From positions 1 through 37,763 of the forward strand of contig JAHFQA010000006.1 of the NCBI GenBank assembly GCA_023266475.1: a DNA stretch of 37,763 bases. The letters are read 5' to 3'. The DNA comes from Candidatus Woesearchaeota archaeon. GTDB taxonomy: Archaea > Nanobdellota > Nanobdellia > Woesearchaeales > GW2011-AR4. Position numbers and translations under genes: made by a program. Under the pieces are notes generated by a model. The model was given only the letters and a program-made list of their open reading frames with translations. It made no database searches and had not been told where the DNA came from. Shown in pieces: positions 1 through 37,763 of the stretch; positions within the stretch are counted from its first letter, which is position 1; each line of letters begins with the position of its first letter.

Positions 1-34
1 ATTGAGCGTGCCAAAAATTCGTTGCACGCTCAAT
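1..34. terminator. Perfect 11-bp inverted repeat followed by T run
   Basis: Arms ATTGAGCGTGC (1-11) and GCACGCTCAAT (24-34) are perfectly complementary around a 12-nt loop and are followed by TTTTTT. It resembles a transcription terminator of a gene left of the window, but it could also be one end of a palindromic accessory-region repeat like those further on. Confidence 0.45.
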
Positions 35-60
35 TTTTTATTAAGAAAGTAGAAAAACTT

Positions 61-108
61 TAGGCAAGGCAATTCATCTACACAGAAACTGTGTAGTATT
101 CTTGCCTA
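61..108. repeat. Two-tier palindrome in front of the RelE-like gene
   Basis: Outer arms TAGGCAAG (61-68) and CTTGCCTA (101-108) enclose inner arms CTACACAG (78-85) and CTGTGTAG (89-96) with an AAA triloop. The unpaired stretches between tiers are 9 nt on the left and 4 nt on the right. The element ends 10 nt before the toxin start codon, where an antitoxin gene would often lie. It could be an operator, a 5' leader structure or a REP-like element; the sequence alone does not decide. Confidence 0.6.
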
Positions 109-118
109 CGAGAATAAA

Positions 119-385
119 ATGTATTCTTATGAATTAAGGAAAAGTGTTGAGAAGATATTCTTTAAACTAGCAAAGAGGAATCCTAAACAGCTTCTTATTA
201 TTGAAAATAAAATTCAAGAAATCAGGCAAAATCCACAACACTATAAGAATTTAAGAAAACCACTACAACATCTTAAAAGAACCCATATCGACAAAAGTTT
301 TATACTTGTCTTTTCTGTTGATGAAAATAAAAAACACATAATAATTGAAGATTATGATCATCACGATAATATCTATTACAAATGA
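119..385 (+). CDS. RelE/ParE-superfamily toxin, apparently orphan
   Basis: This 88-residue basic protein has the compact RelE layout: an N-terminal helical hairpin rich in Lys (residues 1-45), then beta strands with HIDKSFILVFSV and the C-terminal DYDHHDNIY typical of archaeal RelE-type mRNA interferases. Family members cleave mRNA on the ribosome and are neutralised by a small antitoxin usually encoded just upstream. No antitoxin ORF is seen in the 118 bases before it or directly after it; a two-tier palindrome occupies that place. Either the antitoxin has been lost, lies outside the window, or control is by another means. The family call is firm; whether the protein is still toxic is not known. 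Confidence 0.75.
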   Translation: MYSYELRKSVEKIFFKLAKRNPKQLLIIENKIQEIRQNPQHYKNLRKPLQHLKRTHIDKSFILVFSVDENKKHIIIEDYDHHDNIYYK

Positions 386-409
386 TTTCGAGGGGGAGAG
401 AACTCGACT

Positions 410-475
410 CTGCGGACGCAGTTTTCCCACACTTCGTAGCTGAAAACGTATTTAACAGCGCGCATAAGTTCAACG
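410..475. repeat. Dispersed repeat, copy 1, left of cassette 1
   Basis: Starts with the palindrome CTGCGGACGCAG and runs through ACTTCGTAGCTGAAAA to a GCAA just before the outer arm of cassette 1. The same sequence, about three quarters identical by eye, recurs at 21404-21475 in front of cassette 5. It contains a TTTTC/GAAAA inverted repeat around ACTTCGTAG. Both copies sit in the same position relative to a cassette and in the same orientation, so they look like part of an insertion site or of a longer left end. Confidence 0.7.
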
Positions 476-614
476 CAATTTTTTCGGGGGCTAACGACGA
501 TATTGGGGCACACTCTCTTGTTGTGCTACGCACTTTATTTTTAATTTTATAGAATCTGGGCTAAGGGTTCATTCTTAGATAATTTAATATATGGGCTCCT
601 ATAAATATAGTATT

Positions 615-1034
615 ATGGTCTTGGAAAAATTTTCTGATTGGCTTAAACCAAACAAATATAAATTCATTATTGCGTTTATCGTAATATTGTTGAATTTTGC
701 TTCTTTTGTATATGTACTCTCCTATGCCCTTTGTGTTCAACCTTCTTGTCCAAGCGAAAGTAGTCTTTCTAGAATTCTCTCTCCATTTGTTGAATTTACT
801 TATAGTCCTTTTTATATTCAAAATGAGATAGCAGACTCTATATTGTATAAAATAACTTACATAAATGAAAATACTCATACAGTTGAAAGAAAATATCCTA
901 CTCCAATAGAATATACAATTCGTGCTATTTTTATTTTATTTGCGTTGTCTATTTATCAGATAGTCTGTTATGTTGTTAGTTGTATCATATACAAAATCTA
1001 TGAGAAAATAAAAAATAAATCTTATGGTTTTTAA
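615..1034 (+). CDS. Small two-helix membrane protein, unknown function
   Basis: The 139-residue product has two predicted membrane segments: residues about 16-38 (starting IIAFIVILLNF) and about 108-130 (IFILFALSIYQIVC), with a roughly 65-residue outward or inward loop containing two cysteines (CVQPSCP). A TATA box TTTAATAT at 583-590 lies about 29 nt before the ATG at 615, which fits a leaderless transcript, so 615 is preferred over the upstream in-frame ATG at 591. The gene is convergent with the PIN toxin gene, 1 nt away, and is cargo of cassette 1. I do not recognise the family; membership in a TA-carrying cassette suggests an accessory role. Confidence 0.65.
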   Translation: MVLEKFSDWLKPNKYKFIIAFIVILLNFASFVYVLSYALCVQPSCPSESSLSRILSPFVEFTYSPFYIQNEIADSILYKITYINENTHTVERKYPTPIEYTIRAIFILFALSIYQIVCYVVSCIIYKIYEKIKNKSYGF

Positions 1035-1035
1035 A

Positions 1036-1467
1036 TTATTCATTCAATAACTGCAATATTTTTGAAGTTCTGACAATTGAAATTCCCTTATATTCCTTCA
1101 AAGAGAGCAAATCCTCATCTCCACTAATAAGATAATCGGCTTTTGCACTTTCTGCACATTCAAGAAATTTATTGTCTTTTTCATCTCTGCAAACTTTTAT
1201 GTTCAATTTTGGAGCGATAACCAAATGGGAAAGCAAAACAAACTTTTGCATAATCTGGTCTGGTGTTAAATTTGCTTTTCTCATAACTTCATTAAACTTG
1301 GGTCTTTTTATCACTTCTTCAACCTCTTTAAGAATTTCAATTGTAATGTACAAATCTGCATTACCTTGCTCAATTTTCCTTAATAGCTCAGCTTCATTCC
1401 CTTCCCAAAAGAAAGCTGAAACAATGATGTTTGTATCAAGAACTAGTTTAAGCAGTATTTCTAACAT
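1036..1467 (-). CDS. PIN-domain toxin (VapC-like, COG1569 type)
   Basis: The 143-residue protein has a PIN nuclease layout: first acidic residue in LVLDTNIIVSAFF (D11), a central acidic cluster, RDEKDNKFLECA, and a C-terminal SGDEDLLSL. These acidic residues bind metal in PIN RNases. Members of this subgroup are annotated as putative TA toxins. Its start codon lies inside the 3' end of the AbrB-type antitoxin gene (20-nt overlap), so the two are translationally coupled with antitoxin first. Target RNA cannot be told from sequence. Confidence 0.85.
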   Translation of the reverse strand: MLEILLKLVLDTNIIVSAFFWEGNEAELLRKIEQGNADLYITIEILKEVEEVIKRPKFNEVMRKANLTPDQIMQKFVLLSHLVIAPKLNIKVCRDEKDNKFLECAESAKADYLISGDEDLLSLKEYKGISIVRTSKILQLLNE

Positions 1468-1711
1468 CTTTAATAACTTTTTTTACATCTGCTCTTGTTA
1501 ATCCTGCTTGCTTTGCTGCATCCCGTAATGGCTTTGCTATTTCATCAAATGTTTTTTTAATCGCAGGAGTTTCTATTTTCTTTAGTATAACTGTTCCAGC
1601 TTCACCAAATACCATAAACTGGTCTGATTTTTTTATTCCCATTTCCTTCCTTAAAGAAGATGGTATAACCACTTGTCCTTTTTCAGATATCCTTGTTAGT
1701 TCAACTTGCAT
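1448..1711 (-). CDS. AbrB/MazE-type antitoxin
   Basis: The 87-residue protein begins with a swapped-hairpin AbrB DNA-binding domain (residues 1-45; ISEKGQVVIPSSLRKEMGI is diagnostic), followed by a helical toxin-binding tail (residues 50-87). It is expected to neutralise the downstream PIN toxin and repress the shared promoter. AGGTGATGTAATATG gives a clear ribosome binding site for the chosen start. An inverted repeat at the promoter is a likely operator. Confidence 0.88.
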   Translation of the reverse strand: MQVELTRISEKGQVVIPSSLRKEMGIKKSDQFMVFGEAGTVILKKIETPAIKKTFDEIAKPLRDAAKQAGLTRADVKKVIKDVRNTA

Positions 1712-1728
1712 ATTACATCACCTGTAGG

Positions 1729-1758
1729 ATAAGTAAAACATATCTTACTTATATACTT
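1729..1758 (-). promoter_or_regulatory. Promoter and operator of the AbrB/PIN operon
   Basis: On the minus strand a TATA box (AAGTATATAAGT, 1747-1758) lies upstream of the AbrB start. ATAAGTAA (1729-1736) and TTACTTAT (1745-1752) form a perfect 8-bp inverted repeat with an 8-nt spacer overlapping the TATA box and start region. This is where an autorepressing AbrB-type antitoxin would be expected to bind. Confidence 0.6.
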
Positions 1759-1932
1759 TTCGATTTTAAGCCCCAGGTTCTTGATACTTTTTACGAGTGT
1801 GCTCCTTAACGTAGTTCTTAATTGCTTACTTTGTTCGCCTGATAGAAACGAGCCCCCGAAAAAACTTTGCTTTCAGCAACCACGTTGCACTTTTCGCATT
1901 CGCTCAGGGCGTATAACAGGAATTTTCCTTAA

Positions 1933-2400
1933 GTTATGTGCAATATTACTCAGGAACTTTGCTTTTGAAGTTATCATAAGATTTAAATACAATAATCAAT
2001 ATAATGAAGTAATATGAAAAAAATTATTATTTTTAGTTTAGTAGGTTTGGTAATACTTGCTATTGTATTAATCTCTATATTCGGATTATCAAGAAGCAAA
2101 TCATCCATAAAAAACGAGATTGAAAAAGCAAATTATTGTGACACAAAAGAAGATTGTGTTTATGCTGGTGGCAAATGTCCTTTTGGATGTTATGTTTATG
2201 TAAATAAAAATGAAGTCAATAAAATACAAAACATAATCGCTTCTTTTAAATCTAATTGCATCTATGATTGTATGTATTGCCCCGAAGTTGAATGTAAAAA
2301 TAATAAATGCGAACCTGTTTGTCAATAAGGCAAAGTTCCCTGCGTCATACTGTCGCTCCGTTTCACTCCGCGATTTTTTCTTGCAGAAAAAACACATAAC
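1933..2400 (+). mobile_element. Cassette 2: Cys-rich protein gene between bipartite inverted repeats
   Basis: Outer arms GTTATGTG (1933-1940) and CACATAAC (2393-2400) are perfect. Inner arms CAGGAACTTTGC (1951-1962) and GCAAAGTTCCCTG (2330-2342) match at every position except for a 1-nt indel. Spacers between outer and inner arms are 10 nt (left) and 50 nt (right). The right spacer holds a smaller hairpin, TTTTTTC-TTGCA-GAAAAAA (2374-2392). One gene (2014-2328) fills the interior. The outer arm is the shortest of the five cassettes, so this one is less certain. Confidence 0.5.
2014..2328 (+). CDS. Membrane-anchored Cys-rich protein, unknown function
   Basis: The 104-residue product starts with a Lys-flanked hydrophobic segment (residues 3-25) that should act as signal anchor, then an extracytoplasmic domain with ten cysteines in patterns such as YCDTKEDCVYAGGKCPFGC and CMYCPEVECKNNKCEPVC. 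The spacing suggests a disulfide-stabilised mini-domain. The hydrophobic N-terminus and an even number of cysteines argue for export. A TATA box TTTAAATAC (about 1982-1990) lies about 28 nt before the ATG, so the transcript is probably leaderless. It is the only gene of cassette 2. I know similar short Cys-rich anchored proteins in archaeal genomes but no assigned function. Confidence 0.7.
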   Translation: MKKIIIFSLVGLVILAIVLISIFGLSRSKSSIKNEIEKANYCDTKEDCVYAGGKCPFGCYVYVNKNEVNKIQNIIASFKSNCIYDCMYCPEVECKNNKCEPVCQ

Positions 2401-2500
2401 AGCGACGCTTAAGTTATTTCAATTAAAGCGAACTTTGAAACCCCCGACTACCCACCCCTTAATTACAAGATTGTCACCTCATATTTACGGGAAAAAACTT

Positions 2501-2563
2501 CGCTTATCCGACCAACGAAAAACGATACGGAAATTCTGAACTTCCTCTAACATAGGATAAGCG
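2501..2563. repeat. 9-bp inverted repeat with 45-nt spacer, no gene inside
   Basis: CGCTTATCC (2501-2509) and GGATAAGCG (2555-2563) are perfectly complementary and 45 nt apart, followed by a run of short TTCG-type palindromes. The spacer length matches the long right-hand spacer of the cassettes, so it could be an unoccupied or decayed version of the same kind of site. The remaining bases of 2401-2580 hold no convincing ORF. Confidence 0.45.
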
Positions 2564-2587
2564 ATTACGCTTCGCTTCATCAAAATT

Positions 2588-2641
2588 CCCTAAAAAATTC
2601 TCTGAATTTTTTGGGCACAAAAAACCGAAGGTTTTTTAGTG
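2588..2641. repeat. Two adjacent triloop hairpins, each with one bulged base
   Basis: Hairpin 1: AAAAAATTC-TCT-GAATTTTTT (2592-2612), extended by CCC/GGG around a bulged T. Hairpin 2: AAAAAACC-GAA-GGTTTTTT (2619-2637), extended by CAC/GTG around a bulged A. Both have an 11-12-bp stem, a 3-nt loop and a single bulge 3 bp from the base, and they abut directly. This is the shape of REP elements and of IS200/IS605 subterminal hairpins. They lie 12 nt left of cassette 3. Confidence 0.6.
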
Positions 2642-2747
2642 TTTTCCAACGAGAAAGGTTGGGGGCTGAACGAATAAACAAAAATTTAATAAGCAATAGA
2701 TAATTGTGGCAATTTGATATAAATTTATCAGACATAAGGTAATAAAA

Positions 2748-2855
2748 ATGGCAAAACAAAAGAAATCGCCTTGGAAAGTCTGTAGTCGCAGGCACAAATA
2801 CAGAGGAAGCGGCTGTCCTCTTTGTTGGAAAGGTAATAAGAAGGTTAAGATGTGA
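2748..2855 (+). CDS. 35-residue zinc-finger microprotein
   Basis: The ORF reads from ATG 2748 to TGA 2855 and is below the ORF-track cutoff. The product is strongly basic and has a C-x3-H ... C-x2-C arrangement (VCSRRHKY, then GCPLCW), enough for one zinc site. It resembles the short bacterial proteins with a CxxGHxY ... CPxC signature that I recall near SRPBCC and PhnB-like genes, although I cannot check this. The next gene's ribosome binding site GAGGTGA overlaps its stop codon, so it is the first gene of a four-gene operon with the VOC and SRPBCC proteins. Confidence 0.6.
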   Translation: MAKQKKSPWKVCSRRHKYRGSGCPLCWKGNKKVKM

Positions 2856-2865
2856 GGTGAATAGA

Positions 2866-3288
2866 ATGGCAAAACAAATTTTCGTTAATTTACCGGTGAA
2901 AAATCTGAATAAAACAATCGAATTCTTTACTAAACTTGGCTTTAAGTTTAAACCCCAGTTTACTGATGAGAATGCCACGTGCATGATTATTGGAAAGAAT
3001 ATATTTGCAATGCTTTTAGTTGAGAAATTCTTCAAACGATTTACAAAAAAGAAGATTTACGATACTGAAAAAAGCACAGGAGCAATTCTAGCTTTATCTG
3101 TTGAAAGCAGAAAAAAAGTAGATGAAATGATTAAAAAAGTCATCGCTGCTGGTGGAAAAGAGACAAGAAAAGCGGAAGACTATGGATGGATGTACGGACG
3201 AGCATTTGAAGATATTAATGGGCATCTTTGGGAAGTATTCTATATGGATGAAAGTAAAATGCCAGAAGAGATGAAGAAAAGGAAATGA
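2866..3288 (+). CDS. VOC (glyoxalase/bleomycin-resistance fold) protein
   Basis: The 140-residue protein matches the vicinal-oxygen-chelate fold: IFVNLPVKNLNKTIEFFTKLGF at the N-terminus, a central LALSVESRKKVDEMIKK strand-helix, and the closing YGRAFEDINGHLWEVFYMD, where the E of WEVFYMD is the usual metal-ligand position. It is close to the lactoylglutathione-lyase-like subgroup of unknown substrate. The ATG at 2866 is preferred over the ORF-track GTG at 2857 because GAGGTGA ends 5 nt before it. The stop is 4 nt before the next gene. The gene context looks bacterial, and transfer from bacteria is likely but not proven. Confidence 0.82.
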   Translation: MAKQIFVNLPVKNLNKTIEFFTKLGFKFKPQFTDENATCMIIGKNIFAMLLVEKFFKRFTKKKIYDTEKSTGAILALSVESRKKVDEMIKKVIAAGGKETRKAEDYGWMYGRAFEDINGHLWEVFYMDESKMPEEMKKRK

Positions 3289-3292
3289 GCAT

Positions 3293-4174
3293 ATGCAAAA
3301 AATAGTCCCACATCTATGGTTTGATAAGGAAGCAAAAGAAGCTACAACATTCTATGCTTCGCTATTTGAAAATTCAAACGTTAAAAACGTAACAACCATT
3401 ACCGGTACCCCTTCTGGAGATTGTGATGTTGTTACATTTAATCTTTCCGGACAAGAATTTAAGGCGATCAGCGCAGGACCATATTTCAAACTCAATCCAT
3501 CAATATCGTTTTTTGTAGTATTTGATAATGAAAAAGAGATAGAATCTGTGTGGAATAAATTAGTAGATGGGGGCAAAGTGCTTATGCCGTATAACACCTA
3601 TCCGTGGGCACACAAATACGGATGGTTGCAAGATAGATATGGACTCTCATGGCAGCTATCTTGGAGTGAACATCATAAGATGGAACAAAAAATAACCCCT
3701 TTACTTATGTTTACCAAAGATGTTGCAGGTAAAACAAAAGAGGCCATTGACACCTACACGAGCATATTTCCAAACTCTAAAATTGAGATGGTTGTACCCT
3801 ACGCCAAAGATGATGGCGACAAAGAAGGGTTTATCAAGCACTCTCGGTTTACGCTAAGTGGTAAGAATTTCATGGCAATGGACAGTTCGCTACCACATGA
3901 CTTTTGCTTTAATGAAGCCATATCCTTTGTAGTTAACTGTAACACTCAAAAAGAAATTGATTATTACTGGGAAAAGTTATCTGCGGTGCCTGAAGCAGAA
4001 CAATGTGGCTGGCTCAAAGATAAGTATGGTGTGTCTTGGCAAATCGTTCCAGCTGCTATGAATGAAATGATGACAAGTGGTAATAGAGAAAAGATTGCCA
4101 GAGTTACTGAAGCATTTCTAAAAATGAAGAAGTTTGATATTGCAAAATTACAGGAAGCATACGAAGGGAAATAA
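3293..4174 (+). CDS. Tandem PhnB-like (3-demethylubiquinone methyltransferase-type) VOC protein
   Basis: The 293-residue protein is a duplication of a PhnB-like domain. Domain 1 (about 1-125) has PHLWFDKEAKEATTFYASLF and ends YGWLQDRYGLSWQLSW. Domain 2 (about 132-290) has TPLLMFTKDVAGKTKEAIDTY and ends CGWLKDKYGVSWQIVP. This double-domain form is common in bacteria; the methyltransferase name is historical and the real substrate is unknown. It sits 4 nt after the VOC gene in the same operon. The stop codon is part of a 15-nt sequence repeated at the end of the next gene. Confidence 0.8.
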   Translation: MQKIVPHLWFDKEAKEATTFYASLFENSNVKNVTTITGTPSGDCDVVTFNLSGQEFKAISAGPYFKLNPSISFFVVFDNEKEIESVWNKLVDGGKVLMPYNTYPWAHKYGWLQDRYGLSWQLSWSEHHKMEQKITPLLMFTKDVAGKTKEAIDTYTSIFPNSKIEMVVPYAKDDGDKEGFIKHSRFTLSGKNFMAMDSSLPHDFCFNEAISFVVNCNTQKEIDYYWEKLSAVPEAEQCGWLKDKYGVSWQIVPAAMNEMMTSGNREKIARVTEAFLKMKKFDIAKLQEAYEGK

Positions 4175-4186
4175 GAATTTGCCGCC
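4172..4186 (+). repeat. 15-nt direct repeat, copy 1
   Basis: TAAGAATTTGCCGCC begins at the stop codon of the PhnB-like gene. An identical copy begins at the stop codon of the SRPBCC gene (4662-4676), 490 bp later. The pair brackets the SRPBCC gene exactly, as if that gene were added by recombination at a shared 3' end. Confidence 0.75.
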
Positions 4187-4229
4187 GAGGCGTTAAGTGT
4201 TCCAATGGAAGATTTGGTAAAATAACTTT

Positions 4230-4664
4230 ATGCAAAAAATGCAATTTTCAATTGAGATAGAAGCCCCTAGGGAAAAAGTTTGGCAAACGCTCTGGGAAGA
4301 TAAAACATTTCGCGACTGGGGGAACATTATTGATGAAGGGCAATATATGGTCGGAGAAATGGCAGAAGGAAACGAAGTGCAATTTATTTCCTCCGAAGGT
4401 CTTGGAGTTACCAGCTTCGTAGAAAAGCTGATTCCGCATGAGTATATAGCGTTCAGGCAAGTCGCTGACACCATGGATAGCGGAAAGCAGGAGCGGGAAA
4501 AGGAATGGACGGGAGGCAAGGAAAGCTTTGAACTTAGCGAAAAGAACAATAGCACCAACTTGACGGTTAACATCGACGTCCCACCTGGGCTGGAGGAAAT
4601 ATTTCAGGATAGATTCCCCAGGGCCTTGGAACGAGTGAAAATCTTAGCGGAGAAAAAGAAGTAA
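4230..4664 (+). CDS. SRPBCC (START/Bet v1-like, AHSA1-type) protein
   Basis: The 144-residue protein has the SRPBCC pattern: N-terminal FSIEIEAPREKVWQTLWED, a mid-region beta sheet with EVQFISSEGLGVTSFVEKLIPHEYIAFRQ, a WTGGKESFELSE segment and a C-terminal long helix (EIFQDRFPRALERVKILAEKK). The fold makes a hydrophobic ligand pocket; the ligand is unknown. It lies 55 nt after the PhnB-like gene, with which bacterial homologues often co-occur. Its base composition looks richer in G+C than its neighbours, which suggests transfer. The exact 15-nt repeats at both sides single it out as a separately acquired gene. Confidence 0.82.
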   Translation: MQKMQFSIEIEAPREKVWQTLWEDKTFRDWGNIIDEGQYMVGEMAEGNEVQFISSEGLGVTSFVEKLIPHEYIAFRQVADTMDSGKQEREKEWTGGKESFELSEKNNSTNLTVNIDVPPGLEEIFQDRFPRALERVKILAEKKK

Positions 4665-4676
4665 GAATTTGCCGCC
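4662..4676 (+). repeat. 15-nt direct repeat, copy 2
   Basis: Identical to 4172-4186 and placed at the SRPBCC stop codon. Its first ten bases also serve as the proposed right inner arm of cassette 3. Confidence 0.75.
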
Positions 4677-4781
4677 AAAGAAAAACTTGAAATTAACAAA
4701 AACAATACTACCCCCAACTTTTCAGTCCTTCGGACATCATGCATTCTTCGTAGTAATTCATATAATTCAGCGACAAACTGT

Positions 4782-4917
4782 CAAAAACCACCCATCAGAG
4801 ATGGGTGGCATGCTTGCATTATTGATAATAAGCCAGTGGTTTTTGATGCTCGGAATTACACCATCTGATGTGTGGTTTTTGAGCACTACTCACTCCACCA
4901 TTCAAAGAATTGGTGGA
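4782..4917. repeat. Cluster of triloop hairpins with competing long-range pairings
   Basis: Within 136 nt: CCACCCATC-AGA-GATGGGTGG (4788-4808, perfect), TTATT-GAT-AATAA (4819-4831), a weaker ACAC(C)AT-CTG-ATGTGT (about 4851-4866), and CCACCATTC-AAA-GAAT(T)GGTGG (4895-4916, one bulge). In addition CAAAAACCAC (4782-4791) can pair with either of two identical downstream GTGGTTTTTG copies (4836-4845 and 4872-4881), which excludes the first hairpin. It lies between convergent genes (SRPBCC and helicase) and holds no good ORF. Candidate structured RNA, REP cluster or relic of a transposon end. Confidence 0.6.
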
Positions 4918-5018
4918 ATTCCGTTGTTTAAAAAATAATAAAAAACTATGTTCACTCCAATCCGGAATATGATTTAACCCCAATTTTTCATTCTGCATCT
5001 TTGGACTAAAACCCATGC

Positions 5019-7604
5019 TTACTTTACCTTTATCTTCGCCAAAACCTGCTGGTGCATTCTCCTGATAAACTCAACTTTGTCTTCAATCTTCATTACATCA
5101 GTAAAGCCCTGGATTATTAAATTGAAAGCGAACGGGCTTGGCAATCTTGTATGAATCTCCTTTATCAAAATTTTTTTTTGCTCTATGCCTTCTATTACTT
5201 TTGCGGCATTCCCTATGTCCATTAGGTCTTCGAGAACTTCCCTTCTCGCTTCCTTCAGTATGCAAAAATTTGGATTAATCCTCTTGACAGCATTAAGCAG
5301 GATCATTGAAGAAACCTGCTGCCTTCCGACTCTTTTCTGATGGCCCATATAGCTTCTTAAAATCATCATTGCGCGGGATGCACAATGCCTAAACCTTCTC
5401 TTCAGGACTTCTGTCTGCTCGATTGCCATATCCATGACCTTTCTCATTTCCTGTGACTTTATTAAATTGAATGCCTGCAGCACATTGACACTTTTTTCTG
5501 ATGCAACGTAAAATCCATTGTCATTGATGCCGATTTCTACATCACGATGCTGGGTTCTTGCAATTGCAAAGGCAGCTGCCCTTGACAAACAATCATTGAC
5601 TCTTCTCCCATAAAGAGTGTGAAACACCACAATTTTTCTTTTGCTATTGTCATCGCTGTAATGCTCCACTATTATCCTTGAATGCGAAGGTATTTCTGCA
5701 TAATTGAACTGCTGGTAAAAGTAGTCATAAATTAACTCTGAAGAATTTTTGTCAACATATAAATAGCTGTTGATAAATTCCAAAATTTCTTTTTTGGATT
5801 TATTGGCGCAAAACATATCGTTCATCAATTTTCTAAATCTTCCTATCTCCAAGGCAAGGTCGAAGCTTAATGGAAGCATTTCTGAAAACCATGAGGGAAT
5901 TGTTGGCGGCCTGTAAACAGAGGCATTCACACAAGCCACCATGCCTTTGGCATAAAGGAACTCATATTTTTCTCCGCCGAGAACAAAAACATCGCCGCGA
6001 TGCAGCCTTTCAAGAAAGGCCTCATCTACATGTCCAATAATCTGCTCACCGACTTTAACAATTATATAGGATTCTTCTGGTATCGTGCCTATGTTTGTCA
6101 TGTAAATTACCCTGCTCATCTTTCCTTTTTTTCCTAGCTCGCCTGTTTCCTCGTCATACCATATTTTTGCGTAAATATGCCTGTCTTCCAATGAAATATA
6201 TTTTCCTGAAAGGTAATCAACTACTTCAATAAAATCCTTCCATTCTAATTCATTGTAACAATAGCTCTGCTGAATTAAATTAAACAATTCCTTAATCTTC
6301 CATTTTTGCTCAAGCGACATTCCATGGATTTGCTGGGCCAAAACATCCAAGCAGTTCCTGGGCAGGTGAATCTTATCAATCTTTTTTTCAATTGCAGATT
6401 TTAAAAGAACAGCACACTCAACCAAATCATCCCTGTCAAGAACAATGATTCTTGCTTTTACAGTATCATGTAATTTATGGCCTGACCTTCCTGCTCTTTG
6501 CAAAAATCTTGCAACTGATTTCGGCGAGCCCAAGCAAATTACTAAATCAATATATCCAATGTCAATGCCCAATTCTAAGGACGTGCTGGATACAATAACT
6601 TTCAATTCACCCTTCCTTAACCTATTTTCCGTAATATGCCTCAGGCTTTTCGATAATGAGCCGTGATGCGCGCCTATATTTTCTGCGTACTTCTTGGGAA
6701 ACTTTTCCTTTAGATGGTGAACAACCCTTTCAGTTGCAGATCGCGTATTTGTAAAAATCAATGTTGTCCTGTGGCTCTGGATTAAATCATCAATCAGGGC
6801 GTACATGGCATTATGCATCATCGCATGCTCCATCTCAACTAAATCTGGCACAGGGGATAAAACCTTTAAATCCATATTCTTGATGAACTGTACATCAACA
6901 ATCTTGCAGCTTCTTAATTTTCTATTTTCGTACCCAACGAGAAATTTTGCAATTTCCTCCAACGGCGCAATTGTTGCGCTTAACCCAATTCTTGTCATGG
7001 CTGGAGAAACCCTGTTTAATCTTTCTACTGATAATGACAAATGCACCCCTCTTTTGTTTTCTGCAAGCGCATGAATCTCGTCTGCTATAAACCAATCTAC
7101 ATTTTTTAAAAGCTCGCTAAACTTGATTGATGTCAGCATTATGGCCAGGCTTTCTGGAGTTGTTATCAAAATATGCGGTGGATGCTTCAACATTGACGCT
7201 CTTTCTGAAGGTGATGTATCTCCAGTCCTAGTTGCAACCTTTATGCTTAATTTTTTTCCAGCGATCCTTTCCATCTCCTTTAATGGCTCGACTAAATTTA
7301 TCTTGATGTCTTCTGACAAGGCTCTCAAAGGGCTAACGTAAACACAATATACTCTGTTTTCAAGTATCCCTTTTTCGCTTGAATCAATTAATTCATTTAA
7401 TATTGATAGGAAAGCGGTAAGTGTTTTTGTTGCGCCAGTTGGAGCGCTAACCAAAATATTATTTCTTGAATGGATTTCCATAACTCCATAAAGCTGCGGA
7501 AGTGAGAACTCCTTAAATCTGCTGAAGAACCATGCGTCTACTATTGGATTCAAGATGTGCCTTAGCTCCTCAGGCCTGCTTGGTTTCTCTGCGTATGTTA
7601 TCAT
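5019..7604 (-). CDS. lhr: Lhr-type superfamily 2 ATP-dependent helicase
   Basis: The 861-residue protein has RecA domain 1 with motif I APTGATKT, motif Ia SPLRAL, motif II DEIH and motif III SAT, then RecA domain 2 with TLIFTNTR, SLELGIDIG and motif VI QRAGRSGH, followed by winged-helix and the Lhr core C-terminal domains (about 430-861). Archaeal Lhr proteins unwind 3'-tailed duplexes and are linked to replication-coupled repair. The length matches the archaeal form without the long bacterial extension. Motif I reads ATKT where SGKT or TGKT is usual, so the Gly before the catalytic Lys is replaced; I checked this in the nucleotide sequence. No obvious operon partner; its 3' end converges on the hairpin cluster. 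Confidence 0.9.
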   Translation of the reverse strand: MITYAEKPSRPEELRHILNPIVDAWFFSRFKEFSLPQLYGVMEIHSRNNILVSAPTGATKTLTAFLSILNELIDSSEKGILENRVYCVYVSPLRALSEDIKINLVEPLKEMERIAGKKLSIKVATRTGDTSPSERASMLKHPPHILITTPESLAIMLTSIKFSELLKNVDWFIADEIHALAENKRGVHLSLSVERLNRVSPAMTRIGLSATIAPLEEIAKFLVGYENRKLRSCKIVDVQFIKNMDLKVLSPVPDLVEMEHAMMHNAMYALIDDLIQSHRTTLIFTNTRSATERVVHHLKEKFPKKYAENIGAHHGSLSKSLRHITENRLRKGELKVIVSSTSLELGIDIGYIDLVICLGSPKSVARFLQRAGRSGHKLHDTVKARIIVLDRDDLVECAVLLKSAIEKKIDKIHLPRNCLDVLAQQIHGMSLEQKWKIKELFNLIQQSYCYNELEWKDFIEVVDYLSGKYISLEDRHIYAKIWYDEETGELGKKGKMSRVIYMTNIGTIPEESYIIVKVGEQIIGHVDEAFLERLHRGDVFVLGGEKYEFLYAKGMVACVNASVYRPPTIPSWFSEMLPLSFDLALEIGRFRKLMNDMFCANKSKKEILEFINSYLYVDKNSSELIYDYFYQQFNYAEIPSHSRIIVEHYSDDNSKRKIVVFHTLYGRRVNDCLSRAAAFAIARTQHRDVEIGINDNGFYVASEKSVNVLQAFNLIKSQEMRKVMDMAIEQTEVLKRRFRHCASRAMMILRSYMGHQKRVGRQQVSSMILLNAVKRINPNFCILKEARREVLEDLMDIGNAAKVIEGIEQKKILIKEIHTRLPSPFAFNLIIQGFTDVMKIEDKVEFIRRMHQQVLAKIKVK

Positions 7605-7742
7605 TTTTATCCATGGTTTTATTTTTCTCTATATGGAAAATAAAGAGATATTATCAAAATGTCACCTTATAATATCGAACATAAATATATAATAGTTGTG
7701 TTTTCAAGAATTAGGATTGACAATTAGCCAACTTAATATTAT

Positions 7743-8210
7743 TCAAGGATCTGGCTTATTATATTCATAAATTTGTAGCTCTGGTTCTACACCTAAGACA
7801 CCCATTTGTTCCATTTCTTCCGGTGTTGCTGGCCGACGAGAAAAATTATCTTCAATTGTGTTGAATCTTGGCTGAAATTCTAATTTTCTGTGTATAATTA
7901 ATCTATCATAAGTATTTTTATCAACTTGAAATGTGATGTATTCATTTTGACCATGCGGATTATTGCGAGTCGCTCTGATAAGATAAATCCCATCGACATG
8001 GTGATGCATGGGTATAACATAATTTATAATTATTTTTTCATTGGAAACTTTATATTCTCTCGGCATTGTGACCATTTGTACCCAATTTCTTTCAGTTTTG
8101 TAATATTTGTCTGAAACTTCCCATTGCTCTGTCTTTGTTGCACAGCCTGCAAATCCTACCGTTGCCAATACTAAAGAACAAAGTGAGTTTCTAAGGGATA
8201 GATGCTTCAT
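7743..8210 (-). CDS. Putative lipoprotein, unknown function
   Basis: The 155-residue protein begins with a signal peptide and lipobox: basic start, hydrophobic stretch LVLATVGFAGC, with Cys23 as predicted lipidation site. The mature part is hydrophilic, with a beta-rich look (IIINYVIPMHHHVDGIYLI) and a Pro-ending C-terminus, and no motif I recognise. A TATA-like TTAAATATTATAT (about 8229-8241 on the minus strand) about 28 nt before the ATG suggests a leaderless transcript. It probably acts outside the membrane. Divergent from the neighbouring cysteine-peptidase-like gene. Confidence 0.7.
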   Translation of the reverse strand: MKHLSLRNSLCSLVLATVGFAGCATKTEQWEVSDKYYKTERNWVQMVTMPREYKVSNEKIIINYVIPMHHHVDGIYLIRATRNNPHGQNEYITFQVDKNTYDRLIIHRKLEFQPRFNTIEDNFSRRPATPEEMEQMGVLGVEPELQIYEYNKPDP

Positions 8211-8389
8211 TTTCCATGGAGTTAAGCATATAATATTTAATACTTTCGCTTATTCACCACTAATGAGTAATGTAATAATTTTTAATATCATGATGTTAAA
8301 TTATTAGGTTTAAACTTCAGAATGACTGCTCAATTTATTAGTAAACTAATTTCATAAAATTTATATTAAGTTTTGAAATACCGACTTTT

Positions 8390-8938
8390 ATGACATGGCT
8401 AAGCTCCAGCAAAGCTGCACGAAATTATACACCTGATGAAAGAGAAGTGATAGATGGGCACAGGACTCCAGCCCATGCTCAGGTTTTTTTGAATTCTTTG
8501 GCTTATTTTAGCTCTAGAGAAGACGTAGTTAATTCCTTTCGGCGCGCTCTTAGGCAAAGAAAAGTTAATTGCTTGGAGGGCGCACTTACTGCCGCTGCAA
8601 TACTTGAAAATTATGGGCACCGTCCAACCGTTCTGGATTTAGTGAGTTCTGAGAAAGAAGAACCTGATCATGTTGTTTTTGTTTTTGAGCATAACAGCAA
8701 ATTGGGTGCGATAGGCAGGTCCAGATATAGTCGCCTTCAATCAAGGCCACCAATTTATCGTAGTGAAGAGGATTTAGCGCGTTCTTATTATCTTGCTTTC
8801 AGAACAGCCAATGGTTACCTACACAAGTTCCGAGTAATAGATCTTGACAAAATAGGAAGATTTGACTGGAGATTTAGCAGCCATAATTTGATTGGGCTGG
8901 ACTACTATATGCAGCGCATGAGGCATTGGATTTTATAG
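8390..8938 (+). CDS. Transglutaminase-like/cysteine-peptidase-fold protein (tentative)
   Basis: The 182-residue protein has a Cys at the start of a helix (KVNCLEGALTAAAIL, C61) and a His at the start of a strand (EPDHVVFVFE, H94), followed by LGAIGRSRYSRL. This order and spacing match transglutaminase-like and related papain-fold enzymes, in which Cys and His form the catalytic pair. The third residue is not clear; D/N candidates lie at VIDLDK. There is no signal peptide, so the protein is likely cytoplasmic. TATA box TTTATATTA at about 8359-8367 lies 27 nt before the ATG. Function unknown; the fold call is by pattern only. Confidence 0.5.
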   Translation: MTWLSSSKAARNYTPDEREVIDGHRTPAHAQVFLNSLAYFSSREDVVNSFRRALRQRKVNCLEGALTAAAILENYGHRPTVLDLVSSEKEEPDHVVFVFEHNSKLGAIGRSRYSRLQSRPPIYRSEEDLARSYYLAFRTANGYLHKFRVIDLDKIGRFDWRFSSHNLIGLDYYMQRMRHWIL

Positions 8939-9164
8939 ACCTTAATCAAAAGCTTTTTAAACAGCTTAATATTCCAGTATTCTGCGCTAATTTAATTAGC
9001 CATTCTGTCACCGAAAGGTGTAAAGAATAAATAAATTTACAATTTGTTTAGTTATATAATAAATAGGCGAGTAATGCGGTGAGTCAAAATTTTGTGCGAA
9101 GCACGGATTGAAATATCCATATTTTAAAATACTCAATTAAAAACAAAAAAATCAATATTAAAAA
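8939..9164. other. Intergenic gap with two very short hairpins
   Basis: No ORF worth reporting. CACC-GAAA-GGTG (about 9009-9020) forms a GNRA-type tetraloop hairpin, and GTGC-GAA-GCAC (about 9094-9104) is the reverse complement of the GTGCTTCGCAC triloop seen in cassette 5. An A/T-rich TTTTAAAATAC before the S19e gene could be its TATA box. Confidence 0.4.
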
Positions 9165-9740
9165 ATGACAATAATGTATGATGTGGATTCTCAGGAGCTT
9201 ATCATAAAAGCATCTCAAGAGTTAAAAAAACTTCCCGATATACAGCCGCCTGCATGGGCGCCGTTTGTTAAAACGGGGATGCACAAGGACAGGCCTCCTG
9301 TAGAAAGTGATTGGTGGTACATGAGATCAGCTTCTGTCTTAAGGACAATTTACAGGCTTGGCCCTATTGGAGTTTCCAAACTAAGGACAAAATACGGCGG
9401 CAAGAAGAATAATGGCGTCAAGAAGGAGCATTTCTACAAAGGCTCTGGAAACATATTGCGAAAATCCCTGCAGCAGCTCGAAAGGGCAGGTTTTGTTAAG
9501 TTTGCAGAAAAAGGGGTTCACAAGGGAAGAATAATAACACCAAAAGGAAAATCCTTTTTAGATAAAATAGCAACTCAAATCAACAAGGCAAAGCCAATGC
9601 AGGAATTAAAGCCTGAGGCAAAAGCTGAAACAAAAAAAGAAATTGTTGAAGTCAAGCATGAGCAAAAAGCTGTGAAGAGGCCTGAAGAGCCTAAATCAGG
9701 CTTAGCGCAAAATTTGGATGAAAAGACACCTAATCAATAA
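9165..9740 (+). CDS. rps19e: Small-subunit ribosomal protein S19e with C-terminal tail
   Basis: Residues 1-145 match S19e: MYDVDSQELIIKASQELKKLP near the start, then PPAWAPFVKTGMHKDRPP, DWWYMRSASVLRTIYRLGPIGVSKLR, and GSGNILRKSLQQLERAGFVK. S19e is an archaeal/eukaryotic protein of the 40S/30S head needed for small-subunit maturation. Beyond residue 145 there is an extra low-complexity tail of about 45 residues rich in Lys, Glu, Ala and Pro, absent from most S19e. The protein heads a translation cluster with PDCD5, L39e and L31e. The first of two close ATGs is used. Confidence 0.95.
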   Translation: MTIMYDVDSQELIIKASQELKKLPDIQPPAWAPFVKTGMHKDRPPVESDWWYMRSASVLRTIYRLGPIGVSKLRTKYGGKKNNGVKKEHFYKGSGNILRKSLQQLERAGFVKFAEKGVHKGRIITPKGKSFLDKIATQINKAKPMQELKPEAKAETKKEIVEVKHEQKAVKRPEEPKSGLAQNLDEKTPNQ

Positions 9741-9882
9741 GAATAGTTTAACAAGCAAAACATTAAATATTTTAAATTATTGTAAGTATCCAATAGTGCG
9801 CATTAAGAAAAATAAAGAACAAAATAAATCAAATTAAAATTGAAGTATTATCAACTTAACTATTGCTGGATGAAAAACTCAA

Positions 9883-10206
9883 ATGCCGACCTTAGACGAA
9901 ATCAGGAAAAGAAGGCTTGAGGAGATGATGCAGTCGCAGCAGCAGCAAGCGCAGGAGCAGGCCAAGGTACAGCAGCAGATAGAAATTATGGAAAATGCTG
10001 TAAAGCAGCTCTTGACAAAAGAAGCCTTGGTTCGCTACGGAAATTTGAAATCCGCGCACCAGGAAAAAGCGCTTCAATTGCTCTTAATCTTATTTCAGGC
10101 AATACAAAAAGGGCAGATTCAGAGCAAGATTGATGATTCAACATTAAAAAAAGTTCTGGAGCAGCTGACTCCAAAACCGAGAGAATTTAAAATAAAGAGA
10201 GTGTAA
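9883..10206 (+). CDS. PDCD5/TFAR19 family DNA-binding protein
   Basis: The 107-residue protein has the family pattern: N-terminal MPTLDEIRKRRLEEM followed by a Gln-rich helix (MQSQQQQAQEQAKVQQQ), the core ILxxILTKEALxRYGNLK-like segment (here LLTKEALVRYGNLKSAHQEKALQ), and a basic C-terminus. Archaeal PDCD5 homologues bind DNA and sit next to S19e in many genomes, as here. The ATG at 9883 is supported by full-length alignment to the family pattern. The interval from S19e (142 nt) is A-rich and may hold its own promoter. Confidence 0.93.
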   Translation: MPTLDEIRKRRLEEMMQSQQQQAQEQAKVQQQIEIMENAVKQLLTKEALVRYGNLKSAHQEKALQLLLILFQAIQKGQIQSKIDDSTLKKVLEQLTPKPREFKIKRV

Positions 10207-10221
10207 ATCAGTTTGGATATA

Positions 10222-10266
10222 AAATCCAATTACGATTGAACATTAAAGATTATTCAATAAAAAATA
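10222..10266 (+). promoter_or_regulatory. Recurrent intergenic motif, copy 1 (before L39e)
   Basis: AATCCAATTACGATTGAACA followed by an A-rich TTCAATAAAAAAT stretch. Close copies lie upstream of rrp41 (minus strand, about 26922-26976) and of the solenoid gene (16741-16760). All three are on the sense strand, about 35-75 nt before the start codon. Function unknown; could be a promoter, leader or processing signal. Confidence 0.5.
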
Positions 10267-10291
10267 AATTGAACATAAATCAGAAAATAAA

Positions 10292-10465
10292 ATGGCACGT
10301 TACAAGCATCCAAGCAGAAAGAAAAGGCTGGCTAGGTTTAGAAAGCAAACTCGATGGGCGCCTTTTTGGACAGTGCCTAAAATATACGGCAAAACAAGAA
10401 AAATTCATCCAGGCAGGCATACAAAATTGAAAAGAAGCTGGAGAAGGACAAAGAATAAGGCTTAA
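10292..10465 (+). CDS. rpl39e: Large-subunit ribosomal protein L39e
   Basis: Short ORF missed by the ORF track: ATG 10292 to TAA 10465, 57 residues. The highly basic sequence MARYKHPSRKKRLARF ... RWAPFWTVPK ... RHTKLKRSWRRTKNKA matches L39e, the tiny protein that lines the ribosome exit tunnel in archaea and eukaryotes. It is a few residues longer than the usual 50-51. Its position between PDCD5 and L31e agrees with the common archaeal L39e-L31e neighbourhood. Confidence 0.92.
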   Translation: MARYKHPSRKKRLARFRKQTRWAPFWTVPKIYGKTRKIHPGRHTKLKRSWRRTKNKA

Positions 10466-10478
10466 ACATGTGATTAAA

Positions 10479-10775
10479 ATGGATTTAGAATTTAAATTTG
10501 ACCCAAGGCCAAGCACAGCTCATCAGTGCGATATTGGAGGAGTGATAGCTGGAGAACTTTTAAAAGGGCATGCAGTAATGGGGAAGGTCATAGATTTCAT
10601 TTGTAAATATTATAGCGGATTTATGTATGTGCCAAAAGAAACAATTTTAGACGTGCTGAAATTGATGATAGACAAAGGAGATGTTGAAGTAAGCCAAGGT
10701 AAAAACAATTCCGTGGTGATATCATTAAATCCGGATTATGAAATGAATTTCACAAAAATAGGCGGAACAGATTAG
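10479..10775 (+). CDS. Unknown protein inside the ribosomal cluster
   Basis: The 98-residue ORF starts at ATG 10479 (an in-frame GTG at 10470 is less likely), 13 nt after L39e, and stops 7 nt before L31e, so it is clearly co-transcribed. The sequence looks folded and conserved: FKFDPRPSTAHQCDIGGVIAGELL, a helix FICKYYSGFMYVPKETILDVLKLMIDKGD, then a hairpin VEVSQGKNNSVVISLNPDY. The second half resembles a winged-helix module (helix-turn-helix followed by a beta wing). I do not recognise the family. Its place between two ribosomal genes suggests a translation or ribosome-assembly role. Confidence 0.75.
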   Translation: MDLEFKFDPRPSTAHQCDIGGVIAGELLKGHAVMGKVIDFICKYYSGFMYVPKETILDVLKLMIDKGDVEVSQGKNNSVVISLNPDYEMNFTKIGGTD

Positions 10776-10782
10776 ATTTAAA

Positions 10783-11328
10783 ATGGCTAAAAAGAAAGAA
10801 GAAACTTCAAAAACAATTTTGGAAAGAGTCTATGTAATTCCTCTTAGAAGGGAAACTCTTAAAGTTCCGTTTGAGGCAAAAGCGAACAAGGCTATGAAAA
10901 CAATTAGGCAGTTTATTGCAAAGCATATGAAATCAGAAAACGTTATGGTAGGAAAATACCTTAATTTGTACGTCTGGAAGCATGGCATGAAAAATCCACC
11001 GCATCACGTCAAGGTTAACGCAGCAAAGGACGATAAGGGAAAAGTTTTTGTAGAGATTGTTGGCGCTCCAAAAGAAGAGCCAAAAGTTGAAGAAAAAAAG
11101 AAATCTGTAAAAAAGGAAGAAAAAGAAATAAAAAATTTGGAAAAGCCAGTAGAAAAGCTTGAAAAAGAAGTTGAGGAAGTCAAGGAAGAAAATGCAGAAG
11201 AAGCAAAGAAAATAGAGCACGAAGAAATAAAGGAACTTCAGAAAGAGCATCCAAAGGTTCACGCGCCGAAAATGCCGAAGGAGCCAAGATTGCAGCAGCA
11301 GCATCCAACAGCGCCAAGAAGCGTTTAA
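10783..11328 (+). CDS. rpl31e: Large-subunit ribosomal protein L31e with long charged tail
   Basis: Residues 1-95 match L31e: ERVYVIPLRRETLKVPFEAKANKAMKTIRQFIAKHMK, then NLYVWKHGMKNPPHHVKV. The rest (about 96-181) is a Lys/Glu-rich, probably coiled-coil extension ending in His/Pro/Gln-rich sequence. Archaeal L31e is usually about 90 residues, so the protein is nearly doubled in length. L31e sits at the exit-tunnel rim, near where nascent-chain factors dock, so the tail may reach such factors; that is inference. The stop and start relative to neighbours show an operon with L39e and the unknown gene. Confidence 0.93.
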   Translation: MAKKKEETSKTILERVYVIPLRRETLKVPFEAKANKAMKTIRQFIAKHMKSENVMVGKYLNLYVWKHGMKNPPHHVKVNAAKDDKGKVFVEIVGAPKEEPKVEEKKKSVKKEEKEIKNLEKPVEKLEKEVEEVKEENAEEAKKIEHEEIKELQKEHPKVHAPKMPKEPRLQQQHPTAPRSV

Positions 11329-11372
11329 TTTAAATCAATTAACTTTATTAAACCCTAATTTTTTCTATCATT

Positions 11373-12365
11373 ATGGAAAATTTACTGCCATTTGAAAAAA
11401 TTGAAAGAAAAATTTTGGTCAGAAAAGATGCTGAAACTAATGAAAAATATGGTTGTACCCCTGGGGAAAGGAAAACAGAAGAAATCATAAATTATGGAAT
11501 TGTCAATATTGACAAGCCAAAAGGCCCAACATCTCATCAGATTGCAGATTACGTTCAAAAAATTCTTCACATAAATAAAAGCGGGCATTCAGGTACCCTT
11601 GATCCAAACGTCGTCGGTCTTCTTCCAGTTGCGCTGGGCAGGGGCACAAGAATCGTGCAAGCATTGCTTTCAGCAGGAAAGGAATATGTTGGAATCATGC
11701 ATTTACACAAAAATGTCGATGAAGATAAATTAAGAGAAACTATTAAAGAAAATTTTATCGGAAAAATTATGCAGATGCCGCCTTTAAAAAGTTCTGTCAA
11801 AAGACAGCTGAGGCAAAGAACTGTGTATTATTTTGACATTCTTGAAATCGACGACCAGGATATTTTATTCAAAGTTGGAACAGAAGCAGGAACCTATATC
11901 CGGAAATTAATCCATGATCTTGGCCAGAAATTAAATTGCGGAGCGCACATGGCTGAGTTGAGAAGAACAAAAGCAGGGCCGTTTGATGAGTCAACTTTGT
12001 GCACAATGCAGGCTTTGACAGATGCTTTTTATTTTTGGAAGGGGGAAAATAATGAAAAGTTTCTGAGAAAAGTTATACAGCCAATTGAAAACGGTATCAA
12101 TCACCTGCCTAAAGTTTGGATTTTTGACTCTACAGTTGACAGCTTAAGCCATGGTATTGACTTGAAGGTACCGGGAACGAGCAAACTAAATGATAACATT
12201 GCAAAAGATGATATTGTTGCAATTATGACATTAAAGGATGAATTGGTTGCATTAGGAAAAGCGCAAATAACTTCAAAGGAAATGCTCGGAGAAAAAGGAA
12301 TTGCAGTAAAAACAGAAAAAGTTTTTATGGTACCCGGTACTTATAAAACTACGAAGGCTTTGTAA
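11373..12365 (+). CDS. cbf5: Cbf5/TruB-type pseudouridine synthase
   Basis: The 330-residue protein has the TruB/Cbf5 catalytic domain (about 38-235): NIDKPKGPTSHQIADYV, motif SGHSGTLDPNVVGLLPVALG with catalytic D77, KEYVGIMHLH and GTYIRKLIHDLG. A C-terminal PUA domain (about 245-325) includes DDIVAIMTLKDELVALGKA and ends MVPGTYK. Cbf5 modifies rRNA as the catalytic subunit of H/ACA guide RNPs and can make psi55 in tRNA. Length and PUA domain fit archaeal Cbf5. It follows L31e by 44 nt and ends the translation cluster. Confidence 0.95.
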   Translation: MENLLPFEKIERKILVRKDAETNEKYGCTPGERKTEEIINYGIVNIDKPKGPTSHQIADYVQKILHINKSGHSGTLDPNVVGLLPVALGRGTRIVQALLSAGKEYVGIMHLHKNVDEDKLRETIKENFIGKIMQMPPLKSSVKRQLRQRTVYYFDILEIDDQDILFKVGTEAGTYIRKLIHDLGQKLNCGAHMAELRRTKAGPFDESTLCTMQALTDAFYFWKGENNEKFLRKVIQPIENGINHLPKVWIFDSTVDSLSHGIDLKVPGTSKLNDNIAKDDIVAIMTLKDELVALGKAQITSKEMLGEKGIAVKTEKVFMVPGTYKTTKAL

Positions 12366-12397
12366 AATAAAAATGTCATAGATTTAATTCTATATTC

Positions 12398-12970
12398 CTA
12401 TATTAATCTGCCATGTCCCTCAAACCATTGCAGGTAAGGCCTATACCTATATTGCGGTCTTGTTGCAATTGCAAATCTTGAAGTAGACACAGAAAAACCA
12501 TTTTCTAATGCCCCATTAGCTGTCCAGATGATGCAAGCGCTGGCATACACTCCCATCAAAAATAAGTGGTTTATACCACATTCCTTAATCTTTTCAGCCA
12601 AAATTGGATTTGTAAACCCATCTTCCGATGATTTAGACAGATAAAATCTGTTTGGAACTTTTTCAACAGCTTCCTTTAGCTCTGGAATTGTGTTGCCTTT
12701 TCCTTGATATTCTAATACAATAACTGGAATATTGTTTATTGAGCAGTATTCCAAAACCCCCTTTTGATAAGACAAAATGACACTCCTGTCAGAATTTGCA
12801 AGTTTTCTAAGGCATTTTTCTTGCATATCCACTATTAAAACAGCAGTATTTGGATGAGATTTGACAAGCTCTTCGAGCGCTTCTAACTGATCAGCTTCAT
12901 CGAAATTTTGAATATTATATTTTCTGGAAAGCCCTTCAGCCATCATACAAACTCTTTGAATTAAGTTCAT
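12398..12970 (-). CDS. Isochorismatase-family cysteine hydrolase
   Basis: The 190-residue protein has the three family landmarks: Asp in TAVLIVDMQEKCL, Lys in FYLSKSSEDGF and Cys in MGVYASACIIWTANGA, the Asp-Lys-Cys triad of nicotinamidases and related amidohydrolases. The substrate is not clear; the C-terminal part lacks a recognisable nicotinamidase metal-binding signature. The ATG at 12970 is preferred because a TATA box TTTATAAAA on the minus strand (about 12995-13003) lies 29 nt upstream; the ORF track starts 3 codons earlier. It stands alone, convergent with cbf5. Confidence 0.8.
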   Translation of the reverse strand: MNLIQRVCMMAEGLSRKYNIQNFDEADQLEALEELVKSHPNTAVLIVDMQEKCLRKLANSDRSVILSYQKGVLEYCSINNIPVIVLEYQGKGNTIPELKEAVEKVPNRFYLSKSSEDGFTNPILAEKIKECGINHLFLMGVYASACIIWTANGALENGFSVSTSRFAIATRPQYRYRPYLQWFEGHGRLI

Positions 12971-13069
12971 GATATACATAATTATTAAGGTTGTTTTATA
13001 AATTTTACTGACTTGAAATCTGGTTAACAGTTAACTTTAAATATTTGCTTTATACTCATTTTGCTTGAA

Positions 13070-13171
13070 ATGAAATCAACTCTTGAGTGCCCATTGTGCG
13101 GAAGCGAAATTGAATCTCAAAAAGATTATTGCCCTGAATGCGGGGAAACCATAAAAAAGAAACGGGATTAA
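13070..13171 (+). CDS. 33-residue double-CxxC zinc ribbon
   Basis: Short ORF below the track cutoff, ATG 13070 to TAA 13171. The sequence is essentially one zinc ribbon: ECPLCGSEIESQKDYCPECGETI followed by a Lys/Arg tail. Two CxxC pairs 14 residues apart would bind one zinc. A TATA-like TTTAAATAT at about 13036-13044 lies about 30 nt upstream, which fits a leaderless transcript. It ends 36 nt before the MFS gene. A stand-alone ribbon of this size is probably a protein-protein or nucleic-acid adaptor; function unknown. Confidence 0.65.
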   Translation: MKSTLECPLCGSEIESQKDYCPECGETIKKKRD

Positions 13172-13207
13172 AAAACTTGACTAATTCTTGGTTTCTGAGT
13201 GATTTAA

Positions 13208-14734
13208 ATGCCTGAAGATAAAATAAAAAAGAGCTTGAAATATTCTGTCTATGATGGCACTGCCTTTGCTGTGATGGACGGTGCGACAGCTTCTTTTTTG
13301 ACGCCTTTTGCTATTGCATTGGGCTCTTCTGTCAGCCTTATTGCAGCTTTAACTTACATCCCTCAGTTAATAGGTGCCATTGTGCAGTTGTTTGCGGCAA
13401 AGATAGTTGAAATTGCAAAGAACAGGAAAAGAATTCTTGTTACTGGCTCCTTTATTCATGCATTGCTATGGATACCTCTGCTCCTTATTCCATATGCAAC
13501 GCCCAGCCAAAAATACCTTCTTGTTGTATTTGTTTCCCTTCAAAATTTAGTATGGCAGCCCATGAATCCTATAGGCAATTCCTTGCTGGGTGATATTGTT
13601 CCAAAGTATGAAAGAGGTAGGTTTTTTGGCGTTCGAAACAGAGTTGCTGGAGCAACTTCCTTTATTGCTGGCTTGCTTGCTGGTGTAATCCTAAATTATT
13701 ATTCCTTAAGAAACCCTTTTTTTGGATTCACAATACTATTTTCCATCGCTTTTGTGGCGAGGCTAATATCAACTTTATTCAAGAGCTTGCTGTATAATCC
13801 GCCTGCTGACCTTTCCCATGAGGAAAAATTTTCAATAGTGGATTTTGTCAAGCGAATGGACAAAACAAATTATGGCCATTTTGTTATTTTCACAACCTTG
13901 TTCAAGTTTGCAACAAATATTGCTGCCCCTTTTTTTGCTGTGTACATGCTAAAAGACCTTCACTTTAGCTATTTGCAGTTTACAGCTCTCATAGCTTCTG
14001 AACTTGTTGCGAGTTTTATTGCAATGGGAATTTGGGGAAGGCTAATAGATGAAAAAGGTACAAAACTTGTTCTTTATATTTCAGGCATTTTGACTCCAAT
14101 TATTCCATTGTTATGGCTCTTTTCAGGCAATTTTTATTATTTGATTATTATTGAAGCATTCTCCGGAGTATCATGGGCTGGCTTTAACCTTAGCTCTTCA
14201 AACTTTATTTTTGATGCAGTCAGGCCTGAAAACAGGATTAGATGCATAGCCTATTTCAAGTTTTTCGAGAGTCTTTCAATCTTCTTAGGAGCTGCCTTTG
14301 GAGGCTTCTTGATCAACATATTCCCTCCATGGATATTTATTTCAAGCATACCAATTGTATTTTTAGTCTCAGGAATTTTAAGATTGGCTGTTTCGATAAT
14401 CTTTTTGCCGGCTTTGAAAGAAGCAAGATTGATTGAACTCGGACTTGGGCATACTTTTTTTAAGAGATACATCACGATAAGGCCAAGTGAAGGGTTTGTG
14501 TATGAGGTTATTGGAAAATACCACCAACAAGATGAGCAAAATCAAGAGAAAAGGCAATTAAAAGATGAAAAGAGAAAAACAACTCCAAAAAAAGAGAGGG
14601 AACTATATAATAAAAAATTATTAAAATATATAGATAAAAACATTTCCCAGAAAAAAGAGCAGCATGATATTACCGATATGCACGAGATTCAGCATTTGAC
14701 TGAGGAAATTGAGAAGGGGAAGGTTAGAAAATGA
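13208..14734 (+). CDS. Major facilitator superfamily transporter with charged C-terminal tail
   Basis: The 508-residue protein has about twelve hydrophobic segments between residues 15 and 405 with the MFS two-half layout, including the loop-2/3-like region KIVEIAKNRKRILVTGSFIHALLW and loop-8/9 GRLIDEKGTKLVLYISG (variants of the MFS GxxxDrxGrr motif). Substrate unknown; closest in style to Bacillus YfkF/DHA-like or sugar MFS of uncertain role. The last about 100 residues (from SEGFVYEVIG) are soluble, Lys/Glu/Gln-rich and probably cytoplasmic, which is unusual for MFS carriers. No partner gene is evident. Confidence 0.8.
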   Translation: MPEDKIKKSLKYSVYDGTAFAVMDGATASFLTPFAIALGSSVSLIAALTYIPQLIGAIVQLFAAKIVEIAKNRKRILVTGSFIHALLWIPLLLIPYATPSQKYLLVVFVSLQNLVWQPMNPIGNSLLGDIVPKYERGRFFGVRNRVAGATSFIAGLLAGVILNYYSLRNPFFGFTILFSIAFVARLISTLFKSLLYNPPADLSHEEKFSIVDFVKRMDKTNYGHFVIFTTLFKFATNIAAPFFAVYMLKDLHFSYLQFTALIASELVASFIAMGIWGRLIDEKGTKLVLYISGILTPIIPLLWLFSGNFYYLIIIEAFSGVSWAGFNLSSSNFIFDAVRPENRIRCIAYFKFFESLSIFLGAAFGGFLINIFPPWIFISSIPIVFLVSGILRLAVSIIFLPALKEARLIELGLGHTFFKRYITIRPSEGFVYEVIGKYHQQDEQNQEKRQLKDEKRKTTPKKERELYNKKLLKYIDKNISQKKEQHDITDMHEIQHLTEEIEKGKVRK

Positions 14735-14943
14735 TTACATTTTATACGATTTGCCGGTATAATACCTGTTCCTTAAAGATTACATTTTTGCTCTTAATAA
14801 TCCTTCCTTGTCTTTTGGGAAATTGTCTCCTATTGATTTTTCACACCTTACTAGAGGAATTATTACTTGCTTTTTAAATATTATTACACAAAAACCAAAA
14901 AATATTTATAATTCTAAAGTAAGAACATTATTTTGTGGTAAAA

Positions 14944-15282
14944 ATGCCTCTGACAACAAAGTACACTTGCACAAGATGCAGAAGAGAATTTGATTTTGAT
15001 AACATAAAATACGATGAGAACAATAAGCTGATTTGTGTGGAATGCCTTGAAAAGCAGAAAAAGATTGAAAGGAAAGAAAGGCTAAAGTTGGAAAAGGCAG
15101 TCGAAGGCGAAGAAATAAAATTCATCTGCGCAAGCTGCCGATTTAAATTCTCCATAAAAAAAGGCTCGCCAAAAACAGTAAAATGCCCGTATTGCAGCAG
15201 AACAAAGCTGATGATAGTCAAGAAATATAAAGATGAGAACGACTTGATTAAGGATTCTTCTGATCCGAGATTTGATTATTAA
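14944..15282 (+). CDS. Protein with two zinc ribbons upstream of ftsZ
   Basis: The 112-residue protein has ribbon 1 CTRCRREFDFDN ... CVECLEKQ (residues about 8-38), a charged helix (KKIERKERLKLEKAVEG) and ribbon 2 CASCRFKFSIKKGSPKTVKCPYCSRTKL (about 65-92). Both have two CxxC knuckles. It ends with an acidic tail. The ATG at 14944 is preferred over the GTG at 14935. A TATA box (AATATTTATAATTC, about 14900-14913) lies about 35-40 nt upstream. Likely a nucleic-acid or protein-binding adaptor. It is 246 nt from ftsZ, which has its own promoter, so it need not be functionally linked. Confidence 0.75.
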   Translation: MPLTTKYTCTRCRREFDFDNIKYDENNKLICVECLEKQKKIERKERLKLEKAVEGEEIKFICASCRFKFSIKKGSPKTVKCPYCSRTKLMIVKKYKDENDLIKDSSDPRFDY

Positions 15283-15435
15283 GATGTTTGTTACACGTGA
15301 TCTTGTAACTACTATACTTTCACCACTCTCAAATAGTCTATCCTCCGTTTATAAACAACAATTTTATCTTTCTATATTGAAAATAATAGACTTTTCATTA
15401 AAATTAGTTCACTATACCAGTATACAAAAACGTTA

Positions 15436-15528
15436 CATTTATATACTAGTTCATGTATAGACAATACTCCAATTTTGGAAAAAGTTGGATTTAGATACTT
15501 AAAAAAGTCTTGAACTGAGGTGAATAGA
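15436..15528 (+). promoter_or_regulatory. ftsZ promoter and leader
   Basis: TATA box ACATTTATATACTAG (about 15433-15447) predicts a start site near 15468 and a leader of about 60 nt ending in a strong ribosome binding site GAGGTGA, 5 nt before ATG 15529. The remaining part of 15283-15435 is A/T-rich and holds no supported gene; the ORF at 15272-15460 overlaps the promoter and looks spurious. Confidence 0.6.
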
Positions 15529-16608
15529 ATGGGAATGGATTTTGTTATTGAAAGCGCACTAAAGCAACAGGTTGCGCAAAACGATGATTTGCAGGTTGGC
15601 CATGCTAATATTAAGGTTATTGGCTGTGGTGGAGCAGGCAGCAATATGGTAAGCTGGCTGTACAGAAAGGGAATAAGAGGAGCTGAAATCCTGGCATGCA
15701 ATACAGACAAGCAGCATTTGGAGATTACAGAAGCTGACAAGAGATTTCTCATTGGCAGAGAACTGACAAGAGGACTTGGCTGTGGTGGATTTCCTGACAA
15801 AGGGGCCAAGGCAGCTCAAGAAACAATTCAGGAAGTCAAGGATGTTTTAAAAGGATCTGACATGGTTTTTGTATGCGCTGGCATGGGAGGCGGAACAGGA
15901 ACAGGAGCTGCTCCAGTGGTTGCACAGGTTGCAAAAGATGCAGGTGCAATTGTAATTGGAACTGTCACAATGCCATTCAAGATTGAAAGGGCAAGGATTG
16001 ACAAAGCAGAATTTGGGCTTCAGCAGTTAAGGCAAACTTCCGACACAGTTATTGTTATTGATAACAACAGGCTTGTGAACATTGCAGGCAATCTGCCAGT
16101 TCAACAGGCATTTGCTGTTGCAAACGAGCTGGTGTCAACCATGATTAGAGGAATTGTTGAGACAATTGCAGTTCCATCGCTAGTCAACTTGGATTATGCT
16201 GATGTAAAGGCAATAATGCAAGATGGAGGTGTTGCAGCAATCGGTGTTGGAGTATCCGACACAACTAACAGGGTAGAGGAAGCTGTCAAAGGCGCATTAA
16301 GCAACCCATTGCTTGAAATAAGTTACAAAGGTGCAACAGGCGCACTAATACATGTTGAAGGCGGACCAGATATGACTCTTGATGAAGTAAACAGGATAGG
16401 CGAATTAGTAACTGAAAGCCTTGACCAGGATGCGAACGTCATCTGGGGCGCTAGAGTCTCAGAAAGCATGAAAGGAAAGGTTGCTGTTATGACAATTATC
16501 ACTGGTGTTAACTCACCTTGGATACTTGGCAAGGCAGACAAGAAGACAAGAGTCATTGAAGCAAAAAGATTCAGCGACGAGCTTGGAATAGACTACTTCA
16601 CAGACTAA
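15529..16608 (+). CDS. ftsZ: Cell division GTPase FtsZ
   Basis: The 359-residue protein has all FtsZ landmarks: nucleotide-binding [13 protein letters not shown] (29-41), NTDKQHL, the tubulin signature GGGTGTG (120-126), and the T7 synergy loop [11 protein letters not shown] that completes the GTPase site of the neighbouring subunit. It polymerises into the cytokinetic ring. It has no long disordered C-terminal linker; the tail is short and ends YFTD. The downstream gene encodes a helical-repeat protein rather than the SecE/NusG pair often found beside archaeal ftsZ. The ATG at 15529 follows the ribosome binding site; the ORF-track GTG 9 nt upstream overlaps it. Confidence 0.97.
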
Positions 16609-16740
16609 GTAGTTTAATTTTTATTTTTTTAAATTTAATTATTGAGTAGTGCCCTATTGACTACGGCAAGAAGAACAAAAAGAATAAACTAAAGGATAAC
16701 ATTAACTAAAACAAATCATTAAAACGAACACATTAGCAAA

Positions 16741-16776
16741 AAACCAATAACGATTGAACAATAATTAAAATATTAT
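16741..16776 (+). promoter_or_regulatory. Recurrent intergenic motif, copy 2 (before the solenoid gene)
   Basis: AAACCAATAACGATTGAACA matches the motif copies upstream of L39e and rrp41. It is followed by an A/T-rich stretch with TATTATATATTAC, a possible TATA box for the downstream gene. The rest of the 206-nt gap (16609-16814) starts with a T-rich probable ftsZ terminator. Confidence 0.5.
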
Positions 16777-16814
16777 ATATTACAAATACTTTAATAATTA
16801 AAAAGGTGATTATT

Positions 16815-17570
16815 ATGCCAGTAGACGAAGAAAGAATTGTTAAGAAAATGGTTGCTGAAATAGCTGATTCAAATGAGAGGTTTATGGGCAATCCATCCTC
16901 AGATATAGAGAATTTTAAAAGAATTGTGCCAGTTCTTCTTGAGAAGGGAATTGACAATGTCAACCTTTCAATGTTTGATGGGGTTACCAAAAGCAAGCTT
17001 CTCAATGCATTGGGAGAAGAGTATATAAGAAAAGGTAACATGAATGACTCTGTCAAAGCCTTTATACTGGCTGGAAACAGGCCAAGGCTTGTGGAAGTAG
17101 GCGAGCATTATGAAGAAGTGAGCATGTTTGGGAATGCAATTGATACTTACAGGCTTGCAGATGCAAATGACAGATTGCTTAAGATTGGAAAAAAATGCCT
17201 TGAAAACGGGCATTTTGCTGATGCAATCAAGGCATTTAGGCTCTGCAATGATATTGAAAATCTGACAAAAGTTGGTGATGAGTGCTTCCAGAAGGACAAA
17301 TGGGACTATGCAATTGAAATCTTCAGCGCTGTCAACAACACCCACAAGCTGGTTGAAATTGGGGACAAGTGCCTTAAAGAAAGGCAGATTGGTTATGCTT
17401 CAAAGGCTTATGAGCTTGCTCATGACAAAGACAAACTCAGCGGATTAGGAGACGTCTGCCTTAGGGAAGGGCTTTTGGCCACTGCACTTAAGTCGTATAC
17501 TGCAGCAGGAAACGACATGATGGTCCAGTTCATCAGGGAAAACTTCGGCAACAAGCTTACAAGCTATTAA
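16815..17570 (+). CDS. Helical-repeat (alpha-solenoid) protein with 29-residue repeats
   Basis: The 251-residue protein has an N-terminal helical part (1-62) followed by six tandem repeats of exactly 29 residues starting at L63, L92, L121, L150, L179 and L208. The pattern is L-x-x-(I/V/L)-G-(D/K/E)-x-C-L-x-x-x-x-x-x-x-A-(I/L/S)-K-x-(Y/F), for example TKVGDECFQKDKWDYAIEIF. Each repeat should form a helix pair, giving a solenoid scaffold. The period is shorter than TPR (34) and closer to clathrin/COPI/IFT-type alpha-solenoids. It lies downstream of ftsZ but 206 nt away and with its own promoter region. Ribosome binding site GGTGAT supports ATG 16815. A partner-binding or coat-like role is inference only. 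Confidence 0.75.
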   Translation: MPVDEERIVKKMVAEIADSNERFMGNPSSDIENFKRIVPVLLEKGIDNVNLSMFDGVTKSKLLNALGEEYIRKGNMNDSVKAFILAGNRPRLVEVGEHYEEVSMFGNAIDTYRLADANDRLLKIGKKCLENGHFADAIKAFRLCNDIENLTKVGDECFQKDKWDYAIEIFSAVNNTHKLVEIGDKCLKERQIGYASKAYELAHDKDKLSGLGDVCLREGLLATALKSYTAAGNDMMVQFIRENFGNKLTSY

Positions 17571-17593
17571 ATTTATTTTTTGATTTTAAACTA

Positions 17594-17681
17594 TAGGAAA
17601 TAACTTTAATTTTCGGATACATTTGTTATTTCCTAATAAGCAAATCACAATAAAAAGTTACGGATATTAGTGTGATTTGCT
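17594..17681. ncRNA. Twin paralogous stem-loops with CGGATA in both loops
   Basis: Hairpin 1: TAGGAAATAAC (17594-17604) / GTTATTTCCTA (17625-17635), 20-nt loop. Hairpin 2: AGCAAATCACA (17639-17649) / TGTGATTTGCT (17671-17681), 21-nt loop. Both loops contain CGGATA near the middle. Aligning the stems shows they are copies of each other with two compensated base-pair changes (a G-C pair to C-G and an A-T pair to C-G), which argues that the pairing is maintained. They lie between the solenoid gene and the coiled-coil gene. Could be a small RNA, an mRNA leader structure, or a protein-binding DNA palindrome. Confidence 0.6.
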
Positions 17682-17745
17682 ATAATTAGATGTAAGGATA
17701 AAAAATCAGATTAAACATTATCAAATAAACAGAGTTTTGATAAAA

Positions 17746-18144
17746 ATGGAACAACAAATGGATGCTTTCACTCAAAAAAGATTTGAAATTATGGTTGAGA
17801 TGGCTACCAAGAAGCTTCAGCAGGAAATTAATTCTCTGAAGGAAGCATTTAATTCATTAAATGGTGAACTAACTTCAGTAAAAAGCCAAATGTCAAGAAT
17901 GCAGTTTCAGCCGCAGCAGCATGCTGTGCAGAGGACATTAACTGATGAGCCGCCGCAAGTTGAAAATTCCACTATCCAGCCAAAAAAGGAAGTAAAGATT
18001 GTTGATTGCAGGCCTGACAATGAGAGAAAGCAGGAATTTGTAAGCGGCGCTGCAAAGAACGCAGATCCTATAAGGCCAAGGTACGGCGATTACGAGCCAA
18101 AGGATGTAAGCATTGACAAGTTCTTTTATTTTGGAAGGAAATAG
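17746..18144 (+). CDS. Coiled-coil protein of unknown function
   Basis: The 132-residue protein opens with a heptad-rich helix (about 1-60; KRFEIMVEMATKKLQQEINSLKEAF), then a Gln/Pro-rich flexible linker (about 62-100) and a conserved-looking C-terminus, YEPKDVSIDKFFYFGRK. The last motif looks like a docking peptide. The ATG at 17746 is used; the track starts at an in-frame TTG three codons earlier. It is preceded by the twin hairpins and overlaps the convergent neighbour by 19 nt. I do not recognise a family beyond coiled coil. Confidence 0.65.
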   Translation: MEQQMDAFTQKRFEIMVEMATKKLQQEINSLKEAFNSLNGELTSVKSQMSRMQFQPQQHAVQRTLTDEPPQVENSTIQPKKEVKIVDCRPDNERKQEFVSGAAKNADPIRPRYGDYEPKDVSIDKFFYFGRK

Positions 18145-18743
18145 TTTCCTCTTTTCTTTTGATCCTTATTTACAGCAGCGTATCCAATTAAACTTCTCTT
18201 TGACCTATAAATTTCAACTTTGTGCACGAGGCCTTTGCTGATTAAGGAGTCCAGAATTTGAGTTGCCTGCTTGGAATTAAGAGCACCTGATCTATCATTG
18301 ATTTTTGTATAGTAGGCAATGTATTTATCATTAAAGTATAATCCTCGCTCACTTGTTTGACTTTCACGCAAAAGGCCAATTATGGCTGACTCATTTGAAG
18401 TCAAATCGACTGCTTGATAGATAGATGCATTTGCAACTGCCTTTTGGGCTACTAAATTGCTCGAATATCCACTGAAAATATATCCTTGAGACGTTTGAAT
18501 GTTGACTCTTAATAATTTGTTTGCCTTAACATATCGTTCCATAAGGCTAACTGCATTATCAGGTGAAATATTGCCGTATGTGCCTTCGCCTCTCGGTGTA
18601 GCTTTGGCAACAATGCCGGATGGAAAGAATAAGACATTGCCTTTGCATAAGTCATCTAGTGTATGTTTAACCGCTTTGCCAGCTAGTGATATAACTCTCG
18701 ACGGATTAATATATTTTTCCCTGTGTTTTCCCTGAATATCCAT
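18126..18743 (-). CDS. Unknown protein with a possible C-terminal winged helix
   Basis: From ATG 18743 the product is 205 residues. The C-terminal third has a helix-turn-helix-like run, LNSKQATQILDSLISKGLVHKVEIYRSKRSLIGYA, which fits a winged helix with wing. The N-terminal and middle parts (SRVISLAGKAVKHTLDDLCKGNVLFFPSG, SLMERYVKANKLLRVNIQTS) show no motif I know. The start at 18743 is preferred over the track start at 18800 because an AAATATTTAATTAG promoter element lies about 30 nt upstream. It is just outside cassette 4, with its 5' side facing it. Confidence 0.6.
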   Translation of the reverse strand: MDIQGKHREKYINPSRVISLAGKAVKHTLDDLCKGNVLFFPSGIVAKATPRGEGTYGNISPDNAVSLMERYVKANKLLRVNIQTSQGYIFSGYSSNLVAQKAVANASIYQAVDLTSNESAIIGLLRESQTSERGLYFNDKYIAYYTKINDRSGALNSKQATQILDSLISKGLVHKVEIYRSKRSLIGYAAVNKDQKKRGNYFLPK

Positions 18744-18850
18744 GACTCTGGGTAAATGGCATCTAATTAAATATTTTTGTAGAATAATTGTTAAGTTCAA
18801 TTGAGAAAGGGGGCTAACGAACGAAACGGAGAAGGGCGAGAAATCCTAAA

Positions 18851-20071
18851 CTACTCCTCAATCTTTTGCATTAAGTCGTCCATATCAACCGGACGAAATT
18901 TTGTTAATTCTGTTGATATGTTTATTCTCTTATTTTTTTTATCAATAAAAGGGCATTCATCTAACTTATTGTTATGGTGATGTCCGCAGATTGCCCAGTC
19001 ATCCCAACTTGATGGGATATTGGCAGGATCGTGCACCAGGAAAAATCTTCTGCCTTTGTATTCTATAATCAGGCTATCAAAAACATTCTTTGTTTTGGAA
19101 ATTCTATCATGTTGGTTTCTTTCTCCAGTGGGTTTATAAGAAAAACCCCTAATGAAGAATGTATCCCCATTAAGTTTAGTCAGCCAATAATCAGCGCTTC
19201 TACTTTCTTTTCCAAAGCTCATGTCGCCAAGGAAATAAACTTTATCCTTCTTGCTAACTGTGTTATTCCAGTTATTGACAAGAGTCCTATTCATATCTTT
19301 TGTATTTAGAAATGGTCTTTTACAATATTTGATTATATTCGTGTGGTCTAAATGTAAGTCCGAAGTAACAAAAGTCCTTGGTTTTCTGAAAACATTTTTC
19401 AGTTTTTCAGTAAAACTTTTATATTCTACATTGATTCTTTCTTCTATAAATTCATTCGGATTAAATTTGTTCTCAAAATGACCTTTCAATAAATCCAATG
19501 TTTGAGCATAAACTCTTTTGTCCTTCGCTAATCTTCTTACTAATGGTCTTCTGAGTAAGAAATCATATTCTCTTAATATAAACCCGCCCTTTAACAATGT
19601 TGCTCTTACCATTACATGCTTAAAATTCAATTTTGATTTTCTATTGATGTAATCCTTTATAGCAGAAAATTTGTCTTCTGGTAGTTTCATTGCTATTGTC
19701 GCATGAAATGCAAAATCTTTTTCATAATCAAATGGTCTAAGCTGACAATACGGTTTTAGTATTTGGGATAGATTCCATCTAAATTCTTCTAATTCTTTGC
19801 TTGGATTAACATCCAAAAATACAACTTTGCTGTTTTCAAAAGCGCTAAAACCATCAATCTCAAAATTCATTAAAGGGCTTTTAGAACATAATCGGTTAAA
19901 ATCGCCAATTAATCTTTTTTCATCATTTGTATAAAATGGACCTACTAAAGTTATATGTGGTATTGCTCGTTTATATCCTAATCTAAATCGTCTATTAATT
20001 TCATAAACCAATTTCTTTATTTCATATTTTGCTTTTCCAAGAAACCTGAATTCTATAAGATAGTGGACCAT
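18851..20071 (-). CDS. Fusion of 2H phosphoesterase (LigT-like) and calcineurin-like metallophosphoesterase
   Basis: The 406-residue protein has two domains. Residues 1-175 are a 2H phosphoesterase (2'-5' RNA ligase/LigT, AKAP7 type) with both HxT motifs, PHITLVGP (H39, T41) and FHATIAMK (H123, T125). Residues 230-406 are a metallophosphoesterase with TSDLHLDH (D238, H240), YFLGDMSF (D283), LVHDP (H347) and CGHHHN. The usual GNHD motif is absent; RGFSYKPTGERNQHD stands in its place, possibly an insertion before a retained HD. 2H enzymes open 2',3'-cyclic or 2'-5' phosphodiesters; MPE enzymes hydrolyse phosphodiesters. ATG 20071 is 1 nt after the HEPN stop codon, so the gene is third in the operon; the track's TTG start lies inside HEPN and is less likely. 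Confidence 0.85.
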   Translation of the reverse strand: MVHYLIEFRFLGKAKYEIKKLVYEINRRFRLGYKRAIPHITLVGPFYTNDEKRLIGDFNRLCSKSPLMNFEIDGFSAFENSKVVFLDVNPSKELEEFRWNLSQILKPYCQLRPFDYEKDFAFHATIAMKLPEDKFSAIKDYINRKSKLNFKHVMVRATLLKGGFILREYDFLLRRPLVRRLAKDKRVYAQTLDLLKGHFENKFNPNEFIEERINVEYKSFTEKLKNVFRKPRTFVTSDLHLDHTNIIKYCKRPFLNTKDMNRTLVNNWNNTVSKKDKVYFLGDMSFGKESRSADYWLTKLNGDTFFIRGFSYKPTGERNQHDRISKTKNVFDSLIIEYKGRRFFLVHDPANIPSSWDDWAICGHHHNNKLDECPFIDKKNKRINISTELTKFRPVDMDDLMQKIEE

Positions 20072-20072
20072 C

Positions 20073-20666
20073 TTACTTACTGCTTTTGTCAATAATTTTT
20101 TTTATTTCTCTCCTGAATTTTTGTGCGCGTTCCAGAGAAGTTTTTGCTTTTGATTCCACAAGCACTGTTCCCATCTCATAAGTGAATGAACTTCTTTTCT
20201 TTTTTTCAAAGAAATAATCTTCCATCAATTCATCAGCTTTTTGCTTTCCAAGAAGTTCAGCAGCATCTTCTTTTGCTTCAATAAAATCTTCCAAAAATTC
20301 TTTCTGTAATTTACCTGTGAGGTAAAAATAGTATATCATCGCATCAAATGTTACAGCATGTATAGAAAGGTCAGCTTTTATCTTAATTCCATTATTTTCC
20401 AAGAGTGCTCTCGCCATGTAAAACATGCTGTAATAACTGGCATTGACTACCCAGAGCAAGCCATTGAAGCTAGTAAAGCCAAGAGATTCCTGTTTTTTAG
20501 GATTGGTTGATAGTTCAAATAGTGCTTTTGCAGAATCGATTGAATCGTTAGCGTTCTTGAGGAAAAAATCTACATGTTCTGGCTTTCCTTTTGATTTTAT
20601 TGCACCATCACTGATAAATTGCTTAACTCTGTTTTCTGCTTCTTTTAACTTTTTTTCATCCAACAT
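20073..20666 (-). CDS. HEPN-domain protein, partner of the MNT gene
   Basis: The 197-residue all-helical protein contains the HEPN core: NASYYSMFYMARALLENNGIKIK (75-97) and a C-terminal RSSFTYEMGTVLVESKAKTSLERAQKF (158-184), like the UPF0332/PF05168 branch. HEPN proteins paired with MNT nucleotidyltransferases are toxins or RNases that MNT inactivates by adding AMP residues to a tyrosine. I cannot find the canonical R-x4-6-H catalytic motif; RSSFTY has the Arg and a Tyr but no His. It may use other residues or be a binding subunit. Its start follows directly on the MNT stop codon, without a gap. Confidence 0.8.
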   Translation of the reverse strand: MLDEKKLKEAENRVKQFISDGAIKSKGKPEHVDFFLKNANDSIDSAKALFELSTNPKKQESLGFTSFNGLLWVVNASYYSMFYMARALLENNGIKIKADLSIHAVTFDAMIYYFYLTGKLQKEFLEDFIEAKEDAAELLGKQKADELMEDYFFEKKKRSSFTYEMGTVLVESKAKTSLERAQKFRREIKKIIDKSSK

Positions 20667-21266
20667 TTATGATCGCCCCCTTTCAATTAATCTGTAAAAC
20701 AGTTCTGCACCATATAAGATTATATGTTTATTCAAAATCTCATTCATCACATTTTTTTCATCACGTTTGGAAAGCATTTCGTAAACACTTTCAAATCCTA
20801 TAACTCTTTCCTCAAAGGACAAGTCATAATTTGATGCAATGTTATGTAAAAATTTCTCATGAAATTCTATCTTATTAGTGCTGTCCACAATTAGTAGTAT
20901 ATCAATATCTCTTGGTTTACTCGAATCAACAGTTGAGCCAAAAACAAGCAAAACAAAACTATCCTGTTTGATTTTTTTAATAACTTCATCTGCAAAAAGC
21001 TTAATGTCCTTGAATCTATCAAGTAAGTTATCTCTTTTTAAATACTCAGCAAAAGCAAGAGTTTCATGATGAATCTTGTAATTTAAGCTAAGATTTTTAT
21101 GTTTATCTTGCCCAACAATTTTAGAATCTATTAATGGCTGTATTGCTCGATGTGTAAGGGATACATGCATTTTTAGTCTTCTTGCTACCTCCCTTAGAGT
21201 AAACGATTCAGTGATATAACTAGTAAATAATTGTAATATCTTGGCTGTAGACTTATGGATATACAT
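20667..21266 (-). CDS. MNT-type nucleotidyltransferase with N-terminal HTH
   Basis: The 199-residue protein has a winged-helix DNA-binding domain (about 1-65; ESFTLREVARRLKMHVSLTHRAIQPLIDSKIV) and a minimal nucleotidyltransferase domain (about 95-199) with FGSTVDSSKPRDIDILL: G110-S111 and D120/D122 are the pol-beta-type metal and nucleotide residues. MNT proteins AMPylate their HEPN partner. The fused HTH suggests it also represses the operon, whose promoter carries a matching palindrome. ATG 21266 is chosen over the track GTG (21296) because AAAGGTGA lies just before it; the GTG lies within the operator. First gene of the three-gene operon. Confidence 0.83.
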   Translation of the reverse strand: MYIHKSTAKILQLFTSYITESFTLREVARRLKMHVSLTHRAIQPLIDSKIVGQDKHKNLSLNYKIHHETLAFAEYLKRDNLLDRFKDIKLFADEVIKKIKQDSFVLLVFGSTVDSSKPRDIDILLIVDSTNKIEFHEKFLHNIASNYDLSFEERVIGFESVYEMLSKRDEKNVMNEILNKHIILYGAELFYRLIERGRS

Positions 21267-21267
21267 A

Positions 21268-21314
21268 TGTTCACCTTTATATGAACAAGTGTTCACTTAA
21301 TAGTATATAAATGT
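21268..21314 (-). promoter_or_regulatory. Promoter and three-half-site operator of the MNT/HEPN operon
   Basis: On the minus strand a TATA box (TTTATATAC, about 21303-21312) lies about 41 nt before the ATG. Between them is a palindrome TGAACA-N2-TGTTCA (21282-21295), and a third identical half-site lies at 21268-21273, overlapping the ribosome binding site. The arrangement suggests cooperative autorepression by the HTH-MNT protein, covering both the transcription start and the start of translation. Confidence 0.65.
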
Positions 21315-21403
21315 TACGATTTCCATTAGGTTTTCTCGCCTTGATACTTGTTCTTGATGTATCGCTTCGCTCATTTGATAGAACGACGCCCTCTTTCTCA
21401 ATT

Positions 21404-21475
21404 CTGCGGACGCAGGTTTTCAGAACTTCGTAGCTGAAAATGAACTTAACAAGAATTTCTATAAGTTAGTTGCAA
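21404..21475. repeat. Dispersed repeat, copy 2, left of cassette 5
   Basis: Same sequence family and orientation as 410-475: CTGCGGACGCAG, then TTTTCAG-N10-CTGAAAA (a perfect 7-bp inverted repeat in this copy), ending at a GCAA before the outer arm of cassette 5. It starts on the base after the right outer arm of cassette 4. Confidence 0.7.
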
Positions 21476-22540
21476 TTTTTTCGGGGCAAAGACGAGATTG
21501 GGGCAATAGAATACGAGAGCTTGACAGCTGACGGCAATAATTTTAAATATACCTCCTTATTTCTATCTATAGTAATGGATGCTAAAACATATTCACCTAG
21601 TGGAGCAAGTCCAACAACTTCTAATGAAGAACAAGGATTCTTTAGAAAGCACAAATACGGTTTAATTCAGACGGGATTGTTCACAGCATGCGGAGGGATG
21701 ATGTATGGGATGCTTACATTATTGATGGGGCAGATTGTTGTTAATAGTTCAGAAGTCTATGAGTATCATAATCCAAGAGCAGTTGAGCAAAGGACTCAAA
21801 ATAGGAGAGGGAATGTAAAGAAAGATGCAGTTCTCACTTTGATGGATAAAGTTGAGCCCTATATGATGCCAATAGTTAGAGCCACAGAAGCTCCGTGGAG
21901 AAAAATGAGTTATGTAATGCCTGAACATTATAAGCAAGCAAGAGCTAAAGCATTCCAAATTGCAGGAATTGATGAAAATAACCCATTGCATGATAAAAAA
22001 AGATTTGATCTTTACAGACAACTTGGATTTGCAGTTTTAAGAGATGAAGATGGAAGCAGAGGAATTTATATTCCTTTCAAAGTTTTGAAAGACTTTATCG
22101 AGAAAAATTCTTCATTTAGAAATCCAGAATGGGACCAATTGCTTGAACCAGAGACTACTTCAGGTGGAAAGTATACAGGAACTTTAATGGGTAAAGTGTT
22201 TCACAAAGCCGACTCAAAAGCTCAAGGTGGTAATGAAGATGGGGTTGCCGATAATTTAGAATGGAACAGAGCTTTGAAAGCAATGGGTTATACTACTGTT
22301 GATGACATTATCGAGGATATAATCCAAAAAGTAAAAGCCAATAGTCCTGAATTAAATGCCGAATTAAGACAGACAATTAGAAGTGTAAAAAAAGGCGATA
22401 AAATAGCTGATTTTGATACAGGACTTCCAACAAGAACGTGGGAATCCTATCTACAGATGAAGTAATTATTTAATTCTGTTGCCCCTTAATGTATTTTACT
22501 TTATTGTGCTTCGCACTTTATTTACTTTGCCCCAAAAAAA
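21476..22540 (+). mobile_element. Cassette 5: single membrane-protein gene between bipartite inverted repeats
   Basis: Outer arms TTTTTTCGGGGCAAAG (21476-21491) and CTTTGCCCCAAAAAAA (22525-22540) match at 15 of 16. Inner arms GGGGCAATAGAAT (21500-21512) and ATTCTGTTGCCCC (22473-22485) match at 12 of 13. Spacers are 8 and 39 nt; the right spacer holds hairpin GTGC-TTC-GCAC (22506-22516). A 20-nt sequence starting TTGTGCT and ending CGCACTTTATTT in that spacer is also found at 521-540 inside the left part of cassette 1 with one mismatch. The interior has one gene (21575-22465). Confidence 0.65.
21575..22465 (+). CDS. Single-pass membrane protein with EF-hand-like segment, unknown function
   Basis: From ATG 21575 the product is 296 residues. 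A hydrophobic segment at about 28-56 (YGLIQTGLFTACGGMMYGML) is the only membrane helix, after a short polar N-terminus. The large soluble part is mostly helical and contains GGNEDGVADNLEW, which keeps positions 3, 5, 6, 9 and 12 of an EF-hand loop but has Gly at position 1. The track's start at 21470 is a TTG inside the repeat; TTTAAATATAC (21541-21551) is a TATA box about 28 nt before ATG 21575, giving a leaderless transcript. It is the sole cargo of cassette 5. Family unknown to me. Confidence 0.65.
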   Translation: MDAKTYSPSGASPTTSNEEQGFFRKHKYGLIQTGLFTACGGMMYGMLTLLMGQIVVNSSEVYEYHNPRAVEQRTQNRRGNVKKDAVLTLMDKVEPYMMPIVRATEAPWRKMSYVMPEHYKQARAKAFQIAGIDENNPLHDKKRFDLYRQLGFAVLRDEDGSRGIYIPFKVLKDFIEKNSSFRNPEWDQLLEPETTSGGKYTGTLMGKVFHKADSKAQGGNEDGVADNLEWNRALKAMGYTTVDDIIEDIIQKVKANSPELNAELRQTIRSVKKGDKIADFDTGLPTRTWESYLQMK

Positions 22541-22724
22541 ACTTTGCTTCGCAACCTCATTGCATTCTCCTTTCAGTCGTAGGAATATTTAACGTGAGTC
22601 CCAATGCGTTTCCAATCAGGTATATTTCCAGATATTTTCTTTCTTATTTGTTAATATATCTTCACGGTCGAATAATCGGACACCGAATAAACTCAAAATC
22701 CGTATTATTTTAAAGGAGAATATT
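22541..22724. other. Intergenic gap right of cassette 5
   Basis: Starts with ACTTTGC and GCAACC...TTGC, also found right of the outer arm of cassette 1 (1865-1890), so the two cassettes share about 40 bp of right flank at roughly 80% identity by eye. The rest is A/T-rich and has no supported ORF. Confidence 0.45.
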
Positions 22725-23009
22725 TCAATCAACCATAAACAATTTGCTGTCTTTTCCAACATCGAATAATCCAAGCCTTGCACCAATATCAAGAAAAGCA
22801 TGTGCGTAAACAACTGCACCGAACGCATTTACCAGATCTCCTTTTTTCTCAAAGTATTTTGCATCGTTATAATACCTTTGCGCCAAGTCAAGCAAATCCT
22901 CTGCCTCTTTTTTATGCTTTTCAACGATTTTAACTTTTTTCAGGGCTTTAGCTGTAAGACCAAAGTATTTTGTTAATTTATCTTTAATACTTATTCCAGC
23001 GTTCATCAT
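22725..23009 (-). CDS. DUF357 family protein
   Basis: The 94-residue helical protein matches DUF357: EAEDLLDLAQRYYNDAKYFEKKGDLVNAFGAVVYAHAFLDIGARLGLFDV, the pattern of an archaeal helical-hairpin family with a conserved AY(G/A)H-like motif. Function of the family is unknown; in other archaea it lies near nucleic-acid metabolism genes. Two adjacent ATGs at the start cannot be separated. It is on the same strand as the VapBC pair upstream but about 94 nt apart. Confidence 0.8.
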   Translation of the reverse strand: MMNAGISIKDKLTKYFGLTAKALKKVKIVEKHKKEAEDLLDLAQRYYNDAKYFEKKGDLVNAFGAVVYAHAFLDIGARLGLFDVGKDSKLFMVD

Positions 23010-23103
23010 ATTTATTGTTTCAGTCTTTTTTTAATGTTTCTTCAGAAATGGGCATATTTTCTAAAGATTCACTTTTGAAATAGATAGTATTTTTGAGCTT
23101 CAT

Positions 23104-23481
23104 TTAAGGCTCAACTCTTTTTATTTTCAAATCATCAAAATCTTTATCATACGAAACAAATTTTGAGCAATTGTGAATTAATGCTGCAGCATAATTTATT
23201 AAGTCAAAAATATTAAGGTCGTATTTTTCTATTCTTCTAAATGCTTCAAAAAGCAAATCTTTGTCTAAATCGATAATAAGGCCTTGATTCTTGAACAAGG
23301 ATTTAATGGAATTTGTTGCATAATCTTTATCCTTTCTTATTATTGAAATTGCGTGATGGGCTTCTACAAGGCATAGGGCATTGGTAATAAACTCTTCAGA
23401 AAGAACTCTGCGACAATTTTCTTTTTCACTATTATTTGTAAATGCCTTTATTATCACGTTTGAATCAACGAATTGCATCAT
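23104..23481 (-). CDS. VapC-type PIN toxin
   Basis: The 125-residue PIN protein keeps the acidic residues expected of a metal-dependent RNase: D6 in QFVDSNVIIKAF, E39 region in NALCLVEAHHAI, D in NIFDLINYA and the final SYDKDFDDL. Its ATG overlaps the antitoxin stop by 4 nt (ATGA), the usual coupling in VapBC operons. Toxicity is probably by cleaving tRNA or rRNA, the known targets of this family. Confidence 0.87.
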   Translation of the reverse strand: MMQFVDSNVIIKAFTNNSEKENCRRVLSEEFITNALCLVEAHHAISIIRKDKDYATNSIKSLFKNQGLIIDLDKDLLFEAFRRIEKYDLNIFDLINYAAALIHNCSKFVSYDKDFDDLKIKRVEP

Positions 23482-23705
23482 CTTTTATGCCTCAATTCAT
23501 GGCTTAACTTGATTACTTGCCGTGTGCTGAATTTTTTCTTTTCCTTCATCTCATCACATTTCCTGTACATTTCATTTATGTCTGGAATTTCCTCGTCTTC
23601 AAGCATCCTTTTTAGCACAGAGTCATAGCTTTCATTTGGGTGTTCTTTCTTCTGGCTTAACCTTCTCTTTGTGTTTTCATATAGCTGGATAGTTGTTATT
23701 TTCAT
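23478..23705 (-). CDS. VapB-type antitoxin
   Basis: The 75-residue protein starts with a ribbon-helix-like strand and helix (MKITTIQLYENTKRRLSQ) followed by SYDSVLKRMLEDEE, typical of short archaeal VapB antitoxins, and ends in a basic toxin-binding tail. The ATG at 23705 is chosen over the GTG three codons upstream because AGGTGA lies directly before it. It should bind both VapC and the palindrome at the promoter. Confidence 0.8.
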   Translation of the reverse strand: MKITTIQLYENTKRRLSQKKEHPNESYDSVLKRMLEDEEIPDINEMYRKCDEMKEKKKFSTRQVIKLSHELRHKR

Positions 23706-23717
23706 GTTATTCACCTG

Positions 23718-23750
23718 TACCTATAGGTAGCTATAGATGAGTATATAAAT
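23718..23750 (-). promoter_or_regulatory. VapBC promoter with palindromic operator
   Basis: A perfect 12-bp palindrome TACCTATAGGTA (23718-23729) is followed by a further CTATAG (23731-23736) and a minus-strand TATA box (ATTTATATAC, about 23741-23750). The palindrome overlaps the predicted transcription start, the standard place for VapB autorepression. A separate inverted repeat TTTGTTAC/GTAACAAA (23761-23785) lies between this promoter and the divergent one. Confidence 0.6.
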
Positions 23751-23827
23751 TTTGCGGTTATTTGTTACCTTTTATAAGTAACAAAAATAGAAAGATTTAT
23801 AAACTGATTATTTGTACCTTTAGTGCT

Positions 23828-24895
23828 ATGAATCCACATTATTTTGAGGTCACATCTGATCTACCTGAAGAAATTGAAATGATAGTTATGGAACTTGGCA
23901 AGGATTATGAAGTTTCACGTCCAAGACTCGGAGAAAATTTTCTCACTTCGTCAAGCTTATCACTGCCCCTTATGCATGGCACAAGAATTATTGTGCAATT
24001 CCAGTATAACGGGGAAATTAACCTATCGCCTAGTTTTATTGATGACGAAAGTATGGAAAGGGATTATCATTGGGTAGAGACAATTAATGATGCAAACCCA
24101 ATTTTTAATCAAAGAATTCAAGAAGGTCAGAGACCAAATTATAAATTCGTTGCAGATTACCGCCAACTTCCACAGGTTTTCCCATCCTTGCAAAAGGCAA
24201 TCAAAGCTGGTGAGCGATTTAGAACGCTAGATGTATGTGATGTCATTAATACTGTCGGCCTTGAAGATATTGTTCGAAAAGTTGAACACAAATCACTAAT
24301 AAAAACTTTGGCAAATATATATGATTTAATATCTAAAGCGACAAGCGGTGAAGAGCATGAAGAGATGAAAACTGAAAAAAACCTTAGCTTTCTAGTTAAA
24401 GAATATTTGAATACAGGCAAATTCAGCGGCGATTGTAAATCTGTTTCAATATTTACAGCAGGTTTAGCAATTGGTGCTGGTCTTCATGCAAGAGTTTTAG
24501 TTGGTGCAATCTTCGAAGCAGAGGATTATGGAGAGACAATTTCTAGATACAAATTTTTGATAGATAAGAACTATGCCAGACTCGAAGAATGCAAGAGACT
24601 AAATGCTCCAGCAGTTATGATAAAATATATTATTAAATGTATCACAAATTTAGAGAAAGAATTGAAAGATTTAAAGCCAGGCACAACAACTGAACGAAGT
24701 GGGGGTCATAACTGGACTGAAGTGTATGTACCTTTAGAAAACAGGAGGGACACATGGTTCGTAGTTGATCCTGCTTTCGGAACTTTTGGGAAATATCCTA
24801 CTGGAAAGCACCAATACGTCGCAATTTGCACTATGCCTGAATTTTTAGACCAATCTGTGAAATCAATAACCTTGAAAGTGGACTACAAAAAATAA
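23828..24895 (+). CDS. Transglutaminase-like cysteine enzyme
   Basis: The 355-residue protein has a clear transglutaminase-like core in the second half: SGDCKSVSIFTAGLAIGAG (C203), GGHNWTEVYV (H294) and TWFVVDPAFG (D314), the Cys-His-Asp triad. The N-terminal 190 residues show no known domain. No signal peptide or membrane helix, so probably cytoplasmic. Such archaeal enzymes are thought to be proteases or deamidases; the substrate is unknown. A TATA box TTTATAAAC (about 23793-23801) lies about 31 nt before ATG 23828, so the track start at 23762 is rejected. It is divergent from the VapBC operon. Confidence 0.8.
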   Translation: MNPHYFEVTSDLPEEIEMIVMELGKDYEVSRPRLGENFLTSSSLSLPLMHGTRIIVQFQYNGEINLSPSFIDDESMERDYHWVETINDANPIFNQRIQEGQRPNYKFVADYRQLPQVFPSLQKAIKAGERFRTLDVCDVINTVGLEDIVRKVEHKSLIKTLANIYDLISKATSGEEHEEMKTEKNLSFLVKEYLNTGKFSGDCKSVSIFTAGLAIGAGLHARVLVGAIFEAEDYGETISRYKFLIDKNYARLEECKRLNAPAVMIKYIIKCITNLEKELKDLKPGTTTERSGGHNWTEVYVPLENRRDTWFVVDPAFGTFGKYPTGKHQYVAICTMPEFLDQSVKSITLKVDYKK

Positions 24896-24905
24896 ATAAA
24901 AGAAA

Positions 24906-24947
24906 TCACAAATACTTTCTCAATTCCTATGTCGCACAGTGCCAGAA
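24906..24947 (-). pseudogene. Duplicated fragment of the rrp42 3' end
   Basis: TCACAAATACTTTCTCAATT plus C (24906-24926) repeats the last codons and stop of rrp42 (25405-25425) with one mismatch; on the minus strand it still encodes ELRKYL-stop. Next to it, GCACAGTGCC resembles a slightly more upstream part of rrp42. The fragment is therefore a remnant duplication about 480 bp from the functional gene end. Confidence 0.6.
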
Positions 24948-24956
24948 TTTTTTTAT

Positions 24957-25100
24957 TCATGCTCGCTGTTCTTTTTCATATATCATATCCTTATACTTCT
25001 CTCTAACGGAATTTAACAATTCAGCCTTTTCATCTTCTGTCATTTTAGACATTTCTTCTCTAATCATATGCAGTTCGTCCATTGTTTTTGACTTTTTCAT
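24957..25100 (-). CDS. 47-residue putative antitoxin
   Basis: Small ORF below the track cutoff. The sequence MKKSKTMDELHMIREEMSKM ... YEKEQRA is strongly helical and charged, in the style of short archaeal antitoxins encoded beside PIN genes. Its ATG overlaps the stop of the upstream PIN remnant by 4 nt (ATGA), which is the usual coupling. Since the PIN gene is truncated, this may be a surviving antitoxin without its toxin. Confidence 0.5.
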   Translation of the reverse strand: MKKSKTMDELHMIREEMSKMTEDEKAELLNSVREKYKDMIYEKEQRA

Positions 25101-25261
25101 TCTAAAACCTCTTCTGGCGTTATTATCAATATGCCGGCATAGCCACTTTCCTTATTAACTTTACTGACGCCCACAATTGTTTTGAGCTTGACTATATGCT
25201 CCATATTCCAGCTGACTAGGACTTCCATCGTATTGACAGAAGCCAATGCTAAATGGATGGT
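25097..25261 (-). pseudogene. Truncated PIN-domain gene (3' part only)
   Basis: The reading frame encodes HLALASVNTMEVLVSWNMEH ... GYAGILIITPEEVLE, which matches the C-terminal half of archaeal PIN proteins (LVSWNxxHIV ... N...GY..I.I.TP.EVL). An in-frame stop at 25262-25264 closes it upstream, and the N-terminal acidic residues needed for catalysis are missing. The bases from 25265 to 25404 hold no intact continuation. Confidence 0.65.
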
Positions 25262-25404
25262 TCATGATTTTGAATACCCACATCAAAGAATCTTTTAGTT
25301 ATTTTAGCTCGTTCTTAATCATCAGTAGCAAATGCAAAGTTTATGGCAGAAGATTCGATATATAGCCTCATTTTGAGCCCCATTAATACAATAAATTCAA
25401 AATC

Positions 25405-26178
25405 TCACAAATACTTCCTCAATTCTTTTCCTTTTTCAATGCCGATGTCAATCATCTTGCTGATTTCGTCTATTGTCAGGGGAAAATCTCCGCCTTTCTG
25501 CATGGCGCACAAAGTGCCGTCTTCAATTGAGGAAACAGTCAGCCTCGCATCAATGACTCTTTCTTCTTCAACATCAGGGTCGACTATGAATTTGTCGCTT
25601 ATTTTTATAACCGTAACTGCAATAGGCGTTTTCTCAAGCTGAAGCTTTTTATCAGTTTTTTGCTTGTAGTCTATCTTCTCGCCATCAAAGCTTGGATATT
25701 TGGCGTCCTTCAATGCTGCAATTGCTGCCAGCGAAGACGCATCCAATAAGTTCCCTGCGTCGTTAATCGGGCAAATGTCAATTATGACCATCCATATTTT
25801 TTCTTTTGGTGTTATACACAGCTTCTTAAAGTCAAGAGCCTTGCTTTCCCTGATACCCCTGTCAACCACTCTTGCAAGCTCAATTGCCTGTATTCCAGGC
25901 GGCCCAAGCTCAAATTCAGGGTTTGACAATGGCAATAATTCAGCACCTACAATTATGGTGCCTTCGTCAGGCGTGTCTGGATATGGCTCGCCGACATCCA
26001 ATTTAATTCCAACCATCACATCTGTGTCGCCAATCCTTACGCGAGCAGAACCCTCTGCAGTTTTCACAACACCGTATTCCAGCTCAATTGGCTTTCTGTA
26101 ATCGGTTAGCTTTCTCCCGTCAAGCCTTATGCCGGCATTCAGCAAGCTAATTATGTGACTTCTAAGTTCTCTGTACAT
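25405..26178 (-). CDS. rrp42: Exosome subunit Rrp42
   Basis: The 257-residue RNase PH-fold protein matches archaeal Rrp42: N-terminal IRLDGRKLTDYRKPIELEYGVVKTAEGSARV, GTIIVGAELLPLSNPEFE, and GNLLDASSLAAIAALKDAKYP. Rrp42 is the non-catalytic ring partner of Rrp41; three copies of each form the hexameric RNA-degrading exosome core. Its start overlaps the Rrp41 stop by 1 nt. The sequence at its 3' end is duplicated about 480 bp downstream. Confidence 0.96.
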   Translation of the reverse strand: MYRELRSHIISLLNAGIRLDGRKLTDYRKPIELEYGVVKTAEGSARVRIGDTDVMVGIKLDVGEPYPDTPDEGTIIVGAELLPLSNPEFELGPPGIQAIELARVVDRGIRESKALDFKKLCITPKEKIWMVIIDICPINDAGNLLDASSLAAIAALKDAKYPSFDGEKIDYKQKTDKKLQLEKTPIAVTVIKISDKFIVDPDVEEERVIDARLTVSSIEDGTLCAMQKGGDFPLTIDEISKMIDIGIEKGKELRKYL

Positions 26179-26888
26179 TAGACTTCAACCTCGTGATATT
26201 TTTCCTTTAAGGCATTTTTCTGAATTTCGTAAATACTTGCAATCGCTTTTTTTCCCATTTCAAGCAATTTCATCAATTCATCTTTCTTTATCTCGCCATC
26301 CATCTGCAATAAAGTCACTTTTCCAGAATTTGGCATGATTGCTATTGGAACATCGGCAACTGGGACATCAGGATAGCTTTCTTCAGAATAATCCAAGTCA
26401 ACCAGCAATTTGTCAGCGACTTTGCCAACAGACACAGCACAAACCAGATCCTTCATCTCAAGCCCTGCATCAGCTAATGCCATTGAAGCCGCACAAATCC
26501 CAGCGCACCTTGAGCCAGCTTCCGTCTGAGGCAATTCAATAAAAACATCAACTACTGAGTTAGGATACTCGTCAAGATTCAAGACAGGAAGAAGTGCTTT
26601 TTCTGTAACTAATGAAATCTCTTTTGACCTTCTGGAGCCACCAGGCCTTACCCTTTCACCTGAACTCGAGAAAGGCATCATGTTATAGCTGCACCTCAAA
26701 ATCCCTTTTTGTGGGTCTTGCAAGAATTTAGGATGAAGGTTTCTTGGCCCGTAAACTGCAGCATAAGCCCATGTATTTCCAATCTTGAACATAGCAGAGC
26801 CATCCGCTCTCTTAACTACGCCAACTTTTGCCTCTATTGGCCTCATTTCATCAAATTTCCTTCCATTCAGTCTTTCTTTGTATGCCAT
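26178..26888 (-). CDS. rrp41: Exosome subunit Rrp41 (catalytic)
   Basis: The 236-residue RNase PH protein begins ERLNGRKFDEMRPIEAKVGVVKRADGSAMFKIGNTWAYAAVYGP, followed by RPGGSRRSKEISLVTEKAL and the active-site region ELPQTEAGSRCAGICAASMALADAG and KVADKLLVDLDYSEE, including the catalytic Asp of phosphorolytic exosomes. It degrades RNA 3' to 5' with phosphate. Unlike the usual tight spacing, 191 nt separate it from Rrp4, and that gap carries a recurrent intergenic motif. Confidence 0.97.
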   Translation of the reverse strand: MAYKERLNGRKFDEMRPIEAKVGVVKRADGSAMFKIGNTWAYAAVYGPRNLHPKFLQDPQKGILRCSYNMMPFSSSGERVRPGGSRRSKEISLVTEKALLPVLNLDEYPNSVVDVFIELPQTEAGSRCAGICAASMALADAGLEMKDLVCAVSVGKVADKLLVDLDYSEESYPDVPVADVPIAIMPNSGKVTLLQMDGEIKKDELMKLLEMGKKAIASIYEIQKNALKEKYHEVEV

Positions 26889-26921
26889 TTAAAAGTTCAC
26901 CTTTGAGTTTTGAATATTTTT

Positions 26922-26976
26922 TGATTTTTTATTGAATTTTATTTAATGTTTAATCGTTATTGGATTTATTTTTTCA
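26922..26976 (-). promoter_or_regulatory. Recurrent intergenic motif, copy 3 (before rrp41)
   Basis: On the minus strand, AATCCAATAACGATTAAACA is followed by TTAAATAAAATTCAATAAAA, matching copy 1 before L39e almost base for base. The surrounding 26889-27079 gap is A-rich on the sense strand, without an ORF, and unusual inside the exosome operon. Confidence 0.5.
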
Positions 26977-27079
26977 TTATTGGTTTTTGATATGTTTTTG
27001 TTAACGTGATTCAATGTTTTAATTCATGTTTTTTGTTTATTTCCTAACGCATTCTTTCAAAATGTCAAAAAAATAAAAA

Positions 27080-27769
27080 CTATTTTTTCCGATTCTTCTC
27101 CAAAAATTCCTTTATTTTTTCAGTCAGCCCGCTCATGTGGCTTTCCTTCTCAATTTTTCTTATGGCCTGTATGGCAAGCAGTTCATTCATTGGCTCACCG
27201 TAAATCCAAATTAACCCATTCTGGCCTACAACAATATTGCAGTTTGTTGCGTCCTTAATCATAACTACCATTGAGCCCTGCTTTCCAATTATCCTTGGTA
27301 CTTTGTTAGGGTCAACTTCAATTATCCTGCCCCCATCCAGCTTTCTCAGCCCAGGGCCTTTCATTGTGACATCGATTAGCTTCTGGCTTGTGACATTCAC
27401 AATTTTGCAGACGATAAAATCGCCTAAATCATAATATTGTGTTAGGTTTGCACCCCTTGCGATAAACTCCGAAGTTGCATCTTTCATTGACATCATCGCA
27501 GAATAGGCTGAGTTTGTATCAAGCCTCCATCCATTAAATCCAACGTCGATGACTTTGCAGATAATTGTGTCGCCTGTCTTGGGTATATACCTTCCTGACA
27601 AAGGGACTAGTTTTATGGTTCTGCCATCAATCACCGCAAGGCCAAGCCGGTTTGCAATGATTTTTTCTCCCTCTCTATAAGTTCCAGCTCCTGGCAAAGT
27701 GTCCATTCCAATTGCCAATACCTCTCCTGGAACACATATGCTTTTATCCTCAATCATTATTTTTGACAT
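27080..27769 (-). CDS. rrp4: Exosome cap subunit Rrp4
   Basis: The 229-residue protein has an N-terminal beta domain (PGEVLAIGMDTLPGAGTYREG), a central S1 domain (about 60-130; GDTIICKVIDVGFNGWRLDTN) and a C-terminal KH domain (about 140-205) with IIGKQGSMVVMIKDATN. Three copies cap the Rrp41/Rrp42 ring and feed RNA into it. Start 3 nt after the SBDS stop codon shows operon structure. Confidence 0.96.
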   Translation of the reverse strand: MSKIMIEDKSICVPGEVLAIGMDTLPGAGTYREGEKIIANRLGLAVIDGRTIKLVPLSGRYIPKTGDTIICKVIDVGFNGWRLDTNSAYSAMMSMKDATSEFIARGANLTQYYDLGDFIVCKIVNVTSQKLIDVTMKGPGLRKLDGGRIIEVDPNKVPRIIGKQGSMVVMIKDATNCNIVVGQNGLIWIYGEPMNELLAIQAIRKIEKESHMSGLTEKIKEFLEKNRKK

Positions 27770-27772
27770 CGT

Positions 27773-28474
27773 TTATTTCACCTTTAAAATCTTACTTTCA
27801 ACATTTCCATGGCAAATCTTGTTTAATTTGTCAAAAAGGTCGTTTTCAAGCCCGCCAGGAATCTCAACAACACCCACCCAATATCCATTGCTTTGCCATT
27901 CCTCCCTCAAAATTGCCCCATATGATTTTACAGTCGAATAGCATTTTGGAGCGTATTCAGGTGAAATTTTAAGTGCCAGTTCTTTTATTTCAAATTTTAT
28001 GGGCAATATTGGCCTTAGGTGCTTTAGCGCTTCCTGAACTTGCTCCTGAACCGGCTTAAACTCATCAACATGGAATTTTGCCTCGGCAAAGGCATTCTCT
28101 ATCCTTTGAGGAGGGTGAGGCAGGTGCGTCCTTGGATCAACTCCATTTCTGTGTATTATTGAAATTATCTGCTTTCTTTTTTCCTCCCTTAAATTTTCCC
28201 TATATTCCTGAGTCAGCTGTATGTCGCCTTTTTGGATGATTATCTTTGCTACTTCATCAACTTCACTTGTGCCAAAAATCTGCTTCATGGCATGCTCCGA
28301 TGCCTCCATACCTTTTTTTGCATCAGAAAATATTCTCATTGCAGCAAGTACGTCATGCAATTCCATATTTCTGCCTTCGCGCAATGCAAGAGCGTTATTG
28401 CAGTCAACTAGAATCTCAAAATTCTGTCCCTGCGTCTTTAACCTTGCAATTATTGCCTGATCAACTGCAACCAT
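27773..28474 (-). CDS. sdo1: SBDS/Sdo1 ribosome maturation protein
   Basis: The 233-residue protein has the SBDS N-terminal FYSH domain (FEILVDCNNALALREGR), the middle helical domain with REEKRKQIISIIHRNGVDPRTHLPHPPQRIENAF, and the C-terminal ferredoxin-like domain (IKFEIKELALKISPEYAPKCYSTVKSYG). SBDS helps release the anti-association factor (eIF6 in archaea/eukaryotes) during 50S maturation. Its position between psmA and rrp4 is the classic archaeal order. Confidence 0.96.
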   Translation of the reverse strand: MVAVDQAIIARLKTQGQNFEILVDCNNALALREGRNMELHDVLAAMRIFSDAKKGMEASEHAMKQIFGTSEVDEVAKIIIQKGDIQLTQEYRENLREEKRKQIISIIHRNGVDPRTHLPHPPQRIENAFAEAKFHVDEFKPVQEQVQEALKHLRPILPIKFEIKELALKISPEYAPKCYSTVKSYGAILREEWQSNGYWVGVVEIPGGLENDLFDKLNKICHGNVESKILKVK

Positions 28475-28485
28475 AATAACTCACA

Positions 28486-29238
28486 TCATTTCTTCACTGC
28501 TTTCTTGTCGTCCTTTAATTCTGATGCAACTTTTTCTACCTTTGATTTTTGGAATCTCCTGAATTTTTTTTCAGTTATGCTGATGTATGCAGCATCAATC
28601 CTCTCAACATTAAAGTTTTCACCTAAGACTTTTTTTAAAGCCTTCAGTGACAATTTTAGGCCCTCGTCAACTGTTAAATCCTGTTTGTATTCGCTGTGTA
28701 AAATTTCCTCAACCTCGATTTCTCCTTCGCCAATAGCTGTGGCTCTGTACTGGAAATAAATTCCAATGGGATCTGTTTCAAATAATCTTGGCGTATGGTC
28801 GTCTATGCCTGCAACCAATACTGACACCCCGAAAGGCCTTAATCCACCGCTCTGAGTGCAAATCTGCTTAAGGTCGCACATTTCCTTCACAATTGTCAAA
28901 GTGTCAATTTCTGAATCATATGTAACCCTGTTTTGCTGCGCCCTCAACTGAGCCCTGTCAATTAGAACTCTTGCATCGCTCAAAATGCCAGATGCTGCAG
29001 CCCCAATATGCTCGTCAATCTGCCATATCTTTTCAACGCTTTCTGGCACAACCAACGTATCAACAACTCTCTTGTCTGCTACCATAAGGACTCCGTCAGA
29101 ACATACCATTCCAATTGCAGTTGAGCCCTGCCTTACTGTCTTTTTAGCGTACTCAACTTGCAATAGCCTTCCATCAGGACTAAACATGGTTATTGCCCTA
29201 TCATATCCCATCAGTTGATGCGGCATTGGTTGTTGCAT
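28486..29238 (-). CDS. psmA: 20S proteasome alpha subunit
   Basis: The 250-residue protein has the alpha-type N-terminal YDRAITMFSPDGRLLQVEYAKKTVRQGSTAIG, which forms the gate of the proteasome, and the GGLRPFGVSVLVAGIDD and RATAIGEG signatures. The alpha rings gate substrate entry and dock the PAN/ATPase. The C-terminus is Lys-rich (SELKDDKKAVKK). No beta subunit is in the window. The gene starts the superoperon together with the upstream RNase P gene. Confidence 0.97.
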   Translation of the reverse strand: MQQPMPHQLMGYDRAITMFSPDGRLLQVEYAKKTVRQGSTAIGMVCSDGVLMVADKRVVDTLVVPESVEKIWQIDEHIGAAASGILSDARVLIDRAQLRAQQNRVTYDSEIDTLTIVKEMCDLKQICTQSGGLRPFGVSVLVAGIDDHTPRLFETDPIGIYFQYRATAIGEGEIEVEEILHSEYKQDLTVDEGLKLSLKALKKVLGENFNVERIDAAYISITEKKFRRFQKSKVEKVASELKDDKKAVKK

Positions 29239-29324
29239 TTTTATTACACCTCGATTAAATATTTTCTAGCTCTCTTATTTCGAATATATATTTTTTCAAT
29301 TGGATAATATTAAACACTACTAAT

Positions 29325-29693
29325 TTATAACGCCGTTTTCAAGTATCTTTCCTCTGCTTTCTTTAAAATTCCGGAAACGCCAATGCTCCTGAAGATTACC
29401 TCTTTGTCGTCTATTTTGTGCGCAAAAGCCAATGCTGCCTTTAATGCATCTACATGCCTGTTGCTTACCTTTACAATGCCCCTCTGTGCTTTCGGATTCC
29501 ATTTGTTATCTAGCATAATAATACCGGCTTTTGCCGTTCCCAGCTGTCCAAGGAGCTGCAGCATTGATTTCATTACACCGTTTGAAACGCTGTTAAAATC
29601 GCTTATTTTTTCCTTGGAGATAATCTCAAAGACCAGATAACGCTTTTTTTCCCTCAGGCTTGGCAAAATAGGCTTTAATTTCGTCTTTACCAT
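29325..29693 (-). CDS. rnp2: RNase P protein component 2 (Pop5)
   Basis: From ATG 29693 the product is 122 residues. It has the Pop5 pattern: KPILPSLREKKRYLVFEIIS, GQLGTAKAGIIMLDNKWNPKAQRGIVKVSNRHVDALKAALAFA and IGVSGILKKAEERYL. Pop5 pairs with Rpp30 to support catalysis by RNase P RNA in tRNA 5' maturation. The track's start 23 codons earlier has no promoter fit; a TATA box TTTAAATAC at about 29767-29776 (minus strand) and GTGAG before ATG 29693 support the shorter form. Confidence 0.88.
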   Translation of the reverse strand: MVKTKLKPILPSLREKKRYLVFEIISKEKISDFNSVSNGVMKSMLQLLGQLGTAKAGIIMLDNKWNPKAQRGIVKVSNRHVDALKAALAFAHKIDDKEVIFRSIGVSGILKKAEERYLKTAL

Positions 29694-29913
29694 CTCACAA
29701 TTATATGAGAAGAAAATTAGTAACCGTGTTTCCTCTCTCTGTTGGAACACAGAATAAACCAATAGTATTTAAAGTTTGCGATAATTAAAATTTGTAATTT
29801 ACCCTTGAATTCAGTTAGATAAACGCATAATATTTCTGAAAGCATAAAGATTATAGTTTTCTTGATTCTGTTAGGTGCCAAATGCAGGATTCATCTAAGC
29901 TATAAACTCACAA

Positions 29914-29929
29914 ATAATGCCCTATTTTG
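29914..29929. repeat. 16-bp inverted repeat, left copy
   Basis: ATAATGCCCTATTTTG is the exact reverse complement of 31723-31738. The two copies bracket the small membrane protein gene and the phosphomutase gene and both lie in intergenic DNA. The pair could be a remnant of insertion or a coincidence in an AT-rich genome. Confidence 0.5.
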
Positions 29930-29993
29930 CATTCAAAATAAAAAGATTTAAATATACGTAATAGAATGATTACTAGAAAATGAGGTGATTTAT

Positions 29994-30197
29994 TTGGTAA
30001 CTAGATTGGCGTACAGGATGACTGGGTTCGTTTTTTTGATCGTTGGCATATTGTTCTTTCTTAGGGACTTGGGAATAAATTATATTGGTAATACAAACAT
30101 AGTCAATATAATTATAGTCATGATTGGAGCCGGACTAGTGGCTGGCGGCGGTGTAGATTTATCAGAAGCCTCCAGCAAGCCTGCAAAGAAAAGATAA
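29994..30197 (+). CDS. Small two-helix membrane protein
   Basis: Read from TTG 29994 the product is 67 residues with two hydrophobic segments (MTGFVFLIVGILFFL and IVNIIIVMIGAGLVAGG) separated by a short loop, and a polar Lys tail. The TTG is preferred because GAGGTGA lies 7 nt upstream and overlaps the track's GTG at 29985; TTTAAATATAC (29947-29957) is a good TATA box. Small two-TM proteins of this sort are frequent in archaea. Function unknown. It converges on the phosphomutase gene, 20 nt apart. Confidence 0.65.
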   Translation: MVTRLAYRMTGFVFLIVGILFFLRDLGINYIGNTNIVNIIIVMIGAGLVAGGGVDLSEASSKPAKKR

Positions 30198-30217
30198 AGG
30201 AGTTTCTTGAGTTTTGA

Positions 30218-31576
30218 TTATTGAGGAGCTGTGATGAGATTAAGAAGTTCCTCTCTTTTTTCTATCATTAACTTTTGTGAATTAGCTTCAAGATTAAGCC
30301 TAAGCAATGGTTCTGTGTTGCTCGGCCTAATGTTGAACCACCAGTCATCAAATTCAACAGTTATTCCATCAAGCTTTGATATTTTTTTAGGATTTTGCCT
30401 CTTGTAGATTGTTTCTATTCCTTTTAATTTAGATATTTTATCATTGACTTGGACACTGGCTTCCTCAATTGTATGGTATTTCCTGAATTCATTTAGCAAC
30501 ATCGATAATGACTTGTTTTTCTTTGACACAATTTCTGAAACTATTAAGCTAGTTATAATTCCCGAATCCGCCCTGTAATTGTCCTTATAGTAGTAATGGG
30601 CGGAATGCTCGCACGCAAATAATGATTTTGTTTTACGCATTGTTTCTTTTATAAAAGAATGCCCAACTCTTTCTATTATTGCCTTTCCCCCATACAGTTT
30701 TATTGTATCGGGCACTATGCGGCTGCATACCAAGTTATAGATTATTTTTAATTTTCTATTTTTGTTTTTTGTTAGAATGCCTTTAATAATCAATGAAGAA
30801 ATAAATGAGCTGTTTACAGTGTTTCCTTTTTCATCAACAAAAAAAATCCTGTCAGCGTCTCCATCAAATGCAACGCCAAAATCGCAGTTTTTTTCTTCAA
30901 CATATTTCTGCAATTCAGCTAGATTTTCAAATTTTGAAGGGTCGGCGGGGTGGTTTGGAAAATTGCCGTCGAGCTTGAAGTAGAGCGGTATAATTTTTAC
31001 AGGAAGATTTTTGTAAACTAACGGGATTATTTTTCCAGCCATTCCATTGCCGGCGTCAACAGCAATCTTTAATCTCCTTAACTTTTTTACACTTACGAAT
31101 TTTCTAACATGGCGCACATAATCATGTATAACATTTTTTTTGACTATTTTCCCAACATTTTTGGCATTCATTTTTTTATATTCATCTTTTTCAATTATTT
31201 GTCTTATTTTTCTCAACCCGGTATCTTCATTAATTGGTATGGCATTATTTTTGCAGAATTTAATTCCGTTGTACTGCTTTGGATTGTGGGAGGCTGTGAA
31301 CATGACAGCCGGCTTACCAAGAAATCCTGATGCGAAATAAACAGCATCTGTGCAGACTTCACCTATAAATATTGCATCTGCCCCCTGCTCTGTTACTCCT
31401 TTCATAAACGCTCTGCTCAATTTTGGAGAAGAAATCCTCATGTCGGTTCCAACAACAACATCCTTGCATCTGAGAAAATAAACAAAGGCCCTGCCTATTT
31501 TGTAGGCAACCTCCTCTGTAAGATTTTGGCCATATATTCCTCTTACATCATAAGCCTTGAAGATTTCTGAGAGCAT
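30218..31576 (-). CDS. Phosphomannomutase/phosphoglucomutase
   Basis: The 452-residue alpha-D-phosphohexomutase has all four landmarks: phosphoserine loop TASHNP (S96), metal loop DGDADRIFF, sugar-binding region CEHSAHYYY and phosphate-binding RPSNTEPLLRLN. It interconverts the 1- and 6-phosphates of mannose or glucose for nucleotide-sugar synthesis. Sugar specificity cannot be read off reliably. A TATA box ATTTATAAAA (about 31597-31606) lies 26 nt before the ATG. It lies near a sugar-1-phosphate nucleotidyltransferase, consistent with one pathway. Confidence 0.93.
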   Translation of the reverse strand: MLSEIFKAYDVRGIYGQNLTEEVAYKIGRAFVYFLRCKDVVVGTDMRISSPKLSRAFMKGVTEQGADAIFIGEVCTDAVYFASGFLGKPAVMFTASHNPKQYNGIKFCKNNAIPINEDTGLRKIRQIIEKDEYKKMNAKNVGKIVKKNVIHDYVRHVRKFVSVKKLRRLKIAVDAGNGMAGKIIPLVYKNLPVKIIPLYFKLDGNFPNHPADPSKFENLAELQKYVEEKNCDFGVAFDGDADRIFFVDEKGNTVNSSFISSLIIKGILTKNKNRKLKIIYNLVCSRIVPDTIKLYGGKAIIERVGHSFIKETMRKTKSLFACEHSAHYYYKDNYRADSGIITSLIVSEIVSKKNKSLSMLLNEFRKYHTIEEASVQVNDKISKLKGIETIYKRQNPKKISKLDGITVEFDDWWFNIRPSNTEPLLRLNLEANSQKLMIEKREELLNLITAPQ

Positions 31577-31722
31577 ATTGGATTTATTTCACAACATTTT
31601 TATAAATGTTTGTTTTCGGAAAAAGAATTAAACAAGGTAAATGAATACCAGCGGTTTAGAAAGAAATTGGATTTATTTTATAAATGGAAAACCGTCATGA
31701 TTATATCACTAAAATAGGTAAT

Positions 31723-31738
31723 CAAAATAGGGCATTAT
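31723..31738. repeat. 16-bp inverted repeat, right copy
   Basis: CAAAATAGGGCATTAT, reverse complement of 29914-29929, placed just beyond the end of the nucleotidyltransferase gene. Confidence 0.5.
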
Positions 31739-31754
31739 AATTTGAATTAAAAAA

Positions 31755-32615
31755 TCACTCTAACCCAATCTCATCCTCTTCTGTTGGTGAAACCCCTTTC
31801 CATTTCCTTTCAGCTATTTTATATCTCTCAATGGTGCCAATGTCAAACCATTGCCCTGCGAATGGAAATCCTCTTAAGCGCCCCATTTTTGCAACCTTTG
31901 GAAAAATATCCTTCTCAAGCATTGTGAACCCATCTGGAATCATGTCAATAACCTCGGGCTCAATAATGTAAAATCCTGCGTTGATTAATTTGGAGCTGGG
32001 CTTTGAAGGCTTTTCAACAAATTCAATGATTCTTGAGCCGTCCAGCCTTGCAACTCCATAATGTGTTGGGTCGTCAACTGTGGTTAATGCAATTGTTATT
32101 AATGCGTTTTTTCTTTTGTGGAGCCTGAACATTCTGGGAATATTGATATTTTTTAATTCGTCACCATTTGAAACGATAAAACTGTCCTTGAGATATTTTC
32201 TCGCAAATTTCAATGGTCCAGCAGTCCCAAGAGGCTCGTTTTCTTCAACATAAGTGATATTCATTCCAATCTTGCTTCCATCGTCAAAGTGCTCTTTTAT
32301 TTTTTTTTTCAAATAACCAACGCACAAAACAGCGTCTCTTATTCCATATTTCTTGAGCAAGTCAAACAAATGCTCTGTTATCGTCTTGCCCTGCACCTCG
32401 AGTAAAGCCTTTGGGGTTTTATCTGTCAATGGCTTCAGCCTGCTGCCCGTACCTCCAACTAAAAGAACAGCTTTGCTTGGTATATTTGTCCCAAGGCCTT
32501 CTGCAAGAAGAAATTCTATTTCCTGAGACCTGTTTTTTATATCAACGCCGTCAATTCTTTTGTCTATCTGGCCAATTAGATTCTTATCAAGAGTTATAGT
32601 AATGCGCTCTTTCAT
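31755..32615 (-). CDS. Sugar-1-phosphate nucleotidyltransferase with N-terminal ribbon-helix-helix domain
   Basis: The 286-residue protein combines two domains. Residues 1-41 (MKERITITLDKNLIGQIDKR ... RSQEIEFLLAEGL) are a CopG/Arc-type ribbon-helix-helix DNA-binding module. Residues 47-286 are a nucleotidyltransferase: VLLVGGTGSRLKPLTDKTPKALLEVQGK, SNGDELK, FVEKPSKPSSKLINAGFYI and WFDIGTIERYK, like mannose-1-phosphate guanylyltransferase or glucose-1-phosphate thymidylyltransferase. The first-domain strand should dimerise the protein and bind DNA. A TATA box TTTAAATATAAC on the minus strand (about 32642-32653) gives a short leader. It lies next to the sugar phosphomutase, so it probably activates the same sugar. 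Confidence 0.85.
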   Translation of the reverse strand: MKERITITLDKNLIGQIDKRIDGVDIKNRSQEIEFLLAEGLGTNIPSKAVLLVGGTGSRLKPLTDKTPKALLEVQGKTITEHLFDLLKKYGIRDAVLCVGYLKKKIKEHFDDGSKIGMNITYVEENEPLGTAGPLKFARKYLKDSFIVSNGDELKNINIPRMFRLHKRKNALITIALTTVDDPTHYGVARLDGSRIIEFVEKPSKPSSKLINAGFYIIEPEVIDMIPDGFTMLEKDIFPKVAKMGRLRGFPFAGQWFDIGTIERYKIAERKWKGVSPTEEDEIGLE

Positions 32616-32797
32616 CGTACCCCCAAGTTCCAGATAAATAGGTTATATTTAAAGCTTTTGTTTTTTATATGATGAAGTATGATAAATGGAAAAATTTAAA
32701 TATAAGGGGCAATGAACAAATTTACAGGGTAAGTTAAAGAATTCAGAATAAAATAGTCTGGCATATTTATAAAAATAATGTCAAATCTGTAATTAAA
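32616..32797. promoter_or_regulatory. Divergent promoter region between nucleotidyltransferase and glpX
   Basis: Minus-strand TATA TTTAAATATAAC (about 32642-32653) serves the nucleotidyltransferase. For glpX there are two plus-strand candidates: TTTAAATATAAGG (about 32694-32706) and ATATTTATAAAA (about 32763-32774), the second about 30 nt before ATG 32798 and thus the likely leaderless promoter. Confidence 0.55.
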
Positions 32798-33754
32798 ATG
32801 GACAGAAATCTGGCTTTGGATTTTGTAAGGGCAACAGAAGCTGCCGCTATTAGCTCTGCTTTCTGGGTTGGCAAGGGAAATGAAAAATCAGCTGATCATG
32901 CAGCAGTTGAAGCAATGAGAAAGGCATTCAGCATAATTGACATGGACGGCACTATTGTCATAGGAGAAGGTGAAAGGGATGAAGCGCCGATGCTGTATAT
33001 CGGCGAGAAAGTAGGTTCAGGAAAGGGCATGAAGCTCGATATTGCTATTGACCCGCTGGAGGGCACAACAATAACTGCACGAGGCGATCCAAATGCAATG
33101 TCAGTATTTGCAGCAGCTCCTTCAGGATGCTTGTTGAATGCGCCTGACACATACATGGAAAAAATTGCTGTTGGCCCAAAATGCAAAGGGGCAATTGATC
33201 TAGATGCCAGTGTGGAAGAAAATATATCGGCTGTTGCAAAAAAGCTCGACAAGGACATTCAAGAAGTAACAGCAATCATTCTCGACAGGGAAAGGCATAA
33301 TGTGCTTATTGAAAATTTAAGGAAATGTGGTTGCAGGATTCGCCTTATAAGAGACGGTGACATAGCTGGCGCTTTGGCTCCTGCAATAAAAGAATCAGGC
33401 ATCGATATTTTATTTGGAACTGGAGGAGCCCCTGAAGGGGTTATTGCAGCAGTTGCGCTCAAATGCCTTGGTGGCGAAATTCAAGGAAGATTAAAATACA
33501 GAAATGAAGAAGAAAAGCAAAGGGCTAAGAAAATGGGAATTAATGACTTAAACAAAAAATTGATGATGGATGATTTGGTAAAAAATGAGGAAGCAATGTT
33601 TGCTGCTACTGGCGTTACAGACGGCACTATACTTAAGGGTGTCAGGTTCACAAGCCATGGTGCAGTAACTCATTCAATTGTGATGCGCGCAAAAACAAAA
33701 ACAGTGAGGTTTATTGAAGCACACCACAGGTTTGAGCATTTTCCTGATTATTAG
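32798..33754 (+). CDS. glpX: Fructose-1,6-bisphosphatase class II (GlpX)
   Basis: The 318-residue protein is GlpX-type: EAAAISSAFWVGKGNEKSADHAAVEAM, DGTIVIGEGERDEAPMLYIGEKVG, DPLEGTT and IRDGDIAGALAPAI. GlpX hydrolyses fructose-1,6-bisphosphate, the gluconeogenic step. Most archaea use the bifunctional FBPA/P (class V) or class IV instead, so a bacterial-type GlpX here suggests acquisition. Its neighbour cluster (aldolase, GAPDH) is the reverse-glycolysis context. The ATG at 32798 fits a leaderless promoter. Confidence 0.95.
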   Translation: MDRNLALDFVRATEAAAISSAFWVGKGNEKSADHAAVEAMRKAFSIIDMDGTIVIGEGERDEAPMLYIGEKVGSGKGMKLDIAIDPLEGTTITARGDPNAMSVFAAAPSGCLLNAPDTYMEKIAVGPKCKGAIDLDASVEENISAVAKKLDKDIQEVTAIILDRERHNVLIENLRKCGCRIRLIRDGDIAGALAPAIKESGIDILFGTGGAPEGVIAAVALKCLGGEIQGRLKYRNEEEKQRAKKMGINDLNKKLMMDDLVKNEEAMFAATGVTDGTILKGVRFTSHGAVTHSIVMRAKTKTVRFIEAHHRFEHFPDY

Positions 33755-33836
33755 AATATATAATAAACAAAATTCAATAATTATTAATCAATTATTTGAA
33801 AATCAATAAAAATATTATAAAACGTTAAGAGATAAA

Positions 33837-34205
33837 ATGCCAAGAATAGTCCATTTTGAAATAACAGCGGAAAATCCTGATCGTGCTGCCAAATTTTACT
33901 CGGAGATTTTTGGATGGAAAATAGAAAAATATAATGGTCCGAAGGAATATTGGCTGATTACAACAGGTACTCAAGGTGAGATTGGCATTAACGGCGGAAT
34001 GTACAAGAGAATTCCGGGATTTTCAAACTATGTAAATATAATAGATGTTCCATCTGTTAATGATTTTGCCAAAAAAATAATCAAGCATGGCGGAAAACAA
34101 ATTGTTCCAAAAATAACGATTAGGGGAATTGGTTACTCTGCCTATTTTCAGGATACTGAAGGAAATGCTTTTGGAGTAATTGAAGAAGACAAAAGCGCAA
34201 AATAA
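33837..34205 (+). CDS. VOC (glyoxalase-fold) protein in a glycolytic operon
   Basis: The 122-residue single VOC domain has MPRIVHFEITAENPDRAAKFYSEIFGWKI (metal-ligand His and strand), GINGGMYKR, and ends with YFQDTEGNAFGVIEED, where the Glu near the end is a typical metal ligand. It could act on methylglyoxal adducts or another toxic carbonyl made by triose phosphates, which fits its place 19 nt before the aldolase gene. Substrate is inference. Confidence 0.82.
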   Translation: MPRIVHFEITAENPDRAAKFYSEIFGWKIEKYNGPKEYWLITTGTQGEIGINGGMYKRIPGFSNYVNIIDVPSVNDFAKKIIKHGGKQIVPKITIRGIGYSAYFQDTEGNAFGVIEEDKSAK

Positions 34206-34224
34206 AGAACAAATGGGTGATTGT

Positions 34225-35241
34225 ATGCAGGAGCTTAAACAAACTATAAAAGACTTGGTTGTTGTTGGAAAGGGAATTTTAGCTGCTGATGAAAGCGTCA
34301 AAACTGCTGCAAAGCGCTTGGCCAGCATTGGTGTTGAATCAACAGACGAAACTAGAAGGCAATATAGAAATCTAATCTTAACTGCGCCTGAAATTGAAAA
34401 ATATATAAGCGGCGTTATTCTTTTTGAAGAAACCTTGCACCAAAAATCAAATGATGGAGTTTTGTTTCCAGAGCATTTGAGAAGAATATGGGTAGTTCCT
34501 GGCATAAAAGTTGATAATGGGCTCGCAGAGTTAAATGGCGAGCAAATTACCAAAGGACTGGATGACTTGGGAGAAAGGCTTGAAGTATTCAAAAAAGCAG
34601 GCACAAGATTTGCCAAATGGCGTGCAGTTTACTCAATTTCTGAGAATACTCCAAGTGATTTAATAATTAATAGAAATGCTGCAGACTTGGCAAAATATGC
34701 AAAAATTTGCCACCAGCATGGTTTTGTCCCAATAGTTGAGCCAGAAGTGTTGATTGATGGCGCTCATTCAATTGAAACCTGTTATAATGTTTCTGAAAAA
34801 GTTTTAAAGGCAGTATTTAATGCCTTGAAAAAAGAAGGAGTTAAGATTGAATACATAATCCTGAAGCCAAGCATGGTTATTTCTGGCAAGCAAGCCATAA
34901 ACAGGGCTAATGTGGATGAAGTTGCGAAAAAAACAGTAAAATGTCTCAAAGCAACTGTCCCTGAAGAGCTTCCGAGCATTAATTTCTTATCAGGGGGGCA
35001 AACACCTCAAGAGGCAACGGCCCACTTAAATAAAATGCACACCCTTGGAGAAAAACTTCCTTGGCATGTTAGCTTTTCTTATGCCAGGGCATTGCAGGAG
35101 CCTGCATTAGAGGCTTGGAAAGGCAAAGACGAGAATTTGCATACTGCACAAATGGCATTCATAAGGCGTGCTAAGCTTAACAGCTTGGCCACAATTGGCA
35201 AGTATAGAGAAGAGATGGAAAACGAGATTGAAGTGATGTAA
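34225..35241 (+). CDS. Class I fructose-bisphosphate aldolase (eukaryotic-type)
   Basis: From ATG 34225 the protein is 338 residues and matches the classical class I aldolase: GKGILAADES near the start, FAKWRAVYSI (K131), VEPEVLIDGAH and the Schiff-base Lys in ILKPSMVISG (K214), then FLSGGQTPQEAT. This is the animal/plant-type enzyme and differs from the shorter archaeal FbaA type. It cleaves or condenses fructose-1,6-bisphosphate. Track start at 34180 is inside the VOC gene; GGGTGATT before ATG 34225 supports the chosen start. The stop codon directly precedes the GAPDH ATG. Confidence 0.95.
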   Translation: MQELKQTIKDLVVVGKGILAADESVKTAAKRLASIGVESTDETRRQYRNLILTAPEIEKYISGVILFEETLHQKSNDGVLFPEHLRRIWVVPGIKVDNGLAELNGEQITKGLDDLGERLEVFKKAGTRFAKWRAVYSISENTPSDLIINRNAADLAKYAKICHQHGFVPIVEPEVLIDGAHSIETCYNVSEKVLKAVFNALKKEGVKIEYIILKPSMVISGKQAINRANVDEVAKKTVKCLKATVPEELPSINFLSGGQTPQEATAHLNKMHTLGEKLPWHVSFSYARALQEPALEAWKGKDENLHTAQMAFIRRAKLNSLATIGKYREEMENEIEVM

Positions 35242-36255
35242 ATGATAAAAGTCGGAATCAACGGCTATGGGACAATTGGAAAGAGAGTTGCAGATGCTGT
35301 TGCAATTCAGAAGGACATGAAATTAATTGGAGTTACTTCTCATTCTTACAGCTTCAATACAGAAGTTGCCAAACTAAAGGGATACAAAATTTTTGAAGCT
35401 GTCAAAGAAAATGACTTGCGGCAAAATGGAATTGATCCTGATGGCGACTTAAAGAGCTTGCTTGAAGAAGTTGATGTCATTGTAGACGCAACTCCTAAAA
35501 AAGTTGGCAAAGAGAATCTTGAAAAATATTACAAGCCTAATAAAGTGAAGGCCACTTTCCAAGGTGGAGAAAAGCATAGTGATATTGGAATTTCATTTGT
35601 TGCTCAATGCAATTACAATGAAGCTATTAATAAAGAGTATGTGAGGATTGTAAGCTGCAACACAACAGGCTTGTGCAGGACTTTAAATGCTGTCAATCAA
35701 AAATACGGAATTTTAAGTGTCCATGCAACTATGATAAGAAGGGGCGCTGACCCTGGAGACATTCACCATGGCCCTATAAATGCTATTGTTCCTGTTCTTG
35801 AAATGCCAAGCCACCATGGCCCAGATGTCCAATCTGTGTTGCATGGTGTTGAAATATTTACGACTGCATTAAGCGTGCCATCAACTTTAATGCACCTGCA
35901 CACAATCACCTGTGATTTAAAGAAAAATGCAACTGTCGGCGAAGTCATTGAACTATTTAAGAATTCTACAAGAATAAGGGTTGTGAGGAATGCTGAGCAT
36001 CTGCGTTCAACTGCAGAAATAATGGAGTTTGCTAGGGACATGGGAAGATTAAGGGGTGATATGCCTGAAATCTGCGTCTGGCAGGAAGCGATTGGAATAA
36101 TTTCAAATGCCCACAACAAGCTCCTTTACATGCAGGCTGTCCACCAGGAATCAGATGTAATTCCTGAGAATATTGACTGCATAAGGGCAGTGATGGGATT
36201 TAAAGACGGCCAGAAGTCAATTGAGATGACAAATAATAGCATGGGGATAAGATAA
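35242..36255 (+). CDS. gap: Type II glyceraldehyde-3-phosphate dehydrogenase (archaeal)
   Basis: The 337-residue protein starts VGINGYGTIGKRVADAV (nucleotide-binding), has the catalytic Cys in SCNTTGLCRTL (C139) and RRGADPGDIHHGPINAIVP, the hallmarks of archaeal phosphorylating GAPDH. It interconverts glyceraldehyde-3-phosphate and 1,3-bisphosphoglycerate. The ATG follows the aldolase TAA with no gap, so the two are translated from one message. Confidence 0.96.
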   Translation: MIKVGINGYGTIGKRVADAVAIQKDMKLIGVTSHSYSFNTEVAKLKGYKIFEAVKENDLRQNGIDPDGDLKSLLEEVDVIVDATPKKVGKENLEKYYKPNKVKATFQGGEKHSDIGISFVAQCNYNEAINKEYVRIVSCNTTGLCRTLNAVNQKYGILSVHATMIRRGADPGDIHHGPINAIVPVLEMPSHHGPDVQSVLHGVEIFTTALSVPSTLMHLHTITCDLKKNATVGEVIELFKNSTRIRVVRNAEHLRSTAEIMEFARDMGRLRGDMPEICVWQEAIGIISNAHNKLLYMQAVHQESDVIPENIDCIRAVMGFKDGQKSIEMTNNSMGIR

Positions 36256-36274
36256 TTTTGAAGAATTTTTTATA

Positions 36275-37657
36275 TTGATTTTGAATTTTGTCAAAGGGAT
36301 TGGTAGATTGGCACTTAGGAAAATAGCTAATGAAGGAGGAATCTTCTTGAATTATGTTATTAGGGAACTTTCACCAATAGCTTTTAAATTTCGAGATTTT
36401 GGAATCACAATGGTTCAGGATAATATTGGTGATCCTATAAAAGCCGGTGTCAAAGTTGAGGGCTGGATAAAAAAAATCATCTTAGACACCGCTGAAGATG
36501 ATAGGTCCATGGGGTACTCCTCAGAAGCTGAAGGCGAAGCTTCGGCTCGTGATTTTGTAGCTCAACATAGAAATTCCAGAAAAGGAGTTAAGATTTCTTT
36601 AGAAGATGTTATCTTTGCATCTGGCTCTTCTCCAATTATCTCTGAAATAAATTCCAGATTGTCTGAACAAGGAATTCTTCTTGTTCCAAGTCCTGGCTAT
36701 CCGGCACATTCTTCATACCAAGCTTTTAATTTGGGGAGAAATGCAGTTTACTACAAACTTGATCCATCGAATAAATGGTTACCGAACCTTGAAGATATTA
36801 AAAGAACTCTTGAAGCATATAACTATATGGTGAAAGGAATTATTGTTATAAATCCAGGTAATCCAACAGGAGCTGTATTCCCTCAGAGCATTATTCGTGG
36901 ACTTGTAGACATATGCGATGAATATGGAGTCTTGCCGATTTTTGACGAGTGCTACGCAAACACTGTATATGGTGGAACTGAATTTGTACACCTTGGTGAT
37001 GTTATTGGAGGTGCACCAGGAATATCATTGAGGTCAATGTCAAAAGATGTGCCATGGCCTGGTGGAAGATGCGGATGGATGGAAGCCTATAATCAAGAAA
37101 AGCATGAACATCTAAAAGAATTCTTTGAAATAATTAGGCAATCATTTAGGCAGCAAGCAAGTTCAACAACATTGCCGCAGTTGGCATTGCCTAAAATATA
37201 TGGTGACGAGAGATTTTCTAAACATTTACAAGAATGGAATTATCAATTAGAAATAGCTGCTGATATGAGGATTAACCATCTCAAAGAAATTGCCGGGTTA
37301 TCTGTTGTGCGGCCTCAAGGTGCATTTTATATGGCGCCGATTTTTGAGGATGGCTTTTTGAATGAATCACAAGAGCTGCCTGTGATGAATTGTTCAAGGA
37401 GAGATGAAGCTGAAAATTATTTAAAATCATTGCTGTCACAAGAACCAAATCTCAATTTAGATAAAAGATTAGTTTACAATTTAATGGCAAATGGTATTTT
37501 TGTTGTGCCTCTAACTGGATTTGGCCCACACTACCATGGATTTAGGGTAACTACGCTTAATCCAAACATTGAGCAGGTGGATGCAACTTATGCAAGACTT
37601 AAGGAATTAATTAGTCAATACCAAAATTCCACAAATGTGAGAGGTGCATGGATATGA
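36275..37657 (+). CDS. Class I/II pyridoxal-phosphate aminotransferase
   Basis: The 460-residue protein matches alanine/aspartate-type aminotransferases: NYVIRELSPIAFKFRDFGITMVQDNIGDPIKAG, VINPGNPTGAVFP, DECYANTVYGG, and the PLP-binding lysine in RSMSKDVPWPGGRCGW. The start codon is a TTG at 36275 because the normal N-terminal region extends this far upstream; an internal ATG would lose it. Its stop overlaps the next gene's ATG (ATGA), and that gene begins alanine dehydrogenase, so alanine is a likely substrate. Confidence 0.88.
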   Translation: MILNFVKGIGRLALRKIANEGGIFLNYVIRELSPIAFKFRDFGITMVQDNIGDPIKAGVKVEGWIKKIILDTAEDDRSMGYSSEAEGEASARDFVAQHRNSRKGVKISLEDVIFASGSSPIISEINSRLSEQGILLVPSPGYPAHSSYQAFNLGRNAVYYKLDPSNKWLPNLEDIKRTLEAYNYMVKGIIVINPGNPTGAVFPQSIIRGLVDICDEYGVLPIFDECYANTVYGGTEFVHLGDVIGGAPGISLRSMSKDVPWPGGRCGWMEAYNQEKHEHLKEFFEIIRQSFRQQASSTTLPQLALPKIYGDERFSKHLQEWNYQLEIAADMRINHLKEIAGLSVVRPQGAFYMAPIFEDGFLNESQELPVMNCSRRDEAENYLKSLLSQEPNLNLDKRLVYNLMANGIFVVPLTGFGPHYHGFRVTTLNPNIEQVDATYARLKELISQYQNSTNVRGAWI

Positions 37658-37763
37658 TTATCGGCGTGCCAAAAGAAATTAAGGACAAAGAAAGCAGAGT
37701 GTCATTGACTCCTGACGGTGCAAAAGCGCTTGTTGCAAATAGGCATAAGGTGTATGTTGAAAA
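37654..37763 (+). CDS. ald: Alanine dehydrogenase, N-terminal part (cut by window end)
   Basis: ATG 37654 opens MIIGVPKEIKDKESRVSLTP, the typical start of alanine dehydrogenase/PNT family enzymes, which convert pyruvate and ammonia to alanine with NADH. The reading frame is open to the end of the window. It overlaps the aminotransferase stop by 4 nt, so the two form an amino-group transfer and ammonia-release pair. Confidence 0.85.
   Translation, partial: MIIGVPKEIKDKESRVSLTPDGAKALVANRHKVYVE

Follow-up and report, generated by a model that had tools for sequence, protein, structure and literature searches.

Between two genes of a woesearchaeotal contig (JAHFQA010000006.1; the window is the whole stretch of 37,763 nt analyzed here) stand two adjacent hairpins of similar build. 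The question raised by this locus is whether the fold serves a neighboring gene or has another origin, and what keeps its arms complementary. A first-pass annotation had described the hairpins as tandem copies with compensatory stem changes and a conserved loop, and had taken the covariation as evidence that the fold matters.

Two hairpins in an intergenic region

Hairpin 1 (17594–17635, plus strand) has an 11-bp stem (17594–17604/17625–17635) and a loop of 20 nt, and hairpin 2 (17639–17681, plus strand) an 11-bp stem (17639–17649/17671–17681) and a loop of 21 nt, with a linker at 17636–17638; stem search and RNA and DNA folding agree on these coordinates, and the hairpins are just as the first-pass annotation described them. 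The differences reported between the stems, G-C to C-G and A-T to C-G, are both present. Perfect stems of at least 11 bp with loops of 3–25 nt occur four times in the window, compared with zero to three times in 12 first-order Markov resamples, none of which (0/12) had a pair of such stems spaced 10 nt or less apart. The minimum free energy of the region is −25.2 kcal/mol when folded as RNA (z −5.8) and −18.6 when folded as DNA (z −7.5), and both predicted folds consist of exactly the two hairpins. A scan of the window against Rfam returned nothing at gathering score, nor did a tRNA/tmRNA search. Upstream lies a repeat/solenoid-like ORF (16806–17570, plus strand; its true start may lie further upstream), downstream a gene at 17746–18144 (plus strand; the ORF is listed from a TTG at 17737, the ATG being at 17746). 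Both are outside the hairpin-bearing element and are kept in congeners that lack it.

The hairpins belong to a multi-copy element

Of 58 relatives searched at the DNA level together with the own assembly, 13 gave matches, some of which were weak; the own genome scored 14 near-identical copies, a number that a pattern count raised to 25. Twenty-three of these are identical over 93 bp, including the terminal TAs; of the other two, one differs by a substitution and the other by a single-base indel. Such a burst is very recent. Identity stops sharply at TATAG...CTATA. In all 25 copies, the base before the left TA is T or C and the base after the right TA is A, which indicates a YTAA target with duplication of TA. 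The first-pass extent (17594–17681) was slightly short: the unit is 89 bp long (17594–17682, plus strand, TAG...CTA), with a duplicated TA on the left (17592–17593) and on the right (17683–17684). The copies adjoin unrelated genes, in both orientations relative to them, and 24 of the 25 sites are intergenic according to ORF calling.

The flanking gene pair is present without the element in at least 14 congeners; in 12 aligned intergenic regions the element was absent, and in the other congeners the flanks match while the alignment passes over it. The empty site in a congener keeps a single TA (AAACTA-ATAGAGGCAAG); in genome G009 (locus L173), where the junction is readable (most other congener sites are too diverged for base-level reading), it reads AAACTA-ATAGAGGCAAGAATAAG, against AAACTA-ATTAGATGTAAGGATAA. 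With the element and one TA removed, the window itself gives AAACTA-ATTAGATGTAAGGATAAA. The first-pass annotation had named as its refutation a lack of stem and loop in relatives with the same gene order; these relatives lack both altogether, and the hairpins are not tied to the neighboring genes. Judged from its sequence, the element is not a regulator of the adjacent genes, for which the hairpins have no evident role, but parasitic mobile DNA whose folded design is unusual. Two copies in G000:C57 (at 26644 and 27464; L203 and L204) have the same flanks and lie ∼820 bp apart, which may reflect a local duplication or an assembly effect.

Two inverted ends, not tandem copies

The left terminal inverted repeat (TIR; 17594–17619, plus strand) consists of the tip TAGGAAATAAC and the inner box TTAATTTTCG (17606–17615, plus strand), which is nearly invariant in the family and is proposed as the core for transposase recognition. 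The right TIR (17657–17682, minus strand) contains the box CGGATATTAG (17661–17670, minus strand; reverse complement CTAATATCCG), TTAATWWTCG when compared across the family. Loop 1 holds the left box, and loop 2 holds TTAATWWTCG on the opposite strand. What had been described as tandem copies are two TIRs of one mobile element; because a hairpin looks the same read from either end, the inverted relation of left and right was mistaken for a tandem one. The motif CGGATA does occur in both loops (17614–17619 and 17661–17666), but family comparison makes its identity there a mutational coincidence: loop 1 mostly reads CGTA or CGGA and loop 2 CGAA or CGAT, the two differing because they are the inner halves of one inverted repeat. 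The double occurrence most plausibly arose by independent mutation, from CGTATA in one loop and from CGAATA in the other, the "CGGATA loop" being a mutated portion of the inverted TTAATwwTCG box.

The ends match IS630-type insertion sequences

A left-end scan of GTDB genome contigs returned ∼95 places, nearly all in records of Woesearchaeota, Pacearchaeota, Aenigmatarchaeota, Diapherotrites, and Nanoarchaeota; in some of these places, the matched left end belongs to an insertion sequence (IS) that carries a gene. At L078, the left end of which (TATAGTAAATAACTTTAATTTTCGTA) matches the left TIR of the element, an IS630-family transposase is encoded in two frames (PF13358, NF033545). The profile matches for L078/L151 have E values of 6e-25 (PF13358) and 7e-28 (NF033545), each half alone being just below the curated cut-off. 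The TIRs of this IS630 agree with the family consensus at 25/26 positions on the left and 22/26 on the right. The right end comes from a separate locus, L151, and was not contained in the search pattern; it matches the right TIR of the element at 20/26 bases, counted by eye from TATAG to CGTA. At L147, a complete relative with 65% identity in the DDE part sits in a tyrosine recombinase gene, the frame of which closes, by reading, with one TA kept; this is the signature of transposition by Tc1/mariner/IS630 elements (ISY100), which have TA duplication, TIRs, and a DDE transposase with two HTH motifs (PMC2170065). The best-matching IS ends belong to other genera. Short, non-coding, present in many copies, flanked by a TA duplication, and sharing its TIRs with autonomous IS630, the element is, with high confidence, a miniature inverted-repeat transposable element (MITE) of the IS630/Tc1-mariner type; the genome that carries it is woesearchaeotal (DPANN).

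A search of the own assembly, which is 88% complete, turned up no IS630 transposase. Mobilization in trans is therefore inferred, by a gene that escaped assembly (a frequent fate of multi-copy IS), that has since been lost, or that resides elsewhere. Acting in trans, the IS630-type transposase would recognize the inner boxes (TTAATwwTCG), cleave at the TAG/CTA termini, and insert the element at a YTAA site, with duplication of the TA.

Several other candidates for the partner were rejected. The IS630 genes of G004, G017, G009, and G027 have different TIRs, and the copies in G149, considered as autonomous elements, turned out to be MITEs. A 957-bp interruption of a copy in G004:C60 is an IS481-like IS inserted in the linker (L009, 2023–2949; duplication CCTAAT; assigned by reading). 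The transposase genes at L078, L147, and L143 are split in two frames, either by programmed frameshifting or by decay.

Distribution of the family

Among 371 genomes drawn evenly from the phylum, 21 hold the element and none the reversed control pattern; such patchy occurrence is as expected of a mobile element. Pattern matches in bacterial sequences (L060, L083, L093, and L098) lacked a matching right end and appear fortuitous, and no copies were detected in the viral contigs searched. In G020:C37 (L010, minus strand), another twin-hairpin sequence, TCAAAAATCACAA...TTGTGATTTTTGAGCATGCTCGGAAATCG...CGATTTCCGA, lies between the element halves at 21474–21567 of the contig; this sequence sits inside the first loop of a copy and was seen in L010 and L036.

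Covariation of the tips and their internal copies

When 25 distinct elements were compared, the twin-hairpin structure paired in 90.5% of the cells, compared with 77.6% for shuffled and 33–50% for slid alignments, the inner arms having been placed by best complement, which biases slightly toward pairing. The covariation score was 0.318, versus 0.093 after shuffling, and was reached in 0 of 500 shuffles, although these numbers are not probabilities because the sequences are related to one another. Cells with both partners changed numbered 68, against 18.8 expected. The covariation is thus real, spread over many subfamilies, and stronger than first claimed. G-U pairs make up only 3 of 840 stem cells; this near absence speaks against RNA-level selection as the main cause of the covariation and most likely places that cause at the level of DNA. 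There are 11 distinct 9-nt tips on the left and 15 on the right; a tip agrees with its own internal inverted copy at 8.6–8.75 of 9 positions, whereas left and right tips agree at only 6.5 of 9. What is kept, therefore, is the pairing of a tip with its internal copy and not that of TIR with TIR. This inverted copy of the outer tip (11–15 bp), placed just inside the box, lets each end fold on itself and is specific to the MITEs: the ends of the autonomous IS lack tip hairpins (best internal complement 5–7/11).

The cause of the covariation is probably to be sought at the DNA level, in template-switch repair, in the demands of a transposase substrate, or in both, rather than in selection on RNA. 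Most simply, template switching during replication, which is known to make and mend inverted-repeat stems (PMC8794818), would re-perfect the arms after changes in the tip. In its pure form, in which the hairpins are mutational products of a real MITE and have no function, this explanation merits somewhat less than an even chance. It draws on a documented mechanism (PMC8794818, PMC7202029), accounts for the scarcity of G-U pairs, and fits a multi-base change within a single genome, G069, where TCGGACATAA became AAGGACATAA and the partner arm was altered alike. However, the process would have to operate at both ends and in numerous lineages, and the same design recurs in a second IS630-related MITE family with other ends (see below), which is easier to understand if the design is useful. 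Perhaps there is additional selection, tip-box-tip being a better substrate for the transposase. That tip-box-tip, an end whose tip recurs inverted on the inner flank of the binding box, is a functional DNA design, on which IS630-type transposases of DPANN archaea act better, is conceivable but rather doubtful.

Selection at the RNA level on the hairpins of a real MITE is less likely still. The hairpins would be stable in any transcript and might, by processing or termination, keep the element hidden in transcripts of the host, a role proposed for NEMIS/Correia elements and RUP; neisserial MITEs cut by RNase III provide a precedent (PMC2229807). The scarcity of G-U pairs and the copies lying in either orientation to genes speak against it. 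That the hairpins are a conserved structured RNA of the upstream or downstream gene, be it a riboregulator, a 3′-UTR, or a processing element, is very improbable: the strong RNA fold (z −5.8) and the compensatory changes would fit, but the element is missing from the orthologous loci, which already refutes it as a locus-specific element, its 25 copies lie near unrelated genes in both orientations and are intergenic in 24 cases, and it has no Rfam match and almost no G-U pairs. Equally improbable is an element of the IS200/IS605 type (REP/PATE), mobilized in single-stranded form by a hairpin-recognizing Y1 transposase; two subterminal hairpins, small size, and dispersed copies recall such elements, but REP/PATE have neither TIRs nor target duplication, whereas here TIRs, a TA duplication, and an end-for-end match to IS630 ends are present. 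The family also warns that compensatory changes in a hairpin are, on their own, not evidence of a functional RNA.

Comparison with known elements

RUP (107 bp, associated with IS630-Spn1) resembles the woesearchaeotal MITE in being short and AT-rich, with TA ends and target and IS630-type TIRs (PMC2229807, PMC3049150). The TIRs of RUP, however, pair with each other (PMC3049150), whereas in the woesearchaeotal element the partner of each end is its own internal copy: the minimum-free-energy fold consists of two separate hairpins, and left and right tips agree less well (6.5/9) than a tip and its internal copy (8.6–8.75/9); the host, moreover, is an archaeon. Correia/NEMIS elements of Neisseria are likewise MITEs with TIRs of ∼24 bp, TA ends, and a stem-loop transcript, but their stem-loop joins the 5′ end to the 3′ end, and twin tip hairpins are not described (PMC2229807). 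Compared with both, what is new is that the ends fold on themselves. The CIR repeats of Caulobacter and Brucella also have two stem-loop arms, a linker, and a motif in the loop (PMC2229807), but the motif is a DNA-methyltransferase site (GANTC) in a different context, the comparison here covering the arms and the loop motif. IS630/ISY100 of the Tc1/mariner group share TA duplication and TIRs (PMC2170065), with matching ends in L078/L151 and L147, but as autonomous elements they carry a gene and lack tip hairpins. Nezha, a cyanobacterial MITE resembling ISNpu3, is another proposed trans-mobilized MITE (PMC3049150), likened here by description. A literature search, the coverage of which left out many journals, found no description of a MITE in Woesearchaeota/DPANN. 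Because it combines a very recent burst to 25 copies with many diverged subfamilies and with autonomous IS that match, the family is a clean natural data set for asking why the arms of inverted repeats covary, by selection on the fold or by template switching on DNA.

A second family with the same plan

A second family was present in G069 (Woesearchaeota 33_21; L124, L053, and L215–L233), with the tips TATAGTAAGTGAC and TATAATGTCGGACATAA and 32 pattern matches. It follows the same twin-hairpin plan, and its ends resemble those of a different IS630, G017:C26 (L143), which belongs with this family and has a 29% identical transposase. As far as sequence comparison goes, recurrence of the plan in two families favors some use of the fold, short of proof. 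If tip-box-tip is indeed functional, the design would have evolved more than once, since the two families each have their own IS630 partner, and would be maintained by coordinated change of both arms. At L217, L105, and L127, the left hairpin of the second family is joined to differing right halves; elements may exchange hairpin units with one another.
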